Below are positions 1-64,000 of a stretch of DNA of 64,000 nt, in pieces. Every line of letters begins with the position of its first letter. Position 1 is the stretch's first letter. The notes under the pieces were generated by a model, which did no database searches, was not told the origin of the DNA, and saw only the letters and a list, made by a program, of their open reading frames with translations. The stretch comes from Dacryopinax spathularia. Taxonomy: Eukaryota; Basidiomycota; Dacrymycetes; Dacrymycetales; Dacrymycetaceae. The stretch covers positions 2,480,001-2,544,000 of the forward strand of contig JBBPFI010000002.1 in NCBI GenBank assembly GCA_037974965.1. The letters are read 5' to 3'. Both the position numbers and the translations under genes were made by a program.

Positions 1-670
1 CTGCCAAGCCCACATGGACGAAGCGCCGATATAGCGGACCTTACCCCAGCGAACGAGGTCGTTAAGGGCGCACATCGTCTCCTCGAAAGGCGTGTTCATG
101 TCGCACCTGTGGATCTGGAGGAGGTCGATGTAGTCCGTCTCCAGGCGCTTGAGCGACGCCTCGACTTGCTGGAAGATCGCCTGCCTCGACAGGCCGGACA
201 TGTTGAGATAGTCACGCGTGTTCTTGAGCTCGGGGTACATCATCGTGCGCACACCGGGGTCTTCGTGAACCAAGCCATTGCATTTGGTCAGGATCACGAG
301 CTTGGAGCGAGGGATGTTGTACTATGCGGAAGATGAATTGGATGTTGAGGGCACAACGAACAAGGCCACGCACCTTCTTGATAGCCTTGGCGATGATACG
401 CTCCGACTCTCCGTTCGAGTATACGTTAGCAGTGTCCCACGTCGTCACGCCGCGGTCCCAAGCCGCCTTGAGGAGAGGCAGAGCCTTATCCTCGTTGATG
501 ACCCACGGCTGCATACGAGGTCAGCCCTACCTGAGCACGACACGGGCTGCATATACGGCACTTACAGCCCACTTGTCGCTGCCGAAGCTCATGGCACCCA
601 AGATGGGCACCGAGACCCGCAGGCCGGACTTACCAAGACGGCGGTACTCGACTTGAGGCTGGGAGGACAT
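1..670 (-). CDS. Aldo/keto reductase, 3' part cut by the window edge
   Basis: This is an NAD(P)H-dependent oxidoreductase of the aldo/keto reductase superfamily, in the class often annotated as yakC-like or versiconal hemiacetal acetate reductase-like. The ATG at 670 opens [20 protein letters not shown], followed by the typical strand [11 protein letters not shown]. After an intron at about 511-553 come [20 protein letters not shown] and [12 protein letters not shown]. The catalytic Asp-Tyr region is the [12 protein letters not shown] block. A further exon carries LVILTKC and then the barrel segment with [11 protein letters not shown] and [14 protein letters not shown], which runs off the left edge. 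At least two introns are visible. The substrate cannot be told from the sequence. The family assignment is firm; the exact exon limits are approximate. Confidence 0.9.
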
Positions 671-779
671 ACTGGCAGCTAGTAGTAATGCTAAGCGACG
701 AGGACGAGGACGAGATGATGGTGGTCAGGAGCGTGGGGAGCGCGCCAGCGAGGCCAACGGTTCTCTCCCGGGGCTGCCA

Positions 780-786
780 TTTATAT
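780..786 (-). promoter_or_regulatory. TATA-like box of the aldo/keto reductase gene
   Basis: On the minus strand the sequence reads ATATAAA, about 110 bp upstream of the ATG at 670. The position fits a fungal core promoter. It is inferred from sequence and spacing only. Confidence 0.45.
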
Positions 787-1352
787 GTCGACCGAAGCTG
801 CCACTCGACGACGGTTGTTGCGTTCCTACTCGCTGCCGGCGGTGGGGTGGACGCCTCAACCGTAGGGAATCCACCATCACGTAATCACCGAGTTTGGTAC
901 CGGGTTGCCTTTTCGGGACCCTCCACTTTCCTATTCAATCGTCTTCCTCTTACCACTCTCACGACAAAAATAGGCGATCTTCGCGTTTCCTTCAATATTC
1001 TTTGAATGTCTGTCTGTCTGTTGTGCTCCTGTGAACAGCATGACGTAGCAATCATCTCTGTATCTTGCATTCTGATGGCCATACTGCTTCGAAACGCTGA
1101 CTACGATGATTGCTGCGACCATCCAAGAGTTCGAGGCTATTCTGCGTGGAGGGCACGCGTGACCCAGATTTTGGCACAAGCTCGAACACGCGGTCGCTGC
1201 TATCTTGGGCCTCGACCGTGAGACACTCGAACCGAACCACGGAACAACCTGTCGTTGATTCGAAGCAACCTTGGATTATCTGACGAGTCATCGTCTGCTG
1301 GTACGACGGAGAAAACTAGCTGCTGTTACGGTCAACAGAAGATCACCTGTGT

Positions 1353-2801
1353 TCAACAGACCTTCAGGCCCTTGACGACGCTCCATGCTCTCATCCCAAC
1401 TCCGCGCACATTCCACGGCACTGCGCGCTGCTGGAACGCGCTCGTACTCGCAACACGCATGACCAGGGCGATGGTCTCGCCTTCCTGCATCGGCGGGAGA
1501 GGCACCTTGGCGTCCCATAAAGTCCACCCCCAATCTTTGCCCTGGGCGGTCATGCTACCTTTGTTCTGGCGCAAAGTGGCATCAATCCAGCAGACGCTAC
1601 CTTTGGCTGCGAGCGCACGGATTGCCTCCCCTGTTGCGCTTGGACCGGCGGCGACCGCGGCGACCTGCACGTGGGTGATCGGCGAGCCTGCGGACTTCTT
1701 AGCTTTGAAGATGTGGAACATATCGACAAGGACATGCCTTGCTCGCCAATGGCATATCCGCTGCAGGAGATTGGTCCTCTCCGAAGCGTAGCACCATCCT
1801 CGGGCACCATAATCCCCCCTCCAACACCCATAGCCATCAACGGCCTCACAGTCAGCATCTTCCTCTTCCTATACTCCTGGTCATTCTGGATCATGTCCGC
1901 CTCAACTTCGCTCTCCGGGACGACGATCTTGTAATCCAGCTGCATATAGAAGCAGTCGGATTCGTATGGCAGGATCCGGATTCGGGAAAGCCACTTGACG
2001 CTGCGGGCGCCGATATGCCCGGGGACGACGACGCGCAGGGGATAGCCGTGCAAAGGCGTCAAGGTTTCGCCGTTCTGCTTGTAGGCGAGAAGAACAGGAA
2101 GGTCCGGTCGCCTGCCTTCAGTCAGCAACAAGCCGTCCTCAGGAGGAAGGTCGCATACATTGCATCAACAAGCGGGATGCTCGACCCATACCAGTCCGAT
2201 TCGTGGCACTTCTGCGCACTTTCGAAATGCACATACAAGCCATTCGTCCATTTCGCTCCAGTGCGACCATCCGAGAACGGGTCCGGCACGCCGCACGCCA
2301 GCAGCACGTCCCTCACCAGTGGACCTGGATTAGGTCAGCTCGTAATCCAGAAACCGATCACGCAATACGTACCTTCCCATTCCAGATTCGCAATTGCCCC
2401 AGAACGCCAAGGGATCCCTTTCGTCATCCTCATCTCGTTCATCTTCGACCGATGGTTGCCAGCGCACTACGGCATAGTGAGCACGTCATCCCCCCGCAGA
2501 AGTTGTCGGCGTCGCGTACCTCGATGGCTACGGTAACCTTCTGCGGGGTAACCCGATCCTTCACATCCCGCATGGACCACCGAGCCGGCTGCACGCTGCC
2601 GAGTGAGGCACACCCTTGCTGACTTGCGAGCATAGCCGCCGTAGGATCGATGACGATATCGATGGCGTGCGTGCGCTCGTCCAGCTCAGGCACGTCGCCA
2701 TGGTTCCGCACGAAAACGGCATCGGTTGGCGTATAGTAGCTCGCTGCAAGCAGCGAGGGCGGCGTCTCGGCGTTGAGATTATCGTGCCAGGTGAGCGACA
2801 T
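1353..2801 (-). CDS. Sulfite oxidase-type molybdopterin enzyme, copy 1
   Basis: This is predicted to oxidise sulfite to sulfate using a molybdenum cofactor. The protein starts MSLTWHDNLNAETPP at 2801. It shows the sulfite oxidase fold: YYTPTDAVFVRNHGDVP near residue 25, then VTVAIE, a 53-bp intron at 2467-2519, and CAGNHRSKM, whose Cys is the expected molybdenum ligand. Later blocks are GIPWRSGAIANLEWEGP, SDWYGSSIPL, PLRVVVPGHIGARSVKWLS and the dimerisation-type end RAVPWNVRGVGMRAWSVVKG. There is no N-terminal cytochrome b5 domain, so it resembles the plant and fungal heme-free type. A linker near 1700-1750 lacks an obvious GT donor, so a GC-AG intron or a longer exon is possible. It is a tandem paralog of the gene at 4116-5637. 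Confidence 0.88.
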
Positions 2802-4115
2802 TGTCGGTCGATGCTGGGGCTATTGCAGCGCAGCTGGGGCATTTGTAAAGGACGAGAGTGGTCTTTCCACGTGGACGACGCAAGGGCGCCGGCCCGGGTT
2901 GATGCCAGAATCAGCCTCGACGCGCCCGGCGAACCATCACATCCTATCTAGAAGACCGTTTATCGACCAGATATTGCGGGAATCCCCTGCACGAATTCCA
3001 AGTGTCGCCTGCTCAGGAGCGATGCGGGCGCGGATAGTAGTTCTGGCGTGTGGAGCTCCACGAATGCGGATCACCGTACCTGGGTAGACTGAAGCACAAT
3101 CGAGAACATCAGGCGGGTATACCACCCTTGGGCGCGTAAACGGCGCCTGTTGCGCATTTTACATTGCCTGGCACATACAATGTACCTGTTTCCAGATAAT
3201 GAAAGCCGACTTGGAAGCTCGGAAGCAGACCGATTGGCAGGCTGTACAGCCATATCTGGTGGAGAGACACGAACGTGATGATAACGACGGCTTCTTGTTC
3301 ACAGTAAATTGGCGGTGGTACAATGGTCCAAGGGAAACCGCGCCTTGAACAAATGGGGCCGAAGGCAGGTGCTGGGAGCGTTGAGGGGTGGGTGGGCTTA
3401 TTGCAGGACATGCCGACGACGTCGGCAGAAGGCCTATCCGAAAAGGGAACCGTTTACATAATGATGAAGTAGCACGGAATCTCTATCCCGGCCAGAGCTT
3501 GCATACCTTCGAGTCTCACCAGAGCAACTTCGTCTCAACAAACCTTGTACACTACAATCCTTTGTCCGTCCCGCGGATGCTGCCTACGCAAATGGCCTGG
3601 TCTGTCGCAGGAAAGATCCGAAAGACGCCATCGCAGTGGCTGGGTTGCCCATGGTTGGCGTCATGCACTCCTGCGATGGCGAAGATGGGGATCCAAATTC
3701 GGGGGCGCGAATGTGCCTCGTCTTACGCAAATGGACTTGTTGGCTCTGGCTGCTCCTAGGAGCAGGTGATGTCCGACCTCGCATTGATATCGGAAACCTT
3801 CCTACTCTGAAACTATGGAGCGGACCCGCTCTCGCTTCTTCTCCCACGTCAACACCGCATGAGAGAGACGTACTTCTTACAGTTGATGGTCCTTGCTAAG
3901 CCGGGAAGTCATCTCCCAAGGTAACTTCATCCGATAAGACTGTTTCTCCCATTGCTCGCTGTGCGCAATCGGCAAGAGCCGTCCGTGACCAGGCCCGGGG
4001 GCTTGGAGAACCGCGTACTCGAGTGCTACGTCCACATGACGACGAGTTGGTACCGTTATGCTTACAAGTTATTCCTCCTAGAAGTACAGATTGATGTTAT
4101 TCACTCATTCCTGCA
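2802..4115. other. Intergenic stretch between the two sulfite oxidase genes
   Basis: No recognisable gene was found in this 1.3 kb. A 100-codon open frame on the minus strand (3109-3411) starts with ATG and has fairly ordinary composition, but it matches no family I know and has no clear splice partners. It would be worth comparing with transcripts. The rest looks like promoter and 3' tail sequence of the flanking minus-strand genes. Confidence 0.4.
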
Positions 4116-5637
4116 TCAGCCCACCCTCAATCCCTTTACCACACTCCATCCCCTCACCGCTACACCCCGGACGTTCCACGCGCTCGTCCGTTCCTGCATC
4201 TTGTCCCCGCACCAAGCCCGCATCACGAGCGCTACCGCCTCCACCTCTTCGACCGCCGGGAGCGGTACCTCGGCATCCCAGAGTTTCCAGCCCCATTCTT
4301 TGCCTTTGTACGTGGATGAGGGTGGGGAGGGCTGGAGGGTCGCTTGTGTCCACTGGGTCGAAGAGAGGGATGCGAGGGACTTGATCTCTTCCGACGTTGA
4401 GGATGGTGACGTGGGAAGAGCGGTTACTTCGACCCGGGTTATTGGCGCGCCTATCCCTCCGTCAGCCACCAAAGACGGTTTATTTCCTGGAGTAGTGTAC
4501 GTACCATTCTCGCCAATCGCATACCCGCTACATCTCACACTCCTCCCTTCCACCCGTGCACCCTCCTCAGGCACGGTAATAGCCCCTCCAATACCCATTA
4601 CCATGAGCGGCCTGATCCCCTTCAACCTCTCCCTCCTATAGCACTCATTATCCCTAATCCTCGCCAAATCTTCGTCATCACGCGGGAGGACGACCTTATA
4701 GTCCTCCTGCATGTAGAAGTTTGTCGATTCGTGTGCTGCGAGCCGGATGCGCGAGAGCCACTTGACGCTCCGGGCGCCTATATGGCCCGGGATGAGGACT
4801 CGGAGAGGGTGGCCGTGTTGCGGTAGGAGCGGGACGTTGTTGTGCTTGTAAGCGAGGAGGATGGGAAGGTTCGGATCCCTGTGGAAGCCAGAGCTTGAGT
4901 ACAGAACGAGGAAGGTGCATAGGAAGGATAATCTTACATAGCGGTCGAGAGGGGTATGCTTGACCCATACCAATCTGCGTCGGAGCATTTCTGGCTGCTT
5001 TCAAAGTGTACGTGGAGTCCTTCAGCCCAAGGAGCCGGATCCGCGAGGCCCTGGGAGTACGGGTCCGGGACACCAATGTCGAGGAGGATGTCTCTCAGTA
5101 ATGGGCCTTGTAAAATCCGTTAGCTAGACCGAGGATGGAGAGATATGTGCATGAAGTCGCGTACCTTCCCATTCTAGGTTAGCGATCACCCCTGCTTGCC
5201 AGGGTATTCCTTCCGTTTGGCGTTCTTCGTTCATCTCCGACCTGCGGTTTCCGGCGCACTACAACACCGCCCGCCAAGACAAGGGTGAGCGCGCTGCTGA
5301 CCTCGGTACGGGAGCGACACCATACCTCAATGGCGGCAGTGACCTTCTCAGCTGTATACCGCTCCTTCAACTCCTTCATGCTCCATTTCCTTGGCTCGAG
5401 CTTGGCAAATTGTCCGCATGCTTTACCGTCCGCGAATGCAACGGCGTCTGAGTCCACAACGAACTCGAGTTCATGGGTCGCGTCGTCCAAGAGAGGGACA
5501 TCACCATGATTCCTCTTGAACACCACCTCCAGCGGCGTATAGTACTCCCTCGAGAGCAGAGCAGAAGGAGGCTCGGCGTTATGCTGGTCGTGCCAGATCA
5601 ACGGGTCCGCCGCCGCTGCTGTCATTGCCATAGCCAT
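4116..5637 (-). CDS. Sulfite oxidase-type molybdopterin enzyme, copy 2
   Basis: This is a paralog of the neighbouring copy, in the same orientation and with the same intron plan. The first ATG in frame is at 5637 (MAMAMTAAAADPLIWHDQ). Conserved blocks are YYTPLEVVFKRNHGDVPLLD, VTAAIE followed after an intron by CAGNRRSEM with the molybdenum-ligand Cys, GIPWQAGVIANLEW, ADWYGSSIPL, then PLRVLIPGHIGARSVKWLS and SAWNVRGVAVRGWSVVKG at the end. The two copies are clearly diverged, so the duplication is not recent. Like copy 1 it lacks a cytochrome b5 domain and a clear mitochondrial presequence. Two cofactors of sulfur metabolism side by side suggest dosage or divided roles, which is inference. Reaction: sulfite to sulfate, most likely with O2 as electron acceptor. 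Confidence 0.88.
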
Positions 5638-6750
5638 GTTCTCCGCCGCTTCGATCCGCTCTAGCCCACTCGAGATCAATCAAGCTTCGTAAACGGAGGA
5701 TGAGCGAATTCGCCCGTCCTTTGTTTCCTGTCCGTTTCCGCGGAACGATGGAGGCAGGGAGGCGCTGTTGTTACTGGTTGGTTGGTTGGTTGGTTGGTTG
5801 GTGATGGCGTGCTCGCGGTTGGGAGGTGGACACCGGAGGAGCGGGGTACTGCGCAGGGCGGAGGCAATGGGCGTGCGTGCCGGTGATGTCATCGTATTCC
5901 ATTCCAGTCTTGTCCAAGCCGACGAGCGCTCGTCCGGCAGAATTCTTCAACCATGACGAGGCGGACAACGACCGCAGTTCCGTGCCTGGCGGAATACCTT
6001 TTCGCATTCGCTATCACTTGCGGTAACCGTATGCGCGAAGATCAATCTCTCGACGGAGTACCTCGGATCAAGACCTACTCCTGACTGTGGGGAGCCGCGA
6101 TGGCCCTGATGCTCCGCACGAATCCCCCGGAGCGCGGCCTCCACCCCAAAGCCAAATAAAGTCCTACCGCAAGAGCAGCAAGGGTATCACTTTGCCATTG
6201 TCCTATTTTTCGCCGCGTTCCCGCTCACTCCCTTGCTGTGAGAACGGATGACCTATACTCAAGATTGACTGATACGTCTCGAACGCAGGCGCTGCGTTCG
6301 GCTCGTACGGGGGCCGAAGAGATCGATTGATCGTGCCTGACCAAGCGGGTGCAGTAACCCACGGTCATCCGTCGGGCCGTTGCCACCTGGTGATACTCAG
6401 CTGATGATGGCCCGGCGGAGAATATGCGGAATGTGCATATGCGACATGCATCAACACCTGCAACAGTTGTTGCAGACTTTGATCAGTACATCTGCGACAT
6501 CGCCCGTTGTGCGGAGCGAATACGCCTATGGTGCGCGTCCCCTAAACACCGCAGGGTGCAACACCCCCGGTACCCGACTGTTATAGCTCGCTCAGATTAT
6601 TCACAAACGAAAATCTAAACTGTAGAAATGATGCTATTGAAGGATTGCTTGCAGCCTGTCAATTTCATTTCGAATTATCTGCATTATTGAAAGAGTTATA
6701 AAAGCGTGAAAAATGGATTTGGACAAGCCCCAGGTAGTGGCTGTGCAGCC
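5638..6750. other. Intergenic stretch between sulfite oxidase copy 2 and the transposase gene
   Basis: I see no gene here. It contains a GGTT microsatellite at 5776-5802 and, just before the transposase gene, an AT-rich tract with a possible TATA signal (agttataaaagcg near 6687-6700). No inverted terminal repeat of the downstream transposase unit could be paired by eye. Confidence 0.5.
5776..5802. repeat. (GGTT)n microsatellite
   Basis: Six to seven uninterrupted GGTT units, in the upstream region of sulfite oxidase copy 2. Confidence 0.95.
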
Positions 6751-7705
6751 ATGTCGTTGCCTCTTTCCACCATGCCAAAAGCAACAAAAGCGCAGAAGCG
6801 AAAGCAAAGGATCATGGCAGAAGCCAGAGAAGCCAGAGCAGCAAAGCAACAAAAGGAACCGGTGCCAGTTCAGCTCAGCTCTGATGATGAGGATGGTCAC
6901 TCCTGGCAGCCATCCGACTCCGACTACTTTTTTGACCATTCAGACGATTACTCTGAAGCCAGTCTTGAGTCAGAAACAGAGGCACTTGCAAAGCAGTATC
7001 CGGAGGTTGAGCTATTGCAAACCGGCACCAGGTTTGATCGAGAGCAATGGCAGAGTGCAGAGAAGGGGCTGAAGCGGAGTGTGGGATATGCAGGGACAAG
7101 TCGGCAGACATTAGAGAGGCATCGGATAAAGGCATATGCTCTGGAACAGTGCGCCCGTCACATTACTCTTCACTGTGGATGAGCGCTGATTCAGGAAATA
7201 GAGAGGCGCAGAATATGAGACCGATAACATCCTTCTTTACTGCTGCATGTTTTGAGCGCGAGCCTGCACCAGAGCCTGAGGACGAGCTGTATGTCATTGA
7301 CAGCAGCAGCGAAGTGGAGGAGGTTCCGAACCTGGCACCAGTTCAGCCATATCTTGATTGCACTCAGCCTCGCTCTGCACCAAAACCAGCTGCAGTCTTA
7401 CGAAAGGAGCAACAAGAGGCGTTTCATCAAGCCTGTGTAGCGTATGTTGCCAGGTTGGAAAAACTGCTTAAAGACCATGATACCGGCAGAATCACTGGCT
7501 CTCTCCATGTTCAGCGAATCCGCACACTTGCAGCATATTATCAGCTTCGAAAGAAGAAGTACAAGAAGACGGTAGCCTCTGAGCTTGCATCACAATCACA
7601 TGGGCGCTCCAAGTACTGGGGTGGCCGTCTTGTGCGGCAGTGGGGAGACATCTTTGAGCGGACAGGGGAGTTGCCAGTGTCTTTGCGTGGTGTGTGAAGT
7701 TACAG

Positions 7706-7722
7706 GAACTTGGCGCCAGGTT
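7706..7722. repeat. Near-palindrome in transposase intron (copy a)
   Basis: GAACTTGGCGCCAGGTT lies inside an intron between the GTGTGTG donor and an ACTGATC branch-like site. It has one mismatch from the perfect palindrome AACCTGGCGCCAGGTT found in two other introns of the same gene. Confidence 0.8.
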
Positions 7723-8075
7723 ACTGATCTCATCTCAGGGCGGCATATCAAGAGCTTCTCCTTGCTGAATGACCCCGATGTCTGTGAGCAGTTACGTGCA
7801 TTCCTTCGCTCAAACAAGTGGAGCATGGATCCTCGCAAGCTCGCCAAGTACACCACGGATGTCATGTTGCCAGCAGAGCGTGACAAATATGCTCAAGGCC
7901 TTGTATATCATGAGATGCCAGCAGGGCTGCGATGCTATCTCCACGAGACTATCTTCCCTCGCATTGGCATCACAGTGACGAAGGGTATCTCATTGCGCAC
8001 AGCAAGGCGATGGATGCGACGTGAGGGCTTTCGGTATATGTCATACAAGAAGGCAGTGTATGTTGAGTATGTGAT

Positions 8076-8092
8076 GAACCTGGCGCCAGGTT
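8076..8092. repeat. Perfect palindrome in transposase intron (copy b)
   Basis: AACCTGGCGCCAGGTT, a perfect 16-bp palindrome, sits in the intron that starts GTATGTGATG and ends GATGCAG. A CTGATC branch-like site follows. Confidence 0.85.
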
Positions 8093-9000
8093 GACCAGCG
8101 CTGATCAAGATGCAGTGGGCATGAAAGACCTGATGTTGTTGATTACCGCCAGAATGTGTTCTTGCCTGCCATGGAGGCACTTCAGCCACGTCTGCGTGAA
8201 TGGGTCATGGGGAATGTACGAGAAGAAGTGCAGAAACCTTTTTATGGTGCACCACTGGTCAAGGTTGTTCATGACGAGTCAACATTTACCGCCAATGATG
8301 GAGAAGCCAAGAGTTGGGTCCTTGACAATCAGTTCAAGCTTCGGAAAAAAGGCGCTGGTCGTGGAGTGCATCGGTCCGACTTCCTCTGTTCCTCTGTTGG
8401 TTGGCTGAAGGATGCAGGGCAGCAGATCGAGTATGGCAAGGCATATGATGGCTATTGGACAGGCGAAATGCTTTGCAACCAGCTAAAAACACTGGCAATA
8501 CCTGCTTTTGAGCGTGCGCATCCAGGACAACAAGCGCTGTTCATCTTCGATAACTCCTCTGGCCATGGTGCATATGCACCCGATGCGCTTCTTGCGAAGG
8601 AAATGAACCTGAATCCAGGTGGCAAACAGCCTCTCATGCGCAATGGCTGGTATATGCAGAACGGGCACCAGGTTTCTCAATGCATGGCCATTAATGGTAT
8701 ACCACGAGGTATCAAATCGGTCCTGCAAGAGCGTGGTCTCTGGTGCCAAGGCTTATCTCTCAACTGCAGCAACCGTACAGACAAAACCGGCGCCAAGCTG
8801 AAGCACAGAGATGACAACAACTGCTGTGCAGTGCGGATTCTTGCATCACAACCAGACTTTGCCGAACAAAAGCCCTGGGTGCAAGAGATCATTGAGGCTG
8901 CCGGACATCTTTGTCTCTTTCTGCCGAAGTTCCACTGCGAGCTCAATTTCATTGAATACTTCTGGGGTGCCGTCAAGAAGTTCACACGTGGCATGTCTGT

Positions 9001-9016
9001 AACCTGGCGCCAGGTT
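9001..9016. repeat. Perfect palindrome in transposase intron (copy c)
   Basis: AACCTGGCGCCAGGTT is repeated exactly in a third intron, directly after the donor region. A CTGATC branch-like site lies about 15 bp further on, as in copy b. Confidence 0.85.
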
Positions 9017-9272
9017 GACAAGCACTGATCATCTCACAGAGGCTTGTGACTATTCGTTCGAGGGTTTGAAGAGAAATGTGCCTATCGGGCTTGAAGCCAT
9101 CACAGTGGAGACCATTCGCAAATGGGAGCATAGGACTATGCGATGGATGGATGCCTATCGAGGTGGGAAAACAGCAGATGAAGCACAACAGGCTGTGAAG
9201 CAGTACAGCAAACAGCGATACACATCACATAGACGCATTCCAGAGGCTTTTGCTGCGACCTTTGATACCTAA

Positions 9273-10497
9273 AATAGACTTTTTGCTTCCGTGGCCGGTC
9301 CTGGAGGATTTGGACAGGGTAGTGGCGTTTAGAGACCTCGCACCATATAGTCTTCCCATGCGGGCCCAATCTCCCGATCCCTTTCTTCAGCACAACGAGG
9401 CTCATGCGACAATTTCCTGATCGATCATGCGATCCTCAGGTAACGGTGAACGGAGACGCTCGTAGCGACGGCGGCGATTGGACGGAGAGCGCGATCGGCA
9501 GCGATAGCGAGCGGGATCTCGCGCGTTCTTTGCATGTGTGGTGCACGACGCGTTTGTGCGTGTGCTCCAAGCAGAAGAGGCGTGAACGTCGCCGCACTGC
9601 TGGAGACGCGCTCTCACGGAGGATCGCGGGCTGTGGGCGCTCGTCGCAAAACTGGCTCGCTCAGCTGATCCGGGCGTCTATGATATCCGGACGATAACGC
9701 TGCATCAATGCTTCTCATCAACGGCCGTTCTCCGCGGGGCAGAGCGCGAACCCGGACCGGCATCACTCCGCCTCTTCTCTTCCCCATTCGGGCAGCCATC
9801 CTTCCAATCCTTCCTCCTCATTCCAAGTATTCGTACAGCCGCCGTTGCTTCTGCAAGCCATTTGGTATTTTCAGGAAGCCGGATCGGGCGGATCGGCATC
9901 AGACGCTCGCCACATATTTTCGTGCTTCTCAACCGCACGGACCCTTCCGTTCGCTGGGGCCGCTATCCCAGAGCAGGGGGTACGTGAGTGAGGACAACTC
10001 GCAATCGGTAATCTGACCTTTTCCCAATCTGCTGCTCCCGACCACGCTGAATACGGCCAGTATTCCCTCATATGGTGCCTTCCTCACCGCGGTTGGCCAT
10101 TCCGGGTCGGGCGTCTTCCGGAAGTGATCCGATGAGGATAGCGTTGGATCTAGCCTGCTGCGCGAGGATTTGGGACTGTACCTTCTGACAACTGACGACG
10201 ACGGACGATGGTTCTTTTCCATAGATGTGTGCCTGCTCGGGATGGCGGATGCTCGGTTCTATGATGTTATTTGCATATGGCCGGCTACTGTACAATCACT
10301 TGGACGCATATGGTCATTGCTGATGAGAACTCTGTCCTGATCCGGTCGATGGGCGGGGCGAGCTCGGAACGGAGGGAGAAGCGAGAAATCGGCCCGCACA
10401 GAGGGAAACGGTTATAATCCCCCTTAGTATTCCCTCAACGCGCTCTGTGCTGCTCGGGACCTCTCTTTCCCCCCCTCCTTCAACTCCGCCCACTCAA
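9273..10497. other. Intergenic stretch without a recognisable gene
   Basis: Several short open frames occur on both strands, but none shows a known motif, a splice pattern or a convincing start. The last 120 bp are C-rich and pyrimidine-rich, as expected just upstream of the hydrolase gene at 10498. Confidence 0.45.
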
Positions 10498-11486
10498 ATG
10501 GCCCTCCTCTCCTCGTACCCAATCCCCTCGCCCGCGATGGGTCCTCCCCCTCCATCGCCCTCTCACTCGCCCGCCCTTCCTCCTCCGGCTCCTCCCCCAC
10601 ATGGCCCTACACCCTCCCTGAACAAGACGAAACCGACAGTCGTCTTCGTACCCGGCGCATGGCACACCTCCGCCGTCTGGAAATCCGTGATCTCGATGCT
10701 CACCACCTGCGGCTACCCATGCACGACCATCGACCTGCCCTCCGTCGGCGGGCTCGTAGCCAGCATGCAAGAAGACACCGACGAGATCTACGAACTTCTC
10801 GAGCGGCTCGTCGGTTCCGGCAAGGAAGTCATCCTCGTCATGCACTCCTACGGCGGCCTTCCGGGCTCAGTGGCCGTGAAGGGCCTAGGCAAGGTAGAAG
10901 GCAGGAAAGGCGGCGTGGTGCATATGCTCTTCCTTGGGTCGTTCGTGCTCAACACGGGCGAGGCGGCGCTCGATTTGCTCAAGGGCGAGTTGCCACCTTG
11001 GGCAGAACCGGATCCGGTCGATGTATGCGCCTTTTTTCGCGAGCGAAAGTATGGTATATGCTGATAGTCGAGAACAGAAGAACTTTCTTCTCTGCAACTG
11101 CCCCGAGAAGGTGTGGTACCAAGACCTTCCGCCCGGAGAAGCGAGCTACTGGGCGAGTCTGCTCAAACCACAATGCACCATGTATGCATCTTGTCTCCCC
11201 CGCTCTGCCCTACATGTCCCTCTGTCAACCACGCGCGCCGCTGGCTGACGCACCCCACAGAACGTTCATCGACAAAGTCACCCACCCAGGCTGGCAACAT
11301 ATCCCCTCGACGTACCTCATAACCCAGCAAGACCTCGCCGTGCCCGCCTTCATCCAAGAACAGATGCTGCGCCGCGCACCTCAAGTCAATGTCGAGCGAT
11401 GCGAGAGCGGCCACGCCGTTATGCTCAGCCAGCCTGGGGTCGTTTGTCGGCTGGTGAGGAAAGTTGCGGGCGAGGAAGGCTGCTGA
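10498..11486 (+). CDS. Alpha/beta-fold hydrolase
   Basis: This is a small esterase-like hydrolase of the AB-hydrolase family, substrate unknown. The first ATG in frame is at 10498. The first 40 residues are Pro/Ser-rich, followed by the core: TVVFVPGAWHTSAVWKSVIS (oxyanion strand), DLPSVGG, and the nucleophile elbow VMHSYGG, a GxSxGG variant with Ser as nucleophile. Two introns keep the frame: a 55-bp one starting GTATGCGCC after PDPVD, and a second starting GTATGCATC after KPQCT. The last exon has the acid-containing strand TYLITQQDLAVP, and the catalytic His is in CESGHAVML. The length of about 280 residues is usual for this family (EstC or salicylate esterase-like). The gene stands alone, so its context adds little. 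Confidence 0.88.
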
Positions 11487-12674
11487 ACTCCGGTCTATTA
11501 TCGCTGCTATCTCTGCTGTTGTGTGATGATTTGCTGGTTTGTCATTGGCTGGGCATGCTATCCTTCGACCGTTGAACGTAGTGTACCGTCTACTCGCTAC
11601 TTCGTATAATTCGCGTACCGGTGTTTCTCTTTTTCAGCATGTCAACAACGTCATTTGTTAGTCCTAGCACACGTGTTGTTCACTTCCTACGTCTGTCTCT
11701 GCACTTCTCTTTGTCGAGCGCCGCGGGACATGCCATTTGCCAAGCACCTCTGCAGGCCGAAGACTCACCGGCAGGAGGCGGTCGCGAGCAGGAAAAACGG
11801 TCTGCCGCTCCTGTCGGTGGAAGAGTCGCCTCTGCCCAGAATGGAAGAGTCACCGCAGTGCGCACCTCACACGGTACGATACGGGAATATCAGAGCTTCC
11901 AACGCACTCACTGTTGAGAATCCCCAGAAAACGTAGGTGCACAGAATAGACAGCTTTGGCGAGAAGCCTGGAGAGCTCGCTGCTCGACTGGCACATTATC
12001 AGACAAGCCAGCGAAACTAGAATGTAGAGGCTCGGGCTTCTGCACTTCCGTATCTAGATAGGATTCTAGGGGATCTGGATTGGCCGTGTACTCAGGCTCG
12101 TGAATCTTCGGGGGAAGCGAGAGGTTTTGGGCTTCGGGAGCGCTAGAAGGACGGAAGGACGAGCGGAGGGGGCTCTGAAGAGGGTTGGGCTGCTTTTTCA
12201 GGTGGTGTCCATTTGGAGACGAGCCGCAGGATTCCGCTCGGCCTGGAGTGGGTGCTCACCACTTTAGAGGACTGTTTGTGGTAAAAGCGTAGAGGAAACC
12301 CGACGGACCGGCGTAAACGCGCGAAGAAGCTCGCAGTTCCTCCGCACGTGACGCACGACCTTATATGGCAGGAGATCACCAACTCCTGGGGAACGGCATG
12401 AGGCCAAGCTGCGAGAGTCGCTGGGTCAAAGTGCTCTTTGGATGTTTTTTTTTCTTGCTCAGCTACAGAAGCGTCATACGCTCATACCCGTAACATCATA
12501 AGAAGCGTAGCTTCTCCGAAAATCGTCGACGGCTGTGCCGCCTGTCTATGGCCGTTCCTGCAAAAGGAGACGGCAAAGCAGGATCGCGTGGATCCCGTGC
12601 GTGTGCGTTCCGCCCTAACTCCGTCGGTGTGGGACGAGAGTCTGCGATAACGCATGGCTGTGGTGTTGCAGCGT
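11487..12674. other. Intergenic stretch with a possible unrecognised minus-strand gene
   Basis: On the minus strand, open reading runs from about 12460 to 12270 and again from about 12185 to 11908. The first block contains a mitochondrial-presequence-like segment (ASFFARLRRSVGFPLRFYHK). The second reads PPKIHEPEYTANPDPLESYL and ends QSCLFCAPTFSGDSQ. A 100-bp intron from GTGAGCACC to CTTCAG would join them. There is no good ATG for the first block and I do not recognise the protein. It may be a small mitochondrial protein or chance open frame. Confidence 0.25.
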
Positions 12675-13913
12675 TCACTTTGACCGTGAAGCGCCGCTGG
12701 CTTTCCATGCACTCAGCACGTAGTCCACGATCTGGTCAACGCCGTCGCCGTGTTTGATGGAGGCGAACACTGTTGGGCCGTTGTCGCGAATCTTGGCGGC
12801 GTCTCGTGCCATCACTTCGAGAGAGGCGCCGACATATGGTGCAAGATCGGTCTATATCTAACGTGTTAATGATAGGTGACCGCACGTGGAAGATGATGAG
12901 TACCTTGTTGATCACAAGAAGATCGGACTACGGAGCACAGGATCAGCATAGGAGAAGTACGCCATGGTGAGAATACGCACCTGGGAGATGCCTGGTCCAC
13001 CTTTTCGTGGGATCTTGTCACCTCCGGATACGTCAATCTGCCGCAGCATTATTGAGCCAATGCTGCCTTGACCGGCGCAGATCACATACCACATAGATAA
13101 TATAATCGGCCAACTCTCTCGAGTAATTCGCTATCACGGCCGGTCAGCACCCGTTACCAGCGACTTGATTAAGCCCCAACGCACCCGCGAGGTTATCTCC
13201 TCCGCTCTCGACAAACAGCAGTTGACAGCCAAACTCGGCCTGCAGCTCCTCCAGCGCATGCAGGTTCGCCGAGATGTCCTCTCGGATGGCAGCGTGCGGA
13301 CATCCACCCGTCTCGATTGCCCGAATGCGTTCGGCAGGTAGGGCGTTGTTCCTGATCAGGAACTCTTGGTCTTCTCGGGTGAAGATGTCGTTCGTCGTGA
13401 CACCTGCAACCTGGCCGTTAGTGCAACGCCGGATAGGGCAAGGGTTTGTGGCATACCAATGTTGTACTTGTCTCGTAGTTTCTGGCACAGGGCAAGGGTA
13501 AGGGCCGTTTTCCCTGAGCCGACCGGCCTGCAGCATTGTTCAGCATGTATGCGTAGACGTAGCGCGCCGAGACGCACCCTCCAATACCAACAGTAAATCC
13601 CCGCTCCTTGAAGTTCCGATGGTTATAGTCCGGCAGGTCTCGCTCGCCGAATTTCCCTGGGTACGGTCAGCGCCGATCGTGTGGATCAGGGCGTCTACTC
13701 ACCGGCATGCTCGAGATGCTCATGCGTGTGCCCGTGCTCCAGAGGTGTCCATGTTCCGGGCGGCGGATGATCGTCATCCGCTGCGAAGAACAATGGCCTT
13801 GCGTGCGTGTGCGAGTGGTAGTTCAAGCCGTCGTGTGTGTGCGTGCCGGAGCCGCCGACGAGCGGGGAAGACGAGCCGGAGGTGTGATCTTCGAACCTGC
13901 ACGTCTCGGCCAT
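12675..13913 (-). CDS. ureG: Urease accessory GTPase UreG
   Basis: UreG is the SIMIBI-class GTPase that drives nickel insertion into apo-urease together with UreD and UreF. The ATG at 13913 opens [13 protein letters not shown], followed by a His-rich stretch of about 50 residues ([27 protein letters not shown]). Short exons then carry the P-loop [31 protein letters not shown], the metal-binding CPH motif in [44 protein letters not shown] and SDLLVINK. The last exon is [18 protein letters not shown] to [12 protein letters not shown], with the stop at 12675. At least six introns are seen. The N-terminal His-rich extension is known from plant and fungal UreG and likely binds nickel. The amino-acid permease next door fits nitrogen supply, but no co-regulation is shown. 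Confidence 0.95.
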
Positions 13914-15013
13914 CTCGGTGAGCTCAGTGTCCCTGTCGGTCGTCCCAAGTTGTTACGAAGCAGCTAGACAAGCAGCAAGAGATGTCGATCCTTCAGCCGA
14001 GGAGGACGTCGAGCATATAGCGGAGGACGAGGAGGATGAAAGAAGAAGAAGAAGGTAAGGCGTCGACCGGAGGATGACGGGGAGGAAGACATCCAATCCC
14101 CGCCGTTCCCTGTCTTCCCCGCGCTGCACGCGCTGTGGAGGTCACGGGCCGACCCTATGCTGCCCTTTCTTTCCCCACTCGTACTCTCCACATTGTTTTC
14201 ATTATCTGACCTCCAGCTTCCGATTCAAATAGTCTCACCTGCACCTGTCCCCGGACGACAGTCGTTCTGTAGGGCTGAGCTTATTACGGCACACATCACC
14301 TCACATCGCTCGAACTAACTACACTTCCAGCACTCGTTATCCACCTCTTGCGACTCAGTACCAGCATTACATGGCACCAGTTGACCGCCTGCAAATCGGT
14401 GCTTGGCAGTGTGCAAGCTTAATCTCAAGTTGTCTATTACCTTGATCGCCGCATAGAAAATCTGCCTGCACCATGCTTCCTATCGTCGTCCGAAAAGGCT
14501 CGGCACAATAACTCGCGGCTCCCGACTGGTCCGACGCGAGATTCTCGGCATATCTCGGCGCCGTCCTTTCCTTCGACCGTTGCCTCATTCTCTACACCAC
14601 CTTGAGAACGGCACTTCGTCTCTGCAGGAATACATGCACAACTCGAAATAGATTCTAATGCAGATATCGTCGAGTAGTCTCTCTCCTTGCAATTGTGGGG
14701 ATTTCGTGGTGCCTAGGCAGTCTAGGGGATATCGAGCCGCGTGAATTACCAACAGGCTCGTGCCCCTCCTTGCAATAATTTTGGCGCTCACGCGCAGTTG
14801 CGTACTAGCATCGATTGTACATCACGTCATTACATTACGCTGTTATTCATTCTTTTCGTACATCAAGCCCCTAGGCGGATAGTCTATCGATCCATCGCCA
14901 CAACAAGGAAAAGGTACAAGTGCGCACAAGCAGAAAACACAAGGTATCCTAGCCCCATAAAGATAGTTATGCAAGGAGGGGCCATTTTATGCCGCCGACG
15001 GGCTTCGGGCTTC
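13914..15013. other. Intergenic stretch between UreG and the permease
   Basis: No gene is recognised. The tract near 13980-14060 is rich in GA/AG repeats (agaagaagaagg), a simple-sequence region upstream of UreG. Short minus-strand open frames at 14367-14791 have no recognisable motif. Confidence 0.4.
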
Positions 15014-16825
15014 TCACATCAGCCAAGCCCAGAACTTGCCGTACCAGGTGGTGGCCTTGGGCTCGTCGTAGCAGTCTGCGAGGATCTCGTCCAGCCCCGT
15101 GTAGAAGTCCATCTGGTCGGCACGGAGCGTGGGGCATCGCATCCAGAGTTTGGCGCCGATGTAGAGGACGGGGAAGAGCATGAGCGGGAGGTAGTTGGTT
15201 ACGAAGGTCGCGGTGTCGAAATTGCCCTTGAGGAAGACCGACCAGCCGGAGAAGAAGCAGATGACGATGGTGAAGATGGCGACGTACCAGCCGAGGAAGG
15301 GCTGGAAGAGACCGCGGTAGGGCAGGGTGCGGCGGTCGATCCCTTGGCGCTTCAAGCCGGCGTGGAAGCGGATGTAGGTGACTGCGATGCCGAACCAGGT
15401 CATCAGCCCGGCAATGGAGGTCATGTTGGCGAACCAGTTGAACACCTTGCCGGCGTTCTCGGAGATGGCCATGAATGACAGGAGACCGAAAAGACCGCAG
15501 AAGATGATCGACACGTAGGGCAGGCCGCCACGCGTCGTCCGGGAGAAGATCTTCGGCGCGTTACCGGCCAGGGAGAGACCGTAGAGGGCACGCGAGGAGG
15601 TGAAGAGATCGGAGGAGGCCGCTGACCAGGCGGAAGTGAGCAGACAGGCGTTGATGAGCGATGGGAGGCCGTTGATGCCGGCAGTCCGGATGGCAATGAC
15701 GAAGGGCGACTTGGCGGCTGTGGAGACGCCGAGTTTCAGATCCGGGTTGTTGTAGGGCACAAGGAGGCCGATGAAGAAGGTGCCGAGGATGTAGAAGAGG
15801 AGAATTCGGATGTAGACGCGCTTGATCGCCTTGGGCAGGTTCTTGCGCGGGTTCTTGGCCTCACCGGCTGCGATGGCAACGATTTCGGTACCGATGAAGG
15901 AGAAGGCGGCCTGGGTCATGACGCTCCACCAGCCGAGGAAACGGCCTTCAGCGCCGGGAATGCCGTTGTACTGGTTGAAGGGACCGGGGTTCTTCCAGTA
16001 GCGGAAACCGAGACGGTCATGGTTGGGCCCACCGCCGAGATCGAGCACAAGGCCGAGAATCTGCACAATTGATTAGCATATTGCCGATATCAAGCGCCGG
16101 GAGAGAACTTACGATTAGACCAGTGATGGTGAGCACCTTGATCGAGGCGAACCAGAATTCGCACTCGCCGTACACACCGGCACCAAACATGTTGATGACG
16201 AATACGACGACTAGACAGATGGTGACCCATACGGCGTTATTTACTGATGTGGTCCAGTAGTTGATGAGAACGGCGGCAGCGGACAATTCGGCAGGCTGCA
16301 ACACATGTCAGCACACTGCAATAGCCAGACAAGGCGAGCTCAAACGCACCAGGATGATGACCCAGTTATACCAGTAGTTCCAGCCCATGGTGAAGGAGAA
16401 CGCCGGGTCGACGAATCGCTCAGCGAGCATGATGTGACCACCGGGAATAGGCAGGTACGCGATCATCTCGCCTAAGCAGACCATGACGGCGTAGGTGATT
16501 GAGCCGATGACGCTGTAGCCTAGTAGCAGACCGACAGGACCGCCGTTCGCCAATGCGCCGGCTGTACCCAAGAAAAGACCGGTACCGATGACACCACCGA
16601 TACTGCACCAAATTGTCAGCTATGGTTGGCAGGTAGAATAGTCAGTGAGACGTACCTGATCATGGCAATATGCCTGTTCTTGAGCTGACGCTTGAGACCA
16701 GGCCCGTTGGTTATGGGTGCCATTTGATGAGGCGCGCCATTGGTGTAGACGCCGTCCTCCTCGGCACTTGGGATGGCGCCCTTCTCATAGGCGTCGGCAG
16801 GGTAGGCCTTCTTCTCCATATTCAT
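15014..16825 (-). CDS. YAT-family amino-acid permease
   Basis: This is a plasma-membrane proton/amino-acid symporter of the fungal YAT (APC) family. The ATG at 16825 (MNMEKK; a second ATG lies at 16819) starts a hydrophilic N-terminus of about 50 residues that ends LKRQLKNRHIAMI. After an intron comes the TM1 signature SIGGVIGTGLFLGTAG. TM2-3 follow (ITYAVMVCLGEMIAYLPIPG), then GWNYWYNW, WVTICLVVVFVINMFG and the central TM6-8 block with FSFIGTEIVAIAAGEAKNPR. Later segments are SSRALYGLSLAGNAPKIF and TWFGIAVTYIRFH, with a C-terminal tail ending WYGKFWAWLM. I count about 12 membrane segments. Four exons are visible, with the largest downstream of 16066. Members transport many amino acids, and the exact substrate is not evident. 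Confidence 0.95.
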
Positions 16826-16929
16826 TGTTGCTTATGAATGTCGATGAAGTGGAGGGGAGGCGGGGCAGAGGTGGTGGGGGAGATGGGAAGAGAAGGGAAA
16901 AGTTGGGGACCCGCCCCGACTGGTGTTGC

Positions 16930-16935
16930 TTTATA
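16930..16935 (-). promoter_or_regulatory. TATA box of the amino-acid permease gene
   Basis: TATAAA on the minus strand, about 105 bp upstream of the permease ATG at 16825. Confidence 0.6.
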
Positions 16936-16951
16936 CGCCCATCGAAGCCTG

Positions 16952-18120
16952 CTATCATGGGATGATGTTCATTGTGTGTGGGGGGCGGTGCGTAATCGGC
17001 GTTGGTTCCTTTACCCCTGACAAGCTGTCTAACTCCGCTTATGGATTTGGACTGATTTGGGTTATCGGCCAATGAAGTGTGCTCAAAGAGAGAGGGGAAA
17101 AGAAGCACATCGAACCATGAGGAACACGTCGAAAAGTCCCCCGCATCGCACACCGTCCAAGAACACGGTGCGCCACCCGCTCCGGCTGATGACGATCGCC
17201 TGTCAACTTTCACATCCGCCTCCGTTCCCTTGCACCTCCCCCCTTGTAAGTAATTCATTCCCGGTTGGCCACAATCTCACCCCGATCCTTCGGCTGGCAC
17301 ATGACTCAAAGCCCCGCACTCCAGCTCCGGCTATCGTACCTACCAGCATCTCCCACAACGGACCACACACAAAATCCCACACTTAACGGTTGCTGTCTTG
17401 TTCCAGTGGGTAGCACCAAAAACAACGAGGCTTGGCAGCTCTCAACCGCATCCGGCACACCCCGCACCGTCCGCAAAGGGAACGAGGGAACGCGGTGCCA
17501 CATGCTGCCCAGGCACACACACCGCACGACCCCATCTTCCCGCATCTTCCTGTCCACCTCCAAACTTCCCTTCCGCCGGTAGAGTAAGTCGAGCAGGTTT
17601 TCACTTCCCTTTGGCACGGCAGCCTGGAACACTCAGTTGCACAACAAAGGAAATTGCGCCTTTCGTTGCATCCTATCTTTCCCTATCGCTCGCTTATAAC
17701 GCAGCATCTGCAACATAAGGACCTTATCTCCGGCCTTCCCCGACATCAACATACTGTAGGACAAGTAGTTCCGGCGCTTCATTGGTGCTCTGCTCACCAC
17801 TAGTACTTATCGCACAGCCTCCCCGCCGCGCCGCCGTTTTCCACCCCCACCAGCGATGACTTCAAGCTCCGAGAGAGGAGTGGAAGGAAGGCGCGGTGGT
17901 GCGGCGGAAGACACGACGTGAGGGGTGACGTCTGCCCAGACCGTCCCACCAGGGTTAATCGGTGATAAGCCCCAAAACCTGAGCCCTACAAATTTTCGCC
18001 GATAGCGCTCTGCTTCTGCTTCTTTCCCACTAGCTCAAGACACATCAGCTTTTCGCTGCCCCAACACAAGATTAGAAATCACATATCGTATTCCATATCA
18101 GAAACCGTATTGCTTTATCA
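16952..18120. promoter_or_regulatory. Cluster of GATA-type (HGATAR) sites upstream of the permease
   Basis: HGATAR matches on either strand lie at 16952, 17062, 17331, 17673, 17683, 17724, 17808, 17963, 18000 and 18115. With equal base use about four would be expected in 1.2-1.3 kb. Fungal nitrogen-catabolite GATA factors (AreA/Gln3/Gat1 type) bind such sites upstream of permease genes. That they act here is inference. Confidence 0.4.
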
Positions 18121-18874
18121 TCAGAGTTGCAGGCTGCGTAGTAACCCCAGATCGTACAAGAAGAGACGAAAATTTTGCGGCATCGGGCCACCAGGGGAAG
18201 TCGTTGACAGGCAAGGGCTTGGGAACGTTCCGCGCTGTCAACGGTAGGGGACGCCCTGCTTGCCGACGCAACCGGAGCCTCCAGCTGCGCCGGTCAGCGC
18301 TATCACGCCCAGAAACGGCTAGCCGCTCGTACCACCGCACCTACAGGACCGCCGCTCCGCCGTTTATTGCACTCGCAAATGGTGTGGTGCGGTGACTCAC
18401 GGGAAGCGCCCGCTGATAGGAGCCGCCCAAACGGGTAAGGCGTATCGCCGCAGTTCGCCCACCATCCCTCAATCCATCAATATCAATTGCACCATGGGGC
18501 GTCTGTCACCGACAATCGACCCACTTACTTACTGCCGCCGTCGACCCTACCACTGGGAGATAGAGAACGAGCTTGGCTGGTTACGAAGCATCCAGAAATC
18601 GTACCCAGCCTCGAAATTTCGACAGTTCATCTCAGCTGTCAAACAACTCAAACAAAAACGAAGTCAAACAACGGCGGGAGCCCAGGCCCTGAGCCTGCGT
18701 CGACGGGCGGACGATGATGAGAAGTCGCGCGCGACACTACTGCAAGACCCGACCGCGTGGCGCGTTGATCCGGTTGCTTGCTCCTTCCCCGCTTTTCACA
18801 CTCGCGCCGGTACCCTGAGCCCCGCCCGACCTTTGCCTCAGGCGCTTCCGGCTCTAGCCGAGCGGGTGTTTTAA

Positions 18875-18898
18875 CCCCCCCCCCCCCCCCCCCCCCCC
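18875..18898. repeat. Homopolymer of 24 C
   Basis: Twenty-four consecutive C residues, very long for a GC-balanced fungal genome. It may be a true poly-C/poly-G tract able to form four-stranded structure, or a sequencing or assembly length artefact. Confidence 0.95.
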
Positions 18899-19598
18899 GC
18901 TTCTTCTTCCTTCTGGGAGTCCCTTAGAAGCTTATTTCTTGCTTCTTGTGATGTGATGGGCATACGATTGGTCCGAACGTGAGCCGGCAGCGTCGGACGG
19001 GATCGTAATTCACTGCATGCGCAGGCTGCGTTGTGGGGAAAACGCCGGTGCTGGGTATGATCCGGAACATTTAGCGCTTTGCGGCCATGCGGTGAGCTGG
19101 GTGAGCTGGGGTCATGTGATGGGGGAGCGCGTTGACCTGTCAGGCTGCTGAGAGATTGTCGTCGGGTGCCGACTGTATTGCCCAGCTCACGGGCTTTTTC
19201 TCTACTTTCCGGAGAGGTGCGAGTCGGGAGAGAAGGGGCGTATGCGGGGAAGAGGTGGTTGTGGTTGCGGGGTAAGGAGGTGCTCAGATCGCTTCTTTGT
19301 GGCGTGCAAGATCCGAGAGCGTGGGGAAAGAATCTCGTGGGGAAAAGCGTTGCCACTCGATGCTGAAGGAGATGTGGGAATGCGGGGTGTCTACCTCTCA
19401 CAATGGCAGCATGTGGTCGACATTGCGGGGGAGGCAACCGGGAGAAAGCCACAGCAGGTCGGCGCAAGATTGCCTCGAGTATGGTCCTGTCTTACGGCAT
19501 CCTGCTGTCAAGCAGGTCTAAGGCGCAAGAATCGTATCATATTCATCATAAAGAGTTCATCACAAATGAAGTCGCGGCTATCTCCATACATACTGTAC

Positions 19599-21998
19599 TC
19601 AATGGATCCAGGTCGGCAGTTCCTGGATCGCGGTGCCACGCTCGGCGTCCTTCGCCTTGTCGTCCAGCTCTTCATTATCTGCCGTATCGGGCTCGGTTTC
19701 GAAGTATGTGGCACTCTGCCGAGTACGAAGCTTGCGAGCTCTCCGTCTGTCGCGTGTTTGGAAGGCCAGGGTGAGGAGGGCGAAACCGACTGCAGCGGAT
19801 TCAGCGAGAAGGACGGATGCGGTGTGCGAGAGGACTTACTCATTCCCAGATTGAGGAAGATGGTCGCAATGGTTCCCTTCTCGACCCTCGGTTGCTCCAC
19901 TTGCGGAAACAGGACGCTGAATAGGCACATCAGACAAAATTTTGAGGAGGATATAGCAGCGAGCTCACATCGGTAACCAAGCTTGGAAGATATAGGCGAA
20001 GGTATTGCAGCATGCCACGACGAAAGACCGCTCTGCATCAACCCGCGTCAGCGAGCACCGTAATGGAAGAACGGATCGCGTACTTTCGTTGTCATCACCA
20101 CAGAGCTCGTTTGCCCATGCCAAGATGAGACCAGACAGTCCACCGGAGACGAGTGTCTGATGACAGGTCAGTCAGCCAACTTTGGCATCTGAGTCGATTG
20201 TAGCATACAAAGTAATAGAACGTCCAACGTCTAGCGATATTATTAGCACCATCGATATGCCATCGAAGAATCACACGCACAGAGGGACATTGCCGTACAA
20301 GCTAGTGATAGCAAGCACAGTATTTGTTACTGCACTCCAGAGACCGGCGAATATCATTGGCGGCCATCGTGCCTCAACGGCATCCGACCACCAAGCCCAG
20401 ATCAAGGCTGTTCCAAAGTGAGCACCCCGGATGCGCAGAAGATTTGGATACTGACTGGTAATGACTTGAATGGCGTTGATGCCGAGTGGATAGACATTGA
20501 TCTGAGAGACGGTGTACACCATATTCCCTGGTTTGTTGAATGACTGCAGCCAGAAAATCATCGACGTCGACGGGCCGCTTCCGTTGTTGAACAGAACGTA
20601 CACTGCACGTTTAGTTATCAGCACGATGCCCTCGGTAGTGCAAGTTGGACTTACGCGGCACGAGCGTGTACCAATGCCAGGTCTTGAAGAAGCCTTTGAT
20701 CTTTTGCCAGGTGTATTGGGTAGGAGCTTTACGACCGACTTCTTCCATCCTTCGGCGAGCCATGTCGAGCTGCTCTGGCGTGTACAGATAGGATGGCTTG
20801 GTGTTATGCGGGAGATCTGCATGGTAAATTAGCTTAGGTCAATGTGAGAGTCATCCGAGACGCACTCGGCATGATAACAAAACCCAATATGGCGATGGGC
20901 ACGGTGATTATACCGTCGATAATGAAGAGCCCTAGGACCACAAATGAGATATATGTGCAGATATCGCGGCATAACACGTACATTTCCAGCCAGCAAGGCC
21001 ATATCTGCCATTCAAGCCCGTATATGCGCCGGCTTGCAAGAAGCCGCTGAACATGGGGCCGATCGCGCTCGTTGTCTGCAATGGAGTTAGGAGTCGGACT
21101 AGGGGAAACGAGGCTAGCGTCACGAACATGGAAAATGCAAGCCCGCTTTCCCAGCTCGTCGGGCTTGTACCAACTGCCAATCACATACTGCATTCCCGGG
21201 TAGAACGTCGATTCGGCAAGGCCTACACAACTGTGAATAAGCAGAGCCGGAGGAGTAGAGGTGAACACACGTACCGACGAAGAATCGGATGACAATGAGA
21301 TGGGTAAAATTCTTTGATGTTGCGAGAAGGATGGTCAATACGCTCCAGATGAGCTCCATAGCAGGTATCTGTCCGTGCTTGTCAAAACAAAGAAGCTGGA
21401 TCACACGAGAAGTTCGTACCCAAATCGAAGGCTGCAACCGGGTAATAAGCATGCTAATTCCCGAATTTAGGTGATGTTCTTCCTGTTCGACGAGGAAGAC
21501 GCACTTCGAGGGTATCTGTCCGATGACATATCCACACGTCCAGGCGGTCGTTATGTAGTTAAGCTGATTCCCGCCCCTATGCAAGAGTTTAGATGAGCCG
21601 TCGTCCGCTCTCTTGCTCTGCTTACAATCCAAGACTGTTCTCGCCTGGTCAACTCCTGCTCATAACAAGCGTACTCCACGTACTCAGTTTGCATGCCCGA
21701 GACATAGGCATTCTGCACGTCAATTAGGACCAACATCTTGACTAGGAAGAGTATAGGCGCACCGTCACGTTCTGTTGGTCCAGGTACTTGCTGAAGTACG
21801 ATAATGCCGCATAGGTCAAGAGACAGGCATCCAACCGGCCTAAGAACCTCCGCTCCTCCGGTGTCTTATCCCAAGTGTCCCTTGACAGCCAGTCAACCGC
21901 GAACTGAGCGCTACTTGGCAGTGCTCACCAGATGTAACTCTTCAACGGCCGCTTCCTCGGTTTCTCATCGACAATATCACTTGTAGAAGACGACATAG
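19599..21998 (-). CDS. MFS transporter of the anion:cation symporter (ACS; Dal5/Fen2-like) family
   Basis: This is a plasma-membrane uptake carrier for an organic anion such as allantoate, pantothenate, nicotinate or a related acid. The ATG at 21998 begins MSSSTSDIVDEKPRKRPLKS. Short exons then carry FLGRLDACLLTYAALSYFSK, NAYVSGMQTE, NQLNYITTAWTCGYVIGQIPS, the strongly conserved GLAESTFYPGMQYVIGSWY, GLAGWKWLFIIDGIITVPIA, PEQLDMARRRMEEVGRKAPT, TWHWYTLVPLYVLFNNG and GTALIWAWWSDAVEARWPPM. The last exon is LAESAAVGFALLTLAFQTRD with a hydrophilic tail ending IQELPTWIH. There are roughly ten exons and 12 predicted membrane helices in two halves. Its promoter faces the dioxygenase pair at 22761-25499, so transport and oxidation of one substrate is plausible but unproven. 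Confidence 0.9.
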
Positions 21999-22064
21999 TA
22001 CTGTAGCAAGACCTTCCAGTTAGAGCACTCCCCGTACAGTCGCGAACCGAACCCACCGGAGCGG

Positions 22065-22070
22065 TATATA
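22065..22070 (-). promoter_or_regulatory. TATA box of the ACS transporter gene
   Basis: TATATA on the minus strand, 67 bp upstream of the transporter ATG at 21998. Confidence 0.55.
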
Positions 22071-22605
22071 ACCGCCATCTCTGCTGAACAGACCTCCTAT
22101 CATGTTTCCATAACAGAGCACAGTTGGTCATGAAGAAGCACGATTGCGAAATACCACCCTTCTGGCGGCGCGGACAGGCATTCGCTGCAGATGGATGGAG
22201 AAGAAGCAAGAGCTGGTCGAAGAGCCGCGTCCGTGTGACGAATAATCATGCGCCGTGGTAGTTCGTCCCCACAAACGATGCGGTCGGACTCCACATCAGA
22301 GCACCTTATCTGCACAGCCTGGACCAGGACGGACGAGCTTCAGTCCGAGCGTAAGAAGTCATATCGGGCTTTAGCAAGCCAATATTAGGTGAAAGCGATC
22401 GGTAATTGAGCACGAATTTGGCCTAGCATGGACATCTCCATGGTCGGCGAGAGGATGAGGCGCTTGACGCGTCGATTGCGCGAGGTCGCGCCTGAATCGC
22501 GCGCGTCGAGCTGCTTCCTCTCTTCCGCCCTTACTCCTTCTCCGAGCTATCCAATCATTGTCTACTCCGAAAGCGGCTTGGCTGTTATTGCAAGATATGG
22601 ACATG

Positions 22606-22616
22606 GATTGTGCAAT
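22606..22616 (+). promoter_or_regulatory. GATTGTGCAAT element upstream of dioxygenase 1
   Basis: The same 11-bp sequence is found upstream of dioxygenase 2 at 24187-24197. Each lies 30-50 bp before the TATA box. It is either a conserved control site or a remnant of the tandem duplication. Confidence 0.4.
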
Positions 22617-22662
22617 GTACCTGATCAATATCGGCTTGGTCAGGCACGATATCTTGTTGGCT

Positions 22663-22669
22663 TATAAAA
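22663..22669 (+). promoter_or_regulatory. TATA box of dioxygenase 1
   Basis: TATAAAA, about 95 bp before the ATG at 22761. Confidence 0.65.
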
Positions 22670-22760
22670 GAGCGAAGCTAGGCGCATATATGCTGGGCTT
22701 CGGTTGATCCACCTGTCGCTGTCGTCTAAACCCGCATACACAACACTAGCAGCATCAACA

Positions 22761-23940
22761 ATGCCTGTTCCTGCTCCTCAGCTTGGCTCTTACCAGTACG
22801 TCCCGGAGACGAAGGAGAACCTCGAGTGGGCCGACCTGGTCACACTCGACCTCTCGAAGTATAACGACCCGCAGGGCAGGAAGGAGCTCGCACAGGAGCT
22901 GATCAGCGCTCTCCGCACGAAGGGGTTCTTCTATGTCAAGAACTTCAACATCTCCCAGGAGCGTGTTAACCGCCAGTTTGCTCTCGGGCGGGAGTTCTAC
23001 GAGCTTCCGCTTGAGGAGAAGCTGAAGTACGTGCCGGACTTGGATAATGGCAAGTTCAACGGGTACACGCCTGCTGGACGGTACGTCGTAAACCCCGAGA
23101 CTGGGTTGAGGGACAGGATTGAGATATGGAACATGCCGAGTGCGTCTTGCGGTCTATACCTGGGGCCGAGAGCTCATCGTGGTCGCAGAGTTCAACGGCT
23201 ACTTCCCGCAGGAGTATCCTGATCTTATCAAGGAGCATCTCCCCGAAATCGAGGAGTTCGCCCGCTCGCTCCATAGTGAGGTCCTCGACCCTCTCTTCGT
23301 CCTGCTGGCCATCGCGCTCGAGCCCCCCGAGGACTACTTCACGAACCTGCACCTCTACGAGCAGAAGAGCGAGGACCATCTGCGATACATGAAGTACAGC
23401 AAGTACTCGCCTGAGGAGAACGCCAAGCTGAACCTCTGGACGCCTGGACATACCGATCTCGGAAGCTTCACTCTCCTCTTCCGCCAACCGGTTGCGGCTC
23501 TCCAGATTAAGGACCATGAGGACGGCAAGTGGCGCTGGGTCAAGCCGCAGGACGGCACGATCACCGTCAACGCGTGCGATGCACTTACTTTCCTCACTGG
23601 TGGCTACGTAAAGAGCACAATCCACCGTGTCACCGTTCCTCCCAAAGACCAGCAGCACGTCGATCGCCTTGGCCTACTCTACTTCTCCCGCCCCCACAAC
23701 GATCACAAGCTTGCGACGATCAAGGAAAGCCCGGTGCTCCAACGCGAAGGCTACCTACAGAACGATTTCGAGGCGTCCGGAAACCCCGTGCCAACGATGG
23801 AAGAGTGGACCTTCGCCAAGCAGAAATGGCAGCGCAAGAGGACTTACATTGGTAACGAGGACCACCGCAAGGCGGTCATCCTGCCCGGCTTCCAAGAAAA
23901 GGTGTACGATGATATTCCTCTTACCGCTGTTGCCGCTTGA
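22761..23940 (+). CDS. 2-oxoglutarate/Fe(II) dioxygenase (isopenicillin N synthase-like), copy 1
   Basis: This is a soluble non-heme iron oxygenase. Exon 1 is 22761-23139 and exon 2 is 23189-23940, giving 376 residues. The N-terminal DIOX_N-type domain includes ALRTKGFFYVKNFNIS and REFYELPLEEKLKYVPD. The double-stranded beta-helix holds the iron ligands: GHTDLGSFTLLFRQ with His near 217 and Asp near 219, and STIHRVTVPP with His near 272. The 2-oxoglutarate-binding Arg-x-Ser motif is LYFSRP. The start MPVPAPQL matches the start of copy 2, and a shared upstream element supports it. Members of this family hydroxylate, desaturate or cyclise very different small molecules, so the substrate is unknown. 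The nearby divergent ACS transporter hints at an imported organic acid. Confidence 0.93.
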
Positions 23941-24186
23941 GCACGCTAAGCGACGAAATTACACAGCTGGTATAGATATGCATTTGTCTTATTGGAATAT
24001 AGGGATTTATGAGGAACTGCTGTCCATCGCCCTTGGCTCCACCATAGTGAGGGAAGCGCCGACGCGCGCCTATTTCGGCACGAGCAAGGGTCCGCCGAAG
24101 CTGCATGACGCCTTTCCGGTCGACGATTGTCTAATCCCCAACTGCTTCCTACAATGCTCTATGGCGGCATGTGACTGGCTATTCTA

Positions 24187-24197
24187 GATTGTGCAAT
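24187..24197 (+). promoter_or_regulatory. GATTGTGCAAT element upstream of dioxygenase 2
   Basis: Identical to the element at 22606-22616 upstream of the paralog, 31 bp before the TATA box here. Confidence 0.4.
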
Positions 24198-24228
24198 CGT
24201 CTGACTGAGTATGGCCTATCTGCGGTAT

Positions 24229-24234
24229 TATAAA
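24229..24234 (+). promoter_or_regulatory. TATA box of dioxygenase 2
   Basis: TATAAA, about 80 bp before the ATG at 24311. Confidence 0.65.
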
Positions 24235-24310
24235 GGAGACTCTGGGCCACGGATCGGGTTGAACTAGGCTGCACTTGACTTTCTCTGCGCGTCGCCCATA
24301 ACAATCCATC

Positions 24311-25499
24311 ATGCCCGTCCCTGCTCCCCAACTTGGCTCTTACCAGTACGTCCCAGAGACGAAGGAGAACCTCGACTGGGCCGACCTGGTCACTCTCGAT
24401 CTCTCAAAGTACGGCACGCCAGAGGGGAAGAAGGAGCTTGCGCAAGAGCTCATCAGCGCTCTGCGCACGAAGGGATTCTTCTACGTCAAGAACTTCAACA
24501 TCTCTCAGGAGCGCGTGAATCGCCAGTTTGCTCTAGGCCGCGAGTTCTACGAGCTCCCGCTGGAGGAGAAGCTCAAGTATGTCCCGGATCTCGACAATGG
24601 CAAGTTCAATGGGTACACTCCGGCGGGGCGGAGGGTCATCAACCAGGAGACTGGCTTGAGGGACAGGATCGAGATCTTCAACATGCCAAGTACGCCTCTC
24701 CATCCTCTCTCCCGTACGTAAAGCCACCTATACTGACTGTCGCTTTATAGAGTTCAACGGTCATTTCCCGCAGGAATACCCGGAGCTGATCAAGGCTCAC
24801 CTGCCCGAGATCGAAGAGTTCGCCCGTGCTCTGCACAGCGAAGTCCTCGATCCACTCTTCGTCCTCCTCGCCATCGCCCTCGAACTTCCGGAGGACTACT
24901 TCACCCGCCTTCATCTCTACGAAGAGAAGAGCGAGGACCATCTCCGGTACATGAAGTACAGCAAGTACACTCCCGAAGAGAACGCCAAGCTGAACCTGTG
25001 GACCCGCGGGCATACCGATCTGGGCAGCTTCACCCTCCTCTTCCGGCAGCCTGTCGCTGCCCTGCAGATCCGCGACCCGCAGACGGACGAGTGGAAGTGG
25101 GTCAAGCCTCAGGACGGCACGCTCACTGTCAACGCGTGCGACGCGCTTTCCTTCCTTACTGGAGGCTATGTTCGCAGCACGATCCACCGCGTCACTGTCC
25201 CGCCCAAGGATCAACAGCACGTTGATCGCCTTGGCCTGCTCTACTTCTCTCGTCCGCACAACGATGTCAAGCTCGCTACTATCCAGGACAGCCCCGTCCT
25301 CCAGCGCGAGGGATACACGCAGAACGACTTTGAGAAGAGCGGCAACCCTGTCCCGACGATGGAGGAGTGGACGTTCGCCAAGCAGAAGTGGCAGCGCGCT
25401 CCTCAGGCGTACGTCGACGACAAGTACCGCACGGCCACGATCCTGCCTGGCTTCCAGGAGAAGGTGTACGATGAGCCGAAGGCTGTTGCCGCGTACTAG
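24311..25499 (+). CDS. 2-oxoglutarate/Fe(II) dioxygenase (isopenicillin N synthase-like), copy 2
   Basis: This is a close tandem paralog of copy 1 with the intron at the same codon (24690-24750). Exons 24311-24689 and 24751-25499 give 375 residues. The iron triad (GHTDLGSF and STIHRVTVPP) and the LYFSRP motif are intact. The first 40 residues differ from copy 1 at only a few positions, while the C-terminal tail after AKQKWQR differs more (APQAYVDDKYRTATILPGF against KRTYIGNEDHRKAVILPGF). Both genes therefore look functional and have begun to diverge. The substrate is unknown. Its promoter repeats the copy 1 arrangement of GATTGTGCAAT plus TATA box. Confidence 0.93.
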
Positions 25500-25683
25500 G
25501 CGCTTAGTTCTTCCTTGCCATGTATGCGTGTTGCGCTTGTCAATATGTAAGCCTCTATGTATCGGTGGTTGGATGGATCGTCAAAACGTAGAATTGATCA
25601 AGGGTATGTATGACAAGGATATATGCGCTCGCGTACAAGCCGACAAGATAGAAGCCCGAAAGTCAAGTGGACCATGCACATGC

Positions 25684-27411
25684 CTAGTTGCTAGGCAGCT
25701 CCAATATGACGATACTCCCGGCCGTCCTGTCCAACAAGGCGACCTTCCCACTGAGATGGCACATGCTGACTTGCACGTCTTCGCCAGCGGTCAACGAAAG
25801 GTGACACATCTCACTCGTTCGACTCGGCTCGGATATGCCAGATCTGAGCAGCAGAAGCTGGCCTTTGATGGGCAACACTGCCCAGACGGAGCGGTGGACT
25901 GATCCTCCCACAAGGGTTGCTGGGACAGTGTCGACACCGTCTAGCGTTATTGGCGGGAGGTGCGTCGGGATTTGTTTGGACTCATCGTCGGATGACGGCA
26001 GCGACGGTAAGCGCCAGAAGTGCACAGTTGCCTTGCTCCCCGCTTCCGGCTGGAATATAAGGGCGAGATGGAGCAACTTGTTGCCCACGGAGATATCCTT
26101 CAATACACGTCCAACTCGTGGGTTGAGATTGGGTGCATGTGGCAAGCGGACGCTCCATAATGCCGGGACGGTCACGAATGCCGGCTTACCCTTGGGTCGT
26201 CTAGGTCGGAGCGGTGGGATCTCAAAGAGCTTGACTTCGCCTCCCCAGGCAGTCAAGATGTACGGCGGCACAAGATGCAGCTGCACGGAGGTCTGCAGGA
26301 AGGCTTAGCTGAGTACATGCGCTCGGGATAGGTTGGGAGGACGACGTACATGTGCTGGACAAGCCGGCGCATCGAAGAAGTTGTCCTGTGTGAACGTGAT
26401 CCACGCGTCTTTCTCCCAGTTCCAGATGGTAATGGCCGTTTCGTATTCGGTCGCTACGAGCTGCTTGTGGAAGGAGAACGACTCGCTTCCCGGGGGGATG
26501 TCGTTCCCAAGGAGAGAGCGGAGTTGTCGGAAGGAAGGCGGAGAGCCAGCGGTGTCGAGCTTAAGGACTTGCGAATTGATGCGTTTGTTCGTCCTATTGC
26601 GTGGTGAGGAGGGGGGTTAGAGAGAAAAATGACGAAGATAGAAGATACTTACAGGTGAGGAACGTGTAGTAGGATGTTGGCGTCATCGCCCTGCGACAGC
26701 TGCAGCACTCGTTCAAGCGGTGCCAACGATGACCCATCGTCTCCAGTAACAGTTCCACCATCAAGATCGAAGACGGCAGTTGGTTGCTCTGGCAAGTCGG
26801 ACGACGCGCTGGACCGAAGATCCCACGCGTGCACCTCCCGCCTGGATCTCGTCACGAGCCACCTCCCCCCTTCTGCCAGAGCCAGACCCAGTATTGTCTC
26901 TCGTCGGCTTGCAGGTAGGACCTTCCCGGGTCTGAAGACGTTCGGCGGAGCGTGCCCCGATACGATGTTGGCGAAGTTTATGCTGCGTTTGGCGGCGATA
27001 GCGAGGGATACGAACGTGTTGGTTTGAATGTGACGCGATGCGCATAGCTGACGCATGCATTCCTCCCAGAGCTCTTCATGTGCCTTGGCTAGAGATCGGA
27101 TCGTTGAGCATGTCTCTTAGGCAGTCAGCGGAGGCGTATTGGGGGAGAAGAGCAGGGCGAACCTGAGACAGTGCCCACGCATCCACTGGCTCACAACATT
27201 CCAGCACCCTCAGCAAGACACTGCCCGGCAGCTCGGCGAGGGAACGACCTTTTCCCTTCTCCCACAAGCCATCTGCACCATTGCTGCTGCCAACCACTGT
27301 AGACGAGGACATCGAGCTCGTCTGCATGATGATCATCTCCATTCGCTCGGTGACCAGGTCGTTGCCTCGAAGGGTCGAACGGGAGGTGCGTAGCGTCTTC
27401 AGTGTCTGCAT
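25684..27411 (-). CDS. F-box protein with a C-terminal beta-propeller-like region
   Basis: This is probably a substrate-recognition subunit of an SCF ubiquitin ligase. The ATG at 27411 (MQTLKTLRTSRS) is chosen because the partial copy at 31291 starts the same way. An F-box lies near residues 50-90 (SLAELPGSVLLRVLECCEPV, then DAWALSQV). The rest is split by four or more short introns and contains weak repeated strands such as ILGLALAEGGRWLVTRSRRE with VHAWDL, FHKQLVATEYETAITIWNWE, and YILTAWGGEVKLFEIPPLRP. These look like WD-type blades but lack clear GH...WD signatures. The C-terminus ends LDRTAGSIVILELPSN. Its upstream half and 5' flank were copied to 30313-32040. Target proteins cannot be inferred. 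Confidence 0.75.
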
Positions 27412-28680
27412 GTCGTGTTCTTCTGTGACTTCTGGGCTTTGTACGGTGTCAAAGAGATACAAGGCTGTGCTCGCTGTCCTCCTCGAGCAGCAGGGTAGAA
27501 GCGAAAGAGGATCCAGGAAGGACGCGACGGAAAGACATGCTGGCCGTCGCGTCGTATTTTGATTGCCTATTTTAGCTCGAGCGGGTTCCTGTCTTCTTCA
27601 AGCAGTGACGATCGGCTTCTTTCCATAAGGAAGCACGGTTTTCAGCAGAGAATAACGTATCCAACCAAGCGCATCAAACAATAGTAAAGACACGGTGCTG
27701 GAGCAAATCATGATGTTTTCCCAGGACTATTCTACAGCGACGAAGGGAGGCGCGACGACGAGAAGGGGAAAACAGGCGCGAGAAGCCCGAGAGCCTATCA
27801 CCTAAGTTGCCCGAGCGTTGCAAGAGTGCCCAGCAGCTCATGAGGGCCATGTGCAAAGCGACTGCAGCCCAAGTATCGAAGGCACCTTAGCCAAGGTGTA
27901 ACGGTCTCCGAATGGGGTATGCGCCCGTCCCCCGGGTCAGTTGCGGAGTACCAAGTGCGCGAGTTCGATCCACGTCGCTCGCAAGTCACTACAATAACTG
28001 GTCAATATACCACTTGTTTCGTAAAGTGGCTGTGTGTAAGCTCGCATACTTCAGCGAGCCCCCGGCCGACCCGCCTGACCAGCGGGGAGATAACCCAAAC
28101 CAAACCAAACCCTCCCAAACCCAAACCACCACTACAAGTCCTAGAGACTTGGGGGCGAAAGCCTTTTGTACCGGGACCGGGGTGGTCGCTTGTCTTGTGA
28201 TAAGGAGTGCTTTGGGTCGCCGTCCTTATAGGCTGACTCGAAACTGGGTTGCCCGCCACCGATCCGCTCCTACAATACTCCCCGGCCGAATTTGTCGAAC
28301 CCCACAGCCGCAGACTGGAGACGGCTTCAGCAAAGTCCCAAAGTCCACCACATGCGAGCAGCTCTCATCAAGCATATGGCCATGGCATGCATAGCAAAAG
28401 GGACGCAACGACGGTCATAGCGATGTTAGTATAGCCAATAACCGCCTCGTTCTCCCAAGTAAGACATTTTGTCTTGGATTGGACATTCTAGGACCCAGGC
28501 TAGTTCGGCTGGACAAAGTGGATTGCATTGGTATCCTACATGCAGGTCGCCTTCTCTACTACCCCCTTTGCTCCCTACGTTCGTGTCTACTGTCTCTCAT
28601 AGGTAACGAAAACATTAGTCCAAAATCATACAAACAAGCCGATGTCAGCTACATCCGACACTTCCTAATTAACCATCCCG
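27412..28680. other. F-box 5' flank, SINE copy 1, and the duplicated ABC 3' flank
   Basis: About 27412-27860 is the upstream flank of the F-box gene; a matching flank occurs at 31292-31723. The SINE copy at 27860-28170 is listed separately. From 28456 to 28680 the sequence is a near match, inverted, to 45971-46201, the 3' flank of the second intact ABC gene. Between 28171 and 28455 I see no gene. Confidence 0.7.
27860..28170 (+). repeat. tRNA-like SINE, copy 1
   Basis: This is a short interspersed element of about 310 bp. Near its 5' end are a pol III A-box match (TAGCCAAGGTG, 27888) and a B-box match (GTTCGATCC, 27963). The body ends in a C/A-rich (AACCCAAACCAAACC) tract followed by ACTACAAGTCCTAGAGACTT and GCCTTTTGTA. 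The same unit occurs at 31724-32040 and inverted at 46503-46820. The A-to-B box spacing of about 64 nt is longer than in most tRNAs. Copies 1 and 2 lie in duplicated flanks, so they may descend from one insertion. Confidence 0.75.
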
Positions 28681-30315
28681 TCAACTCTTGCTCGACGCCT
28701 GAAGCTGCACGAGTTCGTAGTATCCGCCCCGCAGCCGTACCAGCTCGTCATGTGTTCCGAGTTCGGCCACTCTGCCCTGCTTGAGGTAGTAGATCCGGTC
28801 GGCGTTCTGGATCGTACTGAGCCGGTGGCGATGGTCGTCCGACCCTTGGCGGCGTTGTCAAGCGCTTCTTGTACGACTCCCTCGGATTGCGAGTCCAGCG
28901 CGGAGGTCGTCTCGTCTATGTAGCAGTACCTCGGGATCTCGTGACAGCCCACGAGCGATTGCCAGCCGTTGCTTCTGACCCCGGAGAGGGAGATGACCTT
29001 GTTGCCGACTTGGGTTTCGAAGCCGTCAAAGGCACTCGATCAAGTCAGGGATGTTGGCGATGCGACAAGCCCTCGGCAACGTTGAGCGCCGTGATGGCTG
29101 CGCCGCCCAAGCTGACAGTACCGGCCAGCGGTCGTAGAACCGCTCGATGAGCTGGATAGCGGTCGACTTGCCGTAACCGGATGTACCACAGATAGCAACC
29201 GTCTCGCCCGGGTGACGTGGATGGATAGGTTGCGCAGAACGCGCACCCTCGGGCGGGTCGGGTAGCGGAAGTGCACATCGTGGAATGTGATCTGTCCCTG
29301 GACGTTCTCCAGTTTCTTGCCCTTGGTCGAGTCAGAGTCAATCTCCGGCTCGCTGTCGAACAGGTTGACGATGGCAGCCGCGGCACCCTCGGCAGAAGAC
29401 ATATCCGCACGAAGGTGAAGACGTTACCAGCTTGAATGGCGCCGAAAGTGACGGACATAAGACAGATGAAGAACTGCTGGGTGCTGTACTCGGTTGTGGC
29501 GACCAGACGCGAGCCGTACCAGAAGACAAGGGCGATGGCGAAGAAGGACATTGCTTGCGACAGCGCGTAGAAACCGGTCGAGTAGATCGAGCGGTTCGAC
29601 GAGTCGTTGCGCAGAGGCTTCTCGAGAGTGCGGCTGTACTCATCGCAGGCGGCCTTCTCGCGAGTGAGGGAAGCGACCTTGCGGATAGCATCGACAACCT
29701 CGCAAGCGACTTGGGCAGAGTCTTCATGTGCGGCCTTGTTCTTCTGGGCCTTGAGGACGACAACACGCAGGCGGATGTAGGCGGTGCTGATGACGAAAGG
29801 AATGCAAGCTGTGCCGACGAGGGCGAGCTTCCCGCCGTAGATACCGATGATGACACCGGTGATGCTCTGGACGATAGCGCCGAGGGTGACACCGCCAAGA
29901 CCGCTCATCTTCTGCGGGTTATCGGACAGGTTGGCTGTGAGCGCACCCGTAGAATGACGTTCCGTGTCGAACCAGGTCACCGCGGTCAAGGTCAGTTACG
30001 ATAGCTTTACATAGAAACATGCGAGACTCACCATCTTGCCTCAGAATAGCTGCGAAAGAGAGCGAGCAACGCTTCCTGGTGAGCTGGGGAGCAACTGCGC
30101 CGAAGGCGGTATTGGACCCAATGCTGATCAAGGCGACAATAGCGATAAGGAGGGACCAAAGCGCGTTCCTATTATCGGCACGATGCAGATCCGCACCCTG
30201 GTACTATGCGAAGCTGTGGATCGTACCGTAGATGATGCCGAATGCGGGGTAGACCAGGCCCGTGCAGATGGCAAAGATGGTGTCGAAGCCGTACAGCTTG
30301 AGCGTGTCGCGGTTC
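28681..30315 (-). pseudogene. Broken C-terminal half of an ABC-B transporter
   Basis: This matches the last part of the intact ABC genes. It begins near DTLKLYGFDTIFAICTGLVY, runs through the second membrane domain (TGALTANLSDNPQKMSGLGG, STGFYALSQAMSFFAIALVF) and into the second nucleotide-binding domain. That domain is damaged: the Walker A region is out of frame, a stretch after ALNVAE that should include the Q-loop is missing, and several frame changes split the rest. It still ends with [13 protein letters not shown]-like codons and a stop at 28681. The body resembles the gene at 32659-36909, whereas the final codons and 3' flank resemble the gene ending at 45970. The upstream end is joined to an F-box fragment at about 30313-30316. 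No function is expected. Confidence 0.9.
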
Positions 30316-31291
30316 CAGATGGTGATGGCTGTCTCGTATTCGAGTGAGTCGGCCGTGGAAGGAGAACGACTCGCTTCCAGCGGGGATGTCGCTCCCAAAG
30401 AGAGTACGGGGTTGTCAGAAAGACGGTGCAGGGCCGTCGACGTTCAGCTTGAGGACTTGCGAGTTGATGCGTTTGTTCGTCCTACTGCGGGGTGAGCAGG
30501 CGGTAAAGGGAACGAGTGAACGAAGAGTCTTACAGGTGAGGAGCGTGTAAGAGGACGTTCACGTCTTCGGCCTGCGAGAGCTGCAGCACCCTTTCAAGCG
30601 GTGCAAGCGGTGGCCGGTCGTCTCCGCTAACGGCTCCACCATCAAGGTCGAAAACGGCAGTTGGTTGCTCAGGCAGGTCAGACGACGCGTTGCACCCAAG
30701 ATCCCACGCGTGCACTCCGCGCCTGGATCGCGTCACGAGCCATCTTCCCCCTTCTGCCAGAGCCAGACCCAATATTGTCTCTTGCCGGCTCGGAGATAGG
30801 ACCTTCCGTGTTTTGAAGACATTCGGCGGAGCGTGCCCGGAAACGATGTTGGCGAAGCGTATGCTGCGTTTTGCGGCGATGGCGAGTGACGAGAACGTGT
30901 TGGTTGGAATGTGACGCGACGCGCATAGTTGACGCATGCATTCCTCCCAGAGCGCTTCATGTGCCTTGAATAGAGATCGGATCGTTGTACATGTCTCTTA
31001 CGCAGTCAGCCCCGGCGTATAGGGAGGGAGGGGAGGGCAAACCTGAGACAGTGCCCACGCATCCAATGGCTCACAACATTCCAGCACCCTCAGCAAGGCA
31101 TTGCCCGGCAGCTCGGCGAGGGAACGACCTTTTCTCTCCTCGCACACGCCCTCCGCACTGTTACTGCTGCCAACCGCTGTAGACGACGCCAACGAGCTCG
31201 TCTGCATGTTGATCATCTCCACGCGTTCCGCAACCGGATCGTTTGCCCGCAGCGTCGAATGGGAGGTGCGAAGCGTCTTGAGCGTCTTCAT
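30313..31291 (-). pseudogene. Partial F-box gene copy fused to the ABC fragment
   Basis: This is the 5' half of the neighbouring F-box gene. The ATG at 31291 (MKTLKTLRTSHS) is followed by the F-box SLAELPGNALLRVLECCEPL, then SGHAPPNVFKTRKVLSPSRQ and ILGLALAEGGRWLVTRSRRG. It ends at EYETAITIWN, where the sequence switches to ABC transporter (RDTLKLYGFD) without losing frame. A short deletion near 30340-30356 shortens the last F-box part. The F-box and following exons look open, so a truncated or chimeric protein could be made, but the downstream ABC part is broken. The overall match to 26424-27411 is high, pointing to a fairly recent copy. Confidence 0.8.
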
Positions 31292-32658
31292 GTCGTGCCT
31301 TCTGTAGATTCTGGGTCTTGTACGGTGTCAAGGAAAGCCAAGGCTGTGCTCGCTGTCCTCGTGAATAACAGGGCAGGAGGCAAAGAGGAAGACAGGAAGG
31401 ACGCGACGAAAGACATGCTGGCCGTCGCGTCGTATTTTGATTGCCTATTTTAGCTCGAGAGGGTTTCTGTCTTCTTCAAGCAGTGACGATCGGCTTCTTT
31501 CCATAGGGAAGCACGGTCCTTAGAAGAAAATAGGCTATCCAATCAAGCGCATCAGGCAATGGTAACGAGACGGTGCTGGAGCACGTCATGATGTTTTCCA
31601 AGGAGTATTTTACAGCGACGAAGGGAGGGACGACGACGAGAAGGGGAACAGGCGCGAGAAGCAAGACGGCCTATCACCTACGCGCCCTTTGCAAGCGAGT
31701 CCAGCAGAGGGCTATGTGCAGAACGACTGCAGGCAAAGTATCGAAGGCACCTTAGCCAAGGTGTAACGGTCTCCGAATGGGGTATGCGCCCGTCCCCCGG
31801 GTCAGTTGCGGAGTACCAAGTGCGCGAGTTCGATCCACGTCGCTCACAAGTCACTACAATAACTGGTCAATATACCACTACGTTTCGTAAAGTGGCTGTG
31901 TGTAGGCTCGCATGCTTCAGCGAGCTCCCGGCCGACCCGCCTGACCAGCGGGGAGACAACCCAAACCAAACCAAACCCTCCCAAACCCAAACCACCACTA
32001 CAAGTCCTAGAGACTTGGGGGCGAAAGCCTTTTGTATCGCAAGTGGAGGCTTATCGTTTCTATGTGTATTGAACAGCTCAAGGCTTCCTGCTGCTCAGCC
32101 GTTCTCTCGTTGTAGATGAACTTGTCCGACAACAGCGTGTTGCACTCCCAGAGAGCGAGCACGACACCTACTTCCCGCCCACCTTTCACCAGTTCCGGGA
32201 ACGGTGTACTGCTGCAAGAATCGGAAAAGCTGCCACGTATTGCAATTATGACTCTCGTTGAGCGACACTGACTAGTTCGTACGAAGTAAGGTACCCGTCA
32301 ATTGGAAGGAACAGAGTGGGGATCCGTGATCGCATGCTCCTCTCAAGTGAGACAATCTGTCTCGGCACACAAATATCACGGCGGCCAATTGCTCACCGGT
32401 CGTGCTCCATAGCGCAGGCGCTGTCTTTGCACCTCATTCGTTTCGAGTGATCGGTGAATACCGTTACTAGGCATACATGATTTCCGGGCTCTTTCGCCGA
32501 GCCTTATTACCGTGACTCTAACTACCTCTACTCATGCCACTACGTCGGTATCGCAAGACGGGCATACAAGCCCCAAGAATCAAAACCACGATGTAGATCT
32601 GCCTCAAACGTCCGTCCTCTGCCCAGAGACATACCCTCCCATCCTCGCTAGCTCACGC
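31292..32658. other. Duplicated F-box flank, SINE copy 2, and unassigned DNA
   Basis: 31292-31723 matches the flank at 27412-27860. The SINE copy at 31724-32040 is listed separately. From 32041 to 32658 no gene is seen; the last 20 bp adjoin the stop of the first intact ABC gene. Confidence 0.65.
31724..32040 (+). repeat. tRNA-like SINE, copy 2
   Basis: Nearly identical to copy 1, with the same A-box and B-box matches and the same C/A-rich tail. It ends TTTTGTATCGC, shared with copy 3. It lies at the end of the duplicated F-box flank. Confidence 0.75.
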
Positions 32659-35600
32659 TCAGTCCTTCTTGCTCAGCGCCTGGAGCTGCACGAGCTCGTA
32701 ATACCCTCCACGCAGGCGGACAAGCTCGTCATGTGTGCCCACTTCGGCAACCTTGCCCTCGGAGAGGTAGTAGATCCTGTCCGCGTTCTGGATCGTACTG
32801 AGACGATGGGCAATGGCGATCGTCGTCCGTCCCATAGAGGCGTTGTCAAGGGCTTCCTGTACCACGCGCTCAGACTGGGAGTCGAGAGCTGACGTCGCTT
32901 CGTCGAGCAAGAGGACCTTCGGATTCCGGATAAGAGCACGAGCGATGGCGATACGCTGCTTCTGACCACCGGAGAGGGAGGTACCTTTGTTGCCGACTTG
33001 GGTCTCGAAGCCATCAGGCAGCGACTTGATAAAGTCGAGAATGTTGGCACTGCGGCAGGCTTGCTCTAGCTCTTCTTGCGTCACTTCCTCTGCGGGCTTG
33101 TTTGCACCGAGCAGAATGTTGAACCTGATTGTACCAGCGTAGAGCGTCGGCTCCTGGGAGACGATAGAGATATGCTTGCGGTACTCGGCAACGTTGAGCG
33201 CGGTGATTGGCACGCCATCCAAGCTGACAGTACCGGCCAGCGGGTCGTAGAATCGCTCGATGAGCTGGATCGTGGTTGACTTGCCGCAACCGGAAGCACC
33301 GCAGATAGCGACCGTCTCACCCGGGTTGACGTGGATGGACAGGTTGCGCAGCACGCGCACGCTCGGGCGGGTCGGGTAGCGGAAGTGCACGTCGTGGAAC
33401 GTGATTTGGCCCTGCACGTTCTCCAGCTTCTTGCCCTCGGTCGAGTCGGAGTCGATCTCAGGCTCGCTGTCGAACAGGTTGACTATGGCAGCCGCGGCAC
33501 CTTTGGCAGAAGACATATCCGGCACGAAGGTGAAGACGTTGCCAGCTTGAATGGCGCCGAAAGTGACGGACATGAGACAGATGAAGAACTGCTGGGTGCT
33601 GTACTCGGTCGTGGCGACGAGACGAGAGCCGTACCAGAAGACAAGTGCAATGGCGAAGAAGGACATTGCTTGCGACAGGGCATAGAAACCGGTAGAGTAG
33701 ATCGAATTACGGTTCGAGTTGCGCAGAGGCTGCTCGAGACTGCGGCTGTACTCCGCGCAGGCAGCCTTCTCACGGGTGAGGGAAGCGACCGTGCGGATAG
33801 CACCGGCGACCTCGCAAGCGAGTTGGGCAGAGTCCTCGTGCGCAGCCTTGTTTTTCTGGTCCTTGAGGACGACGACACGCAGACGGATGTAGCCGGCGCT
33901 GATGACGAACGGAATGCAAGCTGTGCCGACGAGGGCGAGCTTCCAGCCATAGCAAATACCGATGATGACACCTCCGATGACGGTGGTGATGCTCTGAACG
34001 ATAGCGCCGAGAGTGACACCGCCAAGACCGCTAATCTTCTGGGGGTTGTCGGAAAGGTTGGCTGTGAGCGCACCGGTAGAATGACGTTCCTCGTCGAACC
34101 AGGTCACTGCGGTCAAGATCAGTTACGATAGCTTTACCTAAAAACATACGAGACTCACCATCCTGCCTCAAAATCGCGGCGAAAGAGAACGAGCGAAGCT
34201 TCCTAGTCAGCTGTGCAGCGGCCGCACCGAAGAAAGCGTTATTGAAGCCAATGCAGATCGAGGCGACAATAGCGATAAGGAAGAACCAAAGCGCATTCCT
34301 ATTACCGGCACGACGCAGGTCCGCACCCTGGTACTGGGCAAAGCTCTGGATGGTAATGCCGTACACGATGCCGAATGCGGGGTAGACCATACCCGTGCAG
34401 ATGGCGAAGATGGTACCGAAGCCGTAGAGCTTGAGCGCGTCGCGGTTGACCATACCCATACGCTTGAAGAGGTAGAAGAAGCCGTAGTCCTTGTCGTGCG
34501 CCTGTTCGGGAAGGAGACCCATCTTCCGGCGCTGCTCCATGATCTCCGAGCCGACAGAGCGGCCGGTGCCAGTACGCTGGAGCGGGATCTCTGCTTCGGC
34601 TGCAGCCTTCGCCTCGGCGTCAGTCATGAGCGGGCCTTCGGAACGACGCTCGGTCTTCTCGCCGGTCGGAGCACCGTCCGCATCGGAATCGTTGTCGTCG
34701 TCGTTGGACTGCCTTTCGCGAAGCTTCTGAGCAGAGACAAGTCGTGCGTAGGGACCATCCTCCCTCGCCAGGAGCTCATTGTGCGTGCCGTGCTCGAGCA
34801 CCATACCGTCGCCCATAACGTAGATCTGGTCTGCGTCACGAATTGTGGACAGACGATGGGCAATAGTGATGGTCGTCCGGCCCATAGAAGCCTTATCCAA
34901 CGCATTCTGTACAATACCCTCGGACTGCGTGTCGAGCGCCGATGTAGCCTCATCAAGCAGCAGGATCTTGGGGTTGGAGACGATAGCGCGCGCGATGGCA
35001 ATGCGCTGTTTCTGACCGCCGGAGAGCAACAGTCCAGCCTGGCCGACATTTGTCTCGTACCCCTCGGGGAGCTTGGTGATGAATCCGTCTGCGTTCGCCT
35101 TGATACATGCGTCCTTGACCAGCTGGAACTTCTCTTCGGGGGAGAGGTTCTCCATAGGTGTACCGGTAAGGCCGTGCTCTACGTTCTGGCGGACGGTGGT
35201 AGCGAAGAGGGTGGGTTCCTGGGAGACGAGGCCGATCTGGCTACGCAGCCAGGAGACGTTCAGTTCACGGAGATCGACGCCGTCGAGCTTGACGCTTCCC
35301 TGCAGAGGGTCATAGAACCGCTCAACCAGGGCAACGATCGTGCTCTTCCCGGAACCGGACGCGCCAACGAGGGCGGCGGTCTTGCCAGCTTCGAAGTGGA
35401 TGGAGAGACCCTTGAGGATATGCACATCTGGCCTGGAGGGGTAGTCGAAGTAGACGTTCTCGAGGGTGATATGACCCTCTACGTGATCAAGCTTCTTGCC
35501 GTCTGGTGACGCAGAGTCAATGGTCGGGACACGATCAATGGTTGCGAACAGCTTGGCAGCCGCACCACGAGCGTGGGAGACAGCCTGCAATTCGGGAGCC

Positions 35601-36909
35601 ATCATCGCCAGTGAAAAACTGCCGATCAGGATGGCGAGGAAGACGTTGACGATCGTTCCGACGTCGCCTATCCCGAGCAGGTCGAGCGTCGTACCGTAGT
35701 AAAAGGCGAGTGCATATGCGCTGTAGATAATGAAGAAGAACACGCCGAGGCCGATACCGTGCACGATGGCGGCTTTCATGTCGGCATTGTGCGCCTTAGC
35801 GACGTGCGTGTCGTACAGAGCACCCAGGATGCGCTGGGTACCGAAGGCTTTCGCTGTCCGAATAGTTGCGATGACTTCTTCCGCAAGCGTGCCTCCGTCC
35901 GCAACGGCATGCAGCGACTTCTGCATCAGCTTGGACACGAAGCCGTTCATGATCGCGCCGGTGATGACGATACATGGCAGAATGGACGTGAGCGCGAGGG
36001 CAAGCCGCCAGCTCCTGATGTATGCGAGTACGAAACCGGTCACGAAAGCGGCGACGAAAGTGAGGATGAGCGGGATCTTCTCGGAGGTGCCTTGCTGGAT
36101 AAGATGGGTGTCGGTCTGGATGCGCGTAGCGACTTCACCAGCGCCGAGTGTATCGAAGAAGGCGACATCTTGACGCAGCACGGCGGCCAGGTAGTTTTCG
36201 CGGACCTGGAACATGGTTAGTTGAGCGCATGTATCTAGCAAAAACGGAGTGTGCGCACCCGCTTGGAGTTCATCTCGCCCGTGTACGTCCAGATGAGCAT
36301 GTACAGATGGGTCACCGCGTACATCGCGATCCCAATAACGACGAGATAGAGTGCGTCCTGGCTGGCATCGTGCCTGAACTGGTCTGCAGCCGGTCCAAGA
36401 GCAGCCTGGTTGCCGGAGTAGACGATCGCCGTAAAGTTGACGAAGCTCGTCGTAAGGTTACCGAAGATGAGGGACATGAGCGGCTGGGCCGCTCCTGCGC
36501 CGGCGGCGCATACAAGGCCGATAGCATCGATGAAGAGCTCGAAAGGAGTTGCGAACCGGAACAGCTCGAGGAAGCCCACGGGATCTGGATCAGAGACGAG
36601 ATCTGCCGGCACCTTCGCCTTCTCCTCCTTGGCCGCTTTGCTCTTCTTGGAGAAGAGACCGCCTTTCTTGCTGGGTTTTTCGTTGGTCTGCTGCGGTTGT
36701 GCTTGCTCTGGCTTGGTGGGCTGGGCGAACCCAGCCTTCTCGGCGTGGATGCCGTCTAGTGTGCCGTTGGACGCCCGCTCGGTCGGTGTGCCGGCATCGG
36801 TAGTCGCGTTAGGCGCTGAAGCTGGCGCCGGTGCCTGCGGGGTGATCGAGGCAGCCTGCTGTGGCTGTGATTCTTGTTGTTGCAACTGCTGCTTCTCTGC
36901 GTCCGCCAT
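32659..36909 (-). CDS. Full-length ABC-B (MDR/P-glycoprotein-type) transporter 1
   Basis: This is an ATP-driven exporter with a (TMD-NBD)2 layout, 1381 residues, membrane-embedded. The exons are 36259-36909, 34159-36205 and 32659-34106, and they keep frame. A hydrophilic N-terminus rich in Gln, Pro and Lys (SKKGGLFSKKSKAAKEEK) precedes membrane domain 1. NBD1 has Walker A GASGSGKST near residue 497, LLSGGQKQR and ILLLDEATSALD. An acidic linker (NDDDNDSDADG) follows, then membrane domain 2. NBD2 has GASGCGKST near 1168, SLSGGQKQR and VLLLDEATSALD. All catalytic motifs look intact. The ATG at 36909 is preferred over 36954 because it follows the TATA box better. Substrates could be drugs, lipids or a pheromone; the sequence does not say. 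Confidence 0.96.
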
Positions 36910-37087
36910 GAGGGGGAGGCGGTGGGTGTCGGTCGAGTTGTCGTTAGTATGCAAGAGAGTGACGAGGCGCAGATGCAGCTAAGGAGGTCGTTACAGTATA
37001 GTAGATTGAAGAGAGGAAGGGGTGGGTCGAAGAGGGAAGAGGGGATGAATTGTACGGAGGCCGGCGGCCACGGGTTGGCTGGATGAC

Positions 37088-37093
37088 TTTATA
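37088..37093 (-). promoter_or_regulatory. TATA box of ABC transporter 1
   Basis: TATAAA on the minus strand, about 180 bp before the ATG at 36909. The paralog at 41283 has its TATA box at a similar distance. Confidence 0.55.
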
Positions 37094-40000
37094 CGCTGCC
37101 CACCCAAAGGAATAGGCGGACGGCGGGCAAAGGGGGGGAAGGGGGAGGAATGGGCCGATTTGCGCCTCCCCCATCCGAGTGTTGGCTACGTATCTGCGCA
37201 CGACACCGGCCGCCATCTGCGCAGACCTCTCAACATCACACACCCAAAGGGTTCCGGCTCACCCGGCCAGCCGAGCGCACTCGCGGCCGGCCCTTCCTCT
37301 CATTCTTCCCCTACATCTCACCTCTCATCCCGCATCATTCCTTCTTTCCATTCCTTCTCTACCCCAAACAAAATACAATTTCTATCGGCAAACAAGCACT
37401 GATCAAGCCCAAAGACAGCCATGGCGGGTCGCGGGTTCATCCAATTCCCAATATTCTCCCATCGACCACGCGTGCTCATTGGGCAAGCCAACTCCCGCCC
37501 CCGCTGCCCGCTGAGCCCGCGTACGTCAGCACGCTGACTCGCCTCTTTGACTGCTCAGCCACCGGCGGGCCCCCGCCATCGCTTCCCCTCCCCAAGCCAT
37601 CCATGACGCGCGTACATCGTTGGACCCCCTGCTCACGTCGTGGATCCTTTTCCGCCCTTTCCTCCTGCTCGGGAAACGCGTGGTGAGTCGGCCACACACC
37701 GGCCGTTGTAACAAACAAGTCAACCTATTTTTTTTTCCCTCCGTGGACTATTATTGTCAGATCTGGTCAGGTGCGGCATCTGACAGGAGATGACTCCTTC
37801 CACGTCTGCTCTCGAACCCTGCCGCGCAGACACGCAGGCGCACGTCATCCCTCCTCCACCCTAAAATAAAGTCTCAACAATCATAACAACCCCCATCGAT
37901 CCCAACCATCCGCATCGAGCGCAGCATGGTCAGGCGAGATCGCCAAGCCCAACGATGCACAGCACAGCCTTCAGGTCCGAACCCTCGCAGCAGCCTTCCG
38001 CGCAACCCCGCTGACAAATCGCCCTCCGATTCCGCGCGTTTCCCTCAACCCAAAAGAAAACGGGTTGTTGCGGACAAAGCGGGCCAAGCACGCGTTTTTG
38101 TGTCTCGCTGCGAACCGCCTAGGGAGCATGCGGATTTCGTCTTAGCGGAAAAGCGCAGCGAGTCGCGTCACCGTCGGCCTCGGCTCCCGGAGCAAAGCGA
38201 GTCGCGTCAGGCCATTCATGTCGGCCGCCGAAGTGCACGCCTGGCTGTACAGTGCTCGGTCGCCGACCAAGCTCGTCACCCCATGCCGCTGCCCGGTCGC
38301 CGAGTTCTCACGCATGAAGCACCATAAAAAGGAGCCACTAGTAAGGTCAGCTTGGGGAGCCCGAGTCGGCCCGTTTCATTTCTCCCCAACGTGTCTTTAA
38401 AAGGCCAAAGAGGAGGCCGGAGGTCAACGCGGTTCGGCAGAATTGCACGTGACGCCTTCTTTTCATATATTATTGTCGCCTTTGATGGCGCCGCGAGCGC
38501 TCGTCACCCGAGCCGCAACGCAAGCGGTTGATGATCTCAGAATATTAATACTGCCCGATATCGATGCTCCAAGCTTGAAGCTTTGATTGCCTCGGCAGCT
38601 CGGGGAATTATACATAACACGTGACACGATCGATCGTCTCTCTCCGATGGATTCTGCCGGTCCCTCGGGTTCTGGACTTCTGGACTTCTACGCCGGCCGG
38701 AGTTCAGGCAACTCTTCTTCTTCTTCTTCTGACGCGTCCGGCCGGCGGCCGGTCGGTGGCTGTCCACTCAGCTTCTTGTTCCTTCTGCCAGAGTCTATCT
38801 TCGCTGGGAGCTTCGTAATGATCGTACCTCCGCTATTGTATTTCCGGCTGATGATGGTCGATGAGTGCTTGCTGCTTATCTTAGCGGTTATTGCTAGCCG
38901 TATCAGCAGCCACGGGATGGAGCTAGCGGGTGACCGGTGCTCATGATGGTCTTGATCGCCCCTTTTATGTAGCAGCCAGCGAAGCGAGTCCGGCTCGGGA
39001 GTTCGGGAGTTCCGTCGCACCAGCGCTCGCCCCCAACAAGCGCTTTCACAAGAAAGCAAAAACGATGCTCGTTATCTCGCCGCATACTTCTGGCTAATCC
39101 CTGCGTATAAAACCATCCTGTCTATCAACAACTGATCCGCGTATCCGTCCTCCGTGCGCAGGACCAGTAAGCAAAGCAAGACCGGCTCCGGACCTCCGGT
39201 CAACGAGCGCTTATCCGGCCCCCGGAAGAGCGCCGACCCGACGCTCGTCGAACGTCCCGCCGGCCAACTCGTCGCACTGCGCCCGGCTCCCTCCGGCGCA
39301 GAAAGTAGTGCGCTTCTGGCTTCTGGCTTCTGGCTTCTCGCCAAGCTCAAGTGAAGCTATAAACCTTGGGTGGGATGCTGGGGGTTGTTCGGCTGCGCCC
39401 GCGCCCCGATGTGCGGGGTGTTCGTGTTCGGGGCGCTGCGGGTGGAGTGACGCTAAGAGGGAGCTTCCGCCAGTCATTGGTCCACGGTGTCTTGTCTTGA
39501 TGTTCTGCTGCGCTGCTTATTCATGAGGTACAGTATGACGCAGTCCGAGATTTGCAGTTCGATCCATCGCACCCGTGCGTACAGTCCTTGTGGCGCTAAG
39601 GATTGGGGCTAGCGAGTACTTGACATCCGAGCATGATACTGCCAGGCAGGTCACTTGTTTACGTCCTACTAAGACGAAGCCATCGTGGCTCTTGGCTCAT
39701 GGACGAATAGGTAGCGGACTAAGCATCGGGAGCGAGGTAGGACGGACTGCGCATCTTCCCGCGTAGCAAAGTATCGATGACGCTGGGATCCCGTCGTCCG
39801 CTGCTGTACATGGGCGGCGACAACGGTAGGGCGTAGGTCGCGGTCCTGGTCTTCTCCCTACGACGTTCGTCCGATGCCGGGGTGTCATGAAGCACGATAT
39901 GGAAGACCGAGACAGCAGCTGCCCACATCGGACACCGCGCGAGCAGAGCACTTCAACCGTCCCACAAGAGGGAAACAGGAGCAACTTCATATCTCGCCAG

Positions 40001-41113
40001 ACAAGTTACATGCGCAACACGGCTTCAGTCACGGTGGCACCGCCGACGAGCCCGAGCAGACAGGCAGGTGGGTGCGTCGAGCAAGCTGGAGGGTGCCGGG
40101 ACGTTTGGGCAGTCCGGGGGTCGGCTCTATATATACTAGCCAGGCCTGAGAATCGCATCCATTCCCCAGTTTCACAAAAGAGCTTCCCGCCAAGGTCGAG
40201 AACCACAGAAGAGAAGAGAGCAGAGCAAAAAGCCGTGTACCGGTGAGGTTCGTCCGTTGCTCTGCTGCGAGACTGAAGACCGACGGCCTGCAAGCCTAAG
40301 GACAGTGTGCTGTCGGGATCGGGAGTCTTATCGGCAATTGAGAGCATGGGAGCTAGAACGACGAGCATCGTTCTCCATCACAGCTAAGTAGGTTGCTCAG
40401 GGACGATCATCGAGCCTAGCAATTCCTAGCCCACAAGCGCAGAGTCCGAGGTGGACAGTCAACGTCCCGTCCTGTCGAGCCAACTGATCGTCTCTGCCCA
40501 ACCAGGAAAGCGAAGCAGGAAGACGGCCATACGAGCGGACAAAGTCGGATCCGGTAGAGCGGTCGCTGTCTTGCCCTGTAGAGACAGCGTTCTGATCGAC
40601 AAGGATAGAGACAGGACGGTGCCTCGCCGCTCTCCACCCTGACCGCAAGGAGTCTCACGTGATCCGGTCTTATTGGCTTTCACTGTGCCAGTGCGGGGAC
40701 CCTGTGCTTCGCGGCTTCGATCTGTGGCTGTGAGCCCGGTTGGGAAATACGCGCGCCTGTTTTAGGTTGGGCGGTTGATGCGTGTCTCTCCTCTCATCTC
40801 CTCTCATAGCTCAAGGCCAGCACAGTACTAGTAACAGTCGCACGAACGTTGCTCATATCTACACTAAGCCAAAGTTGTCTGTTCTCTAGGCTGGCTTGCA
40901 GCTGCGTGCGCAGTTAGAGAAGAGATTACTACGAACGGCCGCCATGACTCCCACACCCACCGAGATGGGATGAAGCGCTCGGGGGATAACTCGCATAGCC
41001 CATAGGGGAGCGGGGGACACACTGTGCTCCATCACGCCCTTCTCGAATTTGGGCGTCAGCGACATACGATCCCTTTCTCACTCGCTCGCTCTCTCATCCT
41101 CCGATGGGGGGAG

Positions 41114-41119
41114 TATAAA
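41114..41119 (+). promoter_or_regulatory. TATA box of ABC transporter 2
   Basis: TATAAA, 164 bp before the ATG at 41283, in a CT-rich leader context. Confidence 0.6.
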
Positions 41120-41282
41120 GAGCGGATGGGAGGGGGAGACGGTTCGGGGATTGCGTCGATCGTCAGCTCGCAGATTACACTGTGGGAGTCTGTGTCTCCC
41201 ACAAAGCTGCTGCTGTGTCTTAGCGCATATATCCCTCACTCTCCTCTTCCCTTTCCCTTCCTCCCACTGCCGCGTTTGAACG

Positions 41283-44200
41283 ATGAGGAACAGCAAAGAA
41301 CGAAAACGGAATAACAGCGAAGAGTCCGGCACAGGCTCAGACCGGACAACCCGCCCATCTGTCACATACCCACCAACGACAGCACTCGGCATCGTCCTCC
41401 CCTCCCGCACCCACACACCACAACAATCGTCCATCGACCGACCATCGCGCTCAAACCAACTCCCACCAACAACAGCCGATGTCACACGCGTTCGCAGGAT
41501 CTCGCAGGGCTCGAGACGGACGTCGATGGACAGCAAGCGCGGCTCGTTCGATGGAAAGGCCTTCCAGCAGCGGGCGAGCTTCCAGCCTCCGCCGAGCTCG
41601 TTCATCCCCCCTGTGCCGATGCTAGACCTCGTCTTCCCCAGCCCATTGCCAACGCCGGGGCAGATGATGGCCGCTTTCGAGAGTCGGACGGAGTTGGAGC
41701 CGGAGTGGCCCGAGCCAGAACAGGAACATTGGCCGGAACCCGAATCGTCCAGCGGTCAGAGGGAGCCGGCGATCCCTATGGCTGCTCTTAGCCCCAGCGC
41801 ACGATCTTCGGCCGTGAGCCTGGAAATGATGGGCGAGAAGGGGGAGGTGTTGGATATCTCCCGGGCAGAGGACGAGGGAGAAGAAGAGGAGGAAGAGGAC
41901 TTCTCCCCCTCTGCGAAGAAAGGCGGCAAGCGGTCCATTTTCGCCAAGCGTCAAGCCGAGAAACGCGGCGGCAAGAAGTCCAAAAAGTCCAAGAAGTCCA
42001 AAGGCGGCGCAGCGGACGACGAGCCCCCTCTCCTAGCAGACATGGTCGACCGCCCCAAGCCCGTGAGCATGCTCGCTCTCTTCCGGTTCGCGACCCGCTT
42101 CGAGATCTTCCTCGACTTCCTCGGCCTGCTCTGCGCCGCCGGAGCGGGCGCATGCCAGCCATGCATGTCCCTCGTCTTTGGCAACCTTACAAACTCGTTC
42201 GTGGGCTTTGCGACGCTGGTGTATAATGGCGATACGGCCGACCTGCCCGCCGCGGCGGAGAACTTTCGCCAGATCGCGGCAAAGGACGCGAGCTATTTGG
42301 TCGCTATTGGCGTGGCGATGTATGTCGTTACACATTTGTATATGGCGATCTGGACGTATACGGGCGAGATGAACTCGAAGCGGGTGAGTGCCCCTCCTCT
42401 GCTGGTCTGGCTATGTTGCTGACAATGCTTGGGCAGGTCCGCGAGCGGTATCTGGCTGCCGTGCTCCGCCAGGATGTCAGTTTCTTCGACACTCTCGGCG
42501 CGGGCGAAGTGGCTACCCGAATCCAAACCGACACCCACCTGATCCAGCAAGGCACGTCCGAGAAAGTTCCACTGATCATGACGCTCCTCTCGTCCTTCCT
42601 GACCGGCTACGTCCTCGCCTACATCCGTTCCTGGCGGCTCGCGCTCGCCCTCACCTCCATCCTGCCCTGCATCATCCTCACCGCGGCCGTCATGGGCCGT
42701 ATCCTCCCCCGCCTGACGCAAGCCGCCCTGCACGCCATCGCGGACGGCGGCACCCTCGCCGAAGAAGTGATCTCCACCGTCCGGACCACCAAGGCCTTCG
42801 GCACCGAACGCATCCTCTCCGCGCTGTACGACACGCACGTCACCGAGGCGTACACCGCAAACTACAAAACGGCGATCGTGAACGGCATCTTCCTGTGCAC
42901 ATTCTTCTTCTACATCTATAACGCCTACGCGCTCGCGTTCTACTACGGCACGACCCTGACTTTGCTGGGCATTGGCAATATAGGCATAATCGTCAATGTC
43001 TTCTTGTCCGTCCTGATCGGCTCGTTTTCTCTGGGTCAGATCCCGCCGCAAATGCAAGCGATCAGCAACGCCTGCGGAGCAGCCGCCAAACTCTTCGCGA
43101 CGATCGACCGCGTACCGACCATCGACTCGTTCTCCGAGCAAGGCAAGCGGCCCGAGAAGGTCCAGGGAAACATCACGTTCGAAGACGTCTACTTTGACTA
43201 TCCCTCCAGACCGGACGTCAAGATCCTCAAAGGGCTCACGATCGACTTCCAAGCGGGCAAGACCGCCGCTCTCGTGGGTGCTTCGGGGTCGGGGAAGAGC
43301 ACGATCGTTTCCCTCGTCGAGCGGTTCTACGACCCTTTGCACGGAAGTGTCAAACTCGACGGAACCGATCTGAGGGAGCTGAATGTCCGCTGGCTGAGGA
43401 GTCAGATCGGACTCGTTTCACAGGAACCGACCCTTTTTGCCACTACTGTGAGGCAGAACGTCGAGTACGGCCTGACGGGCACGCACTTTGAGCACTTGCC
43501 GGCGGAAGATCGGTTCGCCCTTGTTAAGGCTGCGTGCACGCAGGCGAACGCGGATGACTTTATCATGAAGCTCCCTGATGGGTACGAGACGAACGTCGGC
43601 CAAGCTGGTTTACTCCTCTCCGGCGGTCAGAAACAGCGGATCGCCATTGCGCGCGCTATCGTCGCTAACCCCAAGATTTTGTTGTTGGACGAAGCGACCT
43701 CTGCCCTGGACACGCAGAGCGAAGGGATCGTCCAGAATGCGCTTGATAAGGCCTCCCAGGGTCGGACGACGATCACGATTGCCCATCGGCTGTCGACGAT
43801 CGTCCATGCCGACCAGATCTACGTGATGGGCGACGGGCAGGTGCTGGAGCACGGGACGCATGCCGAATTGCTCGCTAATTCCGACGGGCCCTATTCGCGC
43901 CTCGTGGCCGCTCAGAAACTGCGCGAGACCAAGCTGGAGGAGGATGAGGAGGACGAGGATGAGATGGACGAGGAGTATGATGAGGACAAGCCCGTTGGGC
44001 AGCTCATGACTGACGCAGAGGCAAAGGCCGCCGCGGCAGCCGAAGTCCCTCTCCAGCGCACTGGCACCGGCTCGCGGTCCATCGCCTCCGTCATCATGCA
44101 GCGCCGGAGGGAAGAAGGTCTCCTCCCCGAACAACAGATGGACCGGGACTACGGATTCTTCTACCTCGCCAAGCGCATGGCGATGATCAACCGGGAAGCG

Positions 44201-45970
44201 CTCAAGCTGTACGGATTCGGGAGCATCTTTGCCGTCTGCACGGGCATGGTCTACCCGTGCTTTGGCATCGTGTATGGGATCACGATCCAGAGCTTTGCGC
44301 TCTATCAGGGCGAACAGCTCAGGGACGCGGGGAACAAGAATGCGCTCTGGTTCTTCTTGATCTCGCTTTGCGCGGCTATCTCGATCGGGTTCGAGAATTC
44401 GTTATTCAGTATCGCCGCGGCTGCGCTCACGAGGAAGCTGCGTTCGATCTCATTCTCGTCGATTATCAGGCAGGATGGTGCGTATCATCTATGTTCGTTT
44501 GAAACGTGCTGACCTCGTTGCGCAGTGAGCTGGTTCGACGAGGAGCGTCATTCGACAGGCGCGCTCACAGCCGCCCTGTCCGACAACCCCCAGAAGATCA
44601 GCGGTCTTGGCGGTATCACCCTCGCTGCTATCATCCAGTCCGTCGTCACTGTCATTGGCGGCATAATAGTCGGCCTCTGCTACGGCTGGAAACTAGCTCT
44701 CGTCGGCACAGCCTGTATCCCGTTCGTCATCGGATCCGGGTACATTCGGCTGCGTGTGGTCGTCATGAAAGACCAGAAGAACAAGGCCTCGCACGAAGCG
44801 TCCGCCCAGCTTGCCTGTGAAGTCGCCGGCGCCATCCGGACCGTCGCTTCGCTCACTCGGGAGAAGGCAGCTTGTGAGGAGTACGCCAAGAGCCTGGAAG
44901 TTCCATTACGCGTATCGAACCGGAACTCTCTCTGGAGCTCAGGCTTCTATGCGCTCTCGCAGGCAATGTCGTTCTTCGCCATCGCCCTCGTTTTCTACTA
45001 CGGTTCAAGACTCGTCTCGACGTTGGAGTACACGACCCAGCAATTCTACATCTGTTTGATGTCCGTCACGTTCGGTGCCATCCAAGCAGGTGCCGTGTTC
45101 ACCTTCGTACCCGACATGTCCGCCGCCAAAGGCGCCGCTGCAGCACTGGTCAACCTGATCGACAGCGTGCCCTCAATCGACGCCGAGTCAAACAAGGGCA
45201 AGCCGCTGCCCATTGCAAAGGGCCAGATCTCGTTCCACAATGTCCATTTCCGCTACCCGACCCGACCTGGCGTCCGCGTTCTGCGGGATCTGTCCATCCA
45301 CGTGAACCCAGGCGAAACTGTAGCCATTTGTGGCGCTTCAGGATGCGGCAAGTCGACTACCATCCAGCTGATCGAACGGTTCTACGATCCCTTAGTGGGC
45401 ACCGTGTCAATCGACGGAATCCCCATCACCACGTTGAACGTGGCCGAATTCCGGAAACATGTCGCTATCGTCTCGCAAGAACCGACCCTGTATGCTGGGA
45501 CAATCCGTTTCAACATTCTGCTCGGAGCGAACAAGCCTGCGGAGGAGGTAACGCAGGAAGAGCTCAATGCCGCATGCAAGAGTGCCAACATCCTGGACTT
45601 CATCAACTCGCTGCCGGACGGTTTCGAAACCCAAGTCGGCAACAAGGGGACATCTCTTTCCGGTGGTCAGAAGCAGCGGCTTGCCATCGCGCGTGCCTTG
45701 TTGCGAGATCCCAAGGTTCTACTGCTCGATGAAGCGACCTCTGCGCTCGACTCGCAATCCGAGCGTGTCGTACAAGAAGCATTGGACAACGCCGCCAAGG
45801 GTCGGACGACCATCGCCATCGCCCATCGACTCAGTACGATCCAGAACGCCGACCGGATCTACTACCTTAAACAAGGCCGAGTAGCCGAAGTCGGCACGCA
45901 CGACGAGCTTGTCCGCCTGCGCGGCGGATACTATGAGCTGGTGCAGCTGCAAGCTTTGAGCAAGAGTTGA
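41283..45970 (+). CDS. Full-length ABC-B (MDR/P-glycoprotein-type) transporter 2
   Basis: This is a paralog of transporter 1 with the same three-exon plan (41283-42383, 42437-44477, 44526-45970) and 1528 residues. The extra length is in the N-terminus: about 250 hydrophilic residues with Pro/Glu repeats (EPEWPEPEQEHWPEPE) and a basic tract (KKSKKSKKSK). NBD1 has GASGSGKST near residue 648, LLSGGQKQR and ILLLDEATSALD. An acidic linker near 43935-43990 contains repeated Glu/Asp. NBD2 has GASGCGKST near 1316, SLSGGQKQR and VLLLDEATSALD, ending LQLQALSKS. All ATPase motifs are intact. The two genes are head to head, the broken copy at 28681 lies beyond transporter 1, and its 3' flank comes from this gene or a relative. 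The substrate is unknown. Confidence 0.96.
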
Positions 45971-47081
45971 CGGGATGGTTAATTAGAACGTGCTGATGTA
46001 TCTAACATCCGCGTATTTGTATGATATTGGACTTGATGTTTTCGTTACCTATGAGAGGAAGTAGACGCCAACGTAGGGAGCAAAGGGGGTAGTAGAGCGA
46101 GCGACCGTCATGTAGGATATCAATGCAATCCACTTCGTTAAGCCAAACTAGCCTGGCTCTTATCTTAGAACGCGCAATCCGAGACAAAATGTCTTACTTG
46201 GAGGCATGCAATCGCGGATCCTGCCCTGTCAGAATCAGCTGTCGTGCACCCTTCCACATACCAACCAGGCAGTATAGAGCACCACGTGAATCCAAGTACA
46301 ATGTTTGGCAGCTTCTACAATCCCTGATGCAGTCCACCACTCCGAGAACTACCGAAACGTGAGCGGTGAATTGGCGTCCTATTCGCGCCTGGAAAGTGTG
46401 ACATGCAGTTGGCTGACTCCGTCTAGAACGACCGAGAGCGGTTGAGCAGAGTAGCAAGTTTTTATCTCCTCACTACCCATAGGAGAGGTAGTCCCGCTGA
46501 ATGCGATACAAAAGGCTTTCGCCCCCAAGTCTCTAGGACTTGTAGTGGTGGTTTGGGTTTGGGAGGGTTTGGTTTGGTTTGGGTTATCACCCCGCTGGTC
46601 AGGCGGGTCGGCCGGGAGCTCGCTGAAGCATGCGAGCCTACACACAGCCACTTTACGAAACATAGTGGTATATTGACCAATTATTGTAGTGACTTGCGAG
46701 CGACGTGGATCGAACTCGCGCACTTGGTACTCCGCAACTGACCCGGGGGACGGGCGCATACCCCATTCGGAGACCGTTACACCTTGGCTAAGGTGCCTTC
46801 GATACTTGGGCTGCAGTCGTTTGGATATGACTCTCATGTGCCCCTCATTAGGACGTACCCTCGGCAGGTGTGCCTCATTGCTCACCCACTTTGTACTTCT
46901 GCTAGTGAGGTATTTACAGTCATTTTAGGATACTTATATTCAATTTTATTTCATTTCGTTCGTATACTTTCCCACCTCGTTCGCCTGATACTTCGCTCTA
47001 TAGAATCCTTCTAAGCGTGAGCTCCCTTCCTGTCCATGTAGCACTCTCGGGCCATGCGACACTGACGGTCCAATCCCTTTA
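45971..47081. other. ABC 3' flank, SINE copy 3, and sequence before the transposon
   Basis: 45971-46201 is the 3' flank that is repeated, inverted, at 28456-28680. SINE copy 3 follows at 46503-46820. No gene is visible between 46821 and the left end of the transposon at 47082. Confidence 0.7.
46503..46820 (-). repeat. tRNA-like SINE, copy 3
   Basis: The same unit as copies 1 and 2, in inverted orientation. It shows the ACTACAAGTCCTAGAGACTT tail on the minus strand and the B-box GTTCGATCC. Its flanks differ from those of the F-box copies, so it supports an independent insertion. No clear target-site duplication was found by eye. Confidence 0.78.
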
Positions 47082-47330
47082 TTGCTGCTTACATAATTCA
47101 TGACGCGCGGTGGGCGCGCACGTTTTTGGAAAAAAATGTGCATATTTTCGGGGATGCGTAGCGCAGTCAATTCTGCGTATTTTGGCTTGCTTCAAAGAGC
47201 AAATGTCTTGTATACTCCAAGAAGAAGCGCCCTGTGCTATTTGTCCGGTGTCTGAGTCCACAGACGTTGAGAAAGAGTTTTGACGTGCAGTGGGAAATTG
47301 GGGAGAAATTCACACTGAAATTCTGTCGTG
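47082..47330 (+). repeat. Left terminal inverted repeat of the 8.7-kb transposon
   Basis: It starts TTGCTGCTTACATAATTCAT after a TA. GGGGATGCG follows, then AATTCTGC, and about 220 bp in the block GAGAAATTCACACTGAAATT. Each block is matched, inverted, at the right end at nearly the same distance from the tip. Confidence 0.88.
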
Positions 47331-47488
47331 AATTTTTCAAGAAGCCTATTACCATGGTCGAAAGTATGCAGGGAAGGGCACATAGTACTTTTGAGCAATG
47401 TTCCATTGAGTAGTAAGGCAGATGCTTTGAGGTCAGATAATAGAAGGCTATGTAGCGCAACTGCCTCTGCGTGACACGTCGCCCAACA

Positions 47489-49710
47489 ATGTCTCAGCCA
47501 AATACGGCTTCAGCTTTACCTCGTTCTGGTCCGATGGGGAGTCGAAAGACTCAGATATCTAGGCTGCCTAAGGAGGCTCGTAAGGCCGCTCGTGCGCCAT
47601 CTGTCCTTGTCGATGACACGGGCATCATTACTCGCTCAAAGAAAGTCGCCCTAAATACGGAAGCCAGTCGACATTTTACGACATCGAAAAGCAGCAAACC
47701 TTCCAACGAGCAACCGAAGCCACGACCCCTTCTTAGGAAGGTCTCATCACAGAAGGCTGGGTCCAATTCTGCCGTTGCGGAAGCCACAAAGACAGACGAC
47801 ATTGAGGACCCCGCGCAACAAACCAAGGACAACACGTCTCATCCCCAGGTGGAGGACTCAGCAATTGCTGTAGGAGATGTTTCTGCGAAAGAATCAGATG
47901 GTTGGAGCACCGGTACGTTTTGGTCAACTGTCTTGAGCTCCACACCAAAGAATGCTGTTGCTCCCTCGTCTTCTGAAGTCCATCTACCCGATTCAAGCCT
48001 TGTTCTTTCCGACAATCCTGAGGACTTGCGCGCTCTCATCAAGACTCTTTACAAGCAAGGCCTGGTAACTCGCAGTCAGGTGGAGAGCAGCTTCACACCG
48101 GAATCTTCGATTGCGCTCCCCGACTGTGCAACGGCAGGCACAGAAATCAGAACATCGTCAGCCCAGAAAAGGAAAGCCGGTGGATCACTTTCGGCCGATT
48201 CCACCCAGGAGAGTATCGAGCCGGTTGGCATGGCTCATGTGGGAGACGATGCAGAGGAGATGTTTGATGAGACAGGAATGTACTCCGCGTACATGGAGGA
48301 GACTGCGAGTGACGGGAAGCCTGAGGACGATGAAACTGGTGTGCCTTTATTGACTCCTTGCCTTGGATTATGCTTATGGGTGTAAAGAATGCGTGTCGTA
48401 TAAGATAATGGTCGGATCCGCTGCACGTGTCTTCACGTTGTCCTCTGCTATGGGCTTGAAAGCCTTGCGCAACGAGGTTGGCAAGCTCCTCGACCAATTT
48501 CCTGATGGACTCTCCCTGGCCTACACCTTGTCAACTGCGAAGCTGAAAGAAATGCCTGTCTTACTGGATTCGCCCGGAACATTCATCGAAATGGTGCAGC
48601 AGTGGAGAAGCAGTACAGAAAAGGAAGTAAACAAGGTCGAGCAAGCCTACTTGCGTGCTCATACTACTTGGACAAAGCAAGCGAAGAAAGCCACCGCCAG
48701 TGGCTCAAAGGTTCCCTTGGAGCCAAAGCGCTCAACACCTGCAACTGTATATGTCACTCTCACAAACACGAATGAAGGCAGAGCTCCCCAAAAGGTTGAT
48801 GCGAAGAAGGAGAAAGGAAAGGTACGCCTCTCGCAGTGTACATTGGTATTCTTCTGATTTTATGATAGACGAAGAAAAAGAAAAGGACGACCTCGCCAGG
48901 AAGTGATGACAGCCAGGAAGATGGTGTCAAGAACTCAGTCCGCGATGCTGAGCAGTTCCGCCTTCTAAAGAGTGCAAATCATTGTCATCTGCATGGCCGG
49001 CCCGATGTCCTTCTTCCTGGAGGAATTCATCATGAGCCCTCTGACGCGGACTGGTCCTTATGGAATCTTGCGCTGGTGGGCTATGTTCTCTGATGAGTCG
49101 AACTTGTGTGGTTCTAATGGCAACTCAGCAACGGCATGTACCGGATATCACGGAGACCCAACCTCCAAAGAGTTTACTCGACAAATGGGTGACGCTCAGT
49201 GGCAGCCGTCGTCCTGATGGCCCTCTACGGCAGGCACGCCGACCTGTACGTGGTGATGATCCATCATCTGCATCAACTATGCAAAACCCACCAGTAACGT
49301 TCTTCCCCTCTGTGCCTATGGCACCGATGTCACCACCATGGGGAGGAGCGTTGTGGGGGACAGCAAATCCCTTTCAAGGCTTCTCCATTCCTCCCCAGGA
49401 GTCGGTCTCTCGGAATATCATCAACAATTCGATCCGTTACCCGGCACTCAAAGAGTGGCTAGAAGAACATGTTGACGGTAGTATGGCTCGGAATCCTGAC
49501 AATCGCTCGTTCTCTAGGTTTCTGGATGGCCTGAACTCAGCTGGGCTATATCGACTCAACAAACTGGCTGCTCTTGCAAATGTTGACGAGCTATTGGATG
49601 TTTACGATCCAGCATCATCTTCGGTAAAACTGCCCCGTGGAACCGCAATCCTCCTGATGAACTATGCTCGTCATGACACGCAAGTGTTTGCAGCCAACAG
49701 AAAGCTGTGA
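47489..49710 (+). CDS. Transposon gene A: disordered protein with a small helical C-terminal domain
   Basis: I do not recognise this family. The ATG at 47489 (MSQPNTASALPR) opens a long Ser/Lys/Pro-rich, probably disordered region of about 280 residues. An intron near 48330-48390 follows. The next exon has a helical block (ALRNEVGKLLDQFPDGLSLA, then SPGTFIEMVQQWRSSTEKEV), and a Lys-rich tract (TKKKKRTT) spans another intron near 48822-48868. A His-rich patch (NHCHLHGRPDV...GGIHHEP) lies before a third intron near 49076-49128. The C-terminal exon has a Pro-rich linker and the helical block YPALKEWLEEHVDG, SFSRFLDGLNSAGLYRLNKL, ANVDELLDVYD, which loosely resembles a SAM-like fold (tentative). 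The stop is at 49710. The gene converges on gene B. A DNA-binding or complex-forming role is possible but not shown. Confidence 0.65.
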
Positions 49711-49797
49711 TGGACACCTGCCGCCCAAGCAAAAGTGACATTGGTTTTCCATTCTTCATTTCGCGGTACATATCCCAGTGAACTCTTACTGCTTCAG

Positions 49798-49908
49798 CTG
49801 AAATCAACACTCATTTCCTGACCTTGATTTCTCAGCTCTAGTTTCATTTCAATGTAACAAACTCTTTGACGGAAATCAACGCTTGTTTTGTAAGGTTGAT
49901 TTCTTAGC
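49798..49908. repeat. Two tandem hairpin units between convergent transposon genes A and B
   Basis: AAATCAA and its inverse TTGATTT enclose 16 bp at 49801-49830, and again at 49873-49902. The two units are 72 bp apart and share GTTGATTTC..AGCT.TAG flanks. The position, just after gene A and before the end of gene B, fits a two-way 3' end signal or a protein-binding site. The same GAAATCAAGGTTGGAA wording recurs near the right terminal repeat at about 55574. Confidence 0.7.
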
Positions 49909-50155
49909 TATAGTCCCATTTTGACGTTGCTAGAATACTGGCTTGGATTTCCTCTAATAAAAGAACACACTCGTTTACAAAGTACCGTGCCGCATCCAGA
50001 CAAAATCTAAAAAGCGGCCTGTCGCAATAATAGGCTGACGAGATCCATTGGCAAACAACGAGCAGTACATACAAACGAGAAAGATCGCGACACGATTACA
50101 CTCCAGTTGCAGTACATGAGGATCAGACAACATGCTGTAAGGGAACAATACCACA

Positions 50156-52996
50156 CTAGAACCTAGGGCGACCGCGAATACGCTGGGCTTTCTTGAAGAT
50201 ACCGCGCTGACGAGCAGAAGGAACAATTTCAGGTTCCAGCCCGAGCTGTTCATTCATCTCGAACTCGAGCTCATGTTGAACCACTTTCTGTATTGCCTGT
50301 TCGCCAGTCAGAAGAAGATCAGTAGTATAACCGTTGAACATACCGCTTCAAAGAGCTGCGAAGCAAAAACGCGTGAGGATGCCGGCAGTGTACGAATGAT
50401 CTTCTTCTCAACAAGGGTTTTGAGGTGGTCTGTCTCGGGCTCCCGTTTGCATTCGAACTCTGGTGGAAGACGCTCGAGTGTACCTGTACCAGAGTATTAG
50501 TATTGCACCGGACTAGGCAAGAACGACGTACGCAGTTGTTCAAACACATCCATGAAATCATCGGGAATTTGGAGAGCGGTCTCGTCTGTAGGCGGAGCAG
50601 GAGGAACCAGGTTGGCTTGATGTGCATATGCACGCGCCAGTACCGCTGGGTCCAGCTGTGTATCCGATGGCAGAATATATGTTGTCGCTTCTATGTATGT
50701 TTGATACCAGTCGGGATCCGTCAGTAGTAAGGGGAAGTACTCGGTAGCCGTCGCATGTGCTTCCAGAATCTTGATGATGATTGGCTCGATCCGGGAGGAC
50801 TGCCCCTCTTTCCGGCCAATCCAGTCCGGATCGCGGTAGTCAAGCGAGGCCTTGATGACAGGCCACCACTGGCGCAAGAGATCATTGGTGGGCGGGGCGT
50901 TCTCCTTGCCTTCATAGTCGGGATCTTGCCAGCAGCGAAGTGTCCAGCGCACCCAAGGAGTAATATACCTACGCAGATCCTCCTTGGACACAGGCGCTTC
51001 TTTCCCATACCGCACAGCATTGAGCTTGATGCTGTAAACGTAGGAGAGTGCCCGCCGCATAACAAGATTCGGAACCGGCCAGACCCATGGGTTCAAGGAT
51101 GTTGCGAACTGAAGCTTCATATCAGTTTAGTTTACTTATCCAAACACGCTCACTTACATAGGTAATATAAGCATCCAGCAACGCAGTATTGTTGCATCCC
51201 CTCAGCCGGGCTTGCGCGTGAAGGGTTGCAAACGTGGGTGGACGAGCACCGTCCGCTTGAGACCCACTGCCTTTGCTGACGCGTTTGTAGACAGGCACGA
51301 CCCAACGAGCCACCTGCAGGCGGTCAGTCAGGATCAACATCAGAATTTGAAGGTTGATTTTCACCTCTTTGAAAACATCTTCGAAAGTGTCCAGGAACTT
51401 AGCCATCGTTGAAACAATCCGTGGGGTCACTATGATAGCCTGGGGGAACTGCATGAAGAACTGCTTGACGACCTCGATGAACTGATTGCCGAAGTTGAAA
51501 TGATCCGCTGGAACGAAAAAGGGGAGCGATGAGGGGTCCTGGGTGCAGTAGATATCGGTACAGCGCTGGATAATGCGAGTTGAGTACTTGTCCTTCCACT
51601 TATCTGTGGGCTTGCGAAGAGGGTTGTCAATCCACGTAGTAAGGGCCTCGTGCCATTCGAGGAAAACATCGGTACAGATACGCATGAACCGCCAGTCAAA
51701 GATCTCCTTGTAGCTCTCACTGTTGTCGCCGAAGTTCCAGCGACCAGGGCGGAGGAAGAAGTTGCCCATCCATAGAGCATAAGTGTAGAAAATCTACAAC
51801 GGAATTCAGATATGAATTTCGGCAGGGAGGGACAAGAAACTTACATCGCGTCCTTCAGACACCCACATCTCATTGATCGCATTGAAACTCATAAGGTCGT
51901 TCCACGCAGGGTGTTCGAAGAGCCAAGGGACGATACCATGGAAGACGGGGTCGTTGAAGACTCTGATGGCACCTGGATGCTTCGCAAAGCAGGCACCAAC
52001 CAGCATCTCCTCCTCTGCATCGTTGTACAAGCGCGTTCATCCATAGCTTTCTGCGATCGACCAGACATCGGCAGCCGTAGGAGCACGTACGTTTGGATTG
52101 ATGTTGGACGCGAGAGACTCGAACAGCGAAACGTTGTGAGGCTGCAACAATTCATCTGAGAGGTTGTGAGTAACGATCGAGCAGCTGAATGTACGGTTAC
52201 GCACCCAAAAGGTAGACGTGACCGTACCACCAAGGATGCTCGTGCTGAAGGTCCTTGTAGTGTTGTTCGTAGTACTGCCGACAGGCTTTGATCTGTGTAG
52301 CGCCAGAGATTACTGTAACGAGATCGTTCTGCTTGAAGATAGCATATTTCTTCAAAGTTGCCGGTTGCTCCGAAGTCAGTCGATTGCCTCGAATCTCGTC
52401 CCAGTTGGCGATGTTTTCTTTGGTGGTAGCCACTACAATCGGATACTTGCGCCTGCGAATGCCGATAGTGTTGAACGCCAGGACCAGGTTCTCTACCGCC
52501 TTTGGAGAAGGGCCACCGGTTCGAGAATGAAGATGGTTATAGCAGAAGTCGCTCTCCTTTTCTGTTGGCAGCGGGATGCGCACAGTACCAACAAGGAGGG
52601 TGTCTTGCATCTCGTCCGACCGCTCAAGCAGATCAAGCTCCTGCAGCTGAACCTTAGAGACCGCAGCCTAATCCGATATCAGCATATATGCACATGGACA
52701 AGAACAGGTGGGCGCACATAATCACTGTCCGTACTCTTCTGCGACCCCTGCGAGGAGAACTGGGAAGGGCCCAGAGACTCCGTCAAACGCTGCTCCTCCT
52801 CCGTATTCCTCACATCGGTGTTTGCCGTTGGAACCGGTATGTCCTCGCTGGTGTCGGTGTCGGTGTCGTCAATCGCAGGGGTTGGCAGGGTTGAAGGCCC
52901 GGCCTCAGGGGTGTCGGTCGCCTTCGACTTGCCCTTATTCTTTGTCTTCAACTTGGCGCTTTTCTTCTTCTTTGTAAACATGTTCAAAGAAAGCAA
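50156..52996 (-). CDS. Transposon gene B: protein with a ParB-like domain
   Basis: This is a large, multi-exon gene of roughly 800 residues. The start is at 52996 or the ATG at 52981 (MFTKKKKSAKLKTKNKGKSK), giving a strongly basic N-terminus suited to the nucleus, followed by a Ser/Thr/Asp-rich region. After an intron at about 52679 comes a conserved-looking domain: VGTVRIPLPTEKE, NHLHSRTGGPSPKAVENLVL, GIRRRKYPIVVATTKENI, LKKYAIFKQ and VISGATQIKACRQYYEQHYK. Its order (substrate strand, helix, PIVV strand, loop, then xxISGxTxIxAxR) is that of ParB/Srx-type domains, which bind or cut DNA or use nucleotides. The C-terminal half is helical with many Trp and aromatic residues (WRFMRICTDVFLEWHEALTT) and ends in a basic tail (QRIRGRPRF). 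One exon join near 52060-52100 did not resolve. The domain call is by eye only. Confidence 0.6.
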
Positions 52997-53324
52997 TGGA
53001 GATACTCAGTTGGGATGGATGCGGGGTAGATGATGAGCTGGTGGTGGACGATAGTCAGGTAAGTGAGGATCTGCTGGCAGAACGCGGCTTGAGATCAGCT
53101 TCCGAGACCCGAGCAAACACCACAAAATTCCGAAGGACTCCTGCTTACCTAAACACCCCTCTTTGGCGCCGTTGAGGAATGCTTTTGACCAATCTGTCCT
53201 ACATCCTCTCCTCGACAAAACCACTGTCCTTATCACAACTGCGAAATCAACACCTGAATTCTGCTTTCAATTTTCTCCTTCTCTGGCTCGTGTCCAGCAG
53301 CCGGTGGCATCGAGAAAGGTCCTC

Positions 53325-54110
53325 ATGCTCCCGGAACAACTCCGGCAGCACGCTTACCTCCTTTTGTACTGGCTGTTTCCTAATCGGACCACCACGGACA
53401 TGTTGACCACCAAGGATGATATTATACGCGCCCTGCAAATGGCACAAGTACGCTCACAGACAGAGATGGAAGAGATCTGGCAAGCCATAACCGTTTTTGT
53501 ATGTTCTTCCGGTCTTGTTGCCTCAAGTCTCGCCTGATCATCCTTACAGATCGAAACGCATGGATATACGGTGGATCAGCTCCATGGTCCCTCTCCGCCC
53601 TTCGTACCACAGCCCAACGACATGTCTTCGCCTCCTTCGTACAGTAGCCTCGTTCAACCCACAAGCTTCCACACGAATATTGGGAACGTTCGTCCCAATC
53701 CCTCTCTGAAGTTCTACGCTGTAGCGGTGGGTCTTTGGAGCGACATTTTCTATGGAAGCTGGTATGTCGTCTCACCAAGTGCCGCTCAATACTAAGATGT
53801 CTTCTATAGGGACGACTACAAGCACCTAGTTGCATTCTGTCCAGGTGCAAATTGTACCTCATTTCCCAGCCGCGAGGCAGCCGAAGCATGGTGGAATAGC
53901 AAACCACGGCAGCACGTCCTGGTATTTCCCGAGAACATTCAGCACACTCTTGTTACAACTGCGCATCTCAATTATCGGGACCTGAACCAGCTGTGCGAGT
54001 TGTTGAAGAGGGGGTGCACATGGGAACGCCTGCTTCAGGTTGTTGGTACCCTCGTGGCCCCAAATGAGGTTGCAAAGGTCCTGGACGCTCTTCCTGTACC
54101 CGAGATCTGA
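53325..54110 (+). CDS. Transposon gene C: protein with an RNase H1-type hybrid-binding domain
   Basis: A small protein of about 230 residues in three exons. The ATG at 53325 opens MLPEQLRQHAYLLLYWLFPN. After introns near 53499-53549 and 53762-53810 the reading is FYAVAVGLWSDIFYGSW, DDYKHLVAFCPGANCTSFPS and REAAEAWWNSKP. This is the viroplasmin/RNase H1 N-terminal fold (compare YYAVxxGxxPGIYxSWxxCxxxVxGxxxAxYKSFxxxxEAxxFL). In RNase H1 this domain binds RNA:DNA hybrids or double-stranded RNA. No RNase H catalytic domain follows; the remainder is a helical region ending LDALPVPEI. The Trp and aromatic positions are kept, which supports the domain. Its role within the transposon is unknown. The gene converges with the transposase gene, ending only 43 bp away. 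Confidence 0.72.
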
Positions 54111-54153
54111 GCTCCAAATCAAGGACGGAAATGTGTCGTTGATTTTTGCTAGT

Positions 54154-55329
54154 CTAGAAATAACCACACTTTCTATACCATGCCTCCGCGTGTTCCGCCA
54201 GAACTTCCCATATCAGCTCATGCAATGCTCGGTAGACATCAAAGTCGTCTTTCTTCAGCATAGTGTTTCTAACCAAAACATTTTTACGCCGCATAGTGAA
54301 CTTCAGTGACGAAAAGAGCAACTCGATTGGGTTGTAGTCTGGCGAATACGCTGGCAGATATTCAAGGCGCATGCCTCTGAGACACAATAAGTACAAGTCA
54401 TAAATCCATACAGGTTCATGAGACTTACCGAGCTTCCACCATTTCCCTTATCAGCTCCGACTGATGGATCCGACAGTTATCCATAACAACCACCGAGTTT
54501 TTCCCTGGGTACGGATTCATATTCTCCAACAGTCCGTCAATGAATTCGGCAAACGTGATGCTGTCGAACGATCCTTCAACGATCTTCAGCCAGATCACGC
54601 CATCAATGGATAGAGCAGGCAACACGGAGTAACTGCACAGTAGTCAGAGGAGACCATGATGCAGACTCTTGAACGCACCGCTTCCCTCGCACAAAAAAGC
54701 ACAACTTTCGCACCCTCTGCCCCCTCAGTGACCATGCCTTGTTCCGAAAGGTTGACCGCCGATCCACCGCGCTCTCGTCCACAAAGACCAGTTGTTCAGG
54801 TGTATAGAGTAATCCCATACGGTATTTGAACTGGGCACGACTCTCCTCACTCTGTTCAATGGCAGCTTTGGTTATCTGAAACCAACTCGTTAGTCATCAT
54901 CCATCCCTTGCGAGCATAGGTCATGTACTTGTTTCATTGTAATGTTCATGCTGGCCAGATTTCGAGACAAAGTTGCCTCGGTAACCTTGACACCTTGAAA
55001 CTGCTCCAATGCATCTACTAGCTCGTCCAGGTACCGGTCTGGTGCGCGCTGAATGGCACTGTACAGGAACTGGAAGTTGTTCAGAGGTGCTCATGCTCCA
55101 TCACTGTACCACGTACCGCCTTATCCTCTTCATTCAGCATAGGGGGTCTTCCAACCAGTCCCGACGGCACGGCAGCAACAGTTCCATACTTCCGATGATA
55201 TTCGATAATCCGCTGGACAGTCCGTTTCGAAATGCCGGTGTAGGTGATGATGTCTTCGAGTGGGACTTGTGCCACATTCATGCGAATCACTATTTCCTTG
55301 ACTGGTTCTGTCACACGTATGCCACCCAT
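54154..55329 (-). CDS. DD34E Tc1/mariner-type transposase of the 8.7-kb element
   Basis: The ATG at 55329 (MGGIRVTEPVKEIVIRMN) begins a helix-turn-helix domain (EDIITYTGISKRTVQRIIEY) and a second basic DNA-binding part (GLVGRPPML, then LDELVDALEQFQGVKVTEAT). Short introns separate the exons. The catalytic DDE_3 part has VFVDESAVD (first Asp), VVVMDNCRIHQSE (second Asp) and YSPDYNPIE (Glu). Counting across the intron between EAR and GMR gives 34 residues between second Asp and Glu, the DD34E spacing of Tc1-like transposases. The NPIE block, LFSSLKFTMRRK and a C-terminal helix complete the fold. The frame appears open throughout, so the enzyme may be functional. It lies at the right end with its 5' side facing the right terminal repeat. 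Confidence 0.9.
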
Positions 55330-55579
55330 GCTCTTGAAGTAATCAGCAGAGTATTCCAGAAAGGGGAGGGCTTTATTGTTCGTTGTAGTCTACCACCCTG
55401 AGTTGACAGAGCATCCAAGCGCGCGCCAGGCACTGCGCGCCTAAATGTGAGCCACGTGATTGAGAACGCTCTGCTTCAAGCACTTGCTACATTCACTCAA
55501 CCCTCTTTATCAATAAACTGCAATCATGGTGCCCTCCGGACAGCCCCTCTCAGCTCTGGATCAATGTTTAATTGAAATC

Positions 55580-55827
55580 AAGGTTGGAATTTCTGCATGA
55601 ATTTCTCGCCAACGTGACACTCGAGCCCCTCTTCCTATCTTCCCAGCCAGAGTCTGTAGCTGTCTATATTCACTGCAGGGCCCTCCAGAACGATAATACG
55701 ATCAACTTTCGTCTTTACACCAAAGGAAAATCTGCAGAATTGGCTGCGATATGCATCCCCGAAAAAATAGCCATTTTGCGCGAAAAATGCGCAAACCTGC
55801 GCGCGCCATGAATTATGTAAGCAGCAA
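55580..55827 (-). repeat. Right terminal inverted repeat of the 8.7-kb transposon
   Basis: Read from the right tip inward it starts TTGCTGCTTACATAATTCAT, then GCGCGC, GGGGATGCATATCGCAG and AATTCTGC. About 218 bp in it has GAGAAATTCATGCAGAAATT. It mirrors the left repeat. A TA lies just outside at 55828-55829. Confidence 0.88.
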
Positions 55828-56214
55828 TAAGGTGAGCCTGAGTCCGACTCGGGGATCAAGTGCAGTCGAGGGATGGAGCCGCACAATAATGTCCATCTTC
55901 CATCCAAGCGGCGTAATGTTCGTTCTCAAGTTCAGGCCAGCATGAAACCTATCAGACAAGGAGCAGAAGATGTGTCGCGAAGTGGCAGCATTCCTGGGTT
56001 AAGCATGCAATCGCTCCTCCAAGTTGATCGCGAGACACGCTTTCCGACGAGAGACGAGGAAGAGAGACGCGCGGCGCGTGGCTGTGCTGTTCGTAGATGG
56101 GCTGACGCGTCAAAGGGCTTTGGGTGCATACAACGTCGCTCCTACTCCTCATACTCGTACTCGTACGCTCCTCCATATCCAATTCTCCAACCAACCAACA
56201 ACAACCCATCCACC
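55828..56214. other. Flank between the transposon and the UMP1 gene
   Basis: No gene is seen. This is the upstream region of UMP1, with a short ACTCGT/CTCCTC-rich tract near 56145-56175 and CAACCAAC-type simple sequence just before the ATG. Confidence 0.5.
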
Positions 56215-56971
56215 ATGGTGAGCCCTATGCATCCAAGACATTGGAGGAAAGGTGTTAACACGTGTGATGGCAGGAAAACTCCTACCGCCTTGTCCCGCCC
56301 TCAAACCCTTCCTCATCCGCGACCGCCTCCCTCGCCCCGACCGCAAACGAGTATGGGCTACACGATACGATGAGGCACGGCCTCCGCTCCCTAGCGGCGG
56401 ATATCAAGCAGGTGCATCCGTTACAGGGCAGGCTGGAGAATGTGCGTCCTTCTCTTTCTCTCTCTTTACCTCCCCATCTCCGGCTTCGTGCTGGCTAGGA
56501 TGGGAGGGATGTGTGCGTGTGATGGTGGGATGGTGTGCTGATGCATTTTGGGGTGGTAGTGGGAAGCGACGCAGGATAATTTGAAGCTTAATATGCAGCG
56601 TGACCTCTACGGGCTGCACGCGCCAGTTAGGCTGCTGATGGAGAGGAAGGCAGTCGCTCAGGTTCGTCCTCCTCCCCTCCCCTCCCTTTCTTCCCGTCAC
56701 CCGCGCTCGCGTTGGTCGGTGTGAGGAGACGATAGACTAAGAATGCTGACCATATGGAATAGAACCCGCATATGCCTGCTATGCCGAGGAGCAACATCCA
56801 TCTTGATATCCTTATGGGGAGGGACGAAGCGCTCGACGTGGCGGACTTTATGGCTCGTGCGTCCTCGTCCTTAATGCTTGTCACAGAGTGGAAGACTGAT
56901 GTGTGCACACAGCGGAGGGACCGGAGTCGGTGGATATCCATGCTGATATGGAGAGGAAGCTTAAGCTATAG
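56215..56971 (+). CDS. UMP1: Proteasome maturation factor Ump1/POMP
   Basis: Ump1 is a chaperone needed for assembly and activation of the 20S proteasome, and is degraded as its first substrate. Coding exons are short. The first is only the ATG (56215-56217), followed by a GTGAGC intron that ends at 56273. Exon 2 reads ENSYRLVPPSNPSS and HDTMRHGLRSLAADIKQVHP. Later exons give DNLKLNMQRDLYGLHAPVRL with LMERKAVAQ, then PRSNIHLDILMGRDEALDVA with DFM, and GPESVDIHADMERKLKL with the stop at 56971. The order matches Ump1: a HPL motif, an NLxxxxxxYGLHxPxxLxMExK block, and SNIHLDILxGRD. The length of about 140 residues is typical. Introns interrupt most of these blocks. The start exon depends on the splice site at 56218, which the frame supports. 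Confidence 0.88.
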
Positions 56972-57615
56972 ATGGTGGATTGGGGGTGGTGTAATGTACA
57001 TTGTCAGAAGCCTTCTGCATGGGCGGGCCGAGTGGTTTGCTCGGGCGTGAGATACGATTGTTGTAAAGAACGCGTGTGCGGAGATGGTGATACGCGCCTT
57101 GTGCGAAGACGGCCTCGTGCGTTACAGTCGACTTCCACAAAGCTGGTAACCAATCCCCTCTCGCCGATATGCCCAACCGGTAAAGAAGCAAAGAACGTGG
57201 AAATGCATTATCATGATCAACGGAAATTCTCAGCTGTTCACGGCCCCCCACTCCCAAGGGATCATCCTCCCGTGGTAGCGCGATGTCACACGCCATGCCA
57301 TGCCTCCCCGCCGAGGAGGAGGAGAAAAAGATGGCTGGCGCTCGTGCGCTCGTTGTGATGCGCGAATACGTTTGACCACTTTAAATACGCTAGTCTTTGC
57401 CCTGCTCGCGCTCGCGCAGAGAAGAGAGGGGCGATGGCCGCCATCCCTCGACTGCAGCACGTCATTTGATCGAGGCAAAAAACGGAGCTTGGCGGTTGAC
57501 TCGACCCAACGACCCAAACCTCACATTCCTCACCGGTGTCTCAGACCTCTCATTGCGTACTGCTCATGCTCAACTGCCTCCCTTCCCCCTCTAGTAGTGC
57601 CCGACAATACCAACG
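56972..57615. other. Intergenic stretch between UMP1 and DUG2
   Basis: No gene is recognised in this 640-bp gap. It should hold the 3' end of UMP1 and the DUG2 promoter. I found no clear TATA box. Confidence 0.5.
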
Positions 57616-60600
57616 ATGCTGAACGGCCACGGGCATGGGCATGGGCATGGGCATGACCCTGCCCTCACGCACCCGGCCTCGAGGCTCATAATACCGCCCA
57701 AACCGCCCAAGCTGACCCATACGCTCCATCAGGCCGACTCCTCCGTCCTTTGTTTGGCGGCAGACGACGAACATATCTTCTCTGGCACGCAAGAGAACCA
57801 CGTCTATGTGCGCGTTCCTCTCTCTCTGCCCTGTCTCAACGCACACGCTCCTGGTGATCGAGTCCGAGGCAGACGCTGACGATGTCCAGGTCTGGGATCG
57901 GAAGACCCTCCAGAGCGAGACAGTGCTGAAGGGTCATACGGGGAGCGTGTTGGCGTTAGTGATCGCAGAGGAGAGGAAATGGCTCTTCAGTTCAGCGGGT
58001 ATGTCTTCGATCTCCTGTTTCCTCCTTCGTTGTCTCTGTATGTTGGGGTCGATCCGATCTGACCGGTTTGTGATATATAGCGGACAGTACGGTGCGGGTG
58101 AGTAAACTCTACGCTTTTGCCCCTCTTGCCCTCTGCCCTCTGCCCTCTCCGTTCCTCCTCCTCTCCCATCTCCATCCCCTCCTCGCCTCTCTCCCTCATC
58201 CCGCTCCTCTGTGCTTTCCCCCCTTCGTCCAAGCAAGTAATAGTAGCTGACACCTTGTCCAGGTCTGGTCCACGGAGAGCTTAACGCCCATATACCTCCT
58301 CCTTCCCGTCCTTGAGGTCTACTCGGGCGATATCTTCACCCTTGCTTGGAACGCTTCCCAGTCTGTCCTGTACTTCGGCTGTCAGGACACGTCCATCCAG
58401 TTCTACTCTTTCGCGAACTGTCGGGCGTTGCCGCCTGCTTCTTCCAACCCCAACACCACCACCGCCGCCAACACCAATGCCGCCTCCGCCACCTCTTCCA
58501 CCCGCACCCCCGGCCCGGCCTCAGGCACAGGCACGAACACGGGCACGTCCACGCCCCACCGCCAACCACACAAATTCTTCGACTCCTCCCCCCGCTTCTT
58601 CCACGCCGCCCGGCTAGAAGACACAGGCCTCACCACCGTCCCCGTGCCCGAAACGGTGCACGTCGAGGCGGACTGGCAGGTCCTCCAGGTGCCGAGGGGG
58701 AATATCGTCCCGAGCGCGCATTGGGGGTATGTGTATGCTATGGCGCTTGTGCATGCCCAGGGGCATGGTCCTGAGGGTGGGGCGGGGGGAGGGGTGGGGC
58801 TGTTGACGGGGAGTGGGGATGAGGACGTTAAGGTGCGCTGCCTTCTTCTTACTATCTTCCTTGCCTTGCTCGCTCTGTTCCCTATGACGCTCTTCTGCTT
58901 CGGGTCGCACCGTCTTTGCCCGCGTCCTGGACAGTTGCTAACGCATGCAAAGATATGGAACTGCACGCCCAATGGCCTTACACTCCGGACCACACTTACA
59001 GGCGCAAGTGGGGGCGTGCTCAGCCTTGCCGTGAGGGAGGACACAGTCTATGCTGGTTGTCAGAGCGGGTACATTAAAGTTTGGGATCTTGAGACTGGGG
59101 CGGTCATACGGACGATTATCGCACAAGAGGTGCGTGCTCTACGCCGGCGTGGATGACATGTGGGCTGACCGTGTCTGCATTAGAACGAAGATGTCCTCGC
59201 GTTGACGCTGCTGGGGAGTGATCTGTATGCCGCTTCGGCGAATGGCTATATCCAGGTGCGCCGCTTCCAAGCTCAGGTCACGAGCGTGTATTGATCAAGC
59301 GAACAGCGATGGAACGGCTCATTCGAACAAACCGCCTGCTGGGCGGCGCACGAAGGCAGTGTTCTCTCCGCCATAATCGTCGCTCCTCGCCGTGCTCCAG
59401 CCGGCGAGGGAGACGAGCACTATCAGTTGGTGACGGGTGCTAACGACGCCACGATGAAGGTTCGCCTGCTCTCTCTTAATCCTACTTACGCACGATGTTG
59501 ATTATTGTCACAGTTATGGGAGATTGAGAAGCCGCCTGAGCTGAAGCCGTCCTCGTCCGCCAGCTCCGTCAGGACCGGGCCGGACGTGAAGGCTGACGAT
59601 TTAGTCGCGGCACTCACGGACTTTGTCGCGTTCCCATCCGTGAGCAACGATGCCAGCAGGGAAGACTGCAGGCAGACGGCGTTGTTCCTCAAGCGGATTT
59701 TGACCCAGTTGGGTGCCGAGGCTCATGTGGTGCGTATTCTTTCTTCCCAGCTTCCGAGCAGTGAAAGAGTGAATGAGCTGATCGTTGCCCAGCTACCGAG
59801 CAAACCAGGCCGCAACCCCGTCGTCTACGCCGCATTCCAAGGTACCGCCAAGTCCTCTGCTCCTAAGCCCCGGGTCCTCTTCTACGGCCACTACGACGTT
59901 ATCGCCGCCCCTCCCTACGGCTGGGAGTCTCCCCCTTTCTCCCTGACGGGGCGGAACGGCTACTTGTACGGCCGAGGCGTAACGGACAACAAAGGGCCAA
60001 TCATGGCCGTCGCTATGGCCGTATCGAAGCTACTTGCGAAGCGGATGCTCGGTGCGGACGTGATCTTGCTTATCGAGGGTGAGGAGGAGGCCGGGAGTGA
60101 AGGGTTCGGGGATGCCGTGCAGAGGTATAAGGAGCAGATCGGCAGGATAGACGCAATTCTTGTTAGGTGCGCTTTCTCCACCTTCCTTCCCACCTGCCCT
60201 ACTTGCCTCGCCTATCTTCTTGTGATCACGCCACTGACCGCTCGGCCAGCAACTCGTACTGGATTGGAGAGGACACACCGTGTTTGACTTATGGGTTGAG
60301 GGGAGTTATACATGTTTCGTTGGAGATTGGGAATGATCAGCCGGATCTGCATTCCGGTGTCGATGGGGGCGCTGTCAGAGAGCCGATGGTTGATATGTTT
60401 GTGGACCATCCCTTTCCACTATATCGTCGGCTGACTAGAGCGTATCCGTAGGGTGCAGTTATTGGCTAGGCTATCCTCGGGAGATAAAGTCTTAATACCT
60501 GGATTTTGTGAGTCCCCCTCTATACAAGCATTTGGACCTGCGGCTGATATCCAAACAGACGAAAATGTGCGACCAGCGACGCAAGCCGAACTCGAGTCCT

Positions 60601-61248
60601 ACGACCGCCTCTCCCTAATCACCGGCAAGCCCGCCGCCAACCTCCGCGCACGATGGCGCGAGCCTTCCCTCAGCATTCATACCCTCGGCGGCTCAGGACC
60701 GAACAACTCAACCGTCATCCCCCATTCTGTCCGGGCGAAGGTCTCTGTCAGGATCGTTCCTGACCAGGACCTGGAAGAGACGGCCCAGCGGCTCGTGGAC
60801 CATCTCAGGACCTCGTTCGGCGCGCTCAAGTCGACGAACAAGCTCAAGATCTCGGTGGATCGGAAGGCTGACTGGTGGCTTGGGAAACTCGATGATCGGT
60901 TCTTCCTTGCTTTGGAGAGTGCGGTCGAGCAGGAGTGGGGCGTTAGACCGCTGAGGATACGGGAAGGAGGGGTGAGTCCATCGCACCCGGCCGTGGGAAG
61001 CTTGGACTGACGTTTGGCAGTCTATTCCGCCGATTCCGTTCCTTGAAAAGGAATTTGGGTGCCATGCACTTCATCTACCAATGGGCCAGAGTTCGGCGCG
61101 TTCAGATTGACCTGCTTTGTTCATGTGCCCCTTAGCTGACATGTACTCCAGGATCAGGCACATTTGCGGAACGAGCGGATATCGCTCAAGAACCTGAGGA
61201 AAGGGCAAGACGTCGTCGCTCGATTCCTCCTCAATCTCACATCATGAG
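57616..61248 (+). CDS. DUG2: WD40-M20 peptidase Dug2, subunit of the glutathione-degrading complex
   Basis: In yeast Dug2 forms a complex with the Dug3 glutamine amidotransferase that removes glutamate from glutathione in the cytosol. The ATG at 57616 begins MLNGHGHGHGHGHDPALTHP, a His-rich start. WD40 blades follow across many small exons (VLCLAADDEHIFSGTQENHV, VWDRKTLQSETVLKGHTGSV, HEGSVLSAIIVAP, SGYIKVWDLETGAVIRTI, NGYIQ). The M20 peptidase part starts near 59580: VLFYGHYDVIAAP (metal His, Asp), YGRGVTDNKGPIMA (bridging Asp), LIEGEEEAGSEG (Glu pair), SNSYWIG, the dimerisation domain with IHTLGGSGPNNSTVIP, and a C-terminal metal His in DQAHLRNERIS. A Ser/Thr/Pro-rich insert of about 50 residues (58440-58560) breaks one blade. 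The fusion of both modules is diagnostic for Dug2. Confidence 0.93.
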
Positions 61249-61351
61249 CTGCACACTCACACTCGCCATTCATGTACATTACGTTTATACCTACTCTACA
61301 TTGGATACCATCGAGCATCCCTCAATACCCATAATGTGATCGTCGGACGGA

Positions 61352-64000
61352 TCATGCTGGCTGGTCAATGTCCATATCGTCCGCCGGGTCGACAGTGACT
61401 CCATCAAGCGCCCAAAGCTGCAGGAACTGTGACCTATGTCAGTCATTATTATTCAAGGTTGAAGCAGCATACGCACTTGATTCCGCTGAGCCCTTAGGTC
61501 GTCGATGGTGACGAGACGGTTCATTGCAAAGGGTAGACGCTCATAGTCCATGGCATAGTCGTGCTTTCGTACGGCAGGTCGGTCTCCCAGGTTGCTCTTC
61601 TTCCCAATCACAAACCTCAAGCATTTCCTACGAATCTTGTCAGTCCGGCAGGAGAGAAGCCTGTAACAGACGTACTCTTCCGACAGGCCGTAGACGCCTT
61701 TGAGATACCCCTTCAGGACCAGTACGATGCCAACCGCGATCGATGCGCGCATGAGAGGGAAAGGATCTGCAAGGGATACTGCAATGGCCCGTCAAGCATC
61801 GTCTAAGATGTACCGGTTTACGTACATTTGCCAGAATCGGCGAGTCCTGCCTTGGTCTACGGCAGCGTAGAAATGTGTGAGCGACAAGCTATCGTGTCAA
61901 AAGATACAGCTTACGATAAGAACGCCTTCTGCTGTGTTTGCGTCAACCTCATCACCGAGGTCCAGCCGAGCAAGCGTGTCGACTAGTTGCATGCCCGCAA
62001 CGGACAGTACCGACATTAAGGATCGGACAACAGTCAACACTTCTTCTAATGTCTTGTATTCCAAAGCTGAGACGTTCTCTGCCATGTACCGAACGAATGC
62101 TACATCATCCTGGGCCGTGATGAGCGTATGATGTACGATGTTTGACTCGGCCTACCTCGGTTGCTGCGAGATTGGTGGTGTCCACATCAAACGCTCGCAC
62201 CATCGCCTTAAGGAAATCCTGACGCGCGGCGCGCTTCTCGCGCACCAAGGCGTACCAACGATGTAGGAGTGCAATGGGTGCTTCTTGTCCACGAAAGCCT
62301 GTGCGAGCGAGGTTAGTCTGAGGCAAGCAAGTGGAGTCTGAGGAATCTACCTCGTACTACGCCCTGACAGATACGTGCCTGATATTCATAGGACCGTCGT
62401 GCACAATCCATGAGGCGGCTGTTCAGCATAGATGCGTGCTTGTTTTGCAGCAGTGAATGTAAGGCACCTGCGCGAGCGGCAAGCGCGCTGTCGGGGCTCG
62501 TCTCAAGGGATATTAGCACAGGGAGGCACTATGGACATTTCTTTAATGCAGCGCAGCAGTCGTAGCGTTGGTGCTTACACGCAGTGGATGGGATAGTCCC
62601 TGCTTGATTGTGTAGCCCAGGATATCGACAGAGAACCGCTGTGTAGGCAGATGTGCCGATAGGGCTCCTTCGAGGATATGACCGAGATATCGTTGAATTA
62701 CCGTGGAGGCAATGCTGAACGATGCCGATCAGCGAGGGCCACTGAGTGAGAAGAAGGTGTAATACCCGGAGTCCGCGAAGGTGTCCGCGCTGCCGATCAA
62801 TTCGTCCATATCCACATCGCTGTTTTTCCCCGCTTTCTTGTAAGCTAAATATCCAATTTAGCGCTATACCGTGTAAGAATTCGGCTCCTACCTCGTTCCT
62901 CGTCCGCTCTCTTGGCGGCTTCTGAGGCAAGGAAATCCTGCAGAATTTTAAGAACGCGACCACGCGCTTCCAAGTCTTTTGACGCGAAGACAGCATCCAT
63001 CAGAGTAAGGGTCGAATCGTGCGTAAGAAGTTTTGGGTATGCTTTGAACATGATTCCTATTGGTCGGTTAGAATGAACTTTGGAATTTCCCACACCCAGA
63101 CGAACCTAAGCACTGCAGTGCTGCGGCGGAGAGCTTGTCATTTCGTTGGCTTTGGTACAGTCTCAGGAACAATGAATAGAAATGCTCGGTAATCGAACCC
63201 TGTATCGCGGTTATTAGCAGTGAAGTATCCAGTAGAAGTGTCACTCAACGGCAGCCATAGAGTCAAGTTGTACAGCGGTCTCTGCCTGAGGTTAGCGGGG
63301 ACAAGTGCAACCCGTGCACGGATACGCACCGGGATTTGACTCGCGGACAGCGTCGAAGTCGCAATGCTCGTTAAGGAAAGCCACAATAAACATGAGCAGT
63401 GGCGTTGATTGCACGGAAGCTGGATTGACGGCGCCCCCTTCCAATGCCTTGATTTCTACCTGCAACTTTACTGAATCCGTGGTTAGCTAGATCGGAGAAG
63501 TCATATCAGAATAGCTTACTATTGCAAGGCCTTAGCAATGCTACGAGCCGGTTATAGTCATGGGTCAAATGCTTCACTGCGACACAAAGACAAGCGACTG
63601 TCTCCTGCAATCCCTGGAGATAAGGTTGTCATGATAAGTTCATCTGAAGGGGACGCGTTCACTCACGGAAATGCCTCCAACAGTGGAAGGTTTGCTGATC
63701 ATAGGCACAAGTATCTTTTGTAGCTCCTCACCGAAGCTGACCGCCGCTTTGGGCATTCCTGGAATGGCAGCTCGGAAGACCTTCAAAACAGCATCCGTGA
63801 TCGCTCTCTCGTCCGCCTGTGAGGAATCGGCAAATGATTCAGAGCCAGCTATAGGTACTAACCGTCGTTGCAACTTTGAGATAGGGCAAGAGAGTATCCG
63901 CTCTCGAGTCAGACATGACCTTCGGATGGGCGGTAGCTAAGAGATAGATGCCTTGCACACAGTGCACGAGATTCTGCAGGACTCAGAGACAGCTCTACGA
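61352..64000 (-). CDS. Cohesin loader Scc2/Mis4/NIPBL, C-terminal part, cut by the right edge
   Basis: Scc2 with Scc4 loads cohesin onto chromosomes and is nuclear. Visible exons, read from the right edge leftward, give AVSFGEELQKILVPMISKPS, a run with SISRPLYNLTLWLPL, then GIMFKAYPKLLTHDSTLTLM, DAVFASKDLEARGRVLKILQ with DFLASEAAKRADEE, LTQWPSLIGIVQHCLHGNST, GLSHPLRC, and LISLETSPDSALAARAGALH with SLLQNKHASML. These follow the HEAT-repeat hook region of fungal and animal Scc2 in order. Last exons include LTVVRSLMSVLSVAGMQLVD and the basic KKSNLGDRPAVRKHDYAMDY. The protein ends FLQLWALDGVTVDPADDMDI, with the stop at 61352-61354. At least eight introns are present. The 5' portion lies beyond this window. 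Confidence 0.88.

Follow-up and report, generated by a model that had tools for sequence, protein, structure and literature searches.

Transposons of the IS630-Tc1-mariner superfamily are the model of a minimal transposon, with one protein and two ends. The closest precedent for the element described here is found in the multi-gene elements of ciliates, TBE and Tec. As outlined in the parts of the source papers drawn on here, TBE elements of Oxytricha belong to the Tc1/mariner superfamily and encode a DD34E transposase among several conserved genes; their three ORFs are a 42-kD transposase, a 22-kD ORF and a 57-kD zinc-finger/kinase ORF, dN/dS is 0.1 to 0.3, and the terminal inverted repeats (TIRs) are ~80 bp long with telomere-like tips (PMC4724952, PMC7325037). 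Tec elements of Euplotes are outlined as having three ORFs, one of them in the opposite sense, with a DD34E transposase, a site-specific recombinase ORF and TIRs of ~700 bp (PMC7325037). Among fungi, the corresponding excerpts describe TIR_1 of Pleurotus ostreatus, a single-gene Tc1-mariner element of 1.6 kb with 214-nt TIRs (PMC4905642), and Starships, giant multi-gene mobile elements of 27 to 393 kb (PMC10175614). We found no four-gene fungal element of the present kind in the open-licence literature, judged mostly from listings.

The genome of Dacryopinax spathularia harbors an 8.7-kb TA-flanked element at positions 47080-55829 of the window (the whole 64,000-nucleotide stretch that was analysed). 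The original prediction placed a Tc1/mariner-type transposon at 47082-55827, which is its exact interior, since the flanking TA dinucleotides lie at 47080-47081 and 55828-55829. The matching inverted ends that it reported are borne out, with 92% complementarity between the outer arms (47074-47109/55800-55835) and 73% between the inner arms (47118-47203/55707-55792). Arm pairing and an end-pattern search delimit a left TIR of ~120 bp (47080-47199, plus strand), which opens with the TA target duplication, and a right TIR (55711-55829, minus strand), which closes with it. Allowing three mismatches at most, a 23-base pattern of the ends matched the 29.2-Mb genome eight times (control pattern, 0), exclusively as four proper inverted pairs, and the pairing of the ends is therefore above chance. 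These matches are the six ends of three four-gene elements, in all of which the outermost 30 bp of the TIR are almost invariant, and the two ends of one non-coding 727-bp derivative. All four insertions have TA on either side. An empty site with a single TA, which the original prediction proposed to look for, was found for the 727-bp derivative, at a paralogous site (74% identity over 228 columns), but a search of this genome found none for the three long copies. As explanations of the target site, neither a tRNA search nor an Rfam search at the gathering threshold called anything.

The two further full-length copies lie at C9:436267-444903 and C2:1112084-1128048, the latter interrupted by an LTR-type insert. 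As had been predicted for the window, four spliced genes alternate in orientation (plus, minus, plus, minus for genes 1 to 4), and all three copies keep these genes, in unchanged order and orientation, between common ends. Like Tec as outlined, the element is multi-gene, with a DD34E transposase and opposite-sense genes; the ~700-bp TIRs and site-specific recombinase ORF of Tec were not seen in it. It differs from TBE, as outlined, in its four genes, ~120-bp TIRs, length of 8.7 kb and palindrome array (see below), and genes 1 to 3 gave no zinc-finger or kinase Pfam match that would suggest TBE-like companions, TBE being compared by description.

Gene 4 (54154-55329, minus strand, four introns) encodes a 325-aa DD34E transposase, recognized by Pfam (DDE_3) and NCBIfam (transpos_IS630). 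Its triad is D151, D235 and E270, with 34 residues separating the last two, and it matches DDE_3 at 1e-29 in the window (draft model) and 1.4e-31 in the C2 copy; the DD34E assignment of the original prediction thus stands. Among PDB entries it matches the Sleeping Beauty catalytic domain (E 0.0046), and no viral contig matched it. With DDE_3 and the DD34E triad, the TA duplication and TIRs all present, the element is a member of the IS630-Tc1-mariner superfamily, and it shares its DDE_3 catalytic domain, TA target duplication and TIRs with the Tc1-like elements resident in this genome and with TIR_1 as outlined. However, it is not a classical single-gene Tc1 element of about 1.3-2.5 kb, because all three copies carry four genes over ~8.7 kb; the residents (1.33-1.73 kb in eight of eight measured) and TIR_1 (1.6 kb in its outline) are far shorter. 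The Tc3-type helix-turn-helix of classical Tc1 elements (HTH_Tnp_Tc3_2) stays below the cut-off in the window element (E 0.054), in contrast to the two scanned residents (E 1.7e-12 and 1.2e-7). On the NCBIfam IS630 model, the element transposase scores 156.7 and 163.2 bits (cut-off, 100), whereas four residents score 80-102 bits, with one just above the cut-off (101.8). The narrower Tc1/mariner label of the original prediction is therefore less safe than that of the superfamily. In a tree, the element transposase grouped with 22 of 25 bacterial rows, separate from the residents (support 92/88). Note that this tree leans towards a bacterial grouping because the bacterial loci were fetched with the element as query, that it has long branches, and that its bacterial rows were kept from 67 fetched loci by a frame and motif filter. 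IS630 itself is not known to contain additional genes, introns or palindromes.

Genes 1 and 2 encode orphan proteins. The spliced model of gene 1 (47534-49710, plus strand) has three introns (48339-48387, 48822-48868 and 49076-49128) and a 675-aa product with no significant Pfam family (sub-cut-off matches, Mago-bind at E 0.39 and Clathrin_lg_ch at E 0.024). That of gene 2 (50156-52981, minus strand) has seven introns and 826 codons. In the window copy, codon 282 (52037-52039) is an in-frame TGA, which is a sense codon in both the C9 and C2 copies; this stop, like the palindrome array, goes beyond the original prediction. No family matched gene 2 at a significant level in Pfam or, for its N-terminal region, in NCBIfam, PHROGs or PDB, and it matched neither viral nor prokaryote contigs. 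By eye, the helical C-terminal region of gene 1 seems SAM-like and gene 2 appears to have a ParB/Srx-like domain. Both remain by-eye guesses because the structure predictions have low pLDDT or lack a significant PDB match: the gene 1 C-terminus (pLDDT 51.6) gave 39 PDB matches at E ≤ 10 and none at E ≤ 0.001, and exon 2 of gene 2 was predicted at pLDDT 34. ParB had no match to the gene 2 N-terminal region in Pfam, NCBIfam, PHROGs or PDB sequence searches, and the alignment of this region had no PDB sequence hit up to E 10. The same region has a nonsignificant resemblance to the Starship-associated DUF3723 (PF12520; cut-off, 22 bits) in the C9 copy (10.7 bits, E 0.2) and the C2 copy (11.1 bits, E 0.16), where the unrelated Pep3_Vps18 outscores it (E 0.019, below its own cut-off). 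DUF3723 matched neither exon 2 of the window gene at E ≤ 1 nor the two full-length gene 2 proteins, and a search for it in the host genome was silent, as was its control. Starships, as excerpted, are likewise multi-gene and fungal, whereas this element has 8.7 kb and a fixed four-gene content, and none of its four proteins matched the DUF3435 tyrosine-recombinase captain.

Gene 3 (53400-54110, plus strand, two introns) encodes a 203-aa protein with the Cauli_VI/RNase H1 N-terminal hybrid-binding domain (PF01693; 36.4 bits in the window and 34.9 bits in C9, cut-off 21). No RNase H catalytic domain was found in it; DUF1330 matched below the cut-off (E 0.17), and a PDB sequence search up to E 1 gave no hit.

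Apart from its genes, the element carries an array of a 30-bp palindrome, AAATCAAC-N14-GTTGATTT, which is a new observation here. There are eight or nine per element, at syntenic positions in the three elements: 225-227 bp from each end, at gene junctions and in two introns of gene 2. In the window, matrix scoring located the left subterminal palindrome at 47306-47335, which begins at element base 227 (226-227 in C9 and C2) and has the left-end variant half-site AAATTCA. Three more span 49732-49902 at the convergent junction of genes 1 and 2 (49732-49761, which is weak, 49801-49830 and 49873-49902). Within gene 2, one lies inside intron 4 (51331-51360; intron, 51314-51364) and one covers the acceptor side of intron 3 and 4 nt of exon (51790-51819; intron, 51794-51844). 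The divergent promoter interval between genes 2 and 3 holds another (53244-53273), as does the convergent junction of genes 3 and 4 (54116-54145), and the weak right subterminal palindrome (55575-55604; score, 18.2) ends 225 bp short of the right end (226-227 bp in C9 and C2). The half-site AAATCAAC occurs 6, 8 and 10 times in the window, C9 and C2 elements, respectively, against 0.30-0.40 expected. The 25 palindrome sites score 18.2-43.6, compared with a maximum of 6.4 in 15 simulated sequences of matched dinucleotide make-up, and no palindrome scoring at least 9 was found in the remaining 55 kb of the window. The matrix was trained on 19 of these sites; the six outside training, including those at both ends, are weaker (18.2-26.0). 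All eight exact matches in the genome fall within the three elements (control pattern, 0).

The palindromes are best read as candidate binding sites of an element-encoded dimeric protein, which would bring the ends together, regulate the genes, or both. That they are instead regulatory or RNA elements (terminators of convergent genes, operators or intron hairpins), not sites for a transposition protein, seems to us rather unlikely. Several do coincide with convergent 3' junctions, another falls in the divergent promoter interval and two are intronic. Furthermore, the 727-bp derivative has the ends and no palindrome scoring at least 9; because it moved without one, the palindrome is not required every time that transposition occurs. 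However, the subterminal pair lies outside gene junctions and introns in all three elements, although it could still be an operator at the promoters of genes 1 and 4. The inner positions also lack hairpin-like pairing, with 42 of 125 paired in the inner flanks against a shuffled mean of 51. We rejected an RNA hairpin role on this ground, and DNA half-sites are favored since the inner flanks do not pair beyond chance.

We consider it fairly probable that the element is a TA-targeting IS630-Tc1-mariner transposon, presumably cut-and-paste, whose full unit comprises the four genes and the palindrome array, with the pairing and operator roles proposed above. It has the appearance of a genuine multi-part machine, not of a simple transposon with acquired cargo, because the same three extra genes occur in all three divergent copies and the palindromes are regularly placed. 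Gene 4 would cut and join at the outer TIR, and the product of gene 1 or gene 2, the candidate binder, would bind the palindrome as a dimer that contacts both half-sites, which are separated by roughly two helical turns. Bound dimers could then bridge subterminal and internal sites and so pair ends that are 8.7 kb apart, while the same palindromes might also serve as operators controlling the genes that the element carries. Through its hybrid-binding domain, the gene 3 protein may anchor the complex to transcripts or RNA:DNA hybrids. Comparable arrangements are known from En/Spm, with its subterminal binding proteins, from phage Mu, with its internal enhancer/operators, and from IR/DR Tc1 elements, with their inner repeats.

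Comparison of the three full-length copies, all from this single host genome, bears on whether the extra genes belong to the element. Pairwise dS is 0.60-2.06 or saturated, and dN/dS is 0.02-0.24 in each of the four genes where computable; for gene 4, window against the other copies, dN is 0.06 with synonymous sites saturated. These values leave out codons 1-15 of gene 1 and keep older intron boundaries, which affects a few codons; for gene 3, window against C2 includes ~22 misaligned 5' codons, of which the C9 comparisons are free. The C2 and C9 proteins comprise residues aligned to the window protein, with a few inserted residues omitted. All four genes are under purifying selection between copies, a likeness to TBE as outlined (0.1-0.3). 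Thus, the three extra genes appear to be integral to the element and not cargo that it captured, because dN/dS remains at 0.02-0.24 despite dS from 0.6 to saturation.

The original prediction allowed for a multi-gene or a cargo-bearing lineage; the first description holds, and purifying selection on every gene makes the second the less likely one. For a single-gene Tc1-type element to have captured three host genes, now cargo, seems improbable to us. Such an origin would fit the eight measured relatives of 1.33-1.73 kb with one transposase frame, and the domain of gene 3, which occurs elsewhere in the genome only at C4:1795015-1795195, possibly a host RNase H1. However, the queried parts of genes 1 to 4 (one exon or part per gene, taken, as in the Pfam scan of the window proteins, from hand-spliced drafts or single frames whose junctions differ from the final models by a few residues) matched the genome only at the three element loci, so that genes 1, 2 and 3 showed no host copy in these parts and none recurred without the ends. 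All four genes persist in every copy with dN/dS well below 1 up to synonymous saturation, and element-specific palindromes stand at every gene junction.

It is very improbable that the transposon is immobile and domesticated, its gene cluster being retained by the host for its own use. The existence of only three highly diverged full-length copies with purifying selection on all genes is compatible with this. Nevertheless, the terminal 30 bp are near-invariant on six ends, and the 727-bp derivative moved. In each copy, moreover, either gene 1 or gene 2 carries one clear lesion (the gene 2 stop in the window, a gene 1 frameshift in C9 and the LTR-type insert in gene 1 of C2), and such damage is not expected in a gene that serves the host; present autonomy of the copies accordingly remains putative. 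The alternative that one long element is imitated by two insertions, one nested in the other, or by an artefact of assembly found no support beyond the nested LTR-type insert of one copy and can be dismissed, because ends, genes, introns and palindromes share one order at three places on two contigs, despite extensive divergence.

The multi-part transposon that we favor may, tentatively and with considerable doubt, represent a eukaryotic DNA transposon of a separate type. Its mobility would need a nucleoprotein system of transposase and three partners, one reading the array of eight or nine palindromes, with the whole 8.7 kb folded into a single complex; the mechanism, perhaps one in common with Starships, might be ParB/parS-like or DUF3723-related. 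The lineage has kept four proteins and the palindrome array together near synonymous saturation and so shows that the same chemistry can operate within a complex regulated machine, and the role of accessory proteins and internal sites in a large eukaryotic DDE transposon becomes a testable question. The two orphan families and the hybrid-binding protein of gene 3 also gain a likely context. The ends and the palindrome offer a clean signature to find relatives in fungal genomes. With up to two mismatches, 17 of 27 palindrome matches in this genome lie within the three elements; a near-match on C16, considered as a further element, was rejected and lies near what by eye is a copia-like polyprotein frame.

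The window (C2:2480001-2544000) contains an 8750-bp transposon, the window element (47080-55829, the TA of each side counted in), bounded by inverted repeats of ~120 bp each, in agreement with the original prediction of matching inverted ends flanked by TA. Using its left end as a DNA query against the genome (29.2 Mb, 24 contigs), we recovered this element and two further loci: a copy of 8637 bp on contig C9 (C9:436267-444903) and one of 15,965 bp on contig C2 (C2:1112084-1128048). The latter owes its length to an LTR-type insert in its gene 1; because the direct repeats of this insert (714 bp) are 100% identical, the nested insertion is probably recent. All six ends of the three long copies have nearly the same outermost 30 bp. 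A 23-base end pattern, searched genome-wide with up to three mismatches, found eight ends (control pattern, 0), which belong to the three long elements and to one non-coding element of 727 bp (C8:696042-696768).

Spliced alignment of the window proteins placed four genes, alike in order and orientation, in the C2 and C9 copies. The three spliced genes predicted beside the transposase thus recur with it between the same ends in all three long copies. Introns fall at matching places (three in gene 1, seven in gene 2, two in gene 3 and four in gene 4); on the C2 copy the alignments call false introns where gene 3 begins and where gene 1 carries the insert, and some boundaries were revised later. 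Amino-acid identity between the window and C2/C9 proteins is 69/67% for gene 1, 73/72% for gene 2, 48/51% for gene 3 and 90/90% for gene 4. The dN/dS ratios (Nei-Gojobori) are 0.12-0.18, 0.13-0.18 and 0.18-0.24 for genes 1 to 3, and 0.02 for gene 4 in the C2-C9 pair; comparisons with the window gene 4 gave a dN of 0.06 with saturated synonymous sites. A single clear lesion marks each copy: the window gene 2 contains an in-frame stop, the C9 gene 1 is frameshifted, and the C2 gene 1 holds the insert. The two small lesions are possibly assembly errors. Genes 3 and 4 are open in all three copies over the aligned stretch, and an intact version of every gene exists among the copies (gene 1 in the window, gene 2 in C2 and C9). 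A whole-genome search with one exon or part per gene (221, 223, 174 and 213 aa for genes 1 to 4) found none of them outside the three long elements. We regard the element, almost without reservation, as a real four-gene transposon.

All four insertions have TA on both flanks. The predicted empty site with a single TA was found, in paralogous form, for the 727-bp element, where C8:1029420-1029701 spans the joint (74% identity, 228 columns), but a joined-flank search returned none for the three long copies. This empty site shows movement for ends of this kind rather than for the long form itself. The outer ends of the 727-bp element have one to two mismatches to the 23-base pattern, its inverted repeats are ~60 bp, and its interior is unlike that of the long elements.

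The three long copies share a unit of four genes whose ends are conserved, as is an array of palindromic sites within it. Their commonest shared 8-mer, AAATCAAC, occurs 6 times in the window element, 8 times in C9 and 10 times in C2, against 0.30-0.40 expected under a dinucleotide model. This 8-mer forms one arm of a palindrome of 30 bp (AAATCAAC-N14-GTTGATTT), whose centre is AATT-like. Scanning with a matrix trained on 19 seed sites gave 25 sites (nine in the window element, eight in each of the others) scoring 18.2-43.6; 15 sequences simulated after the window element reached 6.4 at most, and no site in the window's other 55 kb scores 9 or more. All three elements arrange their sites alike. 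From the left, a subterminal site is followed by two or three in the gene 1/gene 2 junction, one in gene-2 intron 4, one in gene-2 intron 3, one in the divergent interval between genes 2 and 3, one in the gene 3/gene 4 junction, and a right subterminal site. The left subterminal palindrome, an AAATTCA variant in every element, begins at element base 227, 226 and 227 (window, C9 and C2), and the right one ends 225, 226 and 227 bp from the right end. A single palindrome makes up more than half of gene-2 intron 4 (window 51314-51364), a 51-bp stretch that is in frame and stop-free in the window copy and is recognisable as an intron because its counterpart in the other copies contains a stop. Genome-wide, the 16 outer bases matched 27 sites with up to two mismatches (control pattern, 0); 17 lie within the three elements, including all eight exact matches, and the other 10 are scattered, the one inspected being near a copia-like polyprotein frame. 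If the palindrome were an RNA stem, its inner bases should pair; two protein half-sites fit better, because these bases pair no more than chance (42 of 125 versus a shuffled mean of 51). The 727-bp derivative has no site scoring 9 or more, so not every move requires the palindrome.

Gene 4 encodes a DDE_3 transposase with the DD34E triad that had been predicted. It scores 156.7 bits (window) and 163.2 bits (C2) against the NCBIfam IS630 model (cut-off 100), compared with 80.0, 89.3, 90.6 and 101.8 bits for four resident Tc1-like transposases of this genome, one of which passes. In a 35-row tree the element clusters with 22 of 25 bacterial rows (92/88), apart from seven residents and three bacterial rows; this grouping is indicative only, since the bacterial rows are those passing a frame and motif filter among 67 fetched loci, the element itself served as the query that picked those loci, and the program issued a long-branch warning. 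The genome has 23 DDE_3 rows: six from the three elements, 12 others above cut-off and five below. All eight sampled from those 12 have flanking inverted repeats 1.33-1.73 kb apart. The short introns and these resident elements accord with a basidiomycete fungus as host. By eye, a second DDE-superfamily transposase-like region lies at window 7047-9028; a sub-cut-off DDE_3 match falls there (C2:2488870-2488983), with the same score at C11:43014-43127.

Gene 3 encodes an RNase H1-type hybrid-binding domain (PF01693; 6.4e-9 in the window, 1.8e-8 in C9), with no RNase H catalytic domain seen in the protein. The genome search lists PF01693 only at C4:1795015-1795195, possibly the host RNase H1; gene 3 was missed because an intron splits its domain. 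Genes 1 and 2 gave nothing above cut-off in Pfam, and the N-terminal region of gene 2 had no match in NCBIfam, PHROGs or PDB. Its resemblance to DUF3723 is non-significant (E 0.2 in C9, 0.16 in C2); in C2 it is outscored by Pep3_Vps18 (E 0.019, also below cut-off), and neither the window gene-2 exon nor the full-length gene-2 proteins match DUF3723. By eye this region also resembles ParB-like domains, non-significantly. Starships reportedly have DUF3435 and a DUF3723 gene in common (excerpts of PMC10175614).

A literature search of open-licence papers did not find this element type. En/Spm, Mu and IR/DR elements offer comparisons. The nearest printed precedents that we found are ciliate elements: in excerpts of the sources, TBE of Oxytricha has three genes with dN/dS of 0.1-0.3 (PMC4724952, PMC7325037) and Tec three ORFs as well (PMC7325037). 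TIR_1, a basidiomycete Tc1-mariner family, also has a TA duplication and TIRs (214 nt) but is 1.6 kb long (PMC4905642), whereas the window element is 8750 bp.

We lean towards the array, bound by protein, being an organiser or regulator. The transposase would act at the outer TIR, and a dimeric element protein, with gene 1 or gene 2 as candidate binder, would occupy the palindromes. This binding would bring together the two ends, which lie 8.7 kb apart, and would probably govern expression driven from the divergent interval. Gene 3, through its hybrid-binding protein, may link this complex to transcription.

Immediately left of the window element, a minus-strand stretch at ~46690-46800 looks tRNA-like by eye, with no call by ARAGORN or Rfam (gathering threshold). 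A few kilobases from the C9 element, C9:428500-434589 holds a long inverted repeat (2071 bp or more; 99.9% identity). The flanks of the C2 copy (~C2:1112085), joined at one TA, give an ATG-started open frame with a membrane-like segment by eye, and this copy may have interrupted a host gene.
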